Assembly: GCF_016793825.1 (NCBI RefSeq)
Contig: NZ_JAEULM010000027.1
Span: forward strand, 1-62,481
Direction of reading: 5' to 3'
Length of the DNA stretch: 62,481 bases
DNA from: Sphingopyxis sp.
GTDB lineage: Bacteria > Pseudomonadota > Alphaproteobacteria > Sphingomonadales > Sphingomonadaceae
The stretch's first letter is position 1; each line of letters begins with the position of its first letter. Below, in pieces: positions 1 through 62,481 of the stretch. A program made the translations under genes and the position numbers. The notes under the pieces are model-generated. The model was not told the DNA's origin and ran no database searches. It was given only the letters and a program-made list of their open reading frames with translations.

Positions 1-243
1 AAGTTCTTCGCGGTGCGCGGCAAGCTCCGCAATGAACGCCTGCTCTTCGACGCTGCGCTTCTTGAGCACGGCTTCCACCTGGTCGGCGATACCCAAATTG
101 CATACGACAATTTGCGTTAGAAGCTCGTCGTCCTGCAGCCCGAATATAGCTTCCATAGTTTGCAGATGGAGCAGCGTTTGCGGGGGCGGGTTCCGGTGGT
201 ATATCGCTTGGTAGAGCCGGACGACGTTCGAGATCTTACTCAT
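1..243 (-). CDS. Partial CDS, hypothetical helical protein of the mobilization region
   Basis: Reading leftward from ATG at 243 the frame stays open to the window edge, giving 81 visible residues (begins MSKISNVVRLYQ). It is predicted to be mostly helical, with charged C-terminal residues. Its ATG overlaps the stop of the ParA-like gene in an ATGA, so the two are translationally coupled. I recognise no family. Its place directly after a ParA-like ATPase in a leftward operon facing a relaxase suggests a plasmid or transfer accessory protein, but that is inference from position only. Confidence 0.6.
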   Translation of the reverse strand, partial: MSKISNVVRLYQAIYHRNPPPQTLLHLQTMEAIFGLQDDELLTQIVVCNLGIADQVEAVLKKRSVEEQAFIAELAAHREEL

Positions 244-962
244 CAGAACAGCCCCCCCAACGCGTCTTCGACATCGCGCTGCCACATACGAAAGCGCGCG
301 CGGGTTCCTCGGGATAGGCCCGCATCGATCTGATCGAGACCCATGTTATCGGTGCGAAACTTGTCGTAGATGTGCTCGGGCAGCGCCGGACAGCAGAAGA
401 CATCGCCCCCAGTCTTCGCGACTGCTTCGAGAAGCTCGGCGTCGACGAGCACGAACTTTTGGGGCGGCCCGTGCCAGGCTGGGAGGTTGAGCAGCACGCG
501 GCCTGGCGGATCGCCGGCGAGCATGGCATCGAGCGTCGCGCGTGACGCCTGATCGAGGCCCATGGTCCAGATGATATCGACGTCGATATCGAGCGCGTCT
601 TCTTCATCCTCGATCGCGAAGCGGATGAACTCGTGGACCCGATCAAGATCCTCAAATCGCCCGCCGGGAACGTTGACGAGGATGTACGCGTCATCGGGCG
701 CGTCATCGATGATCGTGATGAGCTTCTCCTGATCGGATTCGTCACCCAGGTCGATCGGCTCGACGCGATGTCGATTGCCATAGGCATGTTCGATGTCGCG
801 CTGCGACAGGCTCGCTTCGATGAAGATGACGGGAATGCCGCGGTGCATGAGCGAATGTGCAAATGTTGCCAGCGTGCCGGTGCTGCCGACGCCGCCCTTC
901 TCCTTCTCGTAAAGCATGAGGCGCTTGCGCCGGTGCTCCTCAACCTGTTCTTTGGTCGACAT
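243..962 (-). CDS. ParA/MinD-like P-loop ATPase with degenerate Walker A
   Basis: This is a 239-residue protein. Near the N-terminus it has KGGVGST (residues 22-28), which matches the deviant Walker A of ParA/MinD/TraL-type ATPases (KGGVGKT/S). The signature lysine K22 is kept, but the P-loop lysine is serine (S27). The following text (FIEASLSQRDIEH, DDAYILVNVPGG) fits the beta strands of this fold. Proteins of this type partition plasmids or accompany relaxases in transfer regions. The ATG at 962 is preceded by GAAAGGAAG, a good ribosome binding site. It is second in a leftward operon, 75 bp after the 350-residue gene and coupled to the next. Loss of the lysine argues for weak or absent ATP hydrolysis. 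Confidence 0.7.
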   Translation of the reverse strand: MSTKEQVEEHRRKRLMLYEKEKGGVGSTGTLATFAHSLMHRGIPVIFIEASLSQRDIEHAYGNRHRVEPIDLGDESDQEKLITIIDDAPDDAYILVNVPGGRFEDLDRVHEFIRFAIEDEEDALDIDVDIIWTMGLDQASRATLDAMLAGDPPGRVLLNLPAWHGPPQKFVLVDAELLEAVAKTGGDVFCCPALPEHIYDKFRTDNMGLDQIDAGLSRGTRARFRMWQRDVEDALGGLF

Positions 963-1037
963 GGGTCACTTCCTTTCTGCGTTGAATAGTTTGGTCGCCT
1001 GGCCGCAGGGGTGCGGCTACCCGCGTGAAATGTGCGG

Positions 1038-2090
1038 TCATGATTTGGGCCTGCCGTGCTTGGCGTGCGCCTCGGCAAGACGTTGCCGGGCGTCGCCCTG
1101 CGATCGTGCTCGCCCGGCAAATCTCGCGGCGAGATTCGCCCCACGACCCGGCGCTGCGGCTTCGTTCGCCGTCCTTTGCGGAGACCGCGTCGAAGGGCTG
1201 TATGTTGCCTTGTCCGCGTGTTGCGCCGTTGTAACGGGCTGTTGCCGCGAGGGGACAGTGGGCGGCGGACCGGTAGGTGGCAAGGGAGCAGGCGGCGGCT
1301 CGGGGAACTGCTGCGACCCTGTGTGGAGCGTGTATCGATCGGCGACGGCGAAGTGCGCCTTGCGTGAGTAGCCCGCTGAGAGCAGACGCGTGATGATTTG
1401 ATTGAATATCTCAGGTCCATCATCAAGTTCGGCGAGGGCCGATAGCTTTGTCGCGATCGCGCCGACGTCGAGAGCGGTGCCGCGCATGGCCGCGAGATTG
1501 GTGATCGCCGCGGCCCACTGCTCTGGCCCGTTCGTCGAATTCAGGAGGATCTCAGCAATCTCGTCTGGAATATCGGCCGCAGTAATCTTGCGGCGGCGGA
1601 GCGAGGGTGCGCTTTTCTTTTGCTGACCCGGCGGTGCCGGTTCGGCAATGCATTCAGGCCCAATCGCTATTGTGACGGCGCGGATCCGGATAATAGCGAC
1701 CACGATGTTGAAGATGCGGGACGGCCAGACTAGGCCGGACGAGTTGAGGATCGCATCATGGAAAGATTTCTCAGCGTCCTCGAGTTCAAACACGAGCGCG
1801 TCATGGCGATACCGCGGATGGAGCCGCCAGGCGTTGAAACGCGGGACCGTCTTGCGGATCGCTTTACCGGTGATTTCTTGTAATAGCCTGTTTATACACG
1901 GGCCGAGCAGCGCGTGCGCCACAGCGCCATCGCGCAGTTCAGCGCCCGTCGCTCGCGATGCCTGATGCTGATCCACCGCGGCGTCGAAACCGGCGAACGC
2001 CGCTTCACACAATAGATTACCAATGGCATCAACAGCGTCGTCAAGGTAATCCAAATCGTCCTCCCGCACCGAGAAGACCGGGCCTCGCAA
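1038..2090 (-). CDS. Hypothetical protein of the mobilization operon (about 350 aa)
   Basis: This open frame is not explained by any other gene and has sensible composition: an acidic N-terminus (EDDLDYLDDAVDAIG), a mixed middle, then a proline-rich linker (about residues 255-285) and a basic tail. I recognise no domain. The frame opens with TTG at 2090; a GTG at 2069 is an alternative start, and neither has a strong ribosome binding site. It is the first gene of the leftward operon and diverges from the large relaxase, where relaxosome or transfer accessory proteins often sit. The function is not assigned. Confidence 0.55.
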   Translation of the reverse strand: MRGPVFSVREDDLDYLDDAVDAIGNLLCEAAFAGFDAAVDQHQASRATGAELRDGAVAHALLGPCINRLLQEITGKAIRKTVPRFNAWRLHPRYRHDALVFELEDAEKSFHDAILNSSGLVWPSRIFNIVVAIIRIRAVTIAIGPECIAEPAPPGQQKKSAPSLRRRKITAADIPDEIAEILLNSTNGPEQWAAAITNLAAMRGTALDVGAIATKLSALAELDDGPEIFNQIITRLLSAGYSRKAHFAVADRYTLHTGSQQFPEPPPAPLPPTGPPPTVPSRQQPVTTAQHADKATYSPSTRSPQRTANEAAAPGRGANLAARFAGRARSQGDARQRLAEAHAKHGRPKS

Positions 2091-2223
2091 ACAATCTCGC
2101 GGAGGCCTGACGAATCGGGCGGGCTACCATTTATGGTAATGTCAAAGCGATATCCACAATAACCGTTATTTTCGCATGTGGAAATATCGCAGGATGGTGG
2201 TCCATTTGTCACGGATAGCTCGG

Positions 2224-2343
2224 TGTAAGAGACCGTTGTTTCACCTTACATCCGCCATTTTCGTGTATGGTGAAACGAAAATCCCCTTACATTATCGATA
2301 GAGTTTCCAGCACAGGAGATTTTGAGATCCCCGAAGATGTAAG
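2224..2343. repeat. CTTACAT repeats and nested palindromes
   Basis: TGTAAG (2224-2229), CTTACAT (2245-2251), CTTACAT (2286-2292) and ATGTAAG (2337-2343) are copies of one word in both orientations. Between them lie GTTTCACC (2238-2245) with GGTGAAAC (2269-2276), and ATTTTCGT (2257-2264) with ACGAAAAT (2275-2282), both perfect 8-bp inverted repeats. This looks like a multi-site operator or relaxosome-accessory binding array. Which protein binds is unknown; the HTH protein at 6314 is one candidate. Confidence 0.5.
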
Positions 2344-2452
2344 CTATATTCGATGCGGGCTTACTTGTTTTGCGCAATAGGCTAACCTCCCATTCTTCGA
2401 TTGTGGAAGTTAGCAGCAACATGATATCCTTCGGATTAGGAAGGTCGGTTTC

Positions 2453-2509
2453 GCTCGGGACTTCCCGAGCGGGCGCCTGCCGCGGGCTGGTGGGAGGGGC
2501 GCAGCCCGC
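2453..2509 (+). repeat. Two hairpins immediately upstream of the relaxase gene
   Basis: Hairpin one is GCTCGGG (2453-2459), loop ACTT, CCCGAGC (2464-2470). Hairpin two is GCGGGCTG (2482-2489), a 12-nt loop, CAGCCCGC (2502-2509). Both stems are perfect. They end 23 bp before the relaxase ATG. This arrangement fits a relaxase recognition hairpin in an oriT, or mRNA structure controlling relaxase translation. Confidence 0.5.
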
Positions 2510-2532
2510 CCTGGAAGCGTGGACTGGAGATC

Positions 2533-5500
2533 ATGGATCCGATCGGAACTTTTCGCAGGCGCGCAGCAAAGCGGATCATCCGCGACTTGCCGCTCGACCT
2601 GGCGGAGACCGAACTCGATGATCCGTTGGGGCTCCTGCGCGGCAAGGTCCGAGCGAGCCTCGATTCCGCGCAGCGCTGGGAGCGCGGGAAGGCGGCTCCT
2701 GCCCGGCGCGCCTGGTTCGGCATTCCGAGCGTGCCGGACATATCGCGGCTGACGAGCGTGGCGGGGGAGCGCAGCTTCCACCTGGCGCGCAACGTCACCC
2801 GCGAGCGAGCGGCGGCCGCCTTCGATGATTATGCGACCGGTAAGATCGGCGATGCGAATGCGGAGCCGGAAATGGCGGCAGAGGAGCGGCCCGCTGCGAC
2901 GTTCGACCGCTACACGCAGGATCATGGCCATGACGATCGCCAGGTCCTCGTCACGACGCTCGATCCGGATCCGGTCAAGCGAGCCAGGCAGTGGGACGCG
3001 GTCGAAGCGCATGAGTTCGGTCGGCGCAAGAATAAATCCGCCGGACCGCCGCGTCTCAACATCAGATATGAAATCGCGCCTGCGTTTCTGGCGGGCGCTG
3101 CGCTTCGCGCCGATTGTCCCGAAGGTCTGCGTCACATTCTCAACGCCGAGCAGAGGCGGGTGGATGGCGGCAAGGCGCTCGGCAAAAAGCGCCAGTCGGT
3201 TGGTGTGCCGTGGATCGATCCGGAGGCGCCTGCCGCGCTGAAGTGGCTCGCGGCGCTGCCCGGCTGGCCGGATGCGGATCCGCCGGTGAAGCTCAGCGAA
3301 GGTCGCGGCAGCTATGCGGTCATTGCGGGCGAGGCGGAGCTGCCCGCCGATCTCGACGGCGCGGCGCACGAACGCATTCTCGTCGGTGCGAACGCCTGGG
3401 TGCAATCGCTCGCCAAATCCGAAAGCGGCGATGCTGACGCAAATCGGGTCGTGCCCGCCCTGTTCGTGCGGCATGAACCCGACGCGCTCAATAACCTGAC
3501 GAACTGGCACCTGCACTTCCAGGTCGGTAAGCGTGCGGTGTCCATCGATGGCGACGGTGAACTGGCGTTCGACGCCCACGTCGTGCCGCAAATCGCGACC
3601 AGCTTCATGAAGCCGTTCCGCTGCGAGATCGCGCGACTCGTCAACGTCGAACTGAAGGCCACTGACGCTGACTATCGGCTCTCGCCAGAAACCTATGCGA
3701 AGATGGGGCTCGACGCGCAAACCATGCGTAAGGTCGGCGGCAAGGCCACCGTACTCGAACGCGCGGGAGATACGCCGGATGTGTCGCTCGACAATGCAGC
3801 GATCGGCTGGGCGCGCGTGCTTGCGCAGCACGTGGCGAAGCGCGAGGCGGATTTGGCGAATGCTGATACCGCTTTCGAATTTCGCGAAGCGCGCGTGCGC
3901 GAAGTCCGCACTTCGGATGAGCGTGACCGGCTGGACCGGCTCGCGCGCGAGCTTCGCGATCGCGAGCATGCCGCGATCCGGCTGCGCGCTGAGGCCGCCG
4001 AGATCGAAACGCTGTGCGCTATGGCGCGCAGCCATCCGCGTATCGTTGCGCAATTTGCTCCGGGCTATGCAGACAAGGCGCGGAAGGACGGACACGATAC
4101 CTACCTGTCGCACGCGTGGACCCGGCGGGGTAACGAGGCCGAAGCCTATCTCGATGAACTCGAACGGGAGTTGGTCGTTGAACAGGCCGCGATGGCCGAG
4201 CGTCGCGAGCAGGCGATGCTTCTTGAACGCAGCGCTGCCGATCTTCGCGAGCGCCTCGAGCAAGACCTGGGTCTTGCGGTCCAGAATGCAGAGCCGACCC
4301 GCGTGATCGACGCAATTTTGTCACGTGAGCCCCGCACTCAAACCATCCTCGACCCCAATGCGGTGATGCAGCGCATCGCCGAGACGCCGCTCCTGCTCAG
4401 CGACGTCGACGGACACCTCGTGGTCCTCCCGGCCGACGATCCTCAGGATTTGATCCACGGCGTCGATCTGAATGCCGCGCCCTATCGAAAGCGGCTTCCG
4501 GCGATCCGCGATGCCCAGCAGAAGGAACTCGCCCAAGTCGGCGCGTTGCTGACCAAGCGCGGGCCGGCAGGTTTGGATGATGATAATCTCGTCGACAAAA
4601 GCGCCTGGCTGCAAAAGGCGGTGAGGCGCTGGCGCGACACTCCCGAGATGGGGCGGCGGATCAAATTGCGCGATCTCCGCATTAAGGCAGTCCGTAAAGT
4701 CGCGTCAGGCCGCAAACGGGAGGCCGACCAGGAGTTTGCACTGTCGCCGCCTCGCGCGCTCGATCAGCCCTTACCGACCATTGCATCGCTCGGCGCACGC
4801 GGACTCGATATGGTGGGGCTGGGCGAGATCACACCTGGCCGCGAACCACAGCCGGTGCCCGCATGGCTCTCACCGCGCGCAGAACTGCCGCGAGAATATG
4901 ATATTTCCGCTCACGAAACTGTCCCCGTCGCGGCGAAGCAGGCGACGACTTTGCGCGATGTTCGCCGTGATGACTATCGTCCTATCCATCACAACGGGCG
5001 GGAACAGTTTGCTGATCTGTATGAGCGGCTTGCCGACACCTCAATCAATGGGCCATTTCCCGACAGACCGACCAATGACCAGCTTCAGGCGCTTCGATCG
5101 GTGATCGAAACTTATCCTGTTCGCATCGCGCGCTGGCGCGGCGCGCTGCAGATCGATGTGCGCGACGACCCTCGCGACTGGTTCGATACTCCGTATATCC
5201 GGGGCACCGCGGGTCAGGACCTGTTGTCCTCGATCGTCGATAAGCGTGTGCAGATGTTCAGGAACCTGCCCGATATCGATCCGGCGCGCCGGCCAACGGC
5301 TTGGGACGTGGAACAGAAGCGACGGGCATCTTGGCTTGATCGACCTGCCACGCACGTCGCGCCGGTGCCTGCCGAATTGATGGACACATATCAGGAAACC
5401 GACCCTGCCGCCCTGTGGCGCCGTGCGCCTGTCCCTTTCCTGTTCGCGCGGCGTGCGGATGCCGAGGCACCGGACACGGTGAAGACGCTGCGCCACGCCC

Positions 5501-5937
5501 TCGGACCTCGCGCCGCGTGGCTGACACGGCCCGACATACGCGCCCGCACCCGCGCCGCCTGGTTCGTCCAGCAGGAGACGCGGAGCGATATCCTGCATGA
5601 TCTTATGGTCGATTCCGGCTTGCTGCCAGCCGCGCCGCTGCGTGCAAACGAAGCGGACCGCTTTCGGCACATGGGCGATCTGCTGCTCGACGAAGAGTGG
5701 CTGCTGGTCAAGCGCGGTTCGGTGCGGTTCGATCCGCCGAAGGAGGCGGATCGGTTGAAGCGCGCGTTGGCATCGGCTCGATCCAGCGAGGATATGGCGG
5801 CTGCCGCGGCGATCATGGCGTTCGGGATCAAGCGGCGAACAGCGAAACAAAATGCGAAACGGTCGAAGCCATCTAAGGGCCGTCATCCCTACGATCGCGG
5901 GCTGCCCGGCCGAGAGCCCAGCGGGCGCGGACGCTGA
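2533..5937 (+). CDS. Large divergent MobA/MobL (MobQ-type) relaxase-like protein
   Basis: The protein has 1134 residues. The N-terminal third can be laid over MobA/MobL relaxases: AAAAFDDYATGKIGD (Y100, candidate nicking tyrosine), a FDRYTQ segment like the family's DYTRK, QWDAVEAHEFGRRK like the helix W-NAVE--EKRK, then FVRHEP and NWHLHF (H326, H328) matching the metal-binding H...PHxH motif. Relaxases nick one strand at oriT and lead it into the recipient. The rest (about 400-1134) has a charged helical region (about 440-590) and no primase or helicase motif I can see. A GGAG ends 3 nt before the ATG. The family call rests on motif order, not on overall similarity. Confidence 0.6.
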   Translation: MDPIGTFRRRAAKRIIRDLPLDLAETELDDPLGLLRGKVRASLDSAQRWERGKAAPARRAWFGIPSVPDISRLTSVAGERSFHLARNVTRERAAAAFDDYATGKIGDANAEPEMAAEERPAATFDRYTQDHGHDDRQVLVTTLDPDPVKRARQWDAVEAHEFGRRKNKSAGPPRLNIRYEIAPAFLAGAALRADCPEGLRHILNAEQRRVDGGKALGKKRQSVGVPWIDPEAPAALKWLAALPGWPDADPPVKLSEGRGSYAVIAGEAELPADLDGAAHERILVGANAWVQSLAKSESGDADANRVVPALFVRHEPDALNNLTNWHLHFQVGKRAVSIDGDGELAFDAHVVPQIATSFMKPFRCEIARLVNVELKATDADYRLSPETYAKMGLDAQTMRKVGGKATVLERAGDTPDVSLDNAAIGWARVLAQHVAKREADLANADTAFEFREARVREVRTSDERDRLDRLARELRDREHAAIRLRAEAAEIETLCAMARSHPRIVAQFAPGYADKARKDGHDTYLSHAWTRRGNEAEAYLDELERELVVEQAAMAERREQAMLLERSAADLRERLEQDLGLAVQNAEPTRVIDAILSREPRTQTILDPNAVMQRIAETPLLLSDVDGHLVVLPADDPQDLIHGVDLNAAPYRKRLPAIRDAQQKELAQVGALLTKRGPAGLDDDNLVDKSAWLQKAVRRWRDTPEMGRRIKLRDLRIKAVRKVASGRKREADQEFALSPPRALDQPLPTIASLGARGLDMVGLGEITPGREPQPVPAWLSPRAELPREYDISAHETVPVAAKQATTLRDVRRDDYRPIHHNGREQFADLYERLADTSINGPFPDRPTNDQLQALRSVIETYPVRIARWRGALQIDVRDDPRDWFDTPYIRGTAGQDLLSSIVDKRVQMFRNLPDIDPARRPTAWDVEQKRRASWLDRPATHVAPVPAELMDTYQETDPAALWRRAPVPFLFARRADAEAPDTVKTLRHALGPRAAWLTRPDIRARTRAAWFVQQETRSDILHDLMVDSGLLPAAPLRANEADRFRHMGDLLLDEEWLLVKRGSVRFDPPKEADRLKRALASARSSEDMAAAAAIMAFGIKRRTAKQNAKRSKPSKGRHPYDRGLPGREPSGRGR

Positions 5938-6313
5938 AGGCCTCATTGTCAGGAAATCATGCTCCTTGTATCGACTCTCACCCCCAAGACGACGCGAACA
6001 CAGTCGCGCGTTCTCGTAATTCTGTTTGGCCGAGATGGCGCGCTCGCACAGAGGATTCCGATTACCCAGAGAAACTTCGCAGCTATATTAAAGATTTATT
6101 CATCTTTAGGGTCTATATGCCCGGCACAGTTGCGAACATGCGGCGGGGATAGCATCCCAAGTCGGTGACCTATGAATTTGTGATTCGCGCCAATTTTCGA
6201 GCTCCGCATCTGCTGATGCGGGCTTGAATGGCGTTCGAGGTCATGAATGAACCAGCCTAAACATTGCTGCCAAGCAGCCATGGCTTCGCTCGCCGAGCGA
6301 GGAAACCATAGCC
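5938..6313. other. Intergenic, 376 bp, with two small inverted repeats
   Basis: I see no convincing gene. TAAAGAT (6089-6095) pairs with ATCTTTA (6102-6108) in an AT-rich stretch. CCGCATC (6204-6210), loop TGCT, GATGCGG (6215-6221) can be extended by a T-G wobble and three more pairs. Neither is followed by a T run. TCGCTCG/CGAGCGA sits at about 6287-6301, next to the start of the HTH-Dam gene, where self-regulation is plausible. Confidence 0.4.
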
Positions 6314-7432
6314 ATGGGAAATGCACAGAACACAAAGCCGTCGAATAAATTATCCCTTACATCCCCCGCACTCCCCCGCGGTTCGGATGTCTGGGCAAAC
6401 GCTTCTCCTTCCGGGCTGTCAGCGGCAAAATTGCCGTTCGGCGGCAAATCGTCGAATTGCATCGGTTCGAAGGTTAGTAGCGGTTCGGCCGGATCGTCAG
6501 TCCGCCCGGAGCCTGGAGGCGAAAGTTGTGCTAACCTAATTGTTGAATTGCGCGAAGCGCGCGTATCAAAGGGTTGGTCGCGAAAGGTCATGGCCAAGCA
6601 TGTCGGAGTGTCGCCCCAGACAATTACGCGGCTCGAAAAGGGTGTCGGCACCGTGTCAACGCTTGTGGCGGTAATGGACTCAACCAATTTCATGCTGACA
6701 GGTCTGAGTGCCGGTAAGACGCTGTTCGAAAAGCTCCGCAACACCCGTATCAAACATGGAAAGTCGCTGGAGAATTTGGTTAGGCGAACCGGACTGTCGC
6801 ACACGGCCATCCTCGACCTCGAAAATGGTGCGGGATCAGTTGAAGACTTGCTGCGCCTGCTGGCAGCGCTTGCGCCGAGAGCTCGGCGTCAAGCTCCCGC
6901 TCGAGCGTATTGGGCGCTGGGTCAGAAGGAAGATCGTGATTCCCGCTTCACCCCGCCAGATTTCATGGACAATATTTATAAAGCGTTTGGCGAAATAGAT
7001 CTCGATCCATGCGCTCACGAACTCAGCCCTGTCCTGGCGCGCCGTAAGATATTGGCCAGTAGGGGCGGCGACGGACTTAGCCAGACATGGTCAGGGCGTC
7101 TCGCTTTCGTCAATCCGCCGTACTCATGTGCCCTGCAGTGGCTACGGCGAGCTCATGAGCAATGGTCAGCTGGCCACGTTGCCACCGTTGTGTGCCTCGT
7201 TCCGGTCAGAACAGATTCGGCATTTTTCCACGAGGTTTTGAGCTTGGACGCCGATATCTTCTTTCTTAAAGGGCGCGTCAAATTCCTGAAACCGGACGGG
7301 GCGGCGCAGCAAACGCCCTTCAGCCTTATGGTGTTAACCCTTGGAGCAAACGCAGAACAGCGAGCTCGCTTTGCGCAATTAGCAGCCGGATTCTGGTCGC
7401 GAAGGCGTCAGCCAAATGACACTGACCTCTAG
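6314..7432 (+). CDS. Double XRE-type HTH fused to phage-type DNA N6-adenine methyltransferase
   Basis: The protein has 372 residues. After a low-complexity N-terminus there are two Xre-like helix-turn-helix units (about 75-120, LREARVSKGWSRKVMAKHVG; about 137-185, LRNTRIKHGKSLENLVRRTG). Residues about 205-355 match the phage/plasmid Dam family: TPPDFMDNIYKAFGEIDLDPCAH, then DGL--TW, then catalytic NPPYS (N267-Y270). This family methylates adenine N6 in DNA. GAGGA precedes the ATG by about 10 nt. It stands alone between hairpin-bearing gaps. The fusion suggests a protein that binds a defined site and methylates it, or represses its own promoter. Confidence 0.72.
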   Translation: MGNAQNTKPSNKLSLTSPALPRGSDVWANASPSGLSAAKLPFGGKSSNCIGSKVSSGSAGSSVRPEPGGESCANLIVELREARVSKGWSRKVMAKHVGVSPQTITRLEKGVGTVSTLVAVMDSTNFMLTGLSAGKTLFEKLRNTRIKHGKSLENLVRRTGLSHTAILDLENGAGSVEDLLRLLAALAPRARRQAPARAYWALGQKEDRDSRFTPPDFMDNIYKAFGEIDLDPCAHELSPVLARRKILASRGGDGLSQTWSGRLAFVNPPYSCALQWLRRAHEQWSAGHVATVVCLVPVRTDSAFFHEVLSLDADIFFLKGRVKFLKPDGAAQQTPFSLMVLTLGANAEQRARFAQLAAGFWSRRRQPNDTDL

Positions 7433-7927
7433 CGGGAAGGCGTAAACCTCGAAACGGAGCTTAAACCCGGCGAGGGTCTCGATAACGTGCGGTATGCCGC
7501 CATCGATACCCTCGCCGGGTCGCATGCGCTGATGATGGGGTTTCTTGTAGAGCTCGCGTTCTTGAGCAAGTGAACGGGGGCGCTGCGTTCGGGGCAGTCT
7601 CGCTCAGTCTGAGCCCATTGGCTCCTAGGCTCTAACGACCAAAATAGTCGAAGTGGCGTTCCCAGTTCGCTGTTGGGAAGCGGGCGGCGAGTTCAACGGG
7701 CTTAGAATTGATTGTCTAAGTGTCAGAAAGGCCTGCTGCTCAAAATCAAAATCACCCATTCGGTGAAACCGCAGAACGGCCTCGCATGTCCGCCGGATGG
7801 AAAAGCGGGACGCGGCTGCGCGCCCGCCAAGCGGTGGAGACGCTGACGCGGGAAGCGAGGAACAGGGTGAAAGGAAAAGAGGCAGGAGTTCTGTCTCGGA
7901 TCCCTGATCCTCCGAAAGGAGAATATC
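7433..7927. other. Intergenic, 495 bp, with one long inverted repeat
   Basis: No supported gene lies here. The main structure is the perfect 13-bp repeat at 7465-7520. Short open frames on both strands in 7720-7920 have biased arginine/serine composition and conflict with the better-supported gene starting at 7928, so I leave them out. The stretch could be remnant element DNA. Confidence 0.4.
7465..7520. repeat. Perfect 13-bp inverted repeat with 30-nt loop
   Basis: ACCCGGCGAGGGT (7465-7477) pairs exactly with ACCCTCGCCGGGT (7508-7520). Allowing one mismatch, TCGAT inside the left arm pairs with ATCGA inside the right arm, for about 19 bp. It follows the stop of the HTH-Dam gene by 32 bp with no T run, so it may be a factor-dependent terminator, an mRNA 3' stabiliser or a binding site. 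Confidence 0.55.
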
Positions 7928-8692
7928 GTGAACGAGTATCAACTTCCCAAATGCCTGCAGGTGATCGGTCTGGCATGCATTCCCGTCAACGACATACCAG
8001 ACCAGCATCCGGCGCTGGCACGCAGGCCGGTTGCGGCGGCGGTCCTGACGATGGTCGATCAAGATGATGGTCATCGCTGGATCAACACGATCTGCGTCTC
8101 CGACGCGCGCAAGTCGGAAATCCCATTGCCGCACTTGCTCGACAAGACACTGTTGCCCGGCGTGGTCCAGATCGCGTCCATGGCCGATCGCATGACGCTG
8201 GCGATGGACGCGATGAGCCGGCGCTTCTTCGTCGAGCCGGCTCTTGCAGAACTCTGCTTTGGCGAGACGGCTATCGATCCCGCCGCGATGGGTGACCATG
8301 GGTTCGATGAGCGAACAGCGTGCCGTCGTTTCTCGATCCCGATGCCCGAGATCGGCGATGCGGACATCGAGCTTGCCTGGTCGCGCTCGGCGCCTGCGGC
8401 AGCCGAAGACCATGCGCTGCGCGTCGCGACCGCACGCTTGATGCTGTGGGCGCATGTCGAGGCGTTCCGCATCGCGCGACCGGAACCCTTCTTCGAGATC
8501 ATGCTGGCCCTGCGCGACTGGATCGATGCCAGCGAGTATCTCAAGGCCGCGCTCGCCGATATCGGGAACTCACGCCCAATCCGCCGTGCAGACTCTTTCG
8601 CGCATCATTATCGCGACTATCGACAACGCCTTGCTGCGGGCGACGAAACCGCGAGATGGGTCAGCTTCGAGGACGGCCTGTTCCACGCCTGA
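7928..8692 (+). CDS. Hypothetical protein of the accessory region (254 aa)
   Basis: It begins with GTG at 7928 behind GAAAGGAG (7914-7921), a strong ribosome binding site that decides the start. The protein is acidic, soluble and well balanced (for example IPMPEIGDADIELAWSRSAPAAAEDHALRV), with no signal peptide or membrane span. I do not recognise a family or catalytic motif. It lies between the HTH-Dam gene and the short relaxase on the same strand, so an element-encoded accessory role is likely, but nothing in the sequence says which. Confidence 0.65.
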   Translation: MNEYQLPKCLQVIGLACIPVNDIPDQHPALARRPVAAAVLTMVDQDDGHRWINTICVSDARKSEIPLPHLLDKTLLPGVVQIASMADRMTLAMDAMSRRFFVEPALAELCFGETAIDPAAMGDHGFDERTACRRFSIPMPEIGDADIELAWSRSAPAAAEDHALRVATARLMLWAHVEAFRIARPEPFFEIMLALRDWIDASEYLKAALADIGNSRPIRRADSFAHHYRDYRQRLAAGDETARWVSFEDGLFHA

Positions 8693-8730
8693 GCGCGCCT
8701 AACGCGTAAACTCACTATCGATGAAAAAAT

Positions 8731-8765
8731 GGCCTCGCTGCTCGGGTCGCGCGAGCAGCGAGGCC
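8731..8765 (-). terminator. 14-bp hairpin, intrinsic terminator in leftward orientation
   Basis: GGCCTCGCTGCTCG (8731-8744) pairs perfectly with CGAGCAGCGAGGCC (8752-8765) around a 7-nt loop. On the leftward strand it is followed by ATTTTTT, a proper U tract, so it should stop antisense transcription from the right. On the plus strand there is only a preceding A tract. The flanking genes are both rightward. Confidence 0.6.
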
Positions 8766-8972
8766 TGCGAGCGTGCATATGCACAACGCTTCGCATGCGA
8801 CGGGCCGCTGTCATGCCCGTCAGGGCACGGTCTAGCGACCAGCTTTAAATATCCGGTGAATCGACGTCCAGCAGCCACTGCGGCGCCGTCTCTCCGTCCC
8901 ACCATCAAACCCAAATCAGCAAGCGGACCGCTGCGATGCGGTCCCTTTGTCCTTTGTAGAAAGACGTACCAA

Positions 8973-9617
8973 ATGACGACCATCCATAACATCCGCCCGT
9001 TCAACACTCGATATGTAATCCGGGAACGCTCAAGCCGCTACACGCCCGAACTCTTGCGCACGCACCGCACGGCGCAGGCGAGCTATGCCTACATCAACCG
9101 CCAGAATAGCGTTGATGAATGGGGTCCGACGCCGAACTGGGCGTCGCGCTCCGACCTTGCGGCGGCGGGCCGATGTGCTCCTGCCCGCGCCGCCGGACCC
9201 AAGCTGTCGGGGATCGCGCTCTGGGCACAAGCGGACGAGAATGCGCTCCGGTATCGGCCCGACGAGCCGACAATCGCGCATTGCGTTGGCAGCTTGCCGC
9301 GCCATGAGGACCTCGCCTTCTGGCGCAATCTGATCGAAGGCTTTGCCGAGGATTATCTCGTGGCCCGCGGCATGGTTGTAGACTGGGCGATCCATCATCA
9401 AGCGGAAGGCGACGATCAGCCCGAAATTGCGCCGCACGTCCATCTCCTCATCACCTTGCGAGGATATGACCCCGAGCACCGCGATTACGGCAAGGTCCGG
9501 CAGAACTGGCTGCGGACGGACAACTCTCGCAAGCGCCTGGCCGAGCGTTGGTGGGACCGTACCGGAATCGTCCCGCCCGAATATGTCATGGCAGCGACAG
9601 CGCAAAAATCCCGCTGA
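8973..9617 (+). CDS. Short MobQ-like relaxase-domain protein (214 aa)
   Basis: Starting at ATG 8973, because the upstream extension is basic and contains the hairpin, the protein runs through the MobA/MobL signatures: SYAYINRQN (tyrosine region), ALWAQADENALRYRPDEPTIAHCVGSLPRHEDL cut here to its landmarks LW, E, R and LP, then GMVVDWAIHH and APHVHLLITLRGYD with H155 and H157, the PHxH metal motif. The domain ends soon after it, at about the length of a bare catalytic domain. There is no helicase or primase part. It should bind and nick oriT DNA or be a decayed relaxase. Its ribosome binding site is weak. It is much closer to the family consensus than the large protein at 2533. Confidence 0.68.
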   Translation: MTTIHNIRPFNTRYVIRERSSRYTPELLRTHRTAQASYAYINRQNSVDEWGPTPNWASRSDLAAAGRCAPARAAGPKLSGIALWAQADENALRYRPDEPTIAHCVGSLPRHEDLAFWRNLIEGFAEDYLVARGMVVDWAIHHQAEGDDQPEIAPHVHLLITLRGYDPEHRDYGKVRQNWLRTDNSRKRLAERWWDRTGIVPPEYVMAATAQKSR

Positions 9618-9677
9618 GATCGTGTCGGCACCGAGCACCGGTAACGCCCGGTGCCGACCACCCTGAATATCGCATTG

Positions 9678-9729
9678 CCTGTTCTGGCTTCTGAAGGAGC
9701 GGATAGCGAGGCCTTCAAGCCAGAACAGG
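9678..9729. repeat. 13-bp inverted repeat upstream of small membrane protein gene
   Basis: CCTGTTCTGGCTT (9678-9690) pairs perfectly with AAGCCAGAACAGG (9717-9729). GAAGG/CCTTC lies just inside the arms, giving about 18 bp with a small bulge. A second smaller repeat, GCACCGG/CCGGTGC, sits at about 9637-9656. They lie between the short relaxase stop and the next gene, and could be a terminator or leader structure. Confidence 0.5.
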
Positions 9730-9778
9730 AGAGAAATTGAGCGGAGAGGGTGATCTGAAGATCGGAGGAGAAAATAGA

Positions 9779-10051
9779 ATGTTTATCGTTGAACTAACTG
9801 CTGTAGTCATTGCCGCGTATGTCACGGCCCTCGTTATGCGCGAAATGCCGCGCCTGTTTGCATTGCTCATCGTCCGGATCGCCGACCGGCTGTCGGCAGC
9901 TAGGCACACTCAGATCGTGGAAGCGGTTAGCGGTCGCCAAGTCCCAGCGAATTGGACCGCGGCGTCGGAAGATCGGAAGTTGTTGCGCGCCGGCATGCGC
10001 TCGACGATGCGTATGGCGACGTTTCGTTCGCTCTATCCGACTAATCGCTAA
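9779..10051 (+). CDS. Small inner-membrane protein (90 aa)
   Basis: The ATG at 9779 follows GGAGGA (9764-9769) at a good distance; a longer frame from 9737 is possible but lacks such a site. Residues 1-18 (MFIVELTAVVIAAYVTAL) and the next hydrophobic stretch up to about residue 37 look like one or two membrane spans. The rest is basic (RKLLRAGMRSTMRMATFRSL). No family recognised. Small membrane proteins of this kind are common in transfer regions, but no specific role is shown. Confidence 0.5.
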   Translation: MFIVELTAVVIAAYVTALVMREMPRLFALLIVRIADRLSAARHTQIVEAVSGRQVPANWTAASEDRKLLRAGMRSTMRMATFRSLYPTNR

Positions 10052-10064
10052 GGGAATCTGCTGA

Positions 10065-10101
10065 GCCCAGGCGTCGGCAATCGAATTGCCGACGCCTGGG
10101 C
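10065..10101. terminator. 17-bp perfect hairpin between convergent genes
   Basis: GCCCAGGCGTCGGCAAT (10065-10081) pairs exactly with its complement at 10085-10101 around a CGA loop. It begins 13 bp after a rightward stop and lies before a leftward gene end, where a two-way terminator is expected. There is no T run on either side, so termination may need Rho or the stem may protect 3' ends. Confidence 0.6.
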
Positions 10102-10237
10102 CAGCCGGATATGTCATTATGCGAGCCCCATATCAGGGGTTCATCAGATGGCAGGTGTTCGCTCGCGCCATGATACTTATTTCGTCTCCAATCGGGAGCG
10201 CGGCCTTGCCAGCGACCTCTCGTTGCGCCCAGGGAGA

Positions 10238-10723
10238 TCAATGAACCCTGACATAAGGATTGGGATCGCATGCCATGATCTGCGGCATCAGTGACAGGAT
10301 CTTACGCGCCATTTTGATCCGATCAGCCCGATGGTCCAACGGGATTTCCAATACCCGACAAAGTGCCGCATCGTGATAAGCGAAGCCGAAATCCGCGCCC
10401 TTGGGAACTATCAGAGCCGGTCCTTCCCTGGAAAGAACCCATACCGAGCATCGAGGCCACGTCTTCACTTTACCGTCATAGGTCTCATAAACCGCGATAT
10501 TGGCGGGTCCACGGCGTTCCTTCCCGGGCTTGAAGGCAAGCACAATCAGGTCTTTGTTGGCTTCTTTTACCGCCTGCTCAAAACCATGCTCATTCCCTGC
10601 TTCAGCAACAGTGAATGCAGCCTCTCTGAAAGGGATCCCGTCTACTTCTCGTCTAAGGGTTATCATCCTGCCGAGACAAATCAGGAAATCCATCGCAATT
10701 TCTCGATTAAAACTGGTCTTCAT
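10238..10723 (-). CDS. Hypothetical protein at right edge of accessory region (161 aa)
   Basis: On the reverse strand AAGGAG is followed by two in-frame ATGs at 10729 and 10723; the spacing favours 10723. The product is mixed-charge, soluble and has no recognised domain (contains AVKEANKDLIVLAFKPGKE and GKVKTWPRCSVWVLS). Codon use looks less GC-extreme than the core genes, in keeping with acquired DNA. It faces the small membrane protein gene across a 17-bp hairpin. The function is unknown. Confidence 0.6.
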   Translation of the reverse strand: MKTSFNREIAMDFLICLGRMITLRREVDGIPFREAAFTVAEAGNEHGFEQAVKEANKDLIVLAFKPGKERRGPANIAVYETYDGKVKTWPRCSVWVLSREGPALIVPKGADFGFAYHDAALCRVLEIPLDHRADRIKMARKILSLMPQIMACDPNPYVRVH

Positions 10724-11414
10724 TCTCATTCTCCTTGGAGCTAATGTTCAAAGCTCGTCGGACGAGATTATTCCGCCGACCCTGAGTTATAGGATCGTCG
10801 AAAGCTGCTCCCAAGCTACTCAGAATTTTTTTTTCATTTATTCGAATTTCGATAGATCTGGGCGCAACGTAATGGGCGCCCGACCGCACCAAGGTTGACC
10901 CCACTTAGATTCTGGGATCATCATCGCGGCGCTGCTGCCTAGGTGAATGGACGTGCTTGGTCGTTGCTAAGGTAAGTTGGCGCCGCTGATTGAGGTGCAG
11001 TCGCCGCACAGGCAGCCGTTTGTTTAAGGATTAACCTAGTGGACGCGGAGCGATGGGCGATCTCTGTGGTAGGACAGGGCGTGCGAGGCGGGGTAGCTAC
11101 GGGGAAAATGCCTTCATTCGAGCGAGATCAGGCGACGTGCCACGTCCGAATTACGGCTACCGCACGGCTGTCACAGCGCGCAGCAAAAGACCCTGAGCGC
11201 CTGCATGGGAACGCCGCACCGATGTTCTATTGCGGTTGGTCTGTGATGCCACTAACTGTAGCCAGTGAGTGTAGCCAGTCGCAACTGGTGCCACGCGAAA
11301 TTGGCCGAAAACAGGGCTTTTTGGGGTGCAGCTTTTCCTTAGGTGAGGTTCCTGCCGCCCCAGCCAGCCGGTGTTTTCCTTGATATCTGGTGAAAGTCGT
11401 CGGCGTTCCCGCCG
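10724..11414. other. Intergenic, 691 bp, probable right border of the accessory region
   Basis: No gene here is supported; the one open frame of 114 codons (11039-11383) has no ribosome binding site and implausible composition. The stretch contains a T9 run near 10826-10835 after a weak stem, a direct repeat TGTAGCCAGT (11257-11266 and 11270-11279), and CCAGT-CGCA-ACTGG right after it. To the right, genes become core-like. No tRNA or integrase was found, so the junction cannot be placed exactly. Confidence 0.4.
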
Positions 11415-12998
11415 CTAATCGCCGCGCTGGAGTGTCATCGCCAATTCCTCGACGTCGAGGTCGCGTTCCAGTTCGTGGAGAACCTCGTCCTCGATCAGCC
11501 CCGCGCGATGCAGTCGGATCAGTTCGGCCCGGCCGGCAGCGATTGCCTGGAGCAGCACGTCGAAATGCGAACGCAGCCCATCCATCGCGGTGCTCGCATC
11601 GGCTTCGTAACGCTCCATGAAATTCATCCGCTTGCGATGCTCCTCCAGCATCATCGGATGGATCAGCGTGCCATCTTCGTCATAGGACAGTCTTTCGATA
11701 ACCGCGAAACGTGCGCGCGCCATTGCGGCCTCGGCCGCGGGCATCGCCATTTTCGCCGGCGGATCGGTGTCGACCGGCTGCACGCGGCGAATGAGCATGC
11801 CGAGGCTGGAACCCTGCGCGACCACGGTTACAAAGATCACCGCAAAGGCGCAGATCAGCATCAGGTCGCGACCGGGCATGTCGATGGGCAGGGTCAATGG
11901 AACCGCCAGCGTCACGACACCTCGCATCCCCGCCCAGCTCAAAACGGTTGCCTGCCGCCAGCCGAGCGGGCGCGCGCGTTTCAGCCCGATCTTGCGCGCG
12001 GTCTCGAGAATGGCTTCCGACGCAAAGATCCAGACGAAACGCGCAATGGTGACGGTGATCACGACCGCGGCCACGACGATGATCGTCGATGCAGGGATCG
12101 CTCCGATTCCGCCGATCCGCTCGATCGCGCCGCGCAGGGAAAAGCCGATCAGGATGAACACCAGCGCTTCGAGGATGAAGACCATGATGAACCAGCCCGA
12201 ATTGGCGCGAAGGCGGACGTCCGCGGGCAGTATCTCATGCTGATACCAGCCGAGGGCGAGGCCCGCGGTGACGGTCGCGATCACGCCCGAGACATGCACC
12301 GCTTCGCCGGCGAGATAAGCCGCCCAGCAGAGCAGGATCGTAATGAGCATGACCAGCATCGGGTCGCGCAGACGTCTGGCGAGGAACACCCAACCAGCCG
12401 CAACAATGGCGCCGACGATCACGCCGCCGATCGCGACGAACGCGAAGCTCCGGATCGCTTCGCCGGTGTGGAACACCCCGCTGAGGGTCGCCGCGACCGC
12501 AAAGCGAAAGAGGATCAGGCCGGTCGCATCGTTGAGCAGGCTTTCACCCTCCAGCAGCGCTTCGAGCCGACGTGGCAGGTGGACGCCTTTCAGCACGGCG
12601 CGGGCCGACACCGCGTCGGGCGGCGAGACGATCGCGCCGAGTGCGAAGCAGGCCGCCCACGGCAGGGCCGGAACGATCCAGTGTACGACGACCCCGACGA
12701 CGAGGGTGGTGAAGACCACGGCGCCGACCGCGAGTGACAATATGCCCGGAAGATGGCGCCGGAAACGGCCGAGTGCGGTGAAATAGGCGCCGTCCATCAG
12801 GAGCGGCGGCAGGAACAGAACCAGCGCCAGTTCGGGGTCAAGCGAAATGGCCGGCAGCCCAGGAATGAAAGCGAGCCCTCCGCCGCCGACCAGCAGGGCT
12901 GTAGCGGGCGGCCATCGCAGCTTCAGCGCCAGCCAGTGGAGCGCGATGACCAGCGCCAACAGTCCGAGAACAAGCTCGAAGGCTTCTACCGCGTGCAT
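11415..12998 (-). CDS. CPA1-family Na+/H+ antiporter
   Basis: The protein has 527 residues with about 12 hydrophobic spans, then a soluble C-terminal domain of about 120 residues. The CPA1 (NhaP/NHE) landmarks are clear: GAIVSPPDAVSA, EGESLLNDATG with the ion-binding ND pair, and SWAGMRGVVTLA. It exchanges external protons for internal Na+ or K+ across the inner membrane, supporting pH and salt balance. It reads leftward from ATG 12998 and ends at TAG next to the accessory border. No operon partner is apparent. The ion preference cannot be read from the sequence. Confidence 0.9.
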   Translation of the reverse strand: MHAVEAFELVLGLLALVIALHWLALKLRWPPATALLVGGGGLAFIPGLPAISLDPELALVLFLPPLLMDGAYFTALGRFRRHLPGILSLAVGAVVFTTLVVGVVVHWIVPALPWAACFALGAIVSPPDAVSARAVLKGVHLPRRLEALLEGESLLNDATGLILFRFAVAATLSGVFHTGEAIRSFAFVAIGGVIVGAIVAAGWVFLARRLRDPMLVMLITILLCWAAYLAGEAVHVSGVIATVTAGLALGWYQHEILPADVRLRANSGWFIMVFILEALVFILIGFSLRGAIERIGGIGAIPASTIIVVAAVVITVTIARFVWIFASEAILETARKIGLKRARPLGWRQATVLSWAGMRGVVTLAVPLTLPIDMPGRDLMLICAFAVIFVTVVAQGSSLGMLIRRVQPVDTDPPAKMAMPAAEAAMARARFAVIERLSYDEDGTLIHPMMLEEHRKRMNFMERYEADASTAMDGLRSHFDVLLQAIAAGRAELIRLHRAGLIEDEVLHELERDLDVEELAMTLQRGD

Positions 12999-13312
12999 GG
13001 GTCAGGTCCGACCTGAAACGGCGTTGAAAAACACTGGCATATCGAAGCCTCTCCCGTCAGATCCGGCGAAGCCATCTCTGACGCGGTTTGTCGCCGCGAT
13101 CAATGCCGGGGCCTCTTCGAGACGAAAGCCGGGCAACCCTTTATCCCCCGCCCGCCGCCCTTGGCGGCCGCGACGGGGGAACAGGTTGTTTGTGCACGAT
13201 GAGAACATTAGATGAACAAACTTGATCCGTCAACCCCCTGAACTGCCGCGGCCAGGTTGACGTTAACGTCAATCATCTCCAGAACTGCTGACAGCAAAAA
13301 TGGAGACGACAC
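12999..13312. other. Intergenic promoter region between antiporter and SDR operon
   Basis: A 314-bp divergent gap. Apart from the perfect palindrome at 13257-13272 and a small CAGGT-CCG-ACCTG stem near 13005-13017 just before the antiporter start, I see no gene. A leftward open frame at 13002-13208 has no ribosome binding site and no recognisable content. Confidence 0.45.
13257..13272. promoter_or_regulatory. Perfect 16-bp palindrome, LiuR-like MerR-family operator candidate
   Basis: TTGACGTTAACGTCAA is exactly self-complementary and lies 41 bp upstream of the SDR start. It resembles operators of MerR-type regulators (LiuR) that control branched-chain amino acid and fatty acid breakdown, which fits the enoyl-CoA hydratase in the operon. 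No such regulator gene is in the window, so the assignment is inference. Confidence 0.55.
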
Positions 13313-14089
13313 ATGGTGCAACAGCCGACCTTCGACCTTTCGGGGCGCGTCGCGCTCGTCACCGGGGCTTCTTCGGGGCTCGGTGCTGGCTTCGCCAGGG
13401 CTTTGGCGGCGGCGGGCGCAAAGGTCGTGCTTGCCGCGCGCCGCGCCGACAAGCTTGCCGAACAGGTCGCGCAAATCCGGGCTGCGGGCGGCGAAGCGGT
13501 CGCGGTGTCGATGGACGTGACCGACGAGGCCTCGACGAAAGCGGCCTATGACGCCGCCGAGGCGGCGTTCGGGACGGTCGACACGATCGTCGCGAATGCC
13601 GGCGTCGCGACCGAGAAGATGGCGATGAGCCTGAGCGTCGACGAGGTCGACTTCCTGTTTGCGGCCAATGTCCGCGGCGTGTTTCTGACGGCGACCGAAG
13701 GGGCGAAGCGGCTCGACGCCTCGGGCAGCCGCGAAAAGCAGAACGGGCGGATCGTCCTGATCGGATCGATCACCGCGGAAAAGGTCTTTCCCGCGACCTC
13801 GGTCTACGGCGCGACCAAAGCGGCGGTGCGCCATCTTGGCAAGGCGCTGGCGCGTGAATGGGCCCGGCGGGGAATCAGCGTCAACGTCATCCAGCCGGGA
13901 TATTTCGAATCCGAAATGACGGCCGTCCTGTTCGAAAGCGACGTTGGAGTGCAGATGGTCAAAAGCTTCCCGCGCCAGCGAATGCGGCCCGCGACCGACC
14001 TTCACGCGCCGTTGCTGCTGCTTTGTTCGGATGCGGCGCAGGGGATTACGGGCAGCGTGATCACGGTCGACGACGGGCAGACGTTGTGA
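13313..14089 (+). CDS. Short-chain dehydrogenase/reductase
   Basis: The protein has 258 residues, the usual length of a classical SDR. It shows the NAD(P)-binding TGASSGLG (17-24), NAG (95-97) and the catalytic set S152, Y165, K169 (YGATK). ARR after the second strand suggests NADP(H) may be accepted. It oxidises or reduces a hydroxyl/keto group, perhaps a 3-hydroxyacyl-CoA or related intermediate given its partners. GGAG precedes ATG 13313. Its stop overlaps the next start (GTGA), so it is the first gene of a three-gene coupled operon. Confidence 0.88.
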   Translation: MVQQPTFDLSGRVALVTGASSGLGAGFARALAAAGAKVVLAARRADKLAEQVAQIRAAGGEAVAVSMDVTDEASTKAAYDAAEAAFGTVDTIVANAGVATEKMAMSLSVDEVDFLFAANVRGVFLTATEGAKRLDASGSREKQNGRIVLIGSITAEKVFPATSVYGATKAAVRHLGKALAREWARRGISVNVIQPGYFESEMTAVLFESDVGVQMVKSFPRQRMRPATDLHAPLLLLCSDAAQGITGSVITVDDGQTL

Positions 14090-14877
14090 GCGGCGAACTG
14101 CTGATCGAAGCGCGCGGGCAGGTCGAGATTGCGACCCTCAACCGCCCCCAACGACTGAATGCGCTGAACGAGGGGATGGTCGACGAACTGAGCGCCTATT
14201 TCGGCGGACTCGCCGATCGCAAGGAGGTTCGTGTCGTCATCCTGCGCGGAGCTGGCCGCGGCTTTTGCGCCGGCCTCGATATTCAGGAGGACCGGTCGTC
14301 GGACGAAACGCCGGTGCTGCGTACGCTTCGTACCCAGACGAACATCGGCAACATCTATCGCAAGATGCGGGCCTGCCCCCAACCGATCATCGCATTGGGC
14401 CATGGCGCCGCTGCGGGAGGTGGGCTGTCGCTGCTGCTGGCGTCCGACGTGCGCTATGCGTCGCCGGATTTCCGATGCAATGCCGCCTATATCCGCATTG
14501 GACTTGGCGGCTGCGACATGGCGTCGAGCTATTTCCTGCCGCGTCTCGTCGGGGCGAGCCTGGCGTCGGAGATGATCCTGACGGGGCGCTTCATCGACGC
14601 CGAGCGCGCGCTGCGGGCCGGGCTGGTCAGCGAGATCGTCGCGGCGGAGGACCTGCTCGATCGAGGCCTCGCACTCGCCGATGAGATGCTCGCGACGAGC
14701 CCATGGGGCCTTCGCCTTTCGAAACAGGCGCTGAACCTCAACATCGATGCACAAAGCCTTGATGCGGCGATGGCGATCGAGGATCGCCAGCAGGTCATCC
14801 TGTCGGCGACCGAGGATCACCGTGAGGCACTGGCCGCCTTTCTGGGCAAGCGGCCACCCGAGTATCGCGAGACATGA
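14086..14877 (+). CDS. Enoyl-CoA hydratase/isomerase family protein
   Basis: The protein has 263 residues starting at GTG 14086 inside the SDR stop. Crotonase-fold signs are NRPQRLNALN, the oxyanion-hole GRGFCAGLDIQED and GHGAAAGGGLSLLLASD. One of the two classical hydratase glutamates is replaced in the IRIGLGGCDMA segment, so the reaction (hydration, isomerisation or C-C cleavage of an acyl-CoA) is open. Its stop overlaps the start of the metallo-hydrolase (ATGA). Confidence 0.85.
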   Translation: MSGELLIEARGQVEIATLNRPQRLNALNEGMVDELSAYFGGLADRKEVRVVILRGAGRGFCAGLDIQEDRSSDETPVLRTLRTQTNIGNIYRKMRACPQPIIALGHGAAAGGGLSLLLASDVRYASPDFRCNAAYIRIGLGGCDMASSYFLPRLVGASLASEMILTGRFIDAERALRAGLVSEIVAAEDLLDRGLALADEMLATSPWGLRLSKQALNLNIDAQSLDAAMAIEDRQQVILSATEDHREALAAFLGKRPPEYRET

Positions 14878-15632
14878 CCGACAGGCTTCGGCTCTTCGCC
14901 TTCAACACCGGCTGGTTCCAGTGCCGCCCGGGCTATTTCATCGAGGGCGAGGAGGGCGATTATCTGAAAGGGCCGGTGCCCTCTTACCTGATCGACCATC
15001 CGAAGGGGCGCGCACTTTTCGACACCGGTATGGGCGTGCGGTATCGCCGCACGCTTGCCGACGCGCTGCCGCCGAACAAGTTCGGGCTGCAATATTTCGA
15101 GGGGCAGGAAATCGCTGCGCGGCTGCGGAGTATCGACGTCGATCCCGGCAGCATAGACTGGGTGATCAATTCGCACCTGCACATCGACCATTGCGGCGGC
15201 AATGCCAGCCTGCCCAATGCCACGATGATCGTCCAGTCGCGCGAGCTGGCGGCGGCGCAGGCGACCGAAGAAGCCGGGCTCTATGAAGCGGTGGACTATG
15301 CGACCGGCCAGCCGGTCAGGGCGATCGATGGCGAACTCGACCTGTTCGGCGACGGCAGTGTACGGATCGTGCCGACCTATGGGCACACGCCCGGGCATCA
15401 GAGCGTCATCGCCAGATTGTCCGGCGGGCGGGAGGTCCTGCTCGCCGCCGACTGCTGTTACACCGAGCGCAATCTTGACCTGATGATCCTGCAAAAGGCG
15501 GTCGTCGATCGCGAGGCGGGCCTCAGCACGATGGAATATCTGGCGCGGCAGAGGCGGGCCGGCGCGCACATTCTCTTCGGGCACGACGGCCGCCAATGGG
15601 CGGGTGTCGAAGAAGGCAAACCGATCGGCTGA
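14874..15632 (+). CDS. Metallo-beta-lactamase-fold hydrolase, AHL-lactonase-like
   Basis: The protein has 252 residues. The zinc motif is SHLHIDHCGGN (H101, H103, D105, H106), with later GHTPGHQS and GHDG histidines, as in N-acyl-homoserine lactonases and related lactonases. It would hydrolyse a lactone or ester in the cytoplasm, since no signal peptide is seen. Coupling to an SDR and a crotonase-family enzyme makes a catabolic lactone or thioester more likely than signal quenching, but the sequence alone does not decide. It ends 17 bp before the stop of a convergent enoyl-CoA hydratase. Confidence 0.8.
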   Translation: MTDRLRLFAFNTGWFQCRPGYFIEGEEGDYLKGPVPSYLIDHPKGRALFDTGMGVRYRRTLADALPPNKFGLQYFEGQEIAARLRSIDVDPGSIDWVINSHLHIDHCGGNASLPNATMIVQSRELAAAQATEEAGLYEAVDYATGQPVRAIDGELDLFGDGSVRIVPTYGHTPGHQSVIARLSGGREVLLAADCCYTERNLDLMILQKAVVDREAGLSTMEYLARQRRAGAHILFGHDGRQWAGVEEGKPIG

Positions 15633-15649
15633 CGTTCGGGCTTTCCGCG

Positions 15650-16378
15650 CTAAAATTGCTTCGCCACGCGCTCGGCGAAGTCGGGGGCGACACCGGCGCT
15701 ATTGAAGACTTCATGCGCAAGTCCGGCGTCGAGCGGCAAGTCCGCCTGCTCGCGATAGAGCCGTTTATAGGCGAAGACGCTGTGCCGCGACTGCACGGCG
15801 ATCGCGTCGGCAAGGTTTCGGGTTGCCGTATCCAGGTCGGCATCGGCGACGCATTGATTGGCAAGCCCGATCCGCGCGGCCTCGGCGCCGCTGACCGGCA
15901 ATCCGGTGAAGCTGATCTCGCGCGCTTTCCATGGTCCGACGCGGCGCGGCAACCGTTGGCTCATACCCCAGATCGGCACCAGGCCGAATTTTCCGTGCGT
16001 GTCTGCAAAGCGCGCACCCTCCCCGGCGATAATGATATCCCCGGCCAGCGCCAGTTCGAGACCGCCCGTGAAACAGCCGCCCTGAACCGCGACGATCAAC
16101 GGCTGGGGCAGTTCGGCCAGCTTGGTCACGATCGACGCCTGGTAATGCGGGCGCGGCGTGTCCAGTCCGCGCTCCTTGAGGTCGTTGCCGGCGCAGAAGA
16201 CCGGCCCGGCGGCGCGCAGGATCACCGCGCCGATCGCGTCGCCCGCCGCTGCGATCCGATCGGCGTGTGCGTCGAGTTCGCCCCACAGCGCCAGATTCAG
16301 CGCGTTCCGCTTGTCGGGGCGGTTCAGCGTCAGCGTCGCGATGCCGCCCGCCTCATCATACAGGACCAGTCCGCTCAT
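15650..16378 (-). CDS. Enoyl-CoA hydratase/isomerase family protein
   Basis: Starting at ATG 16378 behind AAGGGAGA gives 242 residues; the upstream extension adds nothing family-like. Crotonase marks: TLNRPDKRNALN, GPVFCAGNDLKERG (oxyanion hole and family helix), GGCFTGGLELALAGD, FADTHGKFGLVPIWG. It keeps the usual fold for acyl-CoA hydration or isomerisation. It diverges from a sulfatase gene across a small palindromic gap, so the two may share a regulator. Confidence 0.86.
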   Translation of the reverse strand: MSGLVLYDEAGGIATLTLNRPDKRNALNLALWGELDAHADRIAAAGDAIGAVILRAAGPVFCAGNDLKERGLDTPRPHYQASIVTKLAELPQPLIVAVQGGCFTGGLELALAGDIIIAGEGARFADTHGKFGLVPIWGMSQRLPRRVGPWKAREISFTGLPVSGAEAARIGLANQCVADADLDTATRNLADAIAVQSRHSVFAYKRLYREQADLPLDAGLAHEVFNSAGVAPDFAERVAKQF

Positions 16379-16456
16379 CGCCGTCTCCCTTGTTTCGTTC
16401 CCTGCACAGCATGGATAATGATGCATGCCAAGAGCGGGCATTGACTCGCATCTCTA

Positions 16457-16475
16457 TTGGCATATCAAATGCCAA
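16457..16475. promoter_or_regulatory. TTGGCAT-N5-ATGCCAA operator candidate
   Basis: A perfect 7-bp inverted repeat with a 5-bp spacer lies in the 118-bp divergent gap between the enoyl-CoA hydratase and the sulfatase, 21 bp before the sulfatase ATG. A further half site (ATGCCAA) lies near 16425-16431. Such spacing suits a TetR- or GntR-type dimer. The nearby TetR protein is a natural candidate. Confidence 0.45.
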
Positions 16476-16496
16476 AAGAATCGCAGGGGAGAGCCG

Positions 16497-18362
16497 ATGA
16501 AAGCGCGCGGTGGAGCCGGTAAGGGGCCGGGTCGTATGGGCCGGCACCGCGTTGCCATCGTCGCCTCGTTGACCCTGCTGGCGGCGGCGCCGGCGATGGC
16601 TCAGGCCAACCCGGCGTCGCCGCGTCACCCCAATATCGTGATCCTGCTCGCCGATGACTGGGGTTTCAGCGATGTGGGTTCGTTCGGCAGCGAAATCGCG
16701 ACGCCGAACATCGATGCGCTGGCGCGCGCCGGCATGCGCTTTTCGAATTTCCATGTCGCGGGGTCGTGCTCGCCGACGCGCGCCATGCTCCAGACGGGCG
16801 TCATGAATCATCGCAACGGCCTCGGCAACATGCCCGAGACCATCCCCGACGCGCATCGCGGCAAGCCGGGGTACGATACGGTGATGAATTTTCGCGTCGT
16901 CACGATCGCGCAGCTTCTGAAAGCGGCGGGTTATCGCACCTATCTTACCGGGAAATGGCACCTCGGCAGCGATGCGAAGCGGTTGCCGCACGCGCGGGGA
17001 TATGATCGCGCCTATAGCCTGGCCGACGCGGGCGCCGACAATTTCGAGCAACGGCCGATCGAGGGCATGTATTCGACCGCGGCATGGACCGAAAACGGCA
17101 AGCCGGCGACACTGCCGAAGGACTATTATTCCTCGCACTTCGTCGTCCAGAAGATGATCGATTATATCGAGGCGGACCGTGCGAGCGGGAAGCCGTTCCT
17201 GGCGTCGGTCAATTTCCTCGCCAACCATATTCCGGTGCAGGCGCCGGACAGCGACATTGCGCGCTATGCGGCGATGTACAAGGACGGGTGGACCGCGCTT
17301 CGCGAGGCGCGGGCGAAACGCGCCGCGGCGCTGGGCATCATGCCCGCCGGAGTCCCGATCGTCACGATGGGCACGACGCCCGACTGGGGCACGCTCGATG
17401 CCGAAGAACGCGCGGCGGCGATCCGCGTGATGCAGGCCTATGGCGGGATGGCGACCGCCATGGACCGCGAGATCGGCCGCCTCGTCGCGCACCTGAAAGC
17501 AACCGGCGATTACGATAATACCATCTTCGTATTTCTGTCCGACAATGGCGCCGAGCCGACGAACCCCTATAGCAGTACGCGAAACCGCCTGTTTCTGGGG
17601 TGGCAATATGACACGTCGACGGCGAATATCGGGCGACGCGGCAGCTTTAGCGCGATCGGCCCCGGCTGGGCGAGCGCGGCGGCCTCGCCGCTGTCGGGAT
17701 ACAAGTTCAGTGCGACCGAAGGCGGCTTGCGCGTGCCGCTGATCATCGCCTGGCCGGGCAATCCCAAGCTGCGCGCGGGCGCGATCAACGACGGTCTCGC
17801 ACATGTGACGGATATCCTGCCGACTCTGACGGACCTGGCCGCGGTGCCGGGTCATGGGTCGTCGTGGGAAGGCCGGGCGGTCGAACCGGTGACCGGGCGC
17901 AGCCTTGTTCCCATGCTCGAGGGGGCCGAAGGCAGCGTCCACGGCGACGCACCGATCGGCTATGAGCTTTCGGGCAACGCGGCGTTGTTCCGCGGCGACT
18001 ACAAGCTGGTGCGCAATCTGGCTCCGACCGGCGACGGAAAATGGCGGCTCTATGACCTCAAGGCCGATCCCGGCGAAACGCGCGATCTGTCGCGGGCGAT
18101 GCCCGACCGGTTCGCCGCGATGCAGGCCGATTATGCCGCCTATGCCAAAGCGAACGGCGTGCTCGACATGCCGGCGGGTTACACCGCCGACGAACAGATC
18201 AACCAATATGCGTGGGAACGGCAGGGCAGGCCGCGCGCGATCAAGGCGGCACTGATTGTCGGCGGGGGTCTTCTGCTTCTATCGGCGATTGTCTGGCGCT
18301 GGATTCGCAGGCGCCGGGCGCGCCGTGTCGATCAGGCGAAAGCCGATGTGGTCGGTGCCTAG
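16497..18362 (+). CDS. Exported, membrane-anchored sulfatase
   Basis: ATG 16497 follows AGGGGAG. The 621-residue protein has an N-terminal signal segment (about 18-40, ending AMAQA), then the alkaline-phosphatase-like sulfatase core: NIVILLADDWG metal site, CSPTR (C91, formylglycine site), GKWHLG and SDNGAEP. Residues about 584-603 form a C-terminal membrane span followed by arginines, so the enzyme probably faces the periplasm while tethered. It removes sulfate from an organic sulfate ester; the substrate is unknown. Its last 84 bp run antisense over the end of the FGE gene that would mature its cysteine. Confidence 0.9.
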   Translation: MKARGGAGKGPGRMGRHRVAIVASLTLLAAAPAMAQANPASPRHPNIVILLADDWGFSDVGSFGSEIATPNIDALARAGMRFSNFHVAGSCSPTRAMLQTGVMNHRNGLGNMPETIPDAHRGKPGYDTVMNFRVVTIAQLLKAAGYRTYLTGKWHLGSDAKRLPHARGYDRAYSLADAGADNFEQRPIEGMYSTAAWTENGKPATLPKDYYSSHFVVQKMIDYIEADRASGKPFLASVNFLANHIPVQAPDSDIARYAAMYKDGWTALREARAKRAAALGIMPAGVPIVTMGTTPDWGTLDAEERAAAIRVMQAYGGMATAMDREIGRLVAHLKATGDYDNTIFVFLSDNGAEPTNPYSSTRNRLFLGWQYDTSTANIGRRGSFSAIGPGWASAAASPLSGYKFSATEGGLRVPLIIAWPGNPKLRAGAINDGLAHVTDILPTLTDLAAVPGHGSSWEGRAVEPVTGRSLVPMLEGAEGSVHGDAPIGYELSGNAALFRGDYKLVRNLAPTGDGKWRLYDLKADPGETRDLSRAMPDRFAAMQADYAAYAKANGVLDMPAGYTADEQINQYAWERQGRPRAIKAALIVGGGLLLLSAIVWRWIRRRRARRVDQAKADVVGA

Positions 18363-19232
18363 GCCGCGCTCCTGGAACTGCCGCGCGGCGGGGCGATAGC
18401 GGGCGCAATAATTGGCGGCGCAAAGGAAGCTCCCGCCTTTGATGACATTGCGTTCCTCGGTCGCGGACGGGGCTGCCGCGCTGGCCGTCCATTCCCACAC
18501 ATTGCCGATCAGATCGTGCACGCCGTGATTGTCGGCGGGAAAGCAGGCGACTGGCGCGCGGCTCGTAAAACCGTCCGTGCCAAGGTCGCGGACAGGAAAG
18601 ACACCCTGATAATAGTTCGCGCGGGGGGGCCCGTCTTTGCCGACGGGGACGTTGCGATCGGCACCGCCGGTCGAGGCTGCCAGTTCCCACTGTTCCTCGC
18701 TCGGCAGCGTCTTGCCCTTCCATTTGGCAAAGGCGAGCGCATCGTCATAGCCGACCTGGACCACCGGATCGCGGCTGCGGCCGGTGATGGTCGTCTGCGG
18801 CCCGGCGGGGTGACGCCATTCGGCGCCGACCACCCAGCGCCACCAGTTCGGATTGCCATCGGTCGGGGCGGTGAATACCGCCGATCCGGGAACCAGCATC
18901 TCGGGCGGTGCGCCGGGCAGCTTTGGCGGATCCTGTTCGGCGAGGGTCCTGTACCCCGTGGCCTTCACGAATTCGGCGAACTCGGCATTCGTCACTTCGT
19001 GCGTCGCCATCCAGAAGCCGGGGACGGTGACGGTGCGCGGCGGCCCTTCCTCGGGCAGATGCGCGTCGGCGCCGAACGCAAAGGTCGCGCCGGGGATCCA
19101 GACGTAGTCCTCGACGGGCATGGCCGGGCATTCGGGCGGCTTTGCTTCGGCGACCTTTTCGGCTGGGGCCGGGCCACATGCGGCCAGCACGCCGAGCAGC
19201 ATCAGAGCGGGAGCCGCGGCGCGGGAGATCAT
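18279..19232 (-). CDS. Lipoprotein formylglycine-generating enzyme (SUMF1-like)
   Basis: Starting at ATG 19232 gives 317 residues with a lipoprotein signal (LMLLGVLAAC, acylated C19). The FGE/SUMF1 fold follows: FWMATHEVTNAEFAEFV, WRHPAG, NVWEWTASA and the copper-binding cysteine pair C271/C276 in FLCAANYC, spaced as in active FGEs. It converts the sulfatase CSPTR/CSPSR cysteine to formylglycine. Export as a lipoprotein is notable because maturation is usually thought of as happening on unfolded substrate. The start overlaps the TetR stop (ATGA). It is convergent with sulfatase 1. Confidence 0.85.
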   Translation of the reverse strand: MISRAAAPALMLLGVLAACGPAPAEKVAEAKPPECPAMPVEDYVWIPGATFAFGADAHLPEEGPPRTVTVPGFWMATHEVTNAEFAEFVKATGYRTLAEQDPPKLPGAPPEMLVPGSAVFTAPTDGNPNWWRWVVGAEWRHPAGPQTTITGRSRDPVVQVGYDDALAFAKWKGKTLPSEEQWELAASTGGADRNVPVGKDGPPRANYYQGVFPVRDLGTDGFTSRAPVACFPADNHGVHDLIGNVWEWTASAAAPSATEERNVIKGGSFLCAANYCARYRPAARQFQERGLGTDHIGFRLIDTARPAPANPAPDNRR

Positions 19233-19846
19233 GGCTTTGCGGCTGCGACCAGCGCTTCGACCATATGCGCGACGACCGCGCTCGCATCCTCGACCGACAG
19301 TCCCTGATCCTGGCGTATCGCGCGCCAGTTCTGGAACGAGAGCGTGGCGCAAAGCGCTTCGGCGAAATATCGGTCGCCGCCGACGCTTGCGGGAAGGAGC
19401 CGCAGCACGAACTCGCGCTCCAGCGTCACCACCTGCGCATATTGGCCCATCAGATAGGGCGACTGATAGCGCTTGATATTGGCGGCGAGGCGAAAGGGCA
19501 GCATGGTTTCGAACACACGCACGCGCCGCCGCGTCAGATCGCGCAGGTTGGCGCGCCAGTCATTGTCGGGGTAGGGTGCAGTGACGATCGGCCAGATGCG
19601 TTCGCCGATGATCTTCGAAATCTCGCGATAGAGCGCGTCCATATCGTCAAAGTGGCGAAATACCGTGCGCAGGCCGACGCCCGCTTCCTCGGCGACGCGC
19701 GCCGCGCTTGGGCTCAGGTCCCCGCCTTCAATCAGGCCCATCATCGCCTCGACGATGCGCTTATGGCTCGACCGGCTACGCTCGCGCCGCCCGTCAGGCC
19801 GCGCGTTCGGGCTTTCGTCGGCCGCTGCTTTTGCCTTCCCCACCAT
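19229..19846 (-). CDS. TetR-family transcriptional regulator
   Basis: ATG 19846, behind AGCGGAGA, gives 205 residues. The HTH is RIVEAMMGLIEGGDLSPSAARVAEEAGVGLRTVFRHFDDMDALY cut to its landmarks: SPSAARVAEEAGV and TVFRHF, near residues 40-75, followed by an all-helical ligand-binding domain. It is the first gene of a coupled pair with the FGE gene, so it likely controls the sulfatase locus. The longer frame upstream of 19846 runs into the repeat element at 19905 and is not used. Confidence 0.85.
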   Translation of the reverse strand: MVGKAKAAADESPNARPDGRRERSRSSHKRIVEAMMGLIEGGDLSPSAARVAEEAGVGLRTVFRHFDDMDALYREISKIIGERIWPIVTAPYPDNDWRANLRDLTRRRVRVFETMLPFRLAANIKRYQSPYLMGQYAQVVTLEREFVLRLLPASVGGDRYFAEALCATLSFQNWRAIRQDQGLSVEDASAVVAHMVEALVAAAKP

Positions 19847-19904
19847 AGCGTCTCCGCTGGCCCAGCTTTGCAAGAACGTCAATGCCCGAACTGGGATCCT
19901 GGCC

Positions 19905-20175
19905 TTAGGGTCAGGACCCATTCATTCCGCGTTCGAGGCGTCGAAATGGCGAAGATATCGGGCCTGTTCGGATGCAGCGGGTAGCATCGCTACCCGCAAG
20001 GCCGCGCAGGTTCGAGATCGAAGCCATTTCGGCGTCCCTGCGGGATTTGATCGATTTTGCCCATGGCTTCGTCAAAAAGTCTGGAAATATCGCCCATATT
20101 CCTGCGCCTTTTCTCCTCGCCCTGAACAAAATCGCTTCAAACCTCGATCGTGGAATGAATGGGTCCTGACCCTAA
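19905..20175. mobile_element. MITE-like element with 34-bp terminal inverted repeats
   Basis: The ends are inverted copies over 34 bp with two mismatches: left 19905-19938, right 20142-20175. Each tip reads TTAGGGTCAGGACCC then ATTCATTCC. The 271-bp element codes for no plausible protein. Inside, GCGGGTAG/CTACCCGC forms a tight stem near 19976-19997 and CGAAATGGC/GCCATTTCG pairs across the left half. No clear target duplication beyond the symmetric tips was seen. It lies between the TetR gene and the next rightward gene. Confidence 0.65.
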
Positions 20176-20187
20176 CCATCTTGCGCC

Positions 20188-20230
20188 GCCATCCATATAA
20201 TGACACATATAGTGCCATAATATGGATGGC
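20188..20230. promoter_or_regulatory. Nested palindrome upstream of the DUF1330-like/sulfatase operon
   Basis: GCCATCCATAT (20188-20198) pairs perfectly with ATATGGATGGC (20220-20230). Inside it, ATAATGACAC and GTGCCATAAT are nearly symmetric. The structure ends 20 bp before the GTG start at 20251, so bound protein would block the promoter or ribosome site. The TetR product is the likely ligand. Confidence 0.5.
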
Positions 20231-20250
20231 AACGGCCAAAGGGGGGCAGG

Positions 20251-20910
20251 GTGGTCGATCAGACAGCGTATCTGGCGGTAACATGGGCGGGCGCATTGCT
20301 GCTCTGGCTCGGGTTTCTGGCATTCTATGACGGCCGGCGGCGGCCTCTGCGCGAGCCCGAGATAGAGGCCTTTCTCGCGACGCTGGGCCCGCGCATGGTC
20401 GAAACGGGAAATGATGCGGCGCGGCTCCGCGCCTTTCTGGAGGCTGACGACGGCCGCGAGTTCGTGATGGTCAATCTGGTGCGTACCCGCCCCGGCGCGG
20501 TGACCGACCCGGCGAGCGGCGAGACGCTCGATGGCCGCGAATGGCTTCGTCGCTATTCGGACCCGTTCTTGCGGACGTTGATGCGACGCGGCGGGCATCC
20601 GCTATTCGTAGGACGCAAGGTCGGCGGCTATATCGATGCGTGGAACACGCCCGAGGATCCGGGCTGGTCGCTGGTCGGCACGATGCGATATCGCAGCCGC
20701 CGCGACCTTGTCGCGATGGCGGGCGACCCTGCTTTCCGGACAGCACATCCCGCCAAATCGCTGGGGATCGAGACGACTTTTTCGTTTCCGACGCAGCGCG
20801 AGATCGCGTTCTACGCCAGTCCGCGCGTAACGATCGGGTTGGCGCTCGCGCTGGCGGCGGCAATGGGGCATATCATGATAGTGACGTTCGGATGGGGAGG
20901 GGCGGCATGA
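20251..20910 (+). CDS. Membrane-anchored DUF1330-like protein
   Basis: GTG 20251 follows GGGGGCAGG. The protein has 219 residues with an N-terminal span (AYLAVTWAGALLLWLGFLAF) and a C-terminal span (VTIGLALALAAAMGHIMIV). Between them is a ferredoxin-like domain with FVMVNLVRTRPG, WLRRYSDPF and RRDLVAMAGDPAF, which I read as DUF1330-like. No enzyme activity is shown. Its stop overlaps the start of sulfatase 2 (ATGA), so it probably assists the same process in the periplasm or membrane. Confidence 0.68.
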   Translation: MVDQTAYLAVTWAGALLLWLGFLAFYDGRRRPLREPEIEAFLATLGPRMVETGNDAARLRAFLEADDGREFVMVNLVRTRPGAVTDPASGETLDGREWLRRYSDPFLRTLMRRGGHPLFVGRKVGGYIDAWNTPEDPGWSLVGTMRYRSRRDLVAMAGDPAFRTAHPAKSLGIETTFSFPTQREIAFYASPRVTIGLALALAAAMGHIMIVTFGWGGAA

Positions 20911-22553
20911 AGAAGAGATGGATGGCGCTGGGATTGCTCGCGGCCGTCGGCGCGGCGGGCTATTGGGGCTTTCAGGAAAATAAGTACCGGATCCCGGGGC
21001 TGCTCCAGGACTGGCGCGACCCGGTGCAGGACAATCGGCCGGTCGTCTGGCAGCAGGGGCCGACGCAGGCGCCCACCGGTGCGCTGGCCGGCAAGCGGCC
21101 GCCGAACATCATCCTGATCGTCGCCGACGACATGGGTTTCAACGACATCAGCCTCAACGGCGGAGGGGTTGCCAACGGGATAGTGAAGACCCCGAATATC
21201 GATGCCATCGCACGCGAGGGGGTCAATTTCACGACCGCTTATGCCGCGAATGCGACCTGCTCCCCTTCGCGCGCGGCGATGATGACGGGACGGTACCCGA
21301 CCCGCTTCGGGTTCGAATATACGGCCGTACCGGTGCAGTTCGCCGAAAATCTGGCGCATGGCGCGGGCATCGGACCGTTGAAAACCGTGTTCCACAAGGA
21401 ACTGATCACCGACGACATTCCGGACTATCCCGACATGGGTGTACCGGCCAGTGAGGTGACCATCGCCGAAGCGGTAAAGGCGGCGGGCTATCATACGCTG
21501 CACATCGGCAAATGGCATCTCGGCGAAGCACCGAAGCTGCAGCCACAGGCGCAGGGATTCGACGAAAGCCTCGCGATCCTGGCAGGCGGCGCGATGTTCC
21601 TGTCCGAAGATGATCCCGACACGGTCAACGCCAAGCTGCCGTGGGATCCGATCGATCGGTTCATCTGGGCGAATCTGCGTCATGCCGTGACCTTCAACGG
21701 CAGCAAGCGCTTTCATCCCAAAGGCCATATGACCGACTATTTCGCCGACGAGGCGATACAGGCGATCGAGGCGAACAAGAACCGGCCCTTCTTCCTGTAC
21801 CTTGCCTTCAATGCGCCGCACACGCCGTTGCAGGCGACGAAGGAGGATTATGCAAAGCTTCCGCAGATCAAGGATCACAAGACGCGCGTTTACGGCGCGA
21901 TGATCGCGCAACTCGACCGGCGGATCGGCGATGTGATGGCGAAGCTGAAAGAGGCGGGTATCGACGACAACACGCTCGTCATCTTCACCAGCGACAATGG
22001 CGGCGCCTGGTACAATGGCATCGCGAACCTCAACGCGCCGTATCGCGGCTGGAAAGCGACCTTCTTCGAAGGCGGCATCCGCACCCCCTTCTTCATGCGC
22101 TGGCCGGGGCATATCGCACCGGGGTCGACGCGCGCCGACATGACCGGGCATATCGACATCTTTTCGACCATTGCTGCCGTGGCGGGGGCGGCGGTCCCAA
22201 CCGACCGGACCATCGATAGCGAGGATATTCTCGCCGGGCCGGCGAAACGGCAGGCGCTCTATTGGCGGTCGGGCGACTATCGCGCGGTGCGCATGGGCGA
22301 CTGGAAGTTGCAGGTAACAAAGCGGCCGGAGAAGGCGCGGCTGTACAATCTCGCCGTCGATCCGACCGAGCATCACGACCTCGCCGCAAGCGATCCTCGG
22401 CGCGTTGCGGCGCTTCGCGCCATGATCGAGGCGCAGAACAAGGGGATGGCGAAACCGATCTGGCCGGGGCTGATCGAAGGGCCGGTGCGCATCGACGTGC
22501 CGCTCAACACGCCCTGGAAGGACGGACAGGACTTTATCTACTGGACCAACTGA
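20907..22553 (+). CDS. Exported arylsulfatase-type sulfatase
   Basis: Starting at ATG 20907, coupled to the gene before, gives 548 residues. An uncleaved or cleaved N-terminal hydrophobic segment (about 5-20) is followed by NIILIVADDMG, CSPSR (C118, formylglycine site), HIGKWHLG, APHTPL and TSDNGG, all landmarks of type I sulfatases. It hydrolyses sulfate monoesters outside the cytoplasm. It differs from sulfatase 1 in size and lacks its C-terminal anchor, so the two probably act on different substrates or positions. It ends 40 bp before the lacI-type gene. Confidence 0.9.
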   Translation: MKKRWMALGLLAAVGAAGYWGFQENKYRIPGLLQDWRDPVQDNRPVVWQQGPTQAPTGALAGKRPPNIILIVADDMGFNDISLNGGGVANGIVKTPNIDAIAREGVNFTTAYAANATCSPSRAAMMTGRYPTRFGFEYTAVPVQFAENLAHGAGIGPLKTVFHKELITDDIPDYPDMGVPASEVTIAEAVKAAGYHTLHIGKWHLGEAPKLQPQAQGFDESLAILAGGAMFLSEDDPDTVNAKLPWDPIDRFIWANLRHAVTFNGSKRFHPKGHMTDYFADEAIQAIEANKNRPFFLYLAFNAPHTPLQATKEDYAKLPQIKDHKTRVYGAMIAQLDRRIGDVMAKLKEAGIDDNTLVIFTSDNGGAWYNGIANLNAPYRGWKATFFEGGIRTPFFMRWPGHIAPGSTRADMTGHIDIFSTIAAVAGAAVPTDRTIDSEDILAGPAKRQALYWRSGDYRAVRMGDWKLQVTKRPEKARLYNLAVDPTEHHDLAASDPRRVAALRAMIEAQNKGMAKPIWPGLIEGPVRIDVPLNTPWKDGQDFIYWTN

Positions 22554-22593
22554 CGGCTTGTGAAACGGCGCCGGGGCGCGTTATGGGACGGCC

Positions 22594-23598
22594 ATGGCAA
22601 GTGGCACCGGTCCCCACGGCGGCGGCAACGCGCGCCCGACGATGGCGGACATCGCAAAAGAACTGGGCGTCGCAAAGATCACCGTATCGCGCGCGCTGTC
22701 GAGCCATTCGACGGTCAAGGACAGCACGCGCAAGCTGATCCGCGAAACCGCCGAGCGTATGGGCTATCGCCTGAATGTTTCGGCCCGCAACTTGCGGCAG
22801 CAGCGCACGCGCACGATCGCCGTCGTCATCGAAATGGCGCCGTCGCACGACCGCCTGATGAGCGAACCCTATCCGCTCTCGCTGCTCGGCGGGATCATGC
22901 AGAAACTGACCGGGGCGGGTCAGAATATGGTGCTGACGACGATCGACCTGTTCGCCGAACATCCGCCGTCGACCGATGGGGTAATCCTGCTGGGACAGGG
23001 TGTCCACGACGATGCCGCCGCGGCGATCGAGGCAATGGGGCTGCCCTATGTGGTCTGGGGGGCGGCGCATGGGCCGCCCGAGCGCATCGTCGTCGGCAGC
23101 GACAATCGCGCGGGCGGACGGCTCGCGGCGGACTATCTGCTGGGCCGTGGCAGGACGAAGCTGCTGTTCCTGGGTGAGACGCAGCATGGGGAAGTGGAAG
23201 ACCGGCTCGCCGGTTTCGAGGCAGGGCTGACGGGAAGCGACGCCGGAATCGTCAACCGGATTGCCTGTGCCTTTACGGCCGCCGCAGGCCGCGAGGCGGT
23301 GTCGCGCCTTCTCGATCAGGGAAGGATGTTCGACGGCATCTTCGCGGCGAACGATGCGATCGCCATGGGCGCGATCGAGGCGGTGGAAGCCCACGGACTG
23401 GCGGTTCCCGCCGATGTCTCCGTCGTTGGCTTCGACGATTCGCCCGGCGCCTCGATCTTTTCGCCCAAATTGTCGAGTATTCGGCAGGATTGGCCTGTCG
23501 GCGGCGAACTGCTGGCGCAGAAAGTGCTCGACCTCGTTGCCGGACATACGGTCGTGTCGCGCGTCATGCCGGTCGAACTGATCATCCGCGAGAGCTGA
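22594..23598 (+). CDS. LacI-family transcriptional regulator
   Basis: The protein has 334 residues. The N-terminal HTH is TMADIAKELGVAKITVSRAL with hinge NVSARNLRQ, followed by a periplasmic-binding-protein-like sugar-sensing domain (FDGIFAANDAIAMGAIEAV, VSVVGFDDSPGA). It should repress the phosphorylase/receptor/transporter genes downstream and release on binding the sugar. A pair of matching operators lies between it and the phosphorylase. The start at 22594 has no strong ribosome site. Confidence 0.9.
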   Translation: MASGTGPHGGGNARPTMADIAKELGVAKITVSRALSSHSTVKDSTRKLIRETAERMGYRLNVSARNLRQQRTRTIAVVIEMAPSHDRLMSEPYPLSLLGGIMQKLTGAGQNMVLTTIDLFAEHPPSTDGVILLGQGVHDDAAAAIEAMGLPYVVWGAAHGPPERIVVGSDNRAGGRLAADYLLGRGRTKLLFLGETQHGEVEDRLAGFEAGLTGSDAGIVNRIACAFTAAAGREAVSRLLDQGRMFDGIFAANDAIAMGAIEAVEAHGLAVPADVSVVGFDDSPGASIFSPKLSSIRQDWPVGGELLAQKVLDLVAGHTVVSRVMPVELIIRES

Positions 23599-23641
23599 TT
23601 CAGGCTGCCTGGAAGCCTTCGGAAACGGCTGCTTTTCTGTA

Positions 23642-23673
23642 AATGGTATCGATATCTTGACATCGATACCATT
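23642..23673. promoter_or_regulatory. Tandem LacI-type operators (12-bp inverted repeat)
   Basis: AATGGTATCGAT (23642-23653) pairs perfectly with ATCGATACCATT (23662-23673). Each arm carries a central ATCGAT, the CG-centred core of LacI-family operators, so this can also be read as two adjacent half-degenerate operators. It is 64 bp upstream of the phosphorylase start and after the regulator gene. Confidence 0.7.
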
Positions 23674-23736
23674 ATGCGGGAGATAGCCTCGCGGAGCCCC
23701 GGGTCAAAGAGCCTGCGGCCATGGGTGAGGATTTAG

Positions 23737-26697
23737 GTGGCGATTTCCGATTGTTCCCCAGAAACGATGCGGCTCGTCCGGCGCGGCGCCGACGCGGTCG
23801 GCGATCAGGCGGCGGCGCTCTTCGCGCTGGCGAACGGCCTGGTCGGTGTCGAAGGAACAATTGACGAGATGGCCTCGGGACCCGGCGCCTACCTGCCCGA
23901 CGCTTATGTCAGCCGGCCGATCACCTATCATGAAAGTTTTCCGGGTTATGCGGCCGCGACAGACACGCGGATCGCTTGCCCTAGCCCGGTGCTGCTGCGC
24001 CTGCACATCGACGGCCAGCCCGTGGACTTCGATACCGCCGAACTCGTCGATACCGAAAGCACGCTCGATTTGGCGAGCGGCCAGCTGCAACGGGTTTCGC
24101 GTTGGCGGCTTGCCGACGGCCGAACGCTCGAAATGGCGGCGGATCGTATCGTCCCGCTTTCGGACGACGCCTGCGTTGCCTCGCGCCTCCGCATTCGCCC
24201 GATCGATTTTGCCGGCAGCTTCCAGGCCTGGCTGACCTTTGGCGCCAATGTGTCCATCGCGGGCGCCAACGATGACGACCCCCGCATCTCGGGCCGGCTG
24301 CGGTCCCGGTGGACGATCATGCCCCCCCTGCCGGGTGACACCCCTTCCGTCACCCGGTTCGCGCAGGATGCCGTCGAACTCGCCTATCGTCAGCACGTCG
24401 CCTGTCCCACTGCCCAGGTCGCGGCGGTGCATGCGGGACATGTCGTGCGCAGCGAACTGGGCGTTGGCGGCATCCTGACGATCGACCGGGTGGTCGCGCT
24501 GGCTTGCGCCCGCGGCCGCCCGGTCGACCTTGCTGCGCTGAGTGATACAGTTGTCGGCTTCGACGCGATCGCGGAAAGCCAGAGTGCGACGGTTCGTGCG
24601 CTGTGGGATCGCGCGGCCTTCGCGGTCGATGGAGACGAAACCCTCACCGCCGCACTTCGCTTTGACCTGTTCCAGCTCCATCAGTCGGCGAGCCGCGATC
24701 CGAACCACGGCATCGGCGCCAAAGGTCTGACCGGCGAGGGGTATGAAGGCCATTATTTCTGGGATGCCGAAACCTTCATGCTGCCGGCGCTGGTATTGCA
24801 GGCGCCGGGCAGCGCGCGCATCCTGCTCGCCTATCGTATCGGCAAGCTCGACCGCGCGTTGGCTCATGCAAGGGCGATGGGGCACGCGCGTGGCGCGCTT
24901 TACCCGTGGCGAACGATTGCTGGCGATGAATGTTCGTCGCACTATCCAACCGGCTCCGCGCAATATCATATCAACGGCGACATCGCCTATGCGCTTGCCC
25001 TCTATGTCGCCGCGACCGGCGACGAGGCGTTCCGCGCCGAGGCGGCGGCGATGCTGTTCGAAACCGCCCGCATGTGGATGGAAATCGGCGCCTTCGATGC
25101 CCGGCGCGGCGGCGCGTTCTGTATCCATGGCGTGACCGGCCCGGACGAATATTCGGCGCTGGTCGACAATGATTTCTATACCAACGCGATAGCGCGCCGG
25201 CATCTGGCCTATGCCGCCGACACCGCCGACTGGCTGCGCGGTCACCCCGAATTCGGTGCAGCGGTTGCGGCGGTCGGCCTCGACGACGCCGAAGTGGCAA
25301 GCTGGCGTAAGGCGGCGGAGGCGATGTGGCTGTCGGTCGACCCCGCGCTCGACATCAATCCGCAGGACGACGCCTTTCTGGGGCGCCCCGAACTTCCGGG
25401 CCTGGCGGACGCGTTCCGCGGAGACGGTCCGTTGCTGATGCGATATCACCCGATGATCCTGTTTCGCCATCAGGTCGCGAAGCAGGGCAACGTCATACAG
25501 GCGATGGCGATGGATCTGGTCGAAACGCCTCTCTCGCGCCAGCGGCGGAATTTTGACTATTACAGTCGCGTCACCACGCATGATTCGACGCTGTCGTCGG
25601 TGTCGTTCGCGATTGCCGCGGCGCGGCTGGGGAACGATGCGGCCGCACTCGACTTTCACCGCGAATGCGCGTTCGTCGATCTGGAAAACCGGCACGGTAA
25701 CACCTCGCACGGCCTCCATATGGCGGCGCTCGCGGGAAGTTGGCTCATCCTGGCGCAGGGTTGGGGCGGCCTTCGCCTCGACGGCGCGGTGCCGGCGTTC
25801 AGGCCCCGTTGTCCCGCGGCGTGGAGCGGCTATCGCTTTCGCCTCGAATGGCGGGGCAGCGTGATCGAGGTCGCGGCCGATGCCGGCGGCTGTAGCTATC
25901 GCCTGCTGTCCGGCGCGCCGCTCGACATCCTCGATCATGGTCGCCCGCTGCTCGTCGGTCGTGACCCGGTCGTGCTGCATCGGCCGGGGCTGAAAGGCGT
26001 GATCTTCGACCTCGACGGCGTCCTGACCGATACGGCCGAGGATCATTATCAGGCCTGGCAGGCGCTCGCCGATGCGCACGGTCTTGGCTTCGATCGCGAG
26101 GCGAACCATCGGCTCAAGGGGGTCGATCGCGCAGGCTCGCTGCGGCTGATCCTCGAGCATGCGGGCGCGGTGGTCGATCCGGAGCGGTTCGAGGCGATGC
26201 TGGTGGAGAAGAACGACCTCTATCGGGCGCGGCTGTCCGCCTATTCACCCGCGAACCTCTTTCCGGGCGTTCTCCCGTTGTTCGATGGCCTGCGCGCTGC
26301 GGGCCTGCGCATCGGCCTCGCATCGGCGAGCCGCAATGCCGGCGATGTCGTGCGTCTGCTGGGCATCGCCGACCAGTTCGATTTCATCGCCGACGCGGGC
26401 GCCGTCGCCAACACCAAACCCGCGCCCGACATTTTCCTGGCCTGTGCCGCCGGCATGGGCCTGTCCCCCGACCAGTGCATCGGCGTCGAAGATGCACGGG
26501 CCGGAATCTCGGCCATCCATGCGGCGGGCATGGTGGCCATCGGCATCGGGTCAGAAGAGGCGCTGCCCGACGCCGACCTCAATGTTCCCGCCATCGGCCA
26601 GCTTACGGTCGCCATGATCCTGTCATCAGAACGGGACGCGGCCCCGCCCGCAGGCCTTTCAACCAGACAAGACAAAGTGGAGGATATTTCATGTTGA
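23737..26697 (+). CDS. GH65 glycoside phosphorylase fused to beta-phosphoglucomutase
   Basis: GTG 23737 follows GGGTGAGG. The 986-residue protein has a GH65 part (1 to about 745) with GEGYEGHYFWDAE, GVTGPDEYSALVDNDFYTN (general acid E471) and phosphate-binding KQGNVIQAM. It is followed by a HAD beta-phosphoglucomutase part: FDLDGVLTDT (nucleophile D758, acid/base D760), ASASRNA, NTKPAPDIFL and GVEDARAGISAI. The first part splits an alpha-glucobiose (maltose, trehalose, kojibiose or similar) with phosphate; the second turns beta-glucose-1-phosphate into glucose-6-phosphate. One chain thus does both steps. Its stop overlaps the receptor start by 7 bp. Confidence 0.88.
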   Translation: MAISDCSPETMRLVRRGADAVGDQAAALFALANGLVGVEGTIDEMASGPGAYLPDAYVSRPITYHESFPGYAAATDTRIACPSPVLLRLHIDGQPVDFDTAELVDTESTLDLASGQLQRVSRWRLADGRTLEMAADRIVPLSDDACVASRLRIRPIDFAGSFQAWLTFGANVSIAGANDDDPRISGRLRSRWTIMPPLPGDTPSVTRFAQDAVELAYRQHVACPTAQVAAVHAGHVVRSELGVGGILTIDRVVALACARGRPVDLAALSDTVVGFDAIAESQSATVRALWDRAAFAVDGDETLTAALRFDLFQLHQSASRDPNHGIGAKGLTGEGYEGHYFWDAETFMLPALVLQAPGSARILLAYRIGKLDRALAHARAMGHARGALYPWRTIAGDECSSHYPTGSAQYHINGDIAYALALYVAATGDEAFRAEAAAMLFETARMWMEIGAFDARRGGAFCIHGVTGPDEYSALVDNDFYTNAIARRHLAYAADTADWLRGHPEFGAAVAAVGLDDAEVASWRKAAEAMWLSVDPALDINPQDDAFLGRPELPGLADAFRGDGPLLMRYHPMILFRHQVAKQGNVIQAMAMDLVETPLSRQRRNFDYYSRVTTHDSTLSSVSFAIAAARLGNDAAALDFHRECAFVDLENRHGNTSHGLHMAALAGSWLILAQGWGGLRLDGAVPAFRPRCPAAWSGYRFRLEWRGSVIEVAADAGGCSYRLLSGAPLDILDHGRPLLVGRDPVVLHRPGLKGVIFDLDGVLTDTAEDHYQAWQALADAHGLGFDREANHRLKGVDRAGSLRLILEHAGAVVDPERFEAMLVEKNDLYRARLSAYSPANLFPGVLPLFDGLRAAGLRIGLASASRNAGDVVRLLGIADQFDFIADAGAVANTKPAPDIFLACAAGMGLSPDQCIGVEDARAGISAIHAAGMVAIGIGSEEALPDADLNVPAIGQLTVAMILSSERDAAPPAGLSTRQDKVEDISC

Positions 26698-29054
26698 ACC
26701 GGACCCACCTGCTGGCGTCGATCGCGCTTCTTGCGCTGCCGACGACGGCATTCGCCCAGGAAGCGCCTCAAACCGACGATGCGGCCGCTGCGAACGACGA
26801 GATCATCGTCACCGGCACCGCCGGCGGCGGGATCAACCGTCAGGCCGCGGCCTTCGCCATCACCAACATCACGTCGGACGCGATCGACAAGGCCGCGCCG
26901 AACAGCACCGCCGACCTGTTCAAGGTCATTCCGGGCGTGTCGGCCGAAAGCTCGGGCGGCCAGAACGGCGCGAACATCTTCGTGCGCGGTTACCCCTCGG
27001 GCGGCGACGCCGAATTCGTCACGCTGACGGTGCAGGGCGTCCCCTTCTTCTCGCCCCCCACGCTGTCGTTTCTCGAAAACACGCAGCTCATCCGGATCGA
27101 CGAGACGATCGACCGTGTCGAGGCCGTTCGCGGCGGCACCGGCGCGCTGTTCGGCAACGGCCAGCCCGGTCTGACCGTCAACTTCGTCCAGAAGGAAGGC
27201 GGCCGCGATTTCGAAGGCCTCGTGAAGGCGAGCATCACCGATTATGGTGACATCCGGGGCGACATGCGCCTGTCCGGACCGCTTGGCGACAGCACGACCT
27301 TCATGGTCGGCGGCTATTATTCGAGCGGCAACGGCATTCGCGACCCGCGCTTCACCGCTGAAAAGGGTGGTCAGATCACCGGCAACATCCGGCATGATTT
27401 CGAAAAGGGATCGCTGCTCGTCTTCGTGCGCTACCTCAACGATCATGGCCAGTGGCTGCTGCCGATTCCGGTGGTCCGCGACGGCAGCAAGGTGCGCCAG
27501 TTCGGTAACATCGATCTCGGTACGGGCGTCCTTGCCGGTCCCGAGACGCGGCTTTCGGTGCTGCCCGACGGCACGCGCACCGATCTGGCCGACGGTCGCG
27601 GGGCGAAGCTGATCAATCTCGGCACCAATTTCGATTACGAGGTCGGCGAGGGGCTGCAACTGCGTTATCGCGCGAGCTATCTCAACGGCGACGCCGACAC
27701 GACGGGCCTGGTGCCTGCGAGCACGGCGATGACGGCGGACGCCTATGCCGCGTCGCTGCAAAGCGCGGTGGGCAGCCTGACCTACGTCAACGGCGGACAG
27801 GCCGTCGCGGGTACCCAGCAGGTGATCCGGGCCGGTACCTGGATCGTGCGCAAGCAGATCGAGGATTTTACCAGCGACCTTGGTGTCGAATGGGAAAGCG
27901 GGAACAACAAGTTCACGCTCGGCGGCTATTATTCCGACTTCTCGTCGAACGACCAGTGGAACCTCGGCAATATCCACCTGCTGACTGCCGAGAATAACGC
28001 GCGTTTGCTGAACCTGACGCTCGCGAACGGTCAGATCGCGACGAACAACGGCTATACGCAGGGATCGTTCTTCAACGTCAACGCCGCCTATGACGGCCGC
28101 GAATATGCCTTCTACGCGGTCGACGAATATCAGATCACGCCTGAATTGCGTCTCGACGCGGGCATCCGATATCAGAATTACAAGGCGACGGGTTCGATCG
28201 AGAACAACAGTTCGGTCGATACCGACAACAATCCCGATACGCTCTACAACAATGGAACGGCGGTGCTGAACGGCACCTTCCGCAACATCGCCTACAAGAA
28301 GGGCGCCTGGTCGTGGACGGCGGGCCTTAACTACGACTTCTCGTCGTCGGTCGGCGCCTATATCCGGTACAATCGCGGCAACACCAATCCCTTCTTCGAC
28401 AATCTGCGCGATGGAATCTTCGTCTCGCCGCGCGTGGACAATTTCGAAGGTGGCGTGAAGGTTCGCACCGACCTCGTGTCGCTCTATGCGACGCTGTTCC
28501 ATACCAAGTTCACCGGACTGGTGACCACGGTGATCCAGAGCAGCGGGCCGGTCGCGGACATCGGCGGCGCGCGCAGCACGGGTATCGAGCTCGAAGGCCA
28601 AATCCGTCCGGTCGACAATTTCACTGTCGCTTTCTCGGGCACCTGGCTCGATGCGAAGTATCGCAACTTCTTTGCGGGCGGCGGCACGATCGACCTCAGC
28701 GGTAACCGTGTGCAAAGGCAGCCGAAGTGGCAGTGGCGCGTGACCCCGTCGTACGACATCGAGTTCGGCAACGACAGCAAGGTCTCGCTCTTCTCGACCT
28801 TCAGCTATGTCGGCGATCGCTTCTCCGACACCGCGAACACACAGAGCCTTCCGCATTATTTCAAGATCGATGCGGGCGTCAGCTTCGACGTGAACAAGGC
28901 GCTGAGCTTTGCCGTCACGGCCGACAACCTGACCGACAAGGCCGGGCTGACCGAAGGTGATCCGCGTACGCTGGGCCAGACCGGGGGCGAAGTCGTCAAT
29001 GCGCGTCCGATCCTCGGCCGGTCGTTCCGGTTCAGCGCGGCATACAAGTTCTAA
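26691..29054 (+). CDS. TonB-dependent outer-membrane receptor
   Basis: ATG 26691 follows GTGGAGG. The protein has 787 residues with a signal peptide (cut near AFA-Q, residue 22/23), TonB box DEIIVTG (about 36-42), plug domain (NIFVRGYPSGGDAE, ETIDRVEAVRGGTGALFG) and a 22-strand barrel ending in aromatic F. The architecture resembles siderophore-type receptors, but position after a sugar phosphorylase and before an MFS carrier makes a saccharide ligand likely. It imports its ligand over the outer membrane using TonB-ExbBD energy. Confidence 0.9.
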   Translation: MLNRTHLLASIALLALPTTAFAQEAPQTDDAAAANDEIIVTGTAGGGINRQAAAFAITNITSDAIDKAAPNSTADLFKVIPGVSAESSGGQNGANIFVRGYPSGGDAEFVTLTVQGVPFFSPPTLSFLENTQLIRIDETIDRVEAVRGGTGALFGNGQPGLTVNFVQKEGGRDFEGLVKASITDYGDIRGDMRLSGPLGDSTTFMVGGYYSSGNGIRDPRFTAEKGGQITGNIRHDFEKGSLLVFVRYLNDHGQWLLPIPVVRDGSKVRQFGNIDLGTGVLAGPETRLSVLPDGTRTDLADGRGAKLINLGTNFDYEVGEGLQLRYRASYLNGDADTTGLVPASTAMTADAYAASLQSAVGSLTYVNGGQAVAGTQQVIRAGTWIVRKQIEDFTSDLGVEWESGNNKFTLGGYYSDFSSNDQWNLGNIHLLTAENNARLLNLTLANGQIATNNGYTQGSFFNVNAAYDGREYAFYAVDEYQITPELRLDAGIRYQNYKATGSIENNSSVDTDNNPDTLYNNGTAVLNGTFRNIAYKKGAWSWTAGLNYDFSSSVGAYIRYNRGNTNPFFDNLRDGIFVSPRVDNFEGGVKVRTDLVSLYATLFHTKFTGLVTTVIQSSGPVADIGGARSTGIELEGQIRPVDNFTVAFSGTWLDAKYRNFFAGGGTIDLSGNRVQRQPKWQWRVTPSYDIEFGNDSKVSLFSTFSYVGDRFSDTANTQSLPHYFKIDAGVSFDVNKALSFAVTADNLTDKAGLTEGDPRTLGQTGGEVVNARPILGRSFRFSAAYKF

Positions 29055-29097
29055 GAGGCGTGGAGAGCATCGACCTCCCTTCGTAACTCTCCTACTG

Positions 29098-29133
29098 GGT
29101 GGTCGCGGCCTCTTCGCGGCCACCCCTTCTTTT
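29098..29133 (+). terminator. Intrinsic terminator after the TonB receptor gene
   Basis: GGTGGTCGCG (29098-29107) pairs with CGCGGCCACC (29115-29124) with one G-T wobble and a 7-nt loop, followed by CCTTCTTTT. It lies between the receptor and MFS genes, so the MFS gene may receive only read-through transcripts or have its own promoter. Confidence 0.65.
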
Positions 29134-29151
29134 ATCGTCCGGGGGACAGAT

Positions 29152-30396
29152 ATGGCGCGTACACGGCTGATCGCCGCTCTCATCCTGACCTATGTCGCGT
29201 TCGCGATGCTGCTCAACAGCGTCGGGACGGTCATCCTCCAGTCGATTTCCAGCTTCGATGTCACCAAGCCGCAGGCGAGCACGCTCGAAGGGTTCAAGGA
29301 CATCACGATCGCGATCGTGTCGTTCGTGACGGCAAGCTATCTTCCCCGCATCGGCCTCAAGAATGCGCTGATCGGTGCGCTGGTGCTGGCGGTCGCGGGC
29401 TGCCTCGTCATGCCCCTTTTCGGCAGTTTCAATGTCGCGCGGCTTCATTTTGCCATGGTCGGCGCGGCGTTCGCGATTGCGAAGGTCGTCGTCTATTCGA
29501 TGATCGGGCTCGTCACCGACAGCCCGCGCCAACATGCCAGCCTGACCAGCCTGATCGAGGGCATGTTCATGGTCGGCGTATTGTCCTCCTATTGGGTGTT
29601 CAGCGCATTCATCGATCCGGTCGGCCTGCGCTGGCTCAATGCCTATTGGGTGCTCGGGGTGATCACCGCGCTGGCACTCGCGCTGCTGCTGACCGCGTCG
29701 GTCGACGAACATCGCACGCACGAAGGCGAGGAGGCTGATGCCGGAGGGGGACCGGCCTTCTCCCGGATGCTGAAGCTCGCCGCCCTGCCGCTCGTGCTGA
29801 TTTTCGTCGCCTGCGCCTTTCTGTTCGTCCTGATCGAGCAGGGGATCCAAAGCTGGCTGCCGACCTTCAACAACGAGGTGCTGCATCTGCCCGCGCAGAT
29901 GAGCGTACAGGCCGCCAGCCTGTTCGCCGCCTGCCTGGCGATTGGGCGCTTTGGGGCGGGCGCCGTGATGGCGCGCTTCGACTGGTATCCGGTGCTGAAC
30001 ATCTGCCTTGCCGTCCTCGCGGCGCTGATCATTCTGGTGCTGCCGCTTGCCGATGGCCTTGCGCCGGGCGCGATCCATGGCTGGGGCGATGCGCCGATTG
30101 CCGCGTTCCTGTTCCCGCTGATCGGGATCGCTCTCGCGCCGGTCTATCCGACCATCATCTCGGTCATGCTGAGCGCGATGCCAAATCGCCAGCACCCCCC
30201 GCTGATGGGGCTCGTGGTCGTGTTCTCGGCGCTTGGCGGGACAACCGGGTCGCTGATCACGGGACAGCTCTTCGCCCGTCTGGATGGGCAGACGGCGTTC
30301 ATGCTGGCGCTCGTGCCGACGGTCATCCTCGCGGGCGGGCTGTACCTGCTCCGCCGACAGATCGCGATCGGCGCGTCGGTTCAGGCAGCCGCGTAA
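29152..30396 (+). CDS. MFS transporter, probable disaccharide carrier
   Basis: Starting at ATG 29152 behind GGGGGAC gives 414 residues with 12 predicted spans and a charged loop in the middle (about 180-205). The sequence is a sugar-type MFS permease by overall look (SYLPRIGLKNALIGALVLAVAG, QGIQSWLPTFNNEVLHL). It would carry the disaccharide over the inner membrane to the phosphorylase. It overlaps the end of hutD on the other strand by 16 bp. Confidence 0.82.
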   Translation: MARTRLIAALILTYVAFAMLLNSVGTVILQSISSFDVTKPQASTLEGFKDITIAIVSFVTASYLPRIGLKNALIGALVLAVAGCLVMPLFGSFNVARLHFAMVGAAFAIAKVVVYSMIGLVTDSPRQHASLTSLIEGMFMVGVLSSYWVFSAFIDPVGLRWLNAYWVLGVITALALALLLTASVDEHRTHEGEEADAGGGPAFSRMLKLAALPLVLIFVACAFLFVLIEQGIQSWLPTFNNEVLHLPAQMSVQAASLFAACLAIGRFGAGAVMARFDWYPVLNICLAVLAALIILVLPLADGLAPGAIHGWGDAPIAAFLFPLIGIALAPVYPTIISVMLSAMPNRQHPPLMGLVVVFSALGGTTGSLITGQLFARLDGQTAFMLALVPTVILAGGLYLLRRQIAIGASVQAAA

Positions 30397-30944
30397 AAGA
30401 ATTCAGCCGCTATCGCTGCCCCTTGGATCGCCACGAGGTCGGCGGGGCGGTCGATCAGGAGCGCGTCGCCGGGGGCGAGATCGACCCGGGCTTCGCGCAG
30501 TTCCAGCGCCGTGGATTCCAGCGCGAACACTAGCAGGGCGATGGCCTTCGCTCCCTCTGCGGTTACCCGGTGGCCGACCCTCATGGACACCCGGCCTCGG
30601 CGCGTCATGATATTGAGCGCGGTGCAGTTCTCACCCACGGGGCGAGCCTCGACCCGATCTTCGCCGGCGAAGACGAGCGTGGGCGCGCTGGGCCGGAGAC
30701 GCCGTTCCTCCTGATCGCCAACCGTGATCGCCAGCTCACCGCGCAGGAGCAGGAATGCGCGATCGACGCCCGGAAAAGACGAAAAGGGGCCGGCCTGTGC
30801 GATCGTCGCAATGCTCGCACGCCAGAGGAAATCCGCGTCGCTCGCGCCCTCTGGAAAAACGGCGACATCGCGCGTGACGCCGCCGCCATTCTTCCACGGC
30901 CGCGCTGCGCGATCCGCCGCGCGGAGCAGGCGCGTACCGCTCAA
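30381..30944 (-). CDS. hutD: HutD-family protein
   Basis: The frame begins with TTG at 30944, overlapping the hutU stop (TTGA), and gives 187 residues. The HutD signatures are clear: [43 protein letters not shown]. HutD is a cupin-fold protein of the hut operon, thought to buffer or regulate histidine breakdown; its exact role is not settled. It is the last gene of the leftward hut operon. The TTG start explains why it looks N-terminally open. Confidence 0.85.
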
Positions 30945-32608
30945 CCCAATATGCCGGGGAGGTCGAGCCCCTTCTCGCGCGCACAATCGAGCGCGATGTC
31001 GTAACCCGCGTCGGCGTGGCGCATCACCCCGGTGCCGGGGTCGTTCCACAGCACGCGCTCGAGCCGCTTTGCTGCTTCGGGCGTGCCGTCGGCGACGATC
31101 ACCATGCCGCTGTGCTGCGAATAGCCCATGCCAACGCCGCCGCCGTGGTGGAGCGAGACCCAGGTTGCGCCCGATGCGGTGTTGAGCAGGGCATTCAGCA
31201 GCGGCCAGTCCGACACCGCATCGCTGCCGTCGCGCATGGCTTCGGTCTCGCGGTTGGGCGAGGCGACCGATCCCGAATCCAGATGATCGCGGCCGATGAC
31301 TACGGGTGCCTTGAGCTCGCCCGATGCCACCATTTCGTTGAACGCGAGGCCAAGCCGATGGCGGTCGCCAAGCCCGACCCAGCAGATGCGCGCCGGCAGC
31401 CCCTGAAAGTGGATCTTCTCGCGCGCCATGTCGAGCCAGTTGTGGAGATGGGCGTTGTCGGGCAGCAACTCCTTCACCTTGGCGTCGGTCTTGTAGATAT
31501 CCTCGGGATCGCCCGACAACGCCGCCCAGCGAAAGGGCCCGATGCCGCGGCAAAAGAGCGGGCGGACATAGGCCGGGACGAATCCGGGGAAATCGAACGC
31601 ATTCTCGACCCCTTCGTCCTTCGCCATCTGGCGGATATTGTTTCCATAATCGGTCGTCGGCACGCCCGCCGCCTGCAGGTCGAGCATCGCCTGCACATGC
31701 ACCGCCATCGACGCCTTCGCGGCCTTGGCGACCGCCGCCGGATCGCTCTCGCGCTTCGCGAACCACTCGTCGAGCGTCCAGCCGGCGGGAAGATAGCCGT
31801 TGACCGGATCGTGCGCCGAGGTCTGATCGGTGAGCAGGTCGGGGCGGATGCCGCGGCGGACCATATCGGGCAATATGTCGGCGGCGTTGCCAAGCAGGCC
31901 GACCGACACGGGTTTGCCTTCGGCATGACTTGCCTCGATCATCGCGATGGCTTCGTCGATGTCGTTCGCCTGCTTGTCGAGATAACCGGTGCGCAGGCGC
32001 ATTTCGATGCGGCTCGGCTGGCATTCGATCGCGAGACAGCTTGCACCGGCCATCACCGCGGCGAGCGGCTGCGCGCCGCCCATGCCGCCGAGCCCGGCGG
32101 TCAGCAGCCAGCGGCCCTTGAGGTCGCCGCCATAATGCTGGCGCCCCATTTCGACGAAGGTTTCGTAAGTTCCCTGAACGATGCCCTGGCTGCCGATATA
32201 GATCCAGCTTCCGGCCGTCATCTGGCCGTACATCATCAGGCCCTTCTTATCGAGTTCGTGGAAATGATCCCAATTCGCCCATTCGGGGACGAGGTTGGAG
32301 TTCGCCAGCAACACGCGCGGGGCATTTTCGTGGGTGCGAAACACGCCGACCGGCTTGCCCGACTGGATCAACAGCGTCTCGTCACCTTCCAGCCGCTTCA
32401 GCGTCTCGACGATCCGGTCATAGCTTTCCCAGTCGCGTGCGGCGCGGCCGATGCCGCCATAGACGACCAGTTCCTCGGGACGCTCGGCGACGTCGGGGTG
32501 GAGGTTGTTCATCAGCATCCGCATCGGCGCTTCGGTAAGCCAGCTTTTCGCGCTGATTTCTGCGCCGGTGGCGGGGCGGATCACGCGGCTGTTATCGAGA
32601 CGGGTCAT
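30941..32608 (-). CDS. hutU: Urocanate hydratase
   Basis: The protein has 555 residues, the normal length. It shows the highly conserved NAD-binding and active-site regions: [60 protein letters not shown] and [17 protein letters not shown]. It hydrates urocanate to 4-imidazolone-5-propanoate in the cytoplasm, the second step of histidine degradation. The start overlaps the hutG stop (ATGA). Confidence 0.97.
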
Positions 32609-33408
32609 GAACGTCCTTTCGCAAAATCGAGGGTCGCGGCGATGACCTGTTCGAGGACGGGTCGGATCGCGGGATTGGGATCGAGGGGGGATGGCCAGTT
32701 GGCGTGAGTGATCGTGTCGGGCTCCGCCATATAGCCGCGCTGGGCGAGCTCCATCTGGATCGCATGGATGCCGTCGTCGGGGCGGCCATAGTGGCGCGTC
32801 GTCCAGCCGCCCTTGAAGCGGCCGTTGACGACATGACTGTGGCCGCTCGCGGCGCAGATGTTGGCGACGATCGTCTCAAGTTCGGGGGCGGAGGTCGCAC
32901 CGCCGTTGGTTCCGATGTTGAACTGCGGCAGCTCGCCGTCGAATAGCCTCGGGACGCGGCTTCGGATCGAGTGCGCGTCGTAGAGAACAACTTTGCCGTG
33001 CGCCGCTTTCAACCGGTCAAGCTCTTCGGTCAGTGAGTCGTGATAGGGCCGGTGATAGAGATTCAGTCTCCGCGTGATCTCCGCCTCGTCGGGCTCGCCG
33101 AAGCGATAGAGCGGCTCGCCGTCGAAGGTCGTCGTCGGGCAAAGCTCGGTCGTCGCCTGCCCCGGATAGAGCGAGGCGCCCGACGGATCGCGGTTCATGT
33201 CGATCACGCTGCGCGAAATGTCGGTCGCGATCAGCGTTGCGCCGAGACCGGCGGCGAAAGTGTAAAGCTCTGCGATCCACCAGTCGGTGTCGATCTGCGC
33301 GTGCCAGGGCGAGACGAATTGTTCGTCGAACCCCGCAAGGTCCGTCCCACCGTGCGGGAAGGCGATGACCAGCGGCGCGTCGCCGCGATGGACACGCAGC
33401 CAGTCCAT
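32605..33408 (-). CDS. hutG: N-formylglutamate deformylase
   Basis: Starting at ATG 33408 gives 267 residues. The N-formylglutamate amidohydrolase family is shown by [53 protein letters not shown] cut to AHSIRS and FNIGTN, and [14 protein letters not shown]. It hydrolyses formylglutamate to glutamate and formate, the last step of the HutF-type five-step pathway. The hutH stop and its start share one base (TGATG), and its stop overlaps the hutU start. Confidence 0.94.
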
Positions 33409-34937
33409 CAGGCGATGCCCGGCAGGCCGGCGGGCACCGCGGCGATGAGGCTGCCGGTGCGGATCAGCGCGGTCGCGGCCTCCATATCGGGGTGGAAATG
33501 GCGGTCGTCTTCGAGTGTCGGCACGGCGGCGCGCAAATGCTTGTGGGCGGCTTCGAGCGCGTCGCTCGATTTGAGCGGCGCGTGAAAGTCGATGCCCTGG
33601 CACGCCGCGAGCAGTTCGATGCCGATCACCGCGCTGGCATTGTCCGCCATGTCGAGCAGGCGCCGCGCGCCGTGCGCGGCCATCGACACATGGTCCTCCT
33701 GATTGGCGCTGGTCGGGATCGAGTCGACGCTCGCGGGATAGGCGCGCTGCTTGTTCTCGCTGACCAGCGCGGCGGCGGTGACCTGCGGGATCATGAAGCC
33801 CGAGTTGAGTCCGGGACGCGGGGTCAGGAAGGCGGGGAGCCCCGACAGCGCCGGATCGACGAGCATCGCGATCCGGCGTTCCGAGATCGAGCCGATCTCG
33901 CACAGCGCCAGTCCGATCATGTCGGCGGCGAAGGCGACGGGCTCGGCATGAAAATTGCCGCCCGACAGCGCCTCGTCGGTATCCGCAAAGATCAGCGGAT
34001 TGTCGGACACACCGTTCGCCTCGATGCCCAGCGTCGTTCCCGCCTGCCGGAGCAGGTCGAGCGCGGCGCCCATCACCTGCGGCTGGCAGCGGAGACAATA
34101 GGGGTCCTGCACGCGCGGATCGTCGATCGCGTGCGACGCGCGGATCGCCGATCCCGCCATCAGGCCGCGCAGCGCGTCGCCGACCTCGCGCTGCCCGGCG
34201 TGGCCGCGCAGCGCGTGGATGCGTGCATCGAACGGCGCGTCGGAGCCCTTGGCGGCTTCGGTCGACAGCGCCCCGGTGATGAGGGCCGACCGGAACAGGG
34301 TCTCGGCGCGGAACAGCCCGGCGAGCGCGTTTGCGGTCGAGAATTGCGTGCCGTTGAGCAGCGCGAGCCCTTCCTTGGGGCCGAGATCGAGCGGTGAAAG
34401 CCCCGCTGCCGCCAGCGCCTCGGCGGCGGGCAATGTCTTGCCGTCGACCTCGATCTGACCGACGCCGATCATTGCCGCGGCCATATGCGACAGCGGCGCG
34501 AGGTCACCGCTCGCGCCGACCGATCCCTGCGACGGCACGACCGGGGTTAGGCCTTTGGCGAGCATCGTCTCGAGCATCGCGACCGTCGCGCGCTGCACCC
34601 CCGACGCGCCCATGCCGAAGCTCGCGAGTTTCAGCGCCATCATCAGCCGGACGATCGGCGTCGGCGACGGCGCGCCGGTGCCCGCGGCGTGGCTGAGCAC
34701 GATATTGCGCTGGAGCGTCGACAACTCGTCGTCGGCGATCCGCACGCTCGCGAGCTTTCCGAAGCCGGTGTTGATGCCATATACGGGCGCGCCCTTCGCG
34801 ACGATCCGCGCGACCGCGGCGGCGCTCCGGTCGATGGCCTCCCACGCGCTCGCGTTCAGAGTGGCTCCCGCCCCCTCGTAGATTGCATTCCAGTCAGCGA
34901 GCGTCATCGCGCCGGGGGTGATCGTCACCATGGTCAT
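33408..34937 (-). CDS. hutH: Histidine ammonia-lyase
   Basis: Starting at ATG 34937, overlapping the hutI stop (ATGA), gives 509 residues. The MIO prosthetic group forms from A142-S143-G144 in [14 protein letters not shown], at the canonical numbering. [20 protein letters not shown] and [15 protein letters not shown] complete the active site. It deaminates histidine to urocanate, the entry step. It lies between hutI and hutG in a fully coupled operon. Confidence 0.97.
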
Positions 34938-36133
34938 TGTCCCATCCAGATTCGTTGGTGCAGCGGGTTGAAGCCGATCCGGCCGACCAGGTCGGCGGGC
35001 CGCTCGATATCCCAGATCGCGAGATCGCAATGCTTGCCGACGGCGAGGGTGCCGGTGTCGGTCCCCAGCCCGAGTGCCGCTGCGGCGTGGCGGGTGACGC
35101 CGAGCAGGCATTCATCGACGGTGAGGCCGAACTGCACCGCTGCCATGTTCATCGTCAGCAGGATCGACGTCAGGGGTGAAGTGCCGGGATTGCAGTCGGT
35201 CGCGAGTGCGATCGGTACGCCGGCCGCGCGCAGCGCGGCGACGGGCGGCAGTCTGGTTTCGCGGAGGAAATAGAAAGCGCCGGGGAGCAGCGTCGCGACG
35301 GTCCCGGATTCGGCCATCGCGGCGATCCCGGCATCGTCGAGATATTCGAGATGGTCGGCCGACAGGGCACCGTAGCGCGCTGCGAGTGCGGCGCCATGCT
35401 GGTTCGAAAGCTGTTCGGCGTGAAGCTTGACCGGCAGGCCATGCCTGGTCGCTGCTTCGAATACCCGTTCGGTCTGGGCCGGGCTGAAACCGATATTCTC
35501 GCAAAAGGCATCGACGGCATCGACCAGCCCGGCCGCCGCGATCGCGGGCAGCATCGCGTCGCAGACGAGGGCGATATATTTGTCGGCTTCGCCCGCATAC
35601 TCGCCCGGCAGGGCATGGGCGCCAAGGAAGGTGGTGCGGACCGTCACCGGCCGCACCTCGCCAAGGATGCGGGCGGCGCGCAGCATCTTGGATTCATCGC
35701 CCAGCGACAGGCCATAGCCCGACTTAATTTCAATCGTCGTGACGCCCTCGGCGATCAGTGCGTCGAGGCGAGGCAGCGCGCTGGCGACCAGTTCGGCCTC
35801 GCTGGCATTACGTGTGGCATGGACGGTCGACACGATACCCCCGCCGGCGCGTGCGATCTCCTCGTAGGAGGCGCCCTTCTGGCGCAGTTCGAACTCGCCG
35901 ATGCGATCACCCGCAAAGACCAGATGCGTATGTGGATCGATCAGGCCGGGGGTGATCCAGCGTTCGGCGCAGTCGATCACCTCGGTTGCCGCCGGTGCGT
36001 CGGCCATCGGGCCGACATAGGTGATCGTCCCGGCCGCCATGCCGACGGCGCCGCGTTCGATGATGCCAATACCGGACAGGCCGTCCTGCATCGTTGCAAG
36101 ACGGGCGTTGGTCCACAGGCGATCGCACTGCAT
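34934..36133 (-). CDS. hutI: Imidazolonepropionase
   Basis: ATG 36133 follows AGGAGAGG, which fixes the start; 399 residues. The amidohydrolase metal motif [10 protein letters not shown], then [30 protein letters not shown] are all present. It opens the imidazolone ring to give N-formimino-L-glutamate. It is the first gene of the leftward hut operon and diverges from hutF across the HutC-type operator. Confidence 0.96.
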
Positions 36134-36166
36134 CGAGCCCTCTCCTGCTTGCTGGTGCCGACTCAA

Positions 36167-36182
36167 TAATGTATATACATTA
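36167..36182. promoter_or_regulatory. HutC-type operator
   Basis: TAATGTATATACATTA is a perfect 16-bp palindrome in the 85-bp gap between hutI and hutF, the only shared control region of the two hut transcripts. It contains the TGTATA/TATACA core typical of HutC/GntR sites. Urocanate is the usual inducer for HutC. Confidence 0.85.
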
Positions 36183-36218
36183 ATTGCGGACATATGGCGA
36201 TGTCCAGAGGGATGATCG

Positions 36219-37574
36219 ATGACGCTTTGGTGCGAACAGGCATGGCTGGCCGACGGCTGGCACGAAAATGTTCGGATTTCGGTCGATAGGGGGCGAATTT
36301 CCGCTATTGAATCCGGAGTCCACCCGGCGCCAACTGACGAGCGCCACGCAATCCTGCTGCCCGGTTTGCCCAATCTGCACAGCCATGCGTTCCAGCGCGG
36401 CATGGCCGGGCTCGCGGAACGGGCGGGCGACGGTGATGACAGCTTCTGGACCTGGCGCGAGGCCATGTATCACTTTGTCGATCGCCTCGATCCCGACGGG
36501 ATGCGGGCGATCGCGGCACTGGCCTATGCCGAGATGCTGGAAAGCGGCTTTACGCGCGTGGGCGAGTTTCACTATCTTCATCATGGCGTTGACGGGCAAC
36601 CCTACAACGAAGTCGCGATCATGGCGCAGGCCATCGCTGCGGCGGCGGACGAAACCGGGATCGGGCTGACGCTGCTTCCCGTCTTTTACGCCCATTCGGG
36701 TTTTGGCGGCGGGGCGCCGACCCATGGACAGCGTCGCTTCATCAACGACATCGCGCGCTTTCAATCGCTTCTCCACGGTGCGCGCGATGCGGTCGCGGGT
36801 CTGGACGACGCTCTGGTCGGCGTGGCGCCGCACAGCCTGCGCGCTGCGACCGCCGACGAACTGACAGCGGTCGCTGCTATGGCGAAGGGCGCGCCGGTTC
36901 ATATCCACATCGCCGAACAAATGCCCGAGGTCGAGGCATGCATCGCGTGGAGCGGGGCGCGCCCGGTCGAATGGCTCTATGATCGGACCGAGGTCGGGCC
37001 CGACTGGTGTCTCGTCCACGCCACGCACATCACCGAGGCTGAACGGCGAGCGATCGTTCGAAGCGGGGCGGTCGTCGGTCTTTGCCCGATCACCGAAGCC
37101 AATCTGGGCGACGGCCTGTTTCCCGCGCGCGCGTTTGTGGAGGAGGGCGGGCGCTTTGGCGTCGGCTCCGATTCCAACGTCGAAATCGACGCCGTCGCCG
37201 AACTGCGGTTGCTGGAATATGGTCAGCGGCTCGACCAGCGCGGGCGCAATCTGCTGTCGGACGGGGCGGGGCGATCGACGGGCGCGAACCTCTTTCGCGG
37301 CGCCCTCGCGGGCGGTGGACAGGCGCTCGGCCGACCCTCTTGCGGGATTGCTGTCGGCGAGCCGGCCGACTTGGTCAGCCTGAAGGGGGCCGATCCCTAT
37401 TTTGCCGGGCGCAGCGGCGATACAATCCTCGATAGCTGGATTTTCGGTGGAGGGGCGCGGTTGGTCGATTGCGTCTGGCGGAGCGGCGTAAAGCAGGTTG
37501 CGGACGGGAGGCATGTCCGGCGCGCCGCGATCGATGCGCGCTATCGGGACGCGATGCGAAAGCTTTTCGCATGA
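36219..37574 (+). CDS. hutF: Formimidoylglutamate deiminase
   Basis: The protein has 451 residues. The amidohydrolase-fold signs are [43 protein letters not shown] and [11 protein letters not shown], with the metal ligands HSH, HIH, H and D. It converts formiminoglutamate to formylglutamate plus ammonia, which HutG then deformylates. Having both HutF and HutG defines the five-step route. Coupled to hutC by ATGA. Confidence 0.95.
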
Positions 37575-38275
37575 AGCAAAGCGGCGCCATCCATGCCCAG
37601 ATCCGCCGCGATATCGAGGCGCGGATCATGTCGGGCGAATGGCAACCGGGCGAGCGCATCCCCTATGAGCATCAATTGATGGCAAGCTATGGCTGTTCGC
37701 GGATGACCGTGAACCGGGCGCTGCGTGCCCTGATCGATGCGGGGCTGCTCGAAAGCCGGCGCCGCGCCGGGACGATCGTCTCGCGGCCGCGAATCCAGCG
37801 CGCGGCGCTGGAAATTCCGGATATTCGCGATGAGGTGGCGGGACAGGGCGAAGAATATCGCCTCGATCTCGACCGCCGCGATATTCGCGCCGCGACCGCC
37901 GAGGACCGGCGCCTCCTTCAGATCGACGACGGCGAAGTCCTCGCGCTCGAATGTCGCCACCATGCCGGCGGGCGCGCCTTTGCGCTGGAGCGGCGCTTGA
38001 TAAACCTCGCGGCGGTGCCGGAGGCGGCAGGGGTCGACTTCGCGGTCGAACCGCCGGGATCATGGCTGCTCGCCCATGTTCCCTGGACCGAGGCCGAGCA
38101 TCGTATCACCGCCGTCAACGCCGGCGCGAAGGAGCTTGTCGCGCTCGGCATCGCAGCGGGTGCCGCCTGCATGGCGCTCGAACGCTGGACCTGGCGCGGC
38201 GAGGAACGGATCACCTATGCGCGGCAGGTGTATCCCGGCGACCGCTATGCGCTCGTCGCGCGCTTCCGTCCCTAA
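37571..38275 (+). CDS. hutC: GntR/HutC-family histidine-utilization repressor
   Basis: Starting at ATG 37571 gives 234 residues: an N-terminal winged helix (IRRDIEARIMSGEWQPGERIPYEHQL cut to SGEWQPGERIP, CSRMTVNRALRAL, GLLESRRRAGTIV) and a UTRA ligand-binding domain with LIxLAAVPEA-type text. It represses the divergent hut transcripts through the palindrome at 36167 and autoregulates, being cotranscribed with hutF. Confidence 0.95.
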   Translation: MKQSGAIHAQIRRDIEARIMSGEWQPGERIPYEHQLMASYGCSRMTVNRALRALIDAGLLESRRRAGTIVSRPRIQRAALEIPDIRDEVAGQGEEYRLDLDRRDIRAATAEDRRLLQIDDGEVLALECRHHAGGRAFALERRLINLAAVPEAAGVDFAVEPPGSWLLAHVPWTEAEHRITAVNAGAKELVALGIAAGAACMALERWTWRGEERITYARQVYPGDRYALVARFRP

Positions 38276-38278
38276 GAT

Positions 38279-38306
38279 CCTGACCCTAAGCCGCCGAAAG
38301 GTCAGG
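38279..38306. terminator. Convergent terminator hairpin overlapping a stop codon
   Basis: CCTGACC (38279-38285) pairs with GGTCAGG (38300-38306) around a 14-nt loop, directly after the hutC stop and including the leftward stop codon of the acyl-CoA dehydrogenase (38302-38304). The left arm is one copy of the GGGTCAGGA-related repeat. Confidence 0.55.
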
Positions 38307-39477
38307 CGATCAGCCCGGCCTTCCAGTCGCGGCGAATCTTCTTGGCGAGGCTCCACTTATGGACCTCGGTCGGGCCGTCATAGATGCGGAAGGCGCGGAC
38401 TTCGCGGAACACCTGTTCGACGATGGTCTTGTCGGTCACGCCGGTGCCGCCCATGACCTGAACGCAGCGGTCGGCGATGCGCATCAATGCTTCCGACACG
38501 GCAACCTTCGCCATCGAGCTTTCGACCGTGCCGAGCGATCCGGTGTCGAGCACCGATGCGCACCAGTCGATCATCAATTCGGCCTGTTTCAGGTCGATCA
38601 TGTTCTCGGCGAGCATGAAGCCCACGCCCTCATGGTCGATCAGCGGCTTGCCGAATGCCTCGCGGCGGTTCGCATAATCGGTTGCGATCTCGTGTGCGCG
38701 GATGCACGCGCCAAGCCAGCGCATGCAATGCGACAGGCGCGCGGGGGAGAGGCGGACCTGCGCATAGCGGAAGCCTTCACCGGCTTCGCCCAGCATCTGG
38801 TCGGCCGGAACGCGCAGATTGTCGATGGTCAGCGTCGCATGGCCGCCGGGCATCGAACTGTCGATCGTGTTCGGCACGTCGTCGATGCGGATCGCGGGAT
38901 CGGGAAGATCCACCAGGAACATGCACGCGCCCTGTTCGGCTTTTGCCATGACGATGCCGACGCGGGCACCCTGCGCGCCGGTGATGAAGGTCTTGCGACC
39001 GTTCACGACCCAATGATTGCCGTCGAGATGACAGGTGGTCTTCATCATCGACGGGTCGGACCCCGCGCCGCCGTCCTCGGCGGGTTCGGTCATGAAGAAG
39101 GCCGACCGGACTCGCCCTTCGACCATCGGCTTCAGAAAACGCTCCTTGAGGTCCGCGCTGCCTTCCTTGCCGAGCAGATACATATTGCCTTCGTCGGGCG
39201 CCATCGTGTTGCAGGCGAGGGGCCCCAGCGGCGACAGTCCGCTCTTGATCAGCACCACGGCGGTTTCGCGTTGGTTGAGGTGGTCGCCGTCCTTCAGGAT
39301 ATGCGGTGTCAACACCCCGGCGAGGCGGGCATGTTCGCGCATCTCCAGCACCAGTTCGTCGGTCGGCGCGCCATGATGGTCGCGGCGCGGATCGGCTTCA
39401 TAGGGAACGACGGTTTCGCGGACGAAGGTTTCAACCTTGGCGGCGATGGCGAGGGCGCGGTCGGAAATGGTCATCAC
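38302..39477 (-). CDS. Acyl-CoA dehydrogenase family protein
   Basis: The protein has 391 residues. FAD-dependent acyl-CoA dehydrogenase features are FFMTEPAEDGGAGSDPSMM, VVNGRKTFITGAQGA, the catalytic-region RREAFGKPLIDHEGVGFMLA and VMGGTGVTDKTIVEQVFREVRAFRIYDGPTEVH cut to QVMGGTGVTDK and IYDGPTEVH. The pattern resembles the ACAD10/11-like group. It desaturates an acyl-CoA at C2-C3. No partner ETF genes are nearby. Confidence 0.9.
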   Translation of the reverse strand: MMTISDRALAIAAKVETFVRETVVPYEADPRRDHHGAPTDELVLEMREHARLAGVLTPHILKDGDHLNQRETAVVLIKSGLSPLGPLACNTMAPDEGNMYLLGKEGSADLKERFLKPMVEGRVRSAFFMTEPAEDGGAGSDPSMMKTTCHLDGNHWVVNGRKTFITGAQGARVGIVMAKAEQGACMFLVDLPDPAIRIDDVPNTIDSSMPGGHATLTIDNLRVPADQMLGEAGEGFRYAQVRLSPARLSHCMRWLGACIRAHEIATDYANRREAFGKPLIDHEGVGFMLAENMIDLKQAELMIDWCASVLDTGSLGTVESSMAKVAVSEALMRIADRCVQVMGGTGVTDKTIVEQVFREVRAFRIYDGPTEVHKWSLAKKIRRDWKAGLIA

Positions 39478-39665
39478 CCGGCTTTGGGCGACGCGCCCGA
39501 TGCGATCAAGTCACTTTGCATCGTCCGGCTGTTGCTTTTGCTACCGGCAGGGCAAGTTCCGTTTTCGCACATCGCCGCTATGTTGCGAGCTTGCGCCGAA
39601 TGCCCCTATGGCGCAGCAGGAACGTTCCCGGGGCGAGCGCCGGGATGCGGATGAAAGAAGGCGAC

Positions 39666-39755
39666 ATGCGGATTTCGATGGTGATGAACCAGTGCGCTCG
39701 CGGCATTTCGGGCAGCCGCTGCGGCCGATGGGGCGCTGCCGGAGGCGCGCGATGA
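39666..39755 (+). CDS. Possible 29-codon leader peptide before the hydrolase/flavin reductase
   Basis: ATG 39666 (MRISMVMNQCARGISG) opens a frame ending at TGA 39755, which overlaps the next gene's start as ATGA. A GAAGG lies 8 nt upstream. The beginning resembles the start of a flavin-dependent monooxygenase (luciferase-like), so it could be a remnant of a lost oxygenase partner or a translation leader. The evidence is spacing only. Confidence 0.25.
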   Translation: MRISMVMNQCARGISGSRCGRWGAAGGAR

Positions 39756-40978
39756 GCCTGATGGAGTTTCGGGGCTTTGCCGGCGTCCGGCTCGAAGCGG
39801 AGGTCACCGGGTCGGAAGACGACCCTGCGGTCCTGCTCGTCCATGGGGCTGGACAGACGCGCGCCGTCTGGGGCAACGTGGCCGAAGCGCTCGAACTCGC
39901 GGGACGGCGCGTCATCAGCCTGGACCTGCGCGGTCACGGCGGCAGCGAATGGCCCGACGACGGACGGTATGACCCCGAAGCTTTCGTCGGAGACCTCCGT
40001 GCGATCCTGGCCCAGTTGGGCACGCGGCCGGTCGTCGTCGCCTCGACTCTCGGCGGCTGGATCGCGGCCGCGGCGCTTGAACAGGATGCCGCGATGCTCG
40101 CCTCGGGGCTCGTGCTCATCGATGTTCCCGTCGACGTCGATCCGATAGCGTCCGGGCGGATCGGCGAGCGGCTGCGCGATATCGCAGGGCTGGCACCGGG
40201 GCAGGTACCATGGGACACCCGGCTGATCGGCGCGCTGGACGCATCCGCGATGGCCGCTCGTATGGGCGAGGCGGCGGCGAAGATCGCGCTTCCGACGCTT
40301 TATGTGAGGGGCGCGGTGAGCGAGATCGTTTCGCGCGACGACGCCACGGCTTTCGTGGCGCGCCTGCCCGACGGGGAGTTTGCGGAGGTCGAAGACACTG
40401 CGCTCGTCGTCCGCGAAGACCGAATCGACGCGCTTGGCGGTTATCTCATCGACTTTCTGGAACGCCGCGCGCCGCGTGGTTCGCCTGAATATCGCGAGGG
40501 CTCCGACGCGCGCACGTTCCGCGATGCGCTCGGCTGCTTCGCGACCGGCGTCACGGTGGTGACCGCCATTTCCCCTGACGGAACACCAGTCGGCCTGACC
40601 GCGAACAGTTTTACCTCGGTTTCGCTCGACCCGCCGCAACTGCTCGTCTGTATCGCGAACAATGCGAGCAGCGCCCCTTTTCTGCGCGAGGCGGATCGCT
40701 TTGCGGTCAATGTTCTCCAGATCGGGCAGCAGCCGACGTCGAACCGCTTTGCGGGCAAGAGCGAAGACCGATTTGCCGCGACGCCGTGGGAGATCGGCGA
40801 ATATGGGACGCCGGTGCTGACCGGATCGCTTTCCAGTTTCGAGTGCGCCCGCGAGGCCGTGCACGAAGGGGGCGATCATTTCATCCTCGTCGGGCACGTC
40901 CTGAAGGCGATCTTCGAGCCGCGCCGCGACCCCTTGCTCTATTTCCGCGGCAAGTATCGCAAATTGCATTTTGCCTGA
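39752..40978 (+). CDS. Alpha/beta-hydrolase domain fused to flavin reductase
   Basis: ATG 39752 follows GGAGG. Residues 1 to about 245 form an alpha/beta hydrolase domain (VLLVHGAGQTRAVWG, SLDLRGHGGSEWP), but the GxSxG elbow reads ASTLGG, putting threonine T99 at the nucleophile position, and the usual C-terminal GxGH is VEDTAL, so it looks catalytically weak or dead. Residues about 252-408 are a flavin reductase (RFRDALGCFATGVTVVT-like start, GLTANSFTSVSLDPPQLLVC, GGDHFILVGHV), which supplies reduced FMN to a monooxygenase. No oxygenase is adjacent. The fusion is in one uninterrupted frame. Confidence 0.8.
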   Translation: MSLMEFRGFAGVRLEAEVTGSEDDPAVLLVHGAGQTRAVWGNVAEALELAGRRVISLDLRGHGGSEWPDDGRYDPEAFVGDLRAILAQLGTRPVVVASTLGGWIAAAALEQDAAMLASGLVLIDVPVDVDPIASGRIGERLRDIAGLAPGQVPWDTRLIGALDASAMAARMGEAAAKIALPTLYVRGAVSEIVSRDDATAFVARLPDGEFAEVEDTALVVREDRIDALGGYLIDFLERRAPRGSPEYREGSDARTFRDALGCFATGVTVVTAISPDGTPVGLTANSFTSVSLDPPQLLVCIANNASSAPFLREADRFAVNVLQIGQQPTSNRFAGKSEDRFAATPWEIGEYGTPVLTGSLSSFECAREAVHEGGDHFILVGHVLKAIFEPRRDPLLYFRGKYRKLHFA

Positions 40979-41011
40979 CGCTCGGGCGGACGCGCGAATC
41001 CAACGGGCTGA

Positions 41012-42178
<1,167 letters not shown>

Positions 42179-42261
42179 AAGCGCGGAGGCCGAACGTTCC
42201 TCTCCGCGTTCAAAGTTCTGTCCGCCGTGTCGACGGAATCGGCGCATGTCTTCGGCGAAGG

Positions 42262-42352
42262 TGGCGGAGCGGGAGGGATTCGAACCCTCGATACGCTTTT
42301 GACGTATACTCACTTTCCAGGCGAGCGCCTTCGACCACTCGGCCACCGCTCC
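42262..42352 (-). tRNA. tRNA-Ser (GGA)
   Basis: On the reverse strand the acceptor arm GGAGCGG pairs with CCGCTCC, discriminator G and encoded CCA follow, the anticodon loop is CTGGAAA (anticodon GGA), and a long variable arm typical of class II serine tRNA is present. The T arm reads GGTTCGAATCC. It reads serine UCC/UCU codons. tRNA genes of this type are frequent integration sites, but no element lies beside this one. Confidence 0.95.
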
Positions 42353-42425
42353 GCATGCTTGGAACGCGCGCCCTAATCGCTTGGCGGGGCTTTCGCAAGT
42401 CGGATGGGCGTGGCAGACAGGCGGC

Positions 42426-43451
42426 ATGAAATATCTGCTTGTTGCTGCGGCTGCAGCTTCGCTTGTACTCCCCGCCTACGCTGACGAGCCGGCGCCGATC
42501 CCGTCGCCTGGCGAAATCGCCGCCGCGGCCCCTGCGGGCGACTGGATCGCGATCGCGCCGTCCGATATGCTCGTCATGGACCTCGTGCCCGACGTGAAGG
42601 GCAAGCCGCGTCGCGTTGTCATCCAGTTGATGCCCTCGCCGTTCAGCCAGGGCTGGATCGGCAATATCCGCAAGCTCGCCGCCGCGCACTGGTGGGACGG
42701 GACGAGCGTCAACCGCGTGCAGGACAATTATGTCGCACAATGGGGCGATGCGACTGAGAAGAAGGCGCTGCCGGAGGGGTTGGCGGTGGTGCCGGAAAGT
42801 GCATACGTCGTTACGGACAGTGACAGCTATGAAACGGTCGTGAATGGTAATGTGGTGACGCGACTGTCCAAGAGTGCCGCAGACCGGCTGCTGGCCCGAC
42901 GGGAAAAATCGAGCCGTACGAGCATATTCGATGCGGGCTTTAATCCGGGAACCGATGCTTACGCACCTGCGGTGGCATTTGAATCGGGTTGGCCAATCGG
43001 TCTCGATGATCGCAAAGTGCTCGAGCCCAGATGGCCACTTCATTGCTATGGCGCCGTTGGCGTCGGCCGCAACATGTCGCCTGACACCGGATCGGGGGCG
43101 GAACTTTATACCGTGATCGGCCACGCTCCGAGACACCTTGACCGCAACATAGCGGTCGTCGGCCGCGTGATCAGCGGAATCGAACATCTGTCGAGCCTGC
43201 CGCGCGGGACCGGAGCGCTGGGCTTTTATGAAAGCGAAGGTGAGCGTGTGCAGATTTCCTCGATTCGGCTCGCCAGCGATCTTCCTGTCGCTGATCAACC
43301 CAAGTTCGAGTATCTGTCGACCGAAAGCGACAGCTTCGCGCGGTATGCAGATGCGCGCGCCAACCGTCGCGATCCCTTCTTCATCAAGCCCGCCGGCGGT
43401 GCAGACATCTGCAATATCCCCGTGCCGATCCGTCCGGTCGCCGCGAAATAG
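42426..43451 (+). CDS. Periplasmic peptidylprolyl isomerase (cyclophilin-like)
   Basis: Starting at ATG 42426 gives 341 residues with a signal peptide (YLLVAAAAASLVLPAYA-D). The core shows a divergent cyclophilin: VVIQLMPSPFSQGWIGNIRKLAAAHWWDGTSVNRVQDNYVAQWGD cut to WWDGTSVNRVQDNYVAQWG, and later GAELYTVIGHAPRHLDRNIAVVGRVISGIE cut to LDRNIAVVGRVISG. It would speed proline isomerisation during folding of exported proteins. A long middle insert (about 110-230) is not part of a minimal cyclophilin. It is followed after 6 bp by a DUF1905 gene. Confidence 0.82.
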   Translation: MKYLLVAAAAASLVLPAYADEPAPIPSPGEIAAAAPAGDWIAIAPSDMLVMDLVPDVKGKPRRVVIQLMPSPFSQGWIGNIRKLAAAHWWDGTSVNRVQDNYVAQWGDATEKKALPEGLAVVPESAYVVTDSDSYETVVNGNVVTRLSKSAADRLLARREKSSRTSIFDAGFNPGTDAYAPAVAFESGWPIGLDDRKVLEPRWPLHCYGAVGVGRNMSPDTGSGAELYTVIGHAPRHLDRNIAVVGRVISGIEHLSSLPRGTGALGFYESEGERVQISSIRLASDLPVADQPKFEYLSTESDSFARYADARANRRDPFFIKPAGGADICNIPVPIRPVAAK

Positions 43452-43457
43452 GCGCCG

Positions 43458-43772
43458 ATGGAGGAGTTCACGGTCACGACGCCGCTCTGGCGCTGGCAGT
43501 CGGCAACGGCGCCGGCCGCCTGGTTCTTCGTCACGATCGCGGGCGAGGCCGCCGACGGAATCCGGATGGCTGCAATCGGCGGGCAATGGCTGGATGGTCG
43601 CAAGGGGTTCGGCTCGGCGAGAGTGCGGGCGTCGATCGGCGATACGAACTGGAACACGTCCGTCTTTCCCCACAAGGAAAGCGGCGGTTGGTTGCTTCCG
43701 GTCAAGGCCGCGGTGCGCAAGGCGGAAGGATTGACCGAAGGCGACGACGTGACAGTGATCGTCAGTCTTTAG
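43458..43772 (+). CDS. DUF1905 domain protein
   Basis: The protein has 104 residues, a single DUF1905 beta-barrel: TPLWRWQSATAPAAWFFVTI, GSARVRASIGDTNWNTSVFP and SGGWLLPVKAAVRKAEGL. Its function is unknown; the family is often found with YdeI-type or isomerase genes. It sits 6 bp behind the isomerase gene, so probably cotranscribed. Its 3' end overlaps a small leftward frame by 11 bp. Confidence 0.88.
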   Translation: MEEFTVTTPLWRWQSATAPAAWFFVTIAGEAADGIRMAAIGGQWLDGRKGFGSARVRASIGDTNWNTSVFPHKESGGWLLPVKAAVRKAEGLTEGDDVTVIVSL

Positions 43773-43890
43773 GCTGACTTTCGCTTTTCGCTTCGCGCGC
43801 CTTTGCCTTGCGTTTGCGCAGATTGGCTCGCAGCGCTTCGGCCAGGCGGCGTTCGCGTTCGATGTCGGCGGAGGAGGGCAGCTTGCTCAC
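43762..43890 (-). CDS. Small basic helical protein (42 aa)
   Basis: From GTG 43890 the frame reads SKLPSSADIERERRLAEALR then ANLRKRKAKAREAKSE: a strongly charged helix typical of small conserved alphaproteobacterial proteins. The longer open frame would run back through the tRNA-Thr gene and is not credible. There is no obvious ribosome site. It overlaps the DUF1905 stop. The role is unknown. Confidence 0.45.
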   Translation of the reverse strand: MSKLPSSADIERERRLAEALRANLRKRKAKAREAKSESQPKD

Positions 43891-44006
43891 AGCGGCGCGA
43901 TGCGGTGAAATCGCCGGGTCGTCAAGCCTCGCATCTTGACAGGCGAGGAGCGCCCGGTCATAGGCCGCGCCTGCTTTGCGAACAGGTGTTTGCGGGCGCT
44001 TCGGTT

Positions 44007-44081
44007 GCTGCTGTAGCTCAGTGGTAGAGCGCGTCATTGGTAATGACGAGGTCGACAGTTCAATCCTGTCCAGCAGCACCA
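44007..44081 (+). tRNA. tRNA-Thr (GGT)
   Basis: The acceptor arm GCTGCTG pairs with CAGCAGC, followed by discriminator A and encoded CCA. The D arm is GCTCAGTGGTAGAGC, the anticodon arm CGTCA-TTGGTAA-TGACG (anticodon GGT), and the T arm has CAGTTCAATCCTG. It reads threonine ACC/ACU. Confidence 0.95.
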
Positions 44082-44173
44082 TTCCTCCATACGCGATTCA
44101 AAGCTTTACCGGGCCTTGGCTGCGCGGTTAGAACCGACCTGCACGCCTTTGTCGGCGTGTGATGGGGGATGCA

Positions 44174-45268
44174 ATGGCGGCAGGTGGTGGCGGCAGGGGA
44201 AGCCAGAATCCGGGGACGAGCGATCGCTGGACGTTCCTGGTGCTGTTGATCGCCGTTTCGATCGCCTTTGCTGCGATCCTGTTGCCGTTCTTTGCCGCAA
44301 TCCTTTGGGCCGTGATTGTCGCGATCCTGTTCGAGCCCGTCTATCGCCGCCTGCTTGGCCATATGCCGAAGCGCCGGAATGGCGCGGCGTTGCTGACGCT
44401 GTTGCTGATCGTGGGAATGGTCATTCTGCCGGCGGCTATTCTAGGGGTGGCGCTGATGAACGAAGCCGCCGCCGTCTATCAGCGTATCCAGTCGGGTGAG
44501 ATCGATCCGGTCGGTATCTGGACCGGTTTCCAGTCGGGTATGCCGGACTGGCTCGGCCTCTGGCTCGATCGCCTTGGCGTCGGTGACATCGCGGCCGCCA
44601 AGACGACGTTCGGCGGCACCGCTGCTGCCGGAATTCGCGCGATCCTGGAGCAGGCCCTGTCGATTGGGCAGAGCCTGTTCGGGCTGCTCATCAAGCTGAT
44701 GGTCATGCTCTACCTCGCCTTCTTCCTGATCCGCGACGGCGAAGGCCTGCAGCAGCGTATTCGCGCAGCGGTGCCACTGCGTGGCGAGCATCTGCAACTT
44801 CTGATAGACCGTTTCATCGTTGTCGTCCGGGCCACGATCAAGGGCAGCATCGTTGTTGCGATCCTGCAGGGGTTGATTGGCGGCATCATATTGTGGGCGC
44901 TGGGCATCGAGGCGGCGCTGCTGTGGGGTGTCCTGATGGGGGCGGCTTCGCTGTTGCCGGCGGTAGGCACGGGCTTGGTCTGGGTGCCGATGGCGCTCTA
45001 TCTGCTCGTCACCGGATCGATCTGGCAGGGGCTTGTGCTCGTCTTCTGCGGCCTGTTTGTCATCGGAATGGTCGACAACGTCCTTCGCCCAATCCTGGTC
45101 GGGCGCGAGACCCGGATTCCCGATTATGTCGTGTTGATCGTCACGTTAGGCGGCTTACAGCTTTTTGGCTTCCACGGCATCGTCATCGGGCCGGTCGTTG
45201 CTGCGATGTTCATTGCGGTCTGGGATATCGCGACGAGCATTCGCACCGGATCGCTATCGTCCGATTGA
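44174..45268 (+). CDS. AI-2E family transporter (PerM-like)
   Basis: ATG 44174 is favoured by GGGGGA just upstream; 44162 is also possible. About 364 residues with seven to eight membrane spans and a soluble middle region (about 95-180). Family marks: FAAILWAVIVAILFEPVYRRL, LRGEHLQLLIDRF, ATIKGSIVVAILQGLIGGI, GLQLFGFHGIVIGPVVAAM. The family ranges from AI-2 export to Na+/H+ exchange, so the substrate is not assigned. It stands alone after tRNA-Thr. Confidence 0.85.
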   Translation: MAAGGGGRGSQNPGTSDRWTFLVLLIAVSIAFAAILLPFFAAILWAVIVAILFEPVYRRLLGHMPKRRNGAALLTLLLIVGMVILPAAILGVALMNEAAAVYQRIQSGEIDPVGIWTGFQSGMPDWLGLWLDRLGVGDIAAAKTTFGGTAAAGIRAILEQALSIGQSLFGLLIKLMVMLYLAFFLIRDGEGLQQRIRAAVPLRGEHLQLLIDRFIVVVRATIKGSIVVAILQGLIGGIILWALGIEAALLWGVLMGAASLLPAVGTGLVWVPMALYLLVTGSIWQGLVLVFCGLFVIGMVDNVLRPILVGRETRIPDYVVLIVTLGGLQLFGFHGIVIGPVVAAMFIAVWDIATSIRTGSLSSD

Positions 45269-45289
45269 TGTGGCGGCAGGGTCCTGCCC

Positions 45290-46168
45290 CTAGATCCGGG
45301 CGGCGAGCAGCCAGTCGTGGAACAGTTTCACTGCGGGCTGCCTCAGCGCCCGCGGGCGGCACACGAACCAATAGCTGTACGGGCTGTCGACGTCGAAATC
45401 GAACAGGCGAATGAGGCGGGGGTCGTGCGCATCGTCGAAGTGATGGCCGTGCATGAAGGCGACGCCGATTCCCTGTGCCGCCGCTTCCAGCATCAGCGGA
45501 CCTGAATCAAAAAAATCGACGCCCGCGGGTTCGAGATACGGCATGCCGATCGCCTTTTTCCACTCGGTGAAGGTTTCGGGCATTTCGCGGTGGACGAGGA
45601 TCGTGAGCCGTTGGAGCTGTTCGGGCACCGTGATCGGTCTCCCGCTGTCCTTCAGGCTTTTCGAGGCGATCGGGAATACCTTGTCCTGGTCGAGCCGCGC
45701 GGCGTAGAGCGCCGGGTCGATCGACCGCGCGAGCGCGATCGCGGCGTCGATCCCTTCGCCAAGCCGCGCTTCGGCATGCGACATCGTGTCGATATCGATG
45801 TGGAGTTCGGAGTGCTGACGCCGCAGTTCGGGCAGCCGCGGAAAGAGCCGTTGCTGCGCGAACAGCGGCAGCACGTTGAGGTGAAGCCGCAGCGAGGCGT
45901 CGGGGCTGCCGACGCGGCCCAACACGCCGCGCAGTTCGTCGAGGATCGGCGCCAGGTGATCCTGCAGTTCGCGCCCCGCTTCGGTCAGCTTCAGCCCGTG
46001 ATGATGGCGGTTGAACAACGGTCGGCCAACTGCATGCTCCAGCGTCTGGATACGCCGCGACAGCGCCGGCATCGACAGGCCAAGCTCGCTCGCGGCCGCC
46101 TTGACGGTGCCGTGGCGGGCGACCTCGAGAAAGGCCTCCATGCTGCTGAGGGGAGGAAGGCGTGCCAT
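45290..46168 (-). CDS. LysR-family transcriptional regulator (GcvA-like)
   Basis: The protein has 292 residues. The N-terminal LysR HTH is MEAFLEVARHGTVKAAASEL then GLSMPALSRRIQTLEHAVG, followed by the substrate-binding domain. It resembles the GcvA subgroup by its PPLSSMEAFLEVA opening. The target is unknown; its upstream divergent neighbour is the Cdc48-like ATPase 173 bp away. It is convergent with the transporter, separated by 21 bp that carry a GGGTCCTGCCCC palindrome variant. Confidence 0.9.
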   Translation of the reverse strand: MARLPPLSSMEAFLEVARHGTVKAAASELGLSMPALSRRIQTLEHAVGRPLFNRHHHGLKLTEAGRELQDHLAPILDELRGVLGRVGSPDASLRLHLNVLPLFAQQRLFPRLPELRRQHSELHIDIDTMSHAEARLGEGIDAAIALARSIDPALYAARLDQDKVFPIASKSLKDSGRPITVPEQLQRLTILVHREMPETFTEWKKAIGMPYLEPAGVDFFDSGPLMLEAAAQGIGVAFMHGHHFDDAHDPRLIRLFDFDVDSPYSYWFVCRPRALRQPAVKLFHDWLLAARI

Positions 46169-46341
46169 GATCGTCTGGGGCAGGATGATGGCATGGGGCT
46201 TGCCGACATGCCAGATAATTTGTGCAGTGCGGTATAAGGCGTTTCTTTGGCCCGTACGACCGTCATCGGAACCTTAACTCTCGAAAATCGGGAACGAGCG
46301 TCCTATCTTCCGCATTCTGACCTTTTTGCGGGAGAAACATC

Positions 46342-48666
46342 TTGGCCGATGCGGCGGTAAAGGAAAAAACGGTCAAACTGCAGGTGGCCAATGCCCGCGC
46401 CGAAGAAAGCGGCGGCGGTATCGCGCGCATTCCGCGCTCGGCGATGGCCGAACTCGGCGTGACCGAGGGCGACATCGTGCAGATAAGCGGCAAGCGCCAG
46501 ACGGCGTCGCGCGTCGTCGCCCCTTATGCCGAAGATGAGGGGCTCGAGGTTATTCGCCTCGACGGCCTGCAGCGCGCCAACGCAGGCGCCGGTGCCGGCG
46601 ACATGGTGGCGCTGAGCCGCGTCGAAACGCGGGCCGCGACGCGCGTCGTGTTTGCGCCGGCGCAGGAGAATCTTCGCCTTCAGGGCTCGGCGATGGCGCT
46701 GAAGCGCAGCTTTTTCGGTCGTCCCCTCGTGGCCGGCGACACGGTCGCGACGGCGGGGCAGCAGCGGTTGCCCTCGGGCGATATGCCGCCGCAACTGCGG
46801 CAGATGCTCAACGCGCCGGCCTATGCGCTGGCCGAGGTTCGCCTGCTTGTCGTCTCTGCGAGCCCGAAGGGCGTCGTCTTCATCGACGAGAATACCGAAG
46901 TCGAATTGCTTCCTGAATATCAGGAACCACAGGACGCGCGGCGCACCGATGTGACCTATGACGATCTTGGCGGGCTTGGCGATACGATCAACCAGCTTCG
47001 CGAAATGGTCGAGCTGCCGCTCCGCTATCCTGAACTGTTTCAACGGCTCGGCGTCGATCCGCCGCGCGGCGTGCTGCTCCATGGGCCGCCGGGAACGGGC
47101 AAGACGCGCCTCGCGCGCGCGGTCGCCAACGAAAGCGATGCGCAGTTCTTCCTGATCAACGGTCCGGAGATCATGGGCAGCGCCTATGGCGAATCCGAAA
47201 AGCGGCTGCGCGACGTGTTCGAGCAAGCGGCGAAGGCGGCGCCGTCGATCCTGTTCATCGATGAAATCGATTCGATTGCGCCCAAGCGCGGGCAGGTGCA
47301 GGGCGAAGCGGAAAAGCGCCTTGTCGCACAGCTCCTCACCCTGATGGACGGGCTCGAGCCGCGAACCAATCTGGTCGTTATCGCCGCGACGAACCGACCC
47401 GACGCGATCGACGAGGCGCTCCGTCGTCCCGGCCGGTTCGACCGAGAGATCGTGATCGGAGTCCCCGACGAAAGCGGTCGCCGGGAAATCCTCGGCATTC
47501 ATACGCGCGGCATGCCGCTGGCCGAGGACGTCGATCTTGCCGAACTGGCGCGCACAACCTTCGGCTTCGTTGGGGCCGACATGGCGGCGCTGACCCGCGA
47601 AGCCGCGATCGAGGCGGTGCGGCGCATCATGCCCAAACTGAACCTCGAGGAAGGGACGATCCCGCCGGATGTTCTCGACGAGTTGCGCGTCACGCGCGAA
47701 GACTTCAACAATGCGCTGAAGCGCGTCCAGCCGTCGGCGATGCGTGAAGTGATGGTGCAGGCACCGAAGACACGATGGAGCGACATCGGCGGTCTCGACG
47801 CCGCGCGCGACAAGCTGATCGAAGGGATCGAGCTACCGCTCAAGAATCCCGAGGCGTTCCGCCGGCTCGGTATCCGTCCTGCCAAGGGCTTTCTGCTTTA
47901 TGGCCCGCCGGGAACCGGCAAGACCTTGCTCGCGAAGGCGGCTGCCCGCGAATCCGACGCCAATTTCATTTCGATCAAGTCGTCGGACCTGTTGTCGAAA
48001 TGGTATGGCGAGAGCGAGCAGCAGATTACCCGGCTGTTCGCGCGCGCGCGCGCCGTTGCGCCGACGATCATCTTCATCGACGAACTCGACAGCCTGGTGC
48101 CCGCGCGCGGCAGCGGGACGTCGGGAGAGCCGCAGGTGACCGAGCGCGTTGTCAACACGATCCTCGCGGAGATGGACGGGATCGAGGAAATGCAGTCGGT
48201 GGTCGTGATCGGCGCAACCAATCGTCCGAACCTGATCGATCCCGCGCTGCTCCGCCCCGGTCGGCTCGATGAACTCATCTATGTGTCGGTGCCCGACAAG
48301 GGCGGCCGTCAGCGCATCCTGGAAATTCAGACTGCCAAGATGCCGCTGGCGAAGGACGTCGACCTTGCCGTGTTGGCGGAAAAGACCGACCGCTTCACAG
48401 GTGCCGATCTGGAAGACCTGACGCGGCGGGCGGGTCTGGCTGCGCTCAAGCGGTCGATCGCCAGCGATACGGTGACACGAGAGGATTTCGATGCCGCGCT
48501 GAACGATACGCGGGCCTCGGTCACCGAGGCGATGGAGAAGGACTATGAAAAGATCCAGGGAGAGATCAAGCAACAGGCGATGAGCGTCAATCCCATCGGC
48601 TTCTTCGCTCCCGGAACGCTGAAGCCCGTTCGCGAGCAGAAGCATCCGGACGAACCAGCTGCCTAG
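46342..48666 (+). CDS. Cdc48/VAT-like double AAA ATPase
   Basis: TTG 46342 follows GGGAGA, giving 774 residues. An N-terminal double-psi-barrel/Cdc48-N region (LQVANARAEESGGGIARIPR) precedes two AAA modules: GPPGTGKT near 247 with FIDEIDS near 303, and GPPGTGKT near 520 with FIDELDS near 576, plus arginine fingers. It unfolds protein substrates using ATP. Archaeal and eukaryotic Cdc48 are well known; bacterial copies are patchy. No proteasome or ubiquitin-like gene is near, so the partner may be hslV or none. Confidence 0.9.
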   Translation: MADAAVKEKTVKLQVANARAEESGGGIARIPRSAMAELGVTEGDIVQISGKRQTASRVVAPYAEDEGLEVIRLDGLQRANAGAGAGDMVALSRVETRAATRVVFAPAQENLRLQGSAMALKRSFFGRPLVAGDTVATAGQQRLPSGDMPPQLRQMLNAPAYALAEVRLLVVSASPKGVVFIDENTEVELLPEYQEPQDARRTDVTYDDLGGLGDTINQLREMVELPLRYPELFQRLGVDPPRGVLLHGPPGTGKTRLARAVANESDAQFFLINGPEIMGSAYGESEKRLRDVFEQAAKAAPSILFIDEIDSIAPKRGQVQGEAEKRLVAQLLTLMDGLEPRTNLVVIAATNRPDAIDEALRRPGRFDREIVIGVPDESGRREILGIHTRGMPLAEDVDLAELARTTFGFVGADMAALTREAAIEAVRRIMPKLNLEEGTIPPDVLDELRVTREDFNNALKRVQPSAMREVMVQAPKTRWSDIGGLDAARDKLIEGIELPLKNPEAFRRLGIRPAKGFLLYGPPGTGKTLLAKAAARESDANFISIKSSDLLSKWYGESEQQITRLFARARAVAPTIIFIDELDSLVPARGSGTSGEPQVTERVVNTILAEMDGIEEMQSVVVIGATNRPNLIDPALLRPGRLDELIYVSVPDKGGRQRILEIQTAKMPLAKDVDLAVLAEKTDRFTGADLEDLTRRAGLAALKRSIASDTVTREDFDAALNDTRASVTEAMEKDYEKIQGEIKQQAMSVNPIGFFAPGTLKPVREQKHPDEPAA

Positions 48667-48681
48667 GGTCCTGACCCTAGG
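48662..48681. terminator. 20-bp palindrome holding both convergent stop codons
   Basis: CCTAGGGTC (48662-48670), CT, GACCCTAGG (48673-48681) is a perfect 9-bp inverted repeat. The TAG of the ATPase gene (48664-48666) and the TAG of the MFS gene (48677-48679 reversed) are symmetric halves of it. It is a solo copy of the motif that caps the MITE at 19905. Confidence 0.6.
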
Positions 48682-49975
48682 TTGCGGGCTGGTCCTGTTG
48701 CAGAGCGGACCAGCCCCACGCGACCAGCCAGATGCAAAAGCCCGCCATCAGACCATAGGCGACCATCGGGTGCCAATTGTAGAGCAGCACGCCGATCGCG
48801 GGGGATATGATGTAGGCTGAACCGTTGATCGATGCCGTCATGCCGGCGACTGCGCCCTGGTCACGGCGGGTGACCGAGAGCGAGGCGCCGGCGGTAAAGC
48901 CGGGGCGGAAGAGGCCGAAACCGAGCGAACCTAACGCAAATCCGATCACGATCGCGTGCAGATCCTGTGCGAGGCCAGTCATCAATATCCCGAGAACCGC
49001 CAGAACCGCACCGGCGAGGACCGTCGGTCGCGGGGTCAGCTTCAGCAGCGGAATCAACCCCCATTGAGCGAGCAGCGTCGCAAAGGCGCCACCCATCAGG
49101 ACGATGCCTGTCATGGCGGCGCCTTCATCGGGCCGCAGGCGCAGGTGTAACCGGTCGAGGATCAGGAACCCGATGACGCCGAGCATCATGGCCTGGGCCT
49201 GTCCGCCGATAAAGCCGGCCAGGAGCCAGGGGCGCACCCGCGTGTCGCGCCAGCTCAACGGTTCCTGACCGGGTATGTCGGCTTCCTCCTCGTCCTCGCC
49301 GGCGGGTTCGGCCGGGCCGGCCGACAGCGGGTAGGGGGCGATCGCGCCGCGTGCGGCGAAGCGCGGTGTGTCGTTCGGCAGGCGCCACCGCAGCATGATC
49401 AGGACGACGAGGCCGATCAGCGCAAAGACCAGCAGGGGACCCGCAAGCCCGACGAAGGGCAGAATGAAAAAAGGCGCGATCGCAGGGCCGATGACGGTTC
49501 CAAGGCCAAAAGACGAGGACACAAGCGATAGCGCCTGCGTGCGATACTCGGGGTCCGTGCGCGACGCGACATAGGCCTGCACCGCTGGCGGGGAAGCCGA
49601 TCCGAGCCCACCGTAGAGACTGCGGAATATGGCGAAAACGATGAAGGTCAGCCCGGCGCCGATCAGCCCCTCAAGTCCCGCCCAGAGCGTCAGGCCACAA
49701 AGCGCCATCGACGAGAGAAAGCCGATGACGCCAAGCGCCATCAGCACTTTTCGACCGCGCTTGTCGGATTGCCGAGCCCAGTGCGGCGCGGTCAGGACCC
49801 AGAGCAGTGCCGACCAGCTGAACGCCAGGCTGACCCATACGTCGGGAATATGCAGCTTGGCGCCGATCGCTGGCAGGATGGACTGCATCGCGGTGTTGCC
49901 GGCTGCCGCGACCAGCATGATGGCGAAAAGAACAGCCATCCGGTCGGCGGGAATCGAATGCGAAGTCGTCGCCAT
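48677..49975 (-). CDS. MFS efflux transporter (TetA/multidrug type)
   Basis: The protein has 432 residues, 12 spans and a charged middle loop (GEDEEEADIPG). Drug:H+ antiporter motif A is seen as ARQSDKRGRKVLM between spans 2 and 3, and motif C-like GLGTVIGPAIAPF in span 5. It likely exports a small hydrophobic compound. The substrate is not inferable. It diverges from the methyltransferase gene. Confidence 0.85.
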   Translation of the reverse strand: MATTSHSIPADRMAVLFAIMLVAAAGNTAMQSILPAIGAKLHIPDVWVSLAFSWSALLWVLTAPHWARQSDKRGRKVLMALGVIGFLSSMALCGLTLWAGLEGLIGAGLTFIVFAIFRSLYGGLGSASPPAVQAYVASRTDPEYRTQALSLVSSSFGLGTVIGPAIAPFFILPFVGLAGPLLVFALIGLVVLIMLRWRLPNDTPRFAARGAIAPYPLSAGPAEPAGEDEEEADIPGQEPLSWRDTRVRPWLLAGFIGGQAQAMMLGVIGFLILDRLHLRLRPDEGAAMTGIVLMGGAFATLLAQWGLIPLLKLTPRPTVLAGAVLAVLGILMTGLAQDLHAIVIGFALGSLGFGLFRPGFTAGASLSVTRRDQGAVAGMTASINGSAYIISPAIGVLLYNWHPMVAYGLMAGFCIWLVAWGWSALQQDQPAT

Positions 49976-50129
49976 CTATCTCCCCCCGAATTCCACAGTT
50001 GCGAGCCGCCAGCGTAGCGCCTCCCTACACGCGGGTGCCTCGCTGTCCAGAGTCAAGACAGACTCTTTCCTTGCGCAAACGCCCCGATTTTGCCACGCAC
50101 TTTCGAACCCCAACAATGCGAAAGCCATC

Positions 50130-50765
50130 ATGACCAATCCGCGGGCGCAGGCCCAATCGAAGATCGCGTGGCCCCACCGGGTTCGCGATAGGCTGAAACG
50201 CTTTTTCGGTCCGTGGGGGATGTTCGTTCGCGGATTCATCAAGCATCCGGTCATGGTGGGATCGATCGTTCCGTCGTCGCCGACGCTGATCCGGCACATG
50301 CTGCGTCCGGTCGACTGGAAGAATACGAAACTCTTTGTCGAATATGGCCCCGGCGTCGGCACCTTCTGTCGTCCGGTTCTCGAAAATCTGGCGGGCGACG
50401 CGACGCTGATCGCGATCGATACCAATCCCGATTTCATCGACTATCTGCGGAAGGACATCCGCGACAGTCGTTTCATCGCGGTTCACGGCTCGGCTGCGGA
50501 TGTCGAAGAGATCGTTCGCGCCCATGGTTTCGAGCACGCCGATTATGTGCTGTCGGGCCTGCCCTTCTCGACGCTTCCGGTAGGCGTCGGGCCCGCCATT
50601 GCCGCCGCGACGCACCGCGTCCTGCGCCCGGGCGGCGCGTTCCTCGTCTATCAGTTCCGCGCCCGCGCCCGCGATTTCCTCGCCGCGCATTTTCAGCGGA
50701 TCGATAATGCATTCGAATGGGTGAACGTCCCGCCGTGCTTCCTCTTCTGGGGGTGGAAGGACTAA
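50130..50765 (+). CDS. Phospholipid N-methyltransferase-like (PmtA-like) protein
   Basis: Starting at ATG 50130 gives 211 residues. SAM-binding VEYGPGVGTFCRPVLENL and acidic AIDTNPDF are followed by VLSGLPFSTLP and a membrane-surface amphipathic N-terminus (FFGPWGMFVRGFIKHP). This pattern matches the rRNA-adenine-dimethylase-like PmtA group that methylates phosphatidylethanolamine. The stop overlaps the convergent cardiolipin synthase end by 4 bp; both act on phospholipids. Confidence 0.82.
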   Translation: MTNPRAQAQSKIAWPHRVRDRLKRFFGPWGMFVRGFIKHPVMVGSIVPSSPTLIRHMLRPVDWKNTKLFVEYGPGVGTFCRPVLENLAGDATLIAIDTNPDFIDYLRKDIRDSRFIAVHGSAADVEEIVRAHGFEHADYVLSGLPFSTLPVGVGPAIAAATHRVLRPGGAFLVYQFRARARDFLAAHFQRIDNAFEWVNVPPCFLFWGWKD

Positions 50766-52015
50766 TCCTCCAGATCGGGATCGGTCTCGGCGAGGCCGAA
50801 GTTCAGGCGGCGCGATACGGTGTAATCCGCGACCGTGACAACGAACCATGACAGCGTCCAGCGCAGCCGCGTCAGCCAGCCCGCGCGCGCCTTGTGACTT
50901 TCGGTCGTCATGACCTCGCAATCGGGTTTCAACCTGTCGAGAAAGTCCCGCATCTGCCGGGCGAAACCTGCGTCCTCGATGCGCAGCATCGCCTCGACAT
51001 TCACGAACAGGCTGCGCATGTCGAAATTGGCGGTGCCGACATGGACGACATCATCAATGACGATCAGCTTCATGTGCAGCCGGCACGGCTGATATTCCCA
51101 TATCGCCGCTTTCTGTCGCAGCAGATAGCCATAGAGCAGCCGCGATGCGCCGATGGTGGCCGGATTGTCCGATTTGGCCGCCATCACGAAGCGCGCCCGA
51201 CCCCGCCGCGCAACCCGGCCCAGGCGGCGCAGCATGCCCTGGCCCGGCGAGAAATACGCCATCGCCATATCAAGCTGGCGCGCGCCTTCCAGGTCGCCGC
51301 GAACTGCTCGCGCCCAGGGCGACAGGCGCTGCGTGGGGCCGCCGACCAGCCACGACACCGGGCCGCTATCGACGGGCCATTCGCGGATCAGCCGCCGCAG
51401 GACGAGCAGCTTGCCGTCGTTGTGGACGGTATAGTCGTAAATCGCCTCGAACCATTCCATCATGCGCGCGACCGTGGGCCCGCGGACGATGATGCCGAGA
51501 TCGAACCAGCAATGTGCGCGCCGGTCGCTGAGATAGGGATCGGCGATGTTGAAGCCGCCGGTCACGGCATGTTCGCCGTCGATCAGCAACAGTTTCTGGT
51601 GGTTGCGGACGAGATAGCTGGACCGCCAGCGACGCGAGAAGAAGATGACCGTTCCGCCCGCGTCGCGCAGGGGCGTGAAGATGTTGTCGGAGATGTCGCC
51701 CGATCCGAAACTGTCGATCACCGCTCGCACGCGCACGCCGCGCCGGGCCGCGCCGATCATGGCATCGAGGATGCTCTTGCCGGCGCCATCATGCTCGAAA
51801 ATATACATGACCATATCGACGCTGCGGATTGCCCCGCCGATCAGCGCAAGCAGCCTGTCGAGCCGTTCGGCACCGTTGAAGATCAGTTCGAACCGGTGAT
51901 CCCCGACGTCGGCCTTGAGGGGCTCCACGTTGCTCGCGGGGTGGGCGGCGTCGGTCATCCACCGCTCATAGGCCGAGCGCCGCAGCGGCTGCAAGGGCAT
52001 GGGTTTGATTGACAT
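50762..52015 (-). CDS. Phospholipase D-like cardiolipin synthase
   Basis: The protein has 417 residues with two HKD motifs: HNQKLLLIDGEHAVTGGFN and HMKLIVIDDVVHVGTANFD. A C-terminal hydrophobic segment (LRWTLSWFVVTVADY) may associate with the membrane. It condenses two phosphatidylglycerols to cardiolipin or transfers phosphatidyl groups. No N-terminal membrane spans are present, which fits the ClsB-like rather than ClsA-like form. Confidence 0.86.
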   Translation of the reverse strand: MSIKPMPLQPLRRSAYERWMTDAAHPASNVEPLKADVGDHRFELIFNGAERLDRLLALIGGAIRSVDMVMYIFEHDGAGKSILDAMIGAARRGVRVRAVIDSFGSGDISDNIFTPLRDAGGTVIFFSRRWRSSYLVRNHQKLLLIDGEHAVTGGFNIADPYLSDRRAHCWFDLGIIVRGPTVARMMEWFEAIYDYTVHNDGKLLVLRRLIREWPVDSGPVSWLVGGPTQRLSPWARAVRGDLEGARQLDMAMAYFSPGQGMLRRLGRVARRGRARFVMAAKSDNPATIGASRLLYGYLLRQKAAIWEYQPCRLHMKLIVIDDVVHVGTANFDMRSLFVNVEAMLRIEDAGFARQMRDFLDRLKPDCEVMTTESHKARAGWLTRLRWTLSWFVVTVADYTVSRRLNFGLAETDPDLED

Positions 52016-52091
52016 CCGGGTGCCCCACTGCTAGCGCGCAGCGCTTGCCGCCATGCCTCCGGCTGGCCTCTCCTATCGCTAAGGAAACAAC

Positions 52092-52436
52092 ATGGCCCGC
52101 GTTACCGTCGAAGATTGTGTCGACAAAGTTCCCAACCGCTTCGACCTGGTTCTGGTCTCGGCCCACCGCGCTCGCGAAATTTCGGGTGGTTCGGAGCTGA
52201 CCATCGATCGCGACCGCGACAAGAATCCCGTCGTGGCGCTTCGCGAAATCGCTGAGCAGACGGTTCGTCCGACCGATCTCAAGGACGCGCTCGTCGGCTC
52301 GCTGCAGAAGGTTGTCGTCGATGATGACGATACGCCGGACGAAATCAGCTCGATCGCGCGTTCGGCCGAAGCGCTTCGCCTGACCGCTGCGGCCCCGCCG
52401 CGCAGCCCGGCCGGCGGCGGCAGCGACTTCGAATAA
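52092..52436 (+). CDS. rpoZ: RNA polymerase omega subunit
   Basis: The protein has 114 residues, typical of alphaproteobacterial omega: [43 protein letters not shown], with an acidic and then proline/glycine-rich tail. It helps assemble RNA polymerase. AAGGAAAC precedes the ATG. A strong terminator follows. A spoT/relA gene often follows rpoZ, but here a leftward DUF3800 gene follows. Confidence 0.96.
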
Positions 52437-52459
52437 GTCGCCTGCATTCGATCACCAGG

Positions 52460-52485
52460 GGGCCGCGGGAAACCGCGGCCCTTTT
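52460..52485 (+). terminator. Intrinsic terminator of rpoZ
   Basis: GGGCCGCGG, loop GAAA, CCGCGGCCC (52460-52481) followed by TTTT: a textbook 9-bp GC stem with a GNRA tetraloop. It ends next to the stop of the leftward DUF3800 gene. Confidence 0.92.
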
Positions 52486-52488
52486 GTG

Positions 52489-53094
52489 TCAGGGAAGCCG
52501 CGTCAGTTCGGCGATGCGGAGGGCGCGCGAGGCGATCAGTGGTTCGACGATCACCCCGATCCGGCGCGCGCGCGGCGAGCCGACGGTGATATTGAACAGG
52601 CTGTTTGCGATGACGTCGGCGATCTGTACGCCGTCGGAACGACGGCTGTCGGCCAGCGAAGCCCGGCCCCAGCCGGCCAGCCCGGCTTGGATCGTCTCGC
52701 GGACATGGCCAAGGACCACAGGATCGTAGCGTCCATCGTCGATAACGACATCGGTGCACACGCCGCCAGTTTCAGGAAGCCAACTGCCAACTGCCAGATC
52801 GAGCAAAGCCGCATAGAGCGCCAGATCGCTGGCCGGCTTCCCATCCGGCGGAAGCGTGAGCCTTTCCCGCTTCGCAACGGCGACCCAAGCGCGGCCGCCC
52901 GCCCGATCGAACAGTTCGAATAGATAGGCGCGCTCGGTCAGGCTGATCCGGCTTCCCTTGAGCTCGCCGCGCAGGCCCGTCACGGCCCGAAAGCGCGCAT
53001 GGACTGCGGCGGCGGCTTCGGGCGAAATCATCGCCGCGGCAAAAGTCATCGCCCCGGCGTTGAGTCCACCCGATTCGTCACAATAGATCGTCAT
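52489..53094 (-). CDS. DUF3800 domain protein
   Basis: The protein has 201 residues starting MTIYCDESGG. The YCDESG motif and the later DDGRYD and DVIAN acidic positions fit DUF3800, an RNase-H-like fold often linked to mobile or defence loci. No companion defence gene is visible here. GATGAC lies before the start; it is followed leftward by the rpoZ terminator. The enzymatic role is not established. Confidence 0.8.
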   Translation of the reverse strand: MTIYCDESGGLNAGAMTFAAAMISPEAAAAVHARFRAVTGLRGELKGSRISLTERAYLFELFDRAGGRAWVAVAKRERLTLPPDGKPASDLALYAALLDLAVGSWLPETGGVCTDVVIDDGRYDPVVLGHVRETIQAGLAGWGRASLADSRRSDGVQIADVIANSLFNITVGSPRARRIGVIVEPLIASRALRIAELTRLP

Positions 53095-53116
53095 CGCTGC
53101 GGGACCCCGGCTTGCG

Positions 53117-53602
53117 TCACTTTACTTTGCCGAAAAAGGCTACAGATCGAGTGCTGCCGGGTGCAACGGCGTCGGTCCAGAGCCAACGCACATGCGTGAC
53201 GTCGGCGGTGGTCGCTGCCCGGGGCGTTGCGCCTGCAACAGGGACGGTCAGGTCCGCCAGCGCGCCGAAACTCTTGCCGCCATCGGCAGAGACGGTGAAA
53301 TCGCTCGTGTCGTCGGTCCCGTCGAACACCAGGTCTTCCGGGATCGGGTTGACGATGTTGACGCCGGCGGCCGGGGCGTCGCCGTGGTTCGTGAAGCTGA
53401 GCGTTACGCGGATGCGATCTCCCGGAACGACGACATCGGGGGCGGTATAGCTCGCCGCGGGAGGTCGCCCATTGGCTCCGGGCGTCAGCTTTTCGAGTTC
53501 GATCTTCGACGTCAGCGTCCCGTCGTTCTGCGCGGCAGCGGATTGGGCGCCGATAATCAGCGCAACCGCCAGCAATGCCGGGCCGCAAATCTTGCTTCTC
53601 AT
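53117..53602 (-). CDS. Secreted DUF11-like beta-sandwich protein
   Basis: The protein has 161 residues with a signal peptide (LLAVALIIGAQSAAA-Q). The rest is a conserved-repeat (DUF11-like) sandwich: VVPGDRIRVTLSFTNHGDAPAAGVNIVNPIPEDLVF cut to GDRIRVTLSFTNHGDAPA and VNPIPEDLVF, and WLWTDAVAPGSTRSVAFFGKV. It likely sits in the envelope. No partner is evident; it is codirectional with the next gene but has a 25-bp gap. Confidence 0.75.
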   Translation of the reverse strand: MRSKICGPALLAVALIIGAQSAAAQNDGTLTSKIELEKLTPGANGRPPAASYTAPDVVVPGDRIRVTLSFTNHGDAPAAGVNIVNPIPEDLVFDGTDDTSDFTVSADGGKSFGALADLTVPVAGATPRAATTADVTHVRWLWTDAVAPGSTRSVAFFGKVK

Positions 53603-53627
53603 CGCCTACTCCTTGATTTGCGTCGCG

Positions 53628-54020
53628 TCAGGCCGGGCAGGGATAGCGCTTCCGCATCAGCCCGTCGAATGCCGAATAGACGGAAATCGATTTGCGGGAT
53701 GCGGCGGGATAGCTGCGCAGGTGCGCGAGCCATTGGTCCGGCGTGAGCGTGCCGTTCTCGGGCGGACAGCTTGTCGTTTTGCGTCCGGCCTTGCGGTCGG
53801 CGTCGATCCGCGCCTTGTAGCGTTTGCCCGCTGCGACCACTTCGCCTTTCAGCACCTGCGCTTCGGGGGTCGCGATCGCGAGCGGACCCAATCGCTCGAT
53901 CGACCCTGCGCGTTGAAGAAAGGCTGCGATGTTCATGTCGCCCGGCGCCATGCCGCAAAGCAGAACGCCCGCACCAAGCGCGGCGAGAGCCGATCCGGTT
54001 CGTATTTCCCTTTTGGTCAT
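53628..54020 (-). CDS. Hypothetical exported protein (130 aa)
   Basis: ATG 54020 (MTKREIRTGSALAALGAGVLLCGMAPGD, cut) starts with a signal-like segment ending near a CGMAP site. Two later cysteines (SCPP, YPCPA) may pair. I see no known domain. It is leftward like its neighbours ftsH and the DUF11-like gene, 40 bp before ftsH ends. The sequence supports an envelope location only. Confidence 0.6.
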   Translation of the reverse strand: MTKREIRTGSALAALGAGVLLCGMAPGDMNIAAFLQRAGSIERLGPLAIATPEAQVLKGEVVAAGKRYKARIDADRKAGRKTTSCPPENGTLTPDQWLAHLRSYPAASRKSISVYSAFDGLMRKRYPCPA

Positions 54021-54060
54021 ACGAACCGGAATCGTTCCAAATCAATGAACAGGCTCTGAA

Positions 54061-56004
<1,944 letters not shown>

Positions 56005-56089
56005 CGGAATCTTTCCAAAACGCGCGCATATCGCGCTCAATCCCGATAATGTAGGATAATTGGGTTAAATGACAATGAGCCAAAAGGCC

Positions 56090-57085
56090 CTATTTTCCCG
56101 CTTTTCGGCGCGGCGCGGCGGAAATGCGCCAGATCGTGCGTGCCAGACCGGGAACGGCATCGATCAGGAGGGCGCCGACCATCGCGCGGCGCCCGCTTTT
56201 CATCGCCGCGATGACGCCATCGAGCGAGGCGCCGCGCACCCGGAGCTGGCTGTCGTTGGCGCGGAGTCGCTGGGTGACCACCCGCCGGAAAATCTCGGGT
56301 GGATAGGCATCGTCACGGATCACGGCGATGTCGGAGGCATCCGGCCAGGATGCGATCAGCCGCTCGACCGCCCAGTCGATCGCCTCGTCCGCCTCGGCGA
56401 GCCAGGCCGCAGAGCGCGCCGCGGCCTCTGCGTCGAGGACGGTCTGCGATTGAAGGCCGCGACGAAGGCGCGCGCGGTCGAACCGGCTGTCGCTGTTCGA
56501 AGGGTCATCGACGAAGGGTAGATCCTCATCGAGCGCGAGGCGTACCAGATCGGCGCGGCGCCAGTGGAGCAGCGGCCGAAGGATGACGCCGTTGGTCGCC
56601 CGAATCGCGGCGAGGCCGCCGACGCCGCTCGACCGATTGAGGCGCATCACGATCGTTTCGAGCTGATCGTCGGCGTGATGTGCGGTCAGGATATACGACA
56701 ATTCGTCGCTTTGGCGCCATTCCTCAAGAAGCCGGTATCGCTCGGCGCGCGCCGCCGCCTGTTGCGATCCGGTGATCGGCGTCGGCGGGCAAAGCGTCCG
56801 GTGCGGGATCATTTCGCGTCCGCAAAAGCCCGCGACCATTCGTGCCTCGTCGTCGGAACCACGGCGCAGGCCATGATCGACCGTTGCCGCGCGGACCTGC
56901 CCCGGCAGCAACGAAGCCATCAGCCACAGCAAGGCCATGCTGTCGGGACCGCCCGATACGGCGACGCCATAGTGAAGCCGGTGCCAGCCGGGCCCGGCGA
57001 GCGCGGCGAGGTCGCGCCCTAACCGCCCGACGGCGTCGGTATCAACAGCCTGCTTTTGCTTTTGCGGCGGCAGCATCGGTGCGGA
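56090..57085 (-). CDS. tilS: tRNA(Ile)-lysidine synthase
   Basis: Starts at about 57085 (57076 also possible), overlapping the end of cpoB. About 331 residues. The PP-loop SGGPDSMALLWLM, then HHADDQLETIVMRLNRSSG cut to HHADDQLET and RSSG, define TilS. It modifies the CAU anticodon of tRNA-Ile2 to lysidine. A shortened C-terminal region suggests the class without the full TilS-C domain. Confidence 0.93.
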   Translation of the reverse strand, partial: SAPMLPPQKQKQAVDTDAVGRLGRDLAALAGPGWHRLHYGVAVSGGPDSMALLWLMASLLPGQVRAATVDHGLRRGSDDEARMVAGFCGREMIPHRTLCPPTPITGSQQAAARAERYRLLEEWRQSDELSYILTAHHADDQLETIVMRLNRSSGVGGLAAIRATNGVILRPLLHWRRADLVRLALDEDLPFVDDPSNSDSRFDRARLRRGLQSQTVLDAEAAARSAAWLAEADEAIDWAVERLIASWPDASDIAVIRDDAYPPEIFRRVVTQRLRANDSQLRVRGASLDGVIAAMKSGRRAMVGALLIDAVPGLARTIWRISAAPRRKAGK

Positions 57086-57998
57086 CATCCTGCGGGGCCT
57101 TGTCCCCATAGACTTCTTCGAGTTCGCGGAAGGCCTTGCAAGCGTCGGCTTTGCGCCCGAGTTTGTCGAGCGCGACCCCCATGTACATCAGGCTATGCGG
57201 CGCTCGCGCGCCGCTCGGACGATCCTTGTAATTGTTGTAGAACGCAACCGCAGCAAGGCTGGGCTTGCCTTCGTCGAGATAGGCGCGGCCGAGCAGATTC
57301 TGCGCGAAGCTCGCCTGGCTGCTGGTAGGCCATTTGGTGACGACCTGCTTCAACTGGGCCTGAGCCTCGGGATAGAGCTTCGCTTCCCACAAGCGGTAGC
57401 CATAATCATAGGCGTCCTTGGTTTCGTTCCCCGACGAGGGGATTTCCACCTTCTTGACGAGCGCAAGGCGCGCCGCGTCGGGTTTGCCCGGGGCGGCGGC
57501 GGGTGCTGTCGGCTTCTTCGTCGGCGTCGCCGATGCCGTGGTCGGGGCAGGCGTCGGGGCAGGTTTGGGCGTGGTCGCGACAGGCAGGCTCGCGGGCGTC
57601 GCCACAGCATCGGGTCCGGCCGTCGGCGGCGCGAGGCGCTTTTCCATCTCGGCCTTGTAGGCAGTAAACTGCTTTTCGAGCTCGCGTAGCTGGAAAGCGT
57701 TCTGTTCGGTCTGGCCGGTCAGCGTCTGGAGCTGGGTTTCGAGTGCATCGACGCGCGCCGTCAGGTCGGCGACGGGTGTCGATGCCCGGGGCCCATCACC
57801 GGGCGTGCTGTCGGGTGCGATCTCGCCTTCGAAAAAAGCGGGTGCGCCGCCGGGGAAGACCTGCCGCTGAACGGCGCGCATTTCCTTTTCCAGACGATCC
57901 ACGCGCTTGGTGACCGCGGCATCCTGCGCCTGTGTCGCGGGAACCGTCATCGCGATGACGGTCGTCGCTGCGCCCAGAAACATCAGTCTTTTCATCAT
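57042..57998 (-). CDS. cpoB: Cell division coordinator CpoB (YbgF)
   Basis: ATG 57998 gives 318 residues: signal peptide (FLGAATTVIAMTVPATQAQ), a coiled coil (RVDRLEKEMRAVQRQV and later VDALETQLQTLTGQTEQ), a long Pro/Ala/Thr linker (about 155-205) and C-terminal TPR repeats (AYDYGYRLWEAKLYPEAQAQ). It works in the periplasm with the Tol-Pal system during constriction. Its end overlaps the tilS start by 44 bp. Confidence 0.92.
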   Translation of the reverse strand: MMKRLMFLGAATTVIAMTVPATQAQDAAVTKRVDRLEKEMRAVQRQVFPGGAPAFFEGEIAPDSTPGDGPRASTPVADLTARVDALETQLQTLTGQTEQNAFQLRELEKQFTAYKAEMEKRLAPPTAGPDAVATPASLPVATTPKPAPTPAPTTASATPTKKPTAPAAAPGKPDAARLALVKKVEIPSSGNETKDAYDYGYRLWEAKLYPEAQAQLKQVVTKWPTSSQASFAQNLLGRAYLDEGKPSLAAVAFYNNYKDRPSGARAPHSLMYMGVALDKLGRKADACKAFRELEEVYGDKAPQDVRTDAAAAKAKAGC

Positions 57999-58113
57999 GT
58001 GCCGATCGGCCCCCAGATTAACTATCATCCCGGTGCCCTCATAACGCCGCAAACGGCGGATGCGCAAATTCATTTCGGCGTATCGCCGCGTCCGGTCGTC
58101 GGGATGCGGGCGG

Positions 58114-58977
58114 TCAGCGCTCGGTTTTGGGCGCAGCGGGCGTTGTGGTCGGAGCGGTGCCCGCGCTGCCTTCGGCGCGCGCAATCAGGTCGGCGGGTTT
58201 CAATGAGACGCCTTTGACGAGCGTGTCGGCGGGGCCGATCGCGCCGACGTCGCGGCCGCCCACGGTGACCTTCAACGCCTGGGGAATGCTGGTGCGCAGC
58301 GTGAACTGTTCGATATAGGCGGGGGGGACCTGATAGGTTTCGCCCGGATCGAGCGTGCGCCAATTCTCGGTTTTTCCCTGGGCGTCGTCGAAGCCGATCC
58401 AGACTTCCGAAATGCCCGTCAGCACGACCGGCGCGTTGGCCGCGACGGCGCCTGCCGTGCCCGCGGAGCCCGTCTTGGTTGCCGGCGTCGCGGCCTCGGG
58501 CGCTTCCGATGCCTCGGCTGCCTGGTTCTGCGCGGCGATCAGCGCCTCGTCGGGCTCCACCGACAGGAAACGCCAGACGCCATAAGCGGACACCAGAACC
58601 AGCGCGACGATGACCAGCGTCCAGGTCAGGCGCGCGGTTGGCAGGCGTGCGGGGTCGGTGGGCTCGTACGCCTCATACGCCGGGCGCGCGCCATATTCGT
58701 CTTCTTCGAGTTCGCGGCGCACGGCCGCGCCGACTTCGACCTCGGGCAGGCCGACCGCGCGTGCATAAGCGCGGGCGAATCCGGTGACATAGGTGCGGCC
58801 CGGCAATCCGGAGAAGTCCGAATTCTCAATGGCTTCGAGGTGCCTTTGGGTAATGCGCGTGCGAGTCGCCACGTCGGCGAGCGACAGGCCTGCGGTTTCG
58901 CGCGCCAGGCGCAGCTTGTCGCCGGTGCGCGTAATCGCCAACTCACCCTGCATGGGGGTGGTCTCCTCATCTGCCAT
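58114..58977 (-). CDS. RodZ-like HTH/membrane protein
   Basis: ATG 58977 follows GGAGACAGTA; 287 residues. Residues about 17-80 form an Xre-type HTH (LRLARETAGLSLADVATRTRI), a single span lies near 128-148 (LTWTLVIVALVLVSAYGVW), and the periplasmic part ends in a DUF4115-like beta domain (WIGFDDAQGKTENWRTLDPG). It links MreB filaments to the wall machinery. It lies upstream of cpoB in the same direction, with a 115-bp gap. Confidence 0.85.
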   Translation of the reverse strand: MADEETTPMQGELAITRTGDKLRLARETAGLSLADVATRTRITQRHLEAIENSDFSGLPGRTYVTGFARAYARAVGLPEVEVGAAVRRELEEDEYGARPAYEAYEPTDPARLPTARLTWTLVIVALVLVSAYGVWRFLSVEPDEALIAAQNQAAEASEAPEAATPATKTGSAGTAGAVAANAPVVLTGISEVWIGFDDAQGKTENWRTLDPGETYQVPPAYIEQFTLRTSIPQALKVTVGGRDVGAIGPADTLVKGVSLKPADLIARAEGSAGTAPTTTPAAPKTER

Positions 58978-59164
58978 TACTGTCTCCGCATCGGTCTTTT
59001 GCAACCCGTATCGACCGCTTGGCGCCGTTCATCGCATTGACGACGCGCGAAAGTCAAATGAAGTTCGGTAAACGGCCGGCCGAAAAGAAGCGGATTCGGG
59101 ATTGTTGGAAAGCCTTCAGGCCCGGCGCGCTCCGCGGCGGCGGCGCGCCCCTGTTTCGCCGCCT

Positions 59165-59197
59165 CGTCATCCCGGACTTGATCCGGGATCCATGACG
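59165..59197. repeat. REP-like palindrome (CGTCATCCCGGA type)
   Basis: CGTCAT...ATGACG and CCCGGA...TCCGGG are nested inverted arms (59165-59197), a very common dispersed palindrome in alphaproteobacteria. Read as protein on the reverse strand it gives the familiar WIPDQVRDD. It lies in the gap between the rodZ-like gene and hslU. Confidence 0.75.
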
Positions 59198-59280
59198 GCA
59201 TGGGAGCCGTGGACCGCCGGCCAAGTCCGCGACGACTGGCAAGGGTATGGCAGGAAACCGCTAGAGCCGGGCGCTATGGG

Positions 59281-60582
59281 TCAGAGGATATATTTGCTGA
59301 GATCGGTGTCGCCGACCACATCCGCGAGCTGCTTGTCGACATAGGTGGCATCGATATCGAGCGTGGTGCCGCCGGCATCTTCGGCGGTGAAGCTGATCTC
59401 TTCGACCAGCCGCTCCATGATCGTTTGCAGACGACGTGCACCAATATTCTCTATCTTTTCATTTACTTCTGCCGCGAGCCGCGCGACACGCGCGATCGCG
59501 TCAGGCGTGAAACTCAATGTCACGCCCTCGGTTCCGAGCAGTGCGGCATATTGTTCGGGCAACCCCGCCTTGGTTTCGCTGAGGATGCGGACGAAATCCT
59601 CTTCGCTCAGCGCGCCGAGTTCGACACGGATCGGCAGGCGGCCCTGCAGTTCGGGGAGCAGGTCACTGGGTTTTGCGACGTGGAAGGCGCCCGATGCGAT
59701 AAAGAGGATATGATCGGTCTTCATCGGACCATATTTGGTTGCGACCGTCGTGCCTTCGATCAGCGGCAGCAGGTCGCGTTGCACGCCCTCGCGGCTCACC
59801 GAGCCGCCGCGCACGTCGCTGACCGCGATCTTGTCGATCTCGTCGAGGAAGACGATGCCATTGGCCTCGGCATCGGCGAGCGCGACGCGCGCGACGTCGT
59901 CCTGGTCGAGCCGCTTGTCCTGTTCCTCCTCGATCAACCGCGTCGCGGCTTCGATCACCTTGAGCTTGCGGCGTTTCTTTGGCGCACCGCCCATCGCCTT
60001 GCCGAGCATGTCGGACAGATTAATCATGCTCATCTGCCCCGGCTGGCCGGGCAGTTCGAATGGCATGCCCGGGGCGTCGGCGACTTCGACCTCGACTTCG
60101 CTATCGTCCAGATGACCCTCGCGGATCCGTTGGCGAAAGCTCTGGCGCGTTGCCTCGCTGGCGCCCTTGCCGGTGAGCGCGTCGAGCAGCCGTTCCATCG
60201 CGGCATCCTCGGCGGCGGCGCGCACCGCCTCGCGGCGGCGTTCCTTTTCAAGTCGCACCGCTTCCTCGACCAGGTCGCGCGCAATCTGTTCGACATCGCG
60301 GCCGACATAGCCGACCTCCGTGAACTTCGTGGCCTCGACCTTGATGAAGGGGGCGTCTGCGAGCTTGGCGAGGCGGCGCGAAATCTCCGTCTTGCCGCAC
60401 CCCGTCGGGCCGATCATCAGGATATTCTTGGGGCTGACCTCGTCGCGAAGGTCAGGCGAAAGCTGCTGGCGACGCCAGCGGTTACGGAGTGCAACGGCGA
60501 CGGCGCGCTTGGCGGCATTCTGGCCGATGATATGCGTGTCGAGCGCGGCGACGATCGCCTTGGGCGTGAGGTCCTTGTTCAT
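59281..60582 (-). CDS. hslU: ATP-dependent protease ATPase subunit HslU
   Basis: The protein has 433 residues. Walker [19 protein letters not shown], the I domain (about 110-240) and C-terminal tail ending DLSKYIL, which docks into HslV, are all present. It unfolds substrates for HslV. The start is 2 bp after the hslV stop. Confidence 0.97.
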
Positions 60583-60584
60583 TC

Positions 60585-61151
60585 TTAGTTCCGGATTTCG
60601 ATGGTTTCTTGGGTGAACTGGTCGTTGGTGTAGACGCAGATGTCGGCCGCGACCTCCATCGCCTTGCGCGCCAGCACCTCGGGGTCCTTTTCATAGTCGG
60701 CGAGCGCGCGGGCGGCCGACAGGGCGAAGTTGCCGCCCGATCCGATCGCAGCGATCCCGCCCTTGGGTTCGAGCACATCGCCGTTGCCGGTGATGACCAG
60801 CGTCACCTCCTTGTCGGCAACGATCATCATCGCTTCCAGATTTCGCAGAAATTTGTCGGTGCGCCAGTCTTTGGCGAGTTCGACCGCGGCGCGAAGAAGC
60901 TGGCCATTGTGGCGTTCGAGCTTTGCCTCAAGGCGTTCGAACAGGGTGAAGGCGTCGGCGGTCGCGCCCGCGAAGCCACCGATGACGCTGCCGTCGTGAA
61001 GGCGGCGAACCTTCTTCGCATTAGGCTTCATCACCGTCTGGCCCATCGATACCTGGCCGTCGCCGATGATGACGACCTTGTCGGCGCTGCGGGCGGAAAG
61101 GATGGTGGTTCCGTGCCAGGGCGCGGCACTGTGCGCATGGGGATTGGTCAT
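60585..61151 (-). CDS. hslV: ATP-dependent protease subunit HslV
   Basis: ATG 61151 gives 188 residues. The proteasome-type core begins at [16 protein letters not shown], so T15 is the N-terminal nucleophile after a 14-residue propeptide is removed. [18 protein letters not shown] and [16 protein letters not shown] confirm the family. A sigma-32-like promoter ends 8 nt before the ATG, so the mRNA may be leaderless. Confidence 0.96.
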
Positions 61152-61159
61152 GCGGGGCG

Positions 61160-61188
61160 ATATGGGAGAGGGGTCCGTCGCCTGCAAG
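61160..61188 (-). promoter_or_regulatory. Sigma-32-like heat-shock promoter of hslVU
   Basis: On the reverse strand CTTGCAG (61188-61182) is followed after 15 bp by CCCATAT (61166-61160). This closely matches the heat-shock pattern CTTGAAA-N-CCCCATnT. It sits so near the hslV ATG that the transcript start falls at or within a few bases of it. Confidence 0.65.
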
Positions 61189-61195
61189 ACCACTC

Positions 61196-61260
61196 CGTCA
61201 TCCCGGCGACGGTCGGGATCTCACCTGTCAACTTCATGCGCCCACGAGATCCCAGCTCTC
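61196..61260. repeat. REP-like palindromic element upstream of hslV
   Basis: CGTCATCCCGGCGACGGTCGGGATCTC, cut to its arms CCCG/CGGG, is followed by a second arm pair GGGATCTC/GAGATCCC. It is a relative of the palindrome at 59165, lying between manA and hslV. Confidence 0.55.
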
Positions 61261-61280
61261 GTTGGGGCCAGGATATCGTG

Positions 61281-62087
61281 TCAGGCGGGCCAGGTGAGGA
61301 GCGCTCGGCCGCCTTCATCGATTGCGATCGTCGTGGGATCGGTCAGTAGCACCGCCTCGCCGAGCGCTACGATTTCCCCCGCGACGCGGCAACCGCTTGA
61401 GAGCGGGACGAAGGTCAGTTCGCCCGCCGCCTGTTCGAGCAGCGTCGGATCGATCGGCGCGGCGAGATGAGCGAGATGGAAATGCGGGCCGTTCATGAGC
61501 ATGCGGTTGGCGTGAGCATCCACCTCCGTATCGCGCTCGTCATGGACCGGGCCGGGGTTCGCGACCTTCAGCCCCGCATCAAGATGCAGTTCGCGCGGGC
61601 GGCCATAATCATAGAGGCGGTAGGTGCAGTCGACATTCTGCTGTACCTCGACGACGGTCAGGCCGGGACCGATCGCGTGGATCGTTCCTGCGCGGTTGCA
61701 GACGAAATCGCCGACTTTTGACTGGCGCCAGTCGATCATGTCGACGATCGAGCCATCGAGCGCGGCGTTGTGGAGTTCCTCCCGGCTGCTCCGGCGATTG
61801 AGTCCGATGCCGAGCTCGGCGCCCGGTTGGGCATCGAGGATCAGCCAGCATTCCTCTTTGCCGCGAGGGTAGCCGGCCGCTCGGGCGGCGGTATCGTCGG
61901 GATGGACCTGGATCGACAGCCGCTCGGACGTGAAGAGGAATTTGATCATGATCGGCGCGTCATCGCCGGCTGGATGGGAAAACCAGATTTCGCCGATGCG
62001 GCGGCCACCGAAATCCCCGAAATCCGAGGGGATATCAGTGCGGCCCCACGGTTTTTCGACGACGATCGTTTCGAGGCGGGTCAGCAT
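61281..62087 (-). CDS. manA: Class I mannose-6-phosphate isomerase
   Basis: The protein has 268 residues. Type I metal and substrate text: EKPWGRTDIP, QVHPDD, GKEECWLILDAQPGAELGIG cut to GKEECWLIL, AGTIHAIGPGLTVVEVQQNVDCTYRLYDYGR cut to GTIHAIG and TYRLYDYGR. It interconverts fructose-6-phosphate and mannose-6-phosphate for polysaccharide precursors. It follows wecC by 45 bp, so both likely serve surface glycan synthesis. Confidence 0.93.
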   Translation of the reverse strand: MLTRLETIVVEKPWGRTDIPSDFGDFGGRRIGEIWFSHPAGDDAPIMIKFLFTSERLSIQVHPDDTAARAAGYPRGKEECWLILDAQPGAELGIGLNRRSSREELHNAALDGSIVDMIDWRQSKVGDFVCNRAGTIHAIGPGLTVVEVQQNVDCTYRLYDYGRPRELHLDAGLKVANPGPVHDERDTEVDAHANRMLMNGPHFHLAHLAAPIDPTLLEQAAGELTFVPLSSGCRVAGEIVALGEAVLLTDPTTIAIDEGGRALLTWPA

Positions 62088-62132
62088 CGGCCCAAAATGC
62101 GGGCAGACCAGGGGAGCGTCAAGCAGAGAGCG

Positions 62133-62481
62133 TCAAGCCGCTCTGTGCAAACGATTGCCATTGCCGCCGTTCGGCTGGTCGAGCCACAATCCGCGCGTGT
62201 CATAGACGATCTTGTCGCCGCGCTCTTCGAGCGGGATCGACTTGAACAGGTCATGGTCGACAAGGACGATGAGCAGCTCGCAGGCGGCGAGCGCGCTGTC
62301 GAGGTCGATCAGTTGGGCGCCGGTTCCGGCAAATTCCATCGGCAGGCCGCGCGCATAGGGCTCCACGATCTGGATCTGCTTGCCGAAGCGGCGCGCGAGC
62401 GCGGCAGCGACCTCGACCGCGGGGCTTTCGCGGAAGTCGTCGATATTCGGCTTGAAGGCCAGCCCCAGGCAGGCGACGCGG
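62133..62481 (-). CDS. wecC: UDP-N-acetyl-D-mannosamine dehydrogenase, C-terminal part
   Basis: The visible 115 residues begin RVACLGLAFKPNIDDFRESP, the C-terminal UDP-binding domain of UDP-ManNAc/UDP-glucose dehydrogenases, and end at TGA 62133. The N-terminal NAD domain is outside the window, so WecC rather than Ugd or WbpA is a best guess, supported by GQPNGGNG-like tail and neighbouring manA. It oxidises UDP-ManNAc to the uronic acid. Confidence 0.75.
   Translation of the reverse strand, partial: RVACLGLAFKPNIDDFRESPAVEVAAALARRFGKQIQIVEPYARGLPMEFAGTGAQLIDLDSALAACELLIVLVDHDLFKSIPLEERGDKIVYDTRGLWLDQPNGGNGNRLHRAA

What the first reader, a model, noticed from the sequence alone, without database searches (positions are those of the whole stretch)
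2533..9617. Two different MobQ-like relaxases in one element
The region encodes both a 1134-residue protein with a displaced but ordered set of MobA/MobL motifs (Y100 region, W-NAVE helix, H326-L-H328) and a 214-residue protein that is little more than the relaxase domain (H155-V-H157). No other transfer gene is visible. A bare relaxase domain together with a very large divergent one suggests a two-protein nicking system, or a substitution in progress. I know of no named system with this layout.
Basis: partly seen in the sequence, partly recalled or inferred. Interest (0 to 1): 0.75.

Follow-up and report, generated by a model that had tools for sequence, protein, structure and literature searches.

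The report
Islands pairing constant and exchangeable relaxases
A mobile stretch of DNA in Sphingopyxis bacteria carries two DNA-nicking transfer enzymes, a small one that stays the same between related islands and a large one that is swapped for an unrelated type, so the two probably do separate jobs.

Summary
The window (a Sphingopyxis contig) encodes two MobQ-class HUH relaxases. The 214-aa protein matches PF03389 directly. The 1134-aa protein does not pass alone, but its relatives do, its family profile finds R1162 MobA first in the PDB, and its model's Foldseek ranks 1-12 are all relaxases.

Both belong to a family of islands. In 60 sampled Sphingopyxis genomes the small relaxase is full length at 12 places, each with one of two large relaxases upstream, never both: the 1134-aa type at 6, an unrelated TraI/MobP type at 6. 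On the tree of the constant part the two types are scattered. Another genus keeps the pair. Both genes are under purifying selection (dN/dS 0.06 and 0.23). Each has a conserved structured non-coding region upstream.

Partner exchange argues against a dedicated two-subunit nickase. I favour two separate systems: an exchangeable large relaxase with its own oriT-like repeat, and a constant small relaxase with its own site. Two relaxases in one element are known; this arrangement I did not find in seven library searches. No function was tested.

The parts
1..285 (-). Accessory gene of the left operon, cut by the contig start
   Evidence: 41% in G094 (L014), 52% in L092, 94% in L097; no family hit
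243..962 (-). ParA-like ATPase (EKEKGGVGSTG P-loop, by eye), divergent from the large relaxase; present in 3 of 8 Sphingopyxis copies that carry the large relaxase
   Evidence: 91% in L092, 93% in L097, 51% in G094; no hit in L013, L093, L096, L098, L116; Pfam MipZ/AAA_31 only sub-threshold, E 0.06-0.09
1038..2090 (-). Accessory gene next to the candidate oriT (start uncertain)
   Evidence: 88% in L092, 86% in L097, 33% in G094; no family hit for the 217-aa stretch tested
2368..2460 (.). Candidate oriT of the large relaxase: inverted repeat (arms 2381-2386 and 2409-2414) with conserved flank; also the point where homology to four other copies begins
   Evidence: paired changes in 8 copies; homology edge at 2368 in L013, L093, L096, L098; same arms upstream of the G094 homologue, by eye
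2533..5937 (+). Large divergent MobQ-class relaxase, 1134 aa; HUH domain within about residues 70-440
6314..7432 (+). HTH plus Dam-type N6-adenine methyltransferase gene, an optional insert
   Evidence: PF05869 6.1e-16 and HTH_3 1.7e-13; present in G042 and L097, partly in L116; no hit in L092, L093, L096, L098
7721..10063 (+). Constant module around the small relaxase, as seen from the window
   Evidence: blastn against 11 loci: left edge 7721-7761 in 10 of 11 (L097 goes on to 6190), right edge 10038 or 10063 in 8 of 11 (L095 and L096 go on, L092 stops at 9757 near its contig end); other copies share more among themselves to the right
7928..8692 (+). Conserved gene of unknown function, 254 aa; truncated in L116
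   Evidence: 94-98% in 11 of 11 loci, 40% in G094, 96 of 254 residues left in L116; no family hit
8731..8865 (.). Conserved non-coding stem-loop region upstream of the small relaxase (arms 8731-8743 and 8753-8765)
   Evidence: 12 full-length and 8 short places in 60 genomes, plus 2 cut by contig ends in G042; DNA folding z -4.4 for 8715-8975; arms nearly invariant in 14 rows, no covariation
8973..9617 (+). Small single-domain MobQ relaxase, 214 aa
   Evidence: PF03389 2.6e-13, NF041496 2.9e-13; family profile hits 4ht4 at 1.5e-9; dN/dS 0.064
9737..10051 (+). Small conserved gene with a hydrophobic stretch (by eye); real start probably 9779
   Evidence: 68-96% in 10 of 11 loci

Best explanation
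This is part of an integrated, probably mobilizable genomic island of Sphingopyxis with two separate relaxase systems. (1) An exchangeable part: a large relaxase reading away from an inverted-repeat, oriT-like site at 2368-2460. What lies left of that site is itself exchanged (a ParA-like operon in the window and 2 other copies, another gene or no ParA homologue in 5), and in half of the islands the whole part is replaced by a TraI/MobP relaxase with its own ParA-like neighbour. [quoted passage not shown] VirB4-like genes occur elsewhere in this genome). (2) A constant part: a 254-aa gene, a stem-loop region and the 214-aa MobQ relaxase. The small relaxase would nick its own site, most likely the stem-loop region directly upstream, whichever large relaxase is present, giving a second way to start strand transfer or to copy the excised island. 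Shown: both are relaxase-family proteins with conserved catalytic motifs under purifying selection, the small one is constant among the islands compared, the large one is exchanged, and each follows a conserved structured non-coding region. Inferred: nicking, the identity of each nic site, excision, export, and the small relaxase's role.
For: 12 of 12 full-length close small-relaxase places in 60 genomes have one of the two large relaxases upstream, 6 MobQ-type and 6 MobP-type, never both. Alternative relaxase: PF03432 2.2e-13, NF041893 TraI_MobP 5.5e-41 though below that model's cutoff. Large-relaxase type needs 4 changes on the tree of the constant module, at least 2 forced by well-supported branches. 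Same order with both relaxases in another genus, two extra genes between. Inverted repeat: 90.5% of cells paired against at most 47.6% when slid, 4 cells changed on both sides. Stem-loop at 20 places. dN/dS 0.064 and 0.23. HUH fold of the large relaxase. VirB4-type hits in the same genome.
Against: Pairing is not universal: distant small relatives in G126 and G029 (39% and 35%) have no homologue of the large relaxase nearby, and the second, inferred small copy of G042 has none in the 18 kb before it. The stem-loop also occurs at 8 places without an adjacent small relaxase, behind a 293-aa exonuclease-type gene, so it need not be the small relaxase's site. The inverted repeat could be a regulator's operator; two of its five covariation measures do not exceed shuffles (128 and 500 of 500 reach them). 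No integrase, att site or excision evidence was found for the Sphingopyxis islands; in G094 an integrase-like gene (DUF6538 1.6e-16, Phage_integrase below cutoff) lies by tRNA-Glu about 25 kb away, but no repeat of 14 nt or more marks the ends. The G249 and G252 MobP loci are identical over 19.9 kb, so the 12 places are not all independent. No nicking or transfer data exist.
Confidence: 0.5

Rival explanations
1. Two-protein nicking system: small and large relaxase form one relaxosome, the small one supplying a catalytic domain and the large one DNA binding and export.
For: A large relaxase is upstream at 12 of 12 small places and the pair keeps its order in another genus.
Against: The same small relaxase (92-99% identical) is paired with an unrelated MobP relaxase at 6 of 12 places; the large relaxase keeps its own HUH histidines and its own upstream inverted repeat, so it does not look catalytically dependent.
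Confidence: 0.12
2. The small relaxase is a replication or maintenance protein (RCR-initiator-like) of the excised island, or drives movement of the 2.3-kb module, and is not used for conjugative transfer.
For: Single HUH domain with a stem-loop next to the gene; sharp module edges; assembly evidence for a repeated copy in G042 without a large relaxase before the second copy; distant relatives in G126 and G029 without a homologue of the large relaxase.
Against: By family it is a MobQ relaxase, not a Rep or transposase family; 12 of 12 full-length copies in the sampled genus sit beside a transfer relaxase.
Confidence: 0.22
3. History only: two mobilization modules met by cointegration, and the small one persists as a passenger.
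For: A two-relaxase plasmid is explained this way in the literature (P. savastanoi pC, passages read); modular edges at 2368, 7721-7761 and 10038-10063; a decayed small gene exists in G224.
Against: Median dN/dS of 0.064 over 76 pairs and 12 of 12 pairing do not fit a passenger; G094 shows the pair is old.
Confidence: 0.12
4. The stem-loop at 8731-8865 is an RNA-level or regulatory element of the downstream gene and not a nic site (compatible with any of the readings above).
For: It lies right after a stop codon and before unrelated downstream genes (the small relaxase, or in several loci a 166-aa gene) in two island types.
Against: The arms stay almost identical instead of covarying and no Rfam family matches; neither excludes regulation.
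Confidence: 0.35

Closest known systems
MobQ / MobA_MobL relaxases (PF03389, NF041496), e.g. MobA of R1162 (2ns6) and the S. aureus nicking enzyme (4ht4)
   Same: HUH histidines, upstream Tyr, W..VE helix; the large family's profile finds 2ns6 first and the small family's finds 4ht4
   Different: Small: only the nuclease domain (214 aa). Large: extra residues before and inside the nuclease domain (by eye) and about 700 further residues with no recognised domain
TraI/MobP relaxase (NF041893, PF03432 + TraI_middle)
   Same: Occupies the same position in 6 of 12 islands, reading away from a ParA-like gene
   Different: Different relaxase class; not in this window
Two-relaxase IMEs of streptococci (IME_Class_10, MobT+MobV; PMC5357655, passages read)
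   Same: Two relaxases of different families in one integrative mobilizable element without coupling protein
   Different: Streptococci; RCR-type MobT partner; no exchange of one partner for another class in the passages read
P. savastanoi plasmid pC (MOBP+MOBQ; PMC9791958, passages read)
   Same: Two functional relaxases of different classes on one element, the MOBQ one mobilizing only pC
   Different: Plasmid with two Rep genes, interpreted there as a cointegrate of two plasmids
ICEclc-family ICEs with MOBH+MOBP relaxases (PMC10732049, passages read)
   Same: Second relaxase of another class in an integrative element
   Different: ICEs with a complete conjugation system; two such ICEs reported there

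Membership tests
MobQ relaxase (small protein) | Profile match to PF03389 | tested here: met
   50.7 bits against cutoff 26.7; NF041496 2.9e-13 but 50 bits, below its equivalog cutoff of 200
MobQ relaxase (small protein) | HUH histidines and upstream catalytic Tyr | tested here: met
   H141, H155, H157 and Y40-I-x-R43 invariant in 7 of 7 rows
MobQ relaxase (small protein) | HUH fold by structure | tested here: inconclusive
   AF2 model failed, mean pLDDT 37.7, 5 near-identical rows
MobQ relaxase (large protein) | Profile match to PF03389 | tested here: inconclusive
   Window protein E 0.016, below cutoff; with it 22 of 23 alignment members match at E<=1, best 7.2e-16, other members' values not listed; Erythrobacter relative 6.2e-16; G094 homologue no match
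MobQ relaxase (large protein) | HUH histidines | tested here: met
   13 rows: H314, D317, N324, H326 invariant, H328 nearly; 23 rows: H314, N324, H326, H328 invariant, D317 nearly
MobQ relaxase (large protein) | Catalytic Tyr upstream of the HUH motif | tested here: inconclusive
   Y127 invariant in the 23-row alignment but not in the 13-row one; Y100 in neither; alignment poor in that stretch
MobQ relaxase (large protein) | HUH relaxase fold | tested here: met
   AF2 model of residues 58-480, mean pLDDT 69.9; Foldseek ranks 1-12 all relaxases, 4ht4 probability 1.00, 2ns6 0.99, but best E only 2.5e-3
MobQ relaxase (both) | Site- and strand-specific nicking at oriT | not testable with these tools
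   needs protein and DNA
Integrative and mobilizable element | Relaxase and/or oriT, no T4SS of its own | tested here: inconclusive
   Relaxases and oriT-like repeat present; no VirB4 hit on the window's contig, but the contig starts inside the element; no T4SS gene seen by eye in the gene lists, one of which was cut in output
Integrative and mobilizable element | Integrase and attachment sites | tested here: inconclusive
   Integrase-like gene by tRNA-Glu in G094, no att repeat there; no close homologue of it in the window or in most loci compared
Two-subunit nicking system | Fixed partner pair | tested here: not met
   Large partner is MobQ-type at 6 and MobP at 6 of 12 places

The most novel reading that the evidence does not exclude
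A single-domain MobQ relaxase is the constant core of a family of chromosomal islands and works at its own stem-loop origin, while a second, large relaxase with its own oriT is a replaceable part drawn from unrelated relaxase classes: a dual-origin mobile element in which one transfer enzyme is fixed and the other is swapped, perhaps to match whichever secretion system is at hand.
Probability: 0.35. Interest if true: 0.7.

Novelty: new variant of a known kind. Interest (0 to 1): 0.5.

Why it matters
Why mobile elements keep more than one relaxase is open (one paper read in passages calls it intriguing and cites under 2.6% of 11386 plasmids with more than one). Here the question becomes testable: nearly identical small relaxases sit with two unrelated large partners in related strains, so the contribution of each can be separated by single deletions. 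It also gives two candidate transfer origins in Sphingopyxis, and shows that a 1134-aa protein below the cutoffs of standard family models is a relaxase, so mobility surveys that rely on such models could miss it.

Tried and rejected
Large protein as a non-relaxase: rejected. Small protein as a degraded fragment: rejected by conserved motifs, purifying selection and near-constant length, 210-215 aa in 13 sequences; a remnant (last 60 aa) does exist in G224. The 298-aa ORF as the true gene: rejected. Pair absent from G042: I read this as an assembly effect, because four contig ends (C3, C5, C6, C7) stop at window-equivalent 8852 or 9575, as expected for a collapsed repeat; this is an inference, the small gene itself is not in that assembly. 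Stem-loop as an Rfam RNA: none at gathering scores in window 1-12000; exact pattern in viral contigs: none; region in plasmids: none. Direct profile-profile match of the two relaxase families: probability only 2.3%, E 0.02, over the HUH stretch, so their kinship rests on each matching MobQ, not on each other. Relatives in viral contigs: none for either protein. Plasmids: large relaxase 1 weak hit, small 5 weak hits, in 72,556 records. Att repeats in G094: none of 14 nt or more in the 48 kb examined. Structure of the small protein: model unusable.
Full report
What is in the window. The window is a whole contig (G000:C24). Its genus is Sphingopyxis by inference: contigs of same-genus genomes G042, G258 and G278 have the lengths of named Sphingopyxis records. 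The 1134-aa ORF lies at 2533-5937 + and the 214-aa ORF at 8973-9617 +. To the left on the minus strand are a ParA-like gene and two accessory genes, one cut by the contig start. Between the two relaxases lie an HTH-Dam methyltransferase gene and a 254-aa gene of unknown function.

Are both relaxases? The small protein matches PF03389 (E 2.6e-13) and the MobQ model (2.9e-13, below that model's cutoff). A profile of 7 rows finds the nicking enzyme 4ht4 at 1.5e-9. Its AF2 model failed, so its fold rests on sequence. The large protein whole hits nothing significant. Its only plasmid hit is an Erythrobacter protein of similar length annotated MobA/MobL (1e-6), which matches PF03389 at 6.2e-16; the G094 homologue does not. 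A scan of the genome collection gave 23 loci with relatives. Alignment A2 holds 22 of those 23 (L137 left out) and the window; H314, N324, H326, H328 and Y127 are invariant in it. Of its 23 members 22 match PF03389 at E<=1, the window at 0.016. The A2 profile finds R1162 MobA (2ns6, 1.3e-4) and 4ht4 (0.013) first in the PDB; the next two hits (0.2) are unrelated. The AF2 model of residues 58-480 has mean pLDDT 69.9; Foldseek ranks 1-12 are all conjugative relaxases (4ht4 probability 1.00, 2ns6 0.99), though no E-value is below 1e-3. I take the large protein as a divergent MobQ-class relaxase. That stretch aligns poorly.

Co-occurrence and exchange. In 60 genomes of the genus, drawn evenly from a larger group, the small relaxase is full length at >=92% identity at 12 places in 11 genomes, the large one full length at >=86% at 7 places in 7 genomes, and a 674-aa TraI/MobP relaxase at >=89% at 6 places in 6 genomes. 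Surroundings of the 11 small places other than the window were fetched and compared (gene lists, whose output was cut in the middle). Each of the 12 places has one of the two large types upstream and none has both: large MobQ at G000, G252 (467 kb), G258, G278, G282, G298; MobP at G249, G250, G251, G252 (3.85 Mb), G277, G281. The G249 and G252 MobP loci are identical over 19.9 kb, so independent places number at most 11. The seventh large relaxase (G042) runs into a contig end at window-equivalent 8852; a second contig also ends there and two others at 9575, as a collapsed repeat holding the small gene would give. The second of these G042 copies has no large relaxase in the 18 kb before it, only an IS-type gene and the last 30 residues of the 254-aa gene. 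A further copy (Sphingopyxis sp. H073, L116) has both relaxases and a truncated 254-aa gene. In another genus (G094) a 41%-identical small relaxase lies downstream of a large one of 40-42% identity over its first 760 residues, with homologues of the left operon and the 254-aa gene and two extra genes between. Against a universal pair: small relatives in G126 (39%) and G029 (35%) have no homologue of the large relaxase within the 19 kb fetched.

The tree of the shared module (13 rows, 12 different) needs four changes of large-relaxase type, at least two forced by well-supported branches; the label is no more clustered than in shuffles (216 of 500 as low). Six of nine inner branches are weakly supported and recombination within the module is likely, so this shows repeated exchange, not its exact number. 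Median pairwise dN/dS is 0.064 for the small gene (13 sequences, 76 pairs) and 0.23 for the large (8 sequences, 28 pairs).

What travels with the large relaxase. The ParA-like operon is found with it in the window, L092, L097 and G094, but not in L013, L093, L096, L098 and L116: 3 of 8 Sphingopyxis copies. L013, L093 and L098 carry a different gene there, and L096 shares that stretch with L093. So the left side is itself exchanged, and the ParA-like gene is not a fixed partner.

Non-coding structures. Homology to L013, L093, L096 and L098 starts at exactly 2368. Just inside this edge is an inverted repeat. In 8 copies (7 distinct) 90.5% of cells pair against at most 47.6% when the partner is slid; 4 cells at 2 pairs are changed on both sides and 0 of 500 shuffles reach the covariation score, but two other measures do not exceed shuffles (128 and 500 of 500). 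L098 has a shifted, longer stem and G094 keeps the same arms at the matching place, both by eye. This fits an oriT beside a relaxase gene; an operator is not excluded. Upstream of the small relaxase a region with a 13-bp perfect stem is conserved full length at 12 places and in its first ~150 bases at 8 more; as DNA 8715-8975 folds better than shuffles (z -4.4). Its arms hardly vary in 14 rows, so there is no covariation evidence. At the 8 further places it follows a 293-aa gene (RNase_T exonuclease where tested, L103) and has no small relaxase next to it. A relaxase-like gene lies upstream at L103 (PF03389 3.4e-15) and L105 (1.4e-4, below cutoff); similar genes are seen by eye in L102, L106, L108 and L071, none in L104 and L107. 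The region may be a nic site used by more than one system, or a regulatory element.

How it likely works. The constancy of the small relaxase across two unrelated large partners is the main mechanistic clue: it does not need the 1134-aa protein. I think the large relaxase and its oriT-like repeat are an exchangeable mobilization part, and the small relaxase is a core function of the island with its own site. VirB4-like hits elsewhere in the genome could supply export in trans. Whether the small enzyme serves transfer or replication of the excised island is open.

Known or new. Two relaxases in one element are known (passages of PMC5357655, PMC10732049 and PMC9791958 read). A link between partition-type proteins and transfer is reported for NAH7 (PMC12421886, abstract and outline). 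Seven searches of the paper library listed no paper whose title or abstract start describes these Sphingopyxis islands or a constant small relaxase with an exchanged large partner; the library lacks most subscription journals. I rate it a new variant of a known kind.

Noticed in passing
window 19906-20174: 269-bp element, 91% identical to G042 C6 (L068 13135-13402), whose two 33-bp ends match each other inverted: MITE-like.
   Followed up: no
window 10065-10101: Perfect palindrome with 17-bp arms at the right edge of the constant module; seen in L096 and matched on both strands in G042 C3, absent in L095.
   Followed up: partly
window 6314-7432: HTH-Dam methyltransferase fusion, an optional insert in 4 of 8 Sphingopyxis copies with the large relaxase (one partial); 47% relative in another genus (L020).
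   Followed up: partly
L102-L108 and L071 (own genome: G000:C47:42106): Second kind of locus with the same stem-loop but no small relaxase next to it: 293-aa exonuclease-type gene before it, and in several loci a MobA/MobL relaxase, a 166-aa gene and a PolB-type exonuclease.
   Followed up: partly
L014 5759-6685, L103 8717-9595 and 10457-11302, L053 13660-14562: 3'-5' exonuclease genes (PF10108 or PF00929; the L053 one by eye only) repeatedly neighbour these relaxases.
   Followed up: no
G000:C47:17-29 kb and G000:C43:410911: VirB4-like hits and, on C47, neighbouring T4SS-looking genes (by eye) elsewhere in the same genome.
   Followed up: partly
L092 2989-4466 (oriented), L055 9417-9752: Proteins rich in repeated L..LP.GL motifs beside the left operon of one island and beside the small-relaxase remnant in G224.
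   Followed up: no
L091 12469-13293 and equivalents; L057 10406-11128: Methylase-like protein (YYTRQHVAQKLY...EPSAGTGSFF) downstream of the small relaxase in several islands, and one alike by eye near the integrase in G094; no Pfam hit for the L091 copy.
   Followed up: no
L100 and L101: G249 and G252 share a MobP-type island and flanks 100% identical over 19,901 bases.
   Followed up: no
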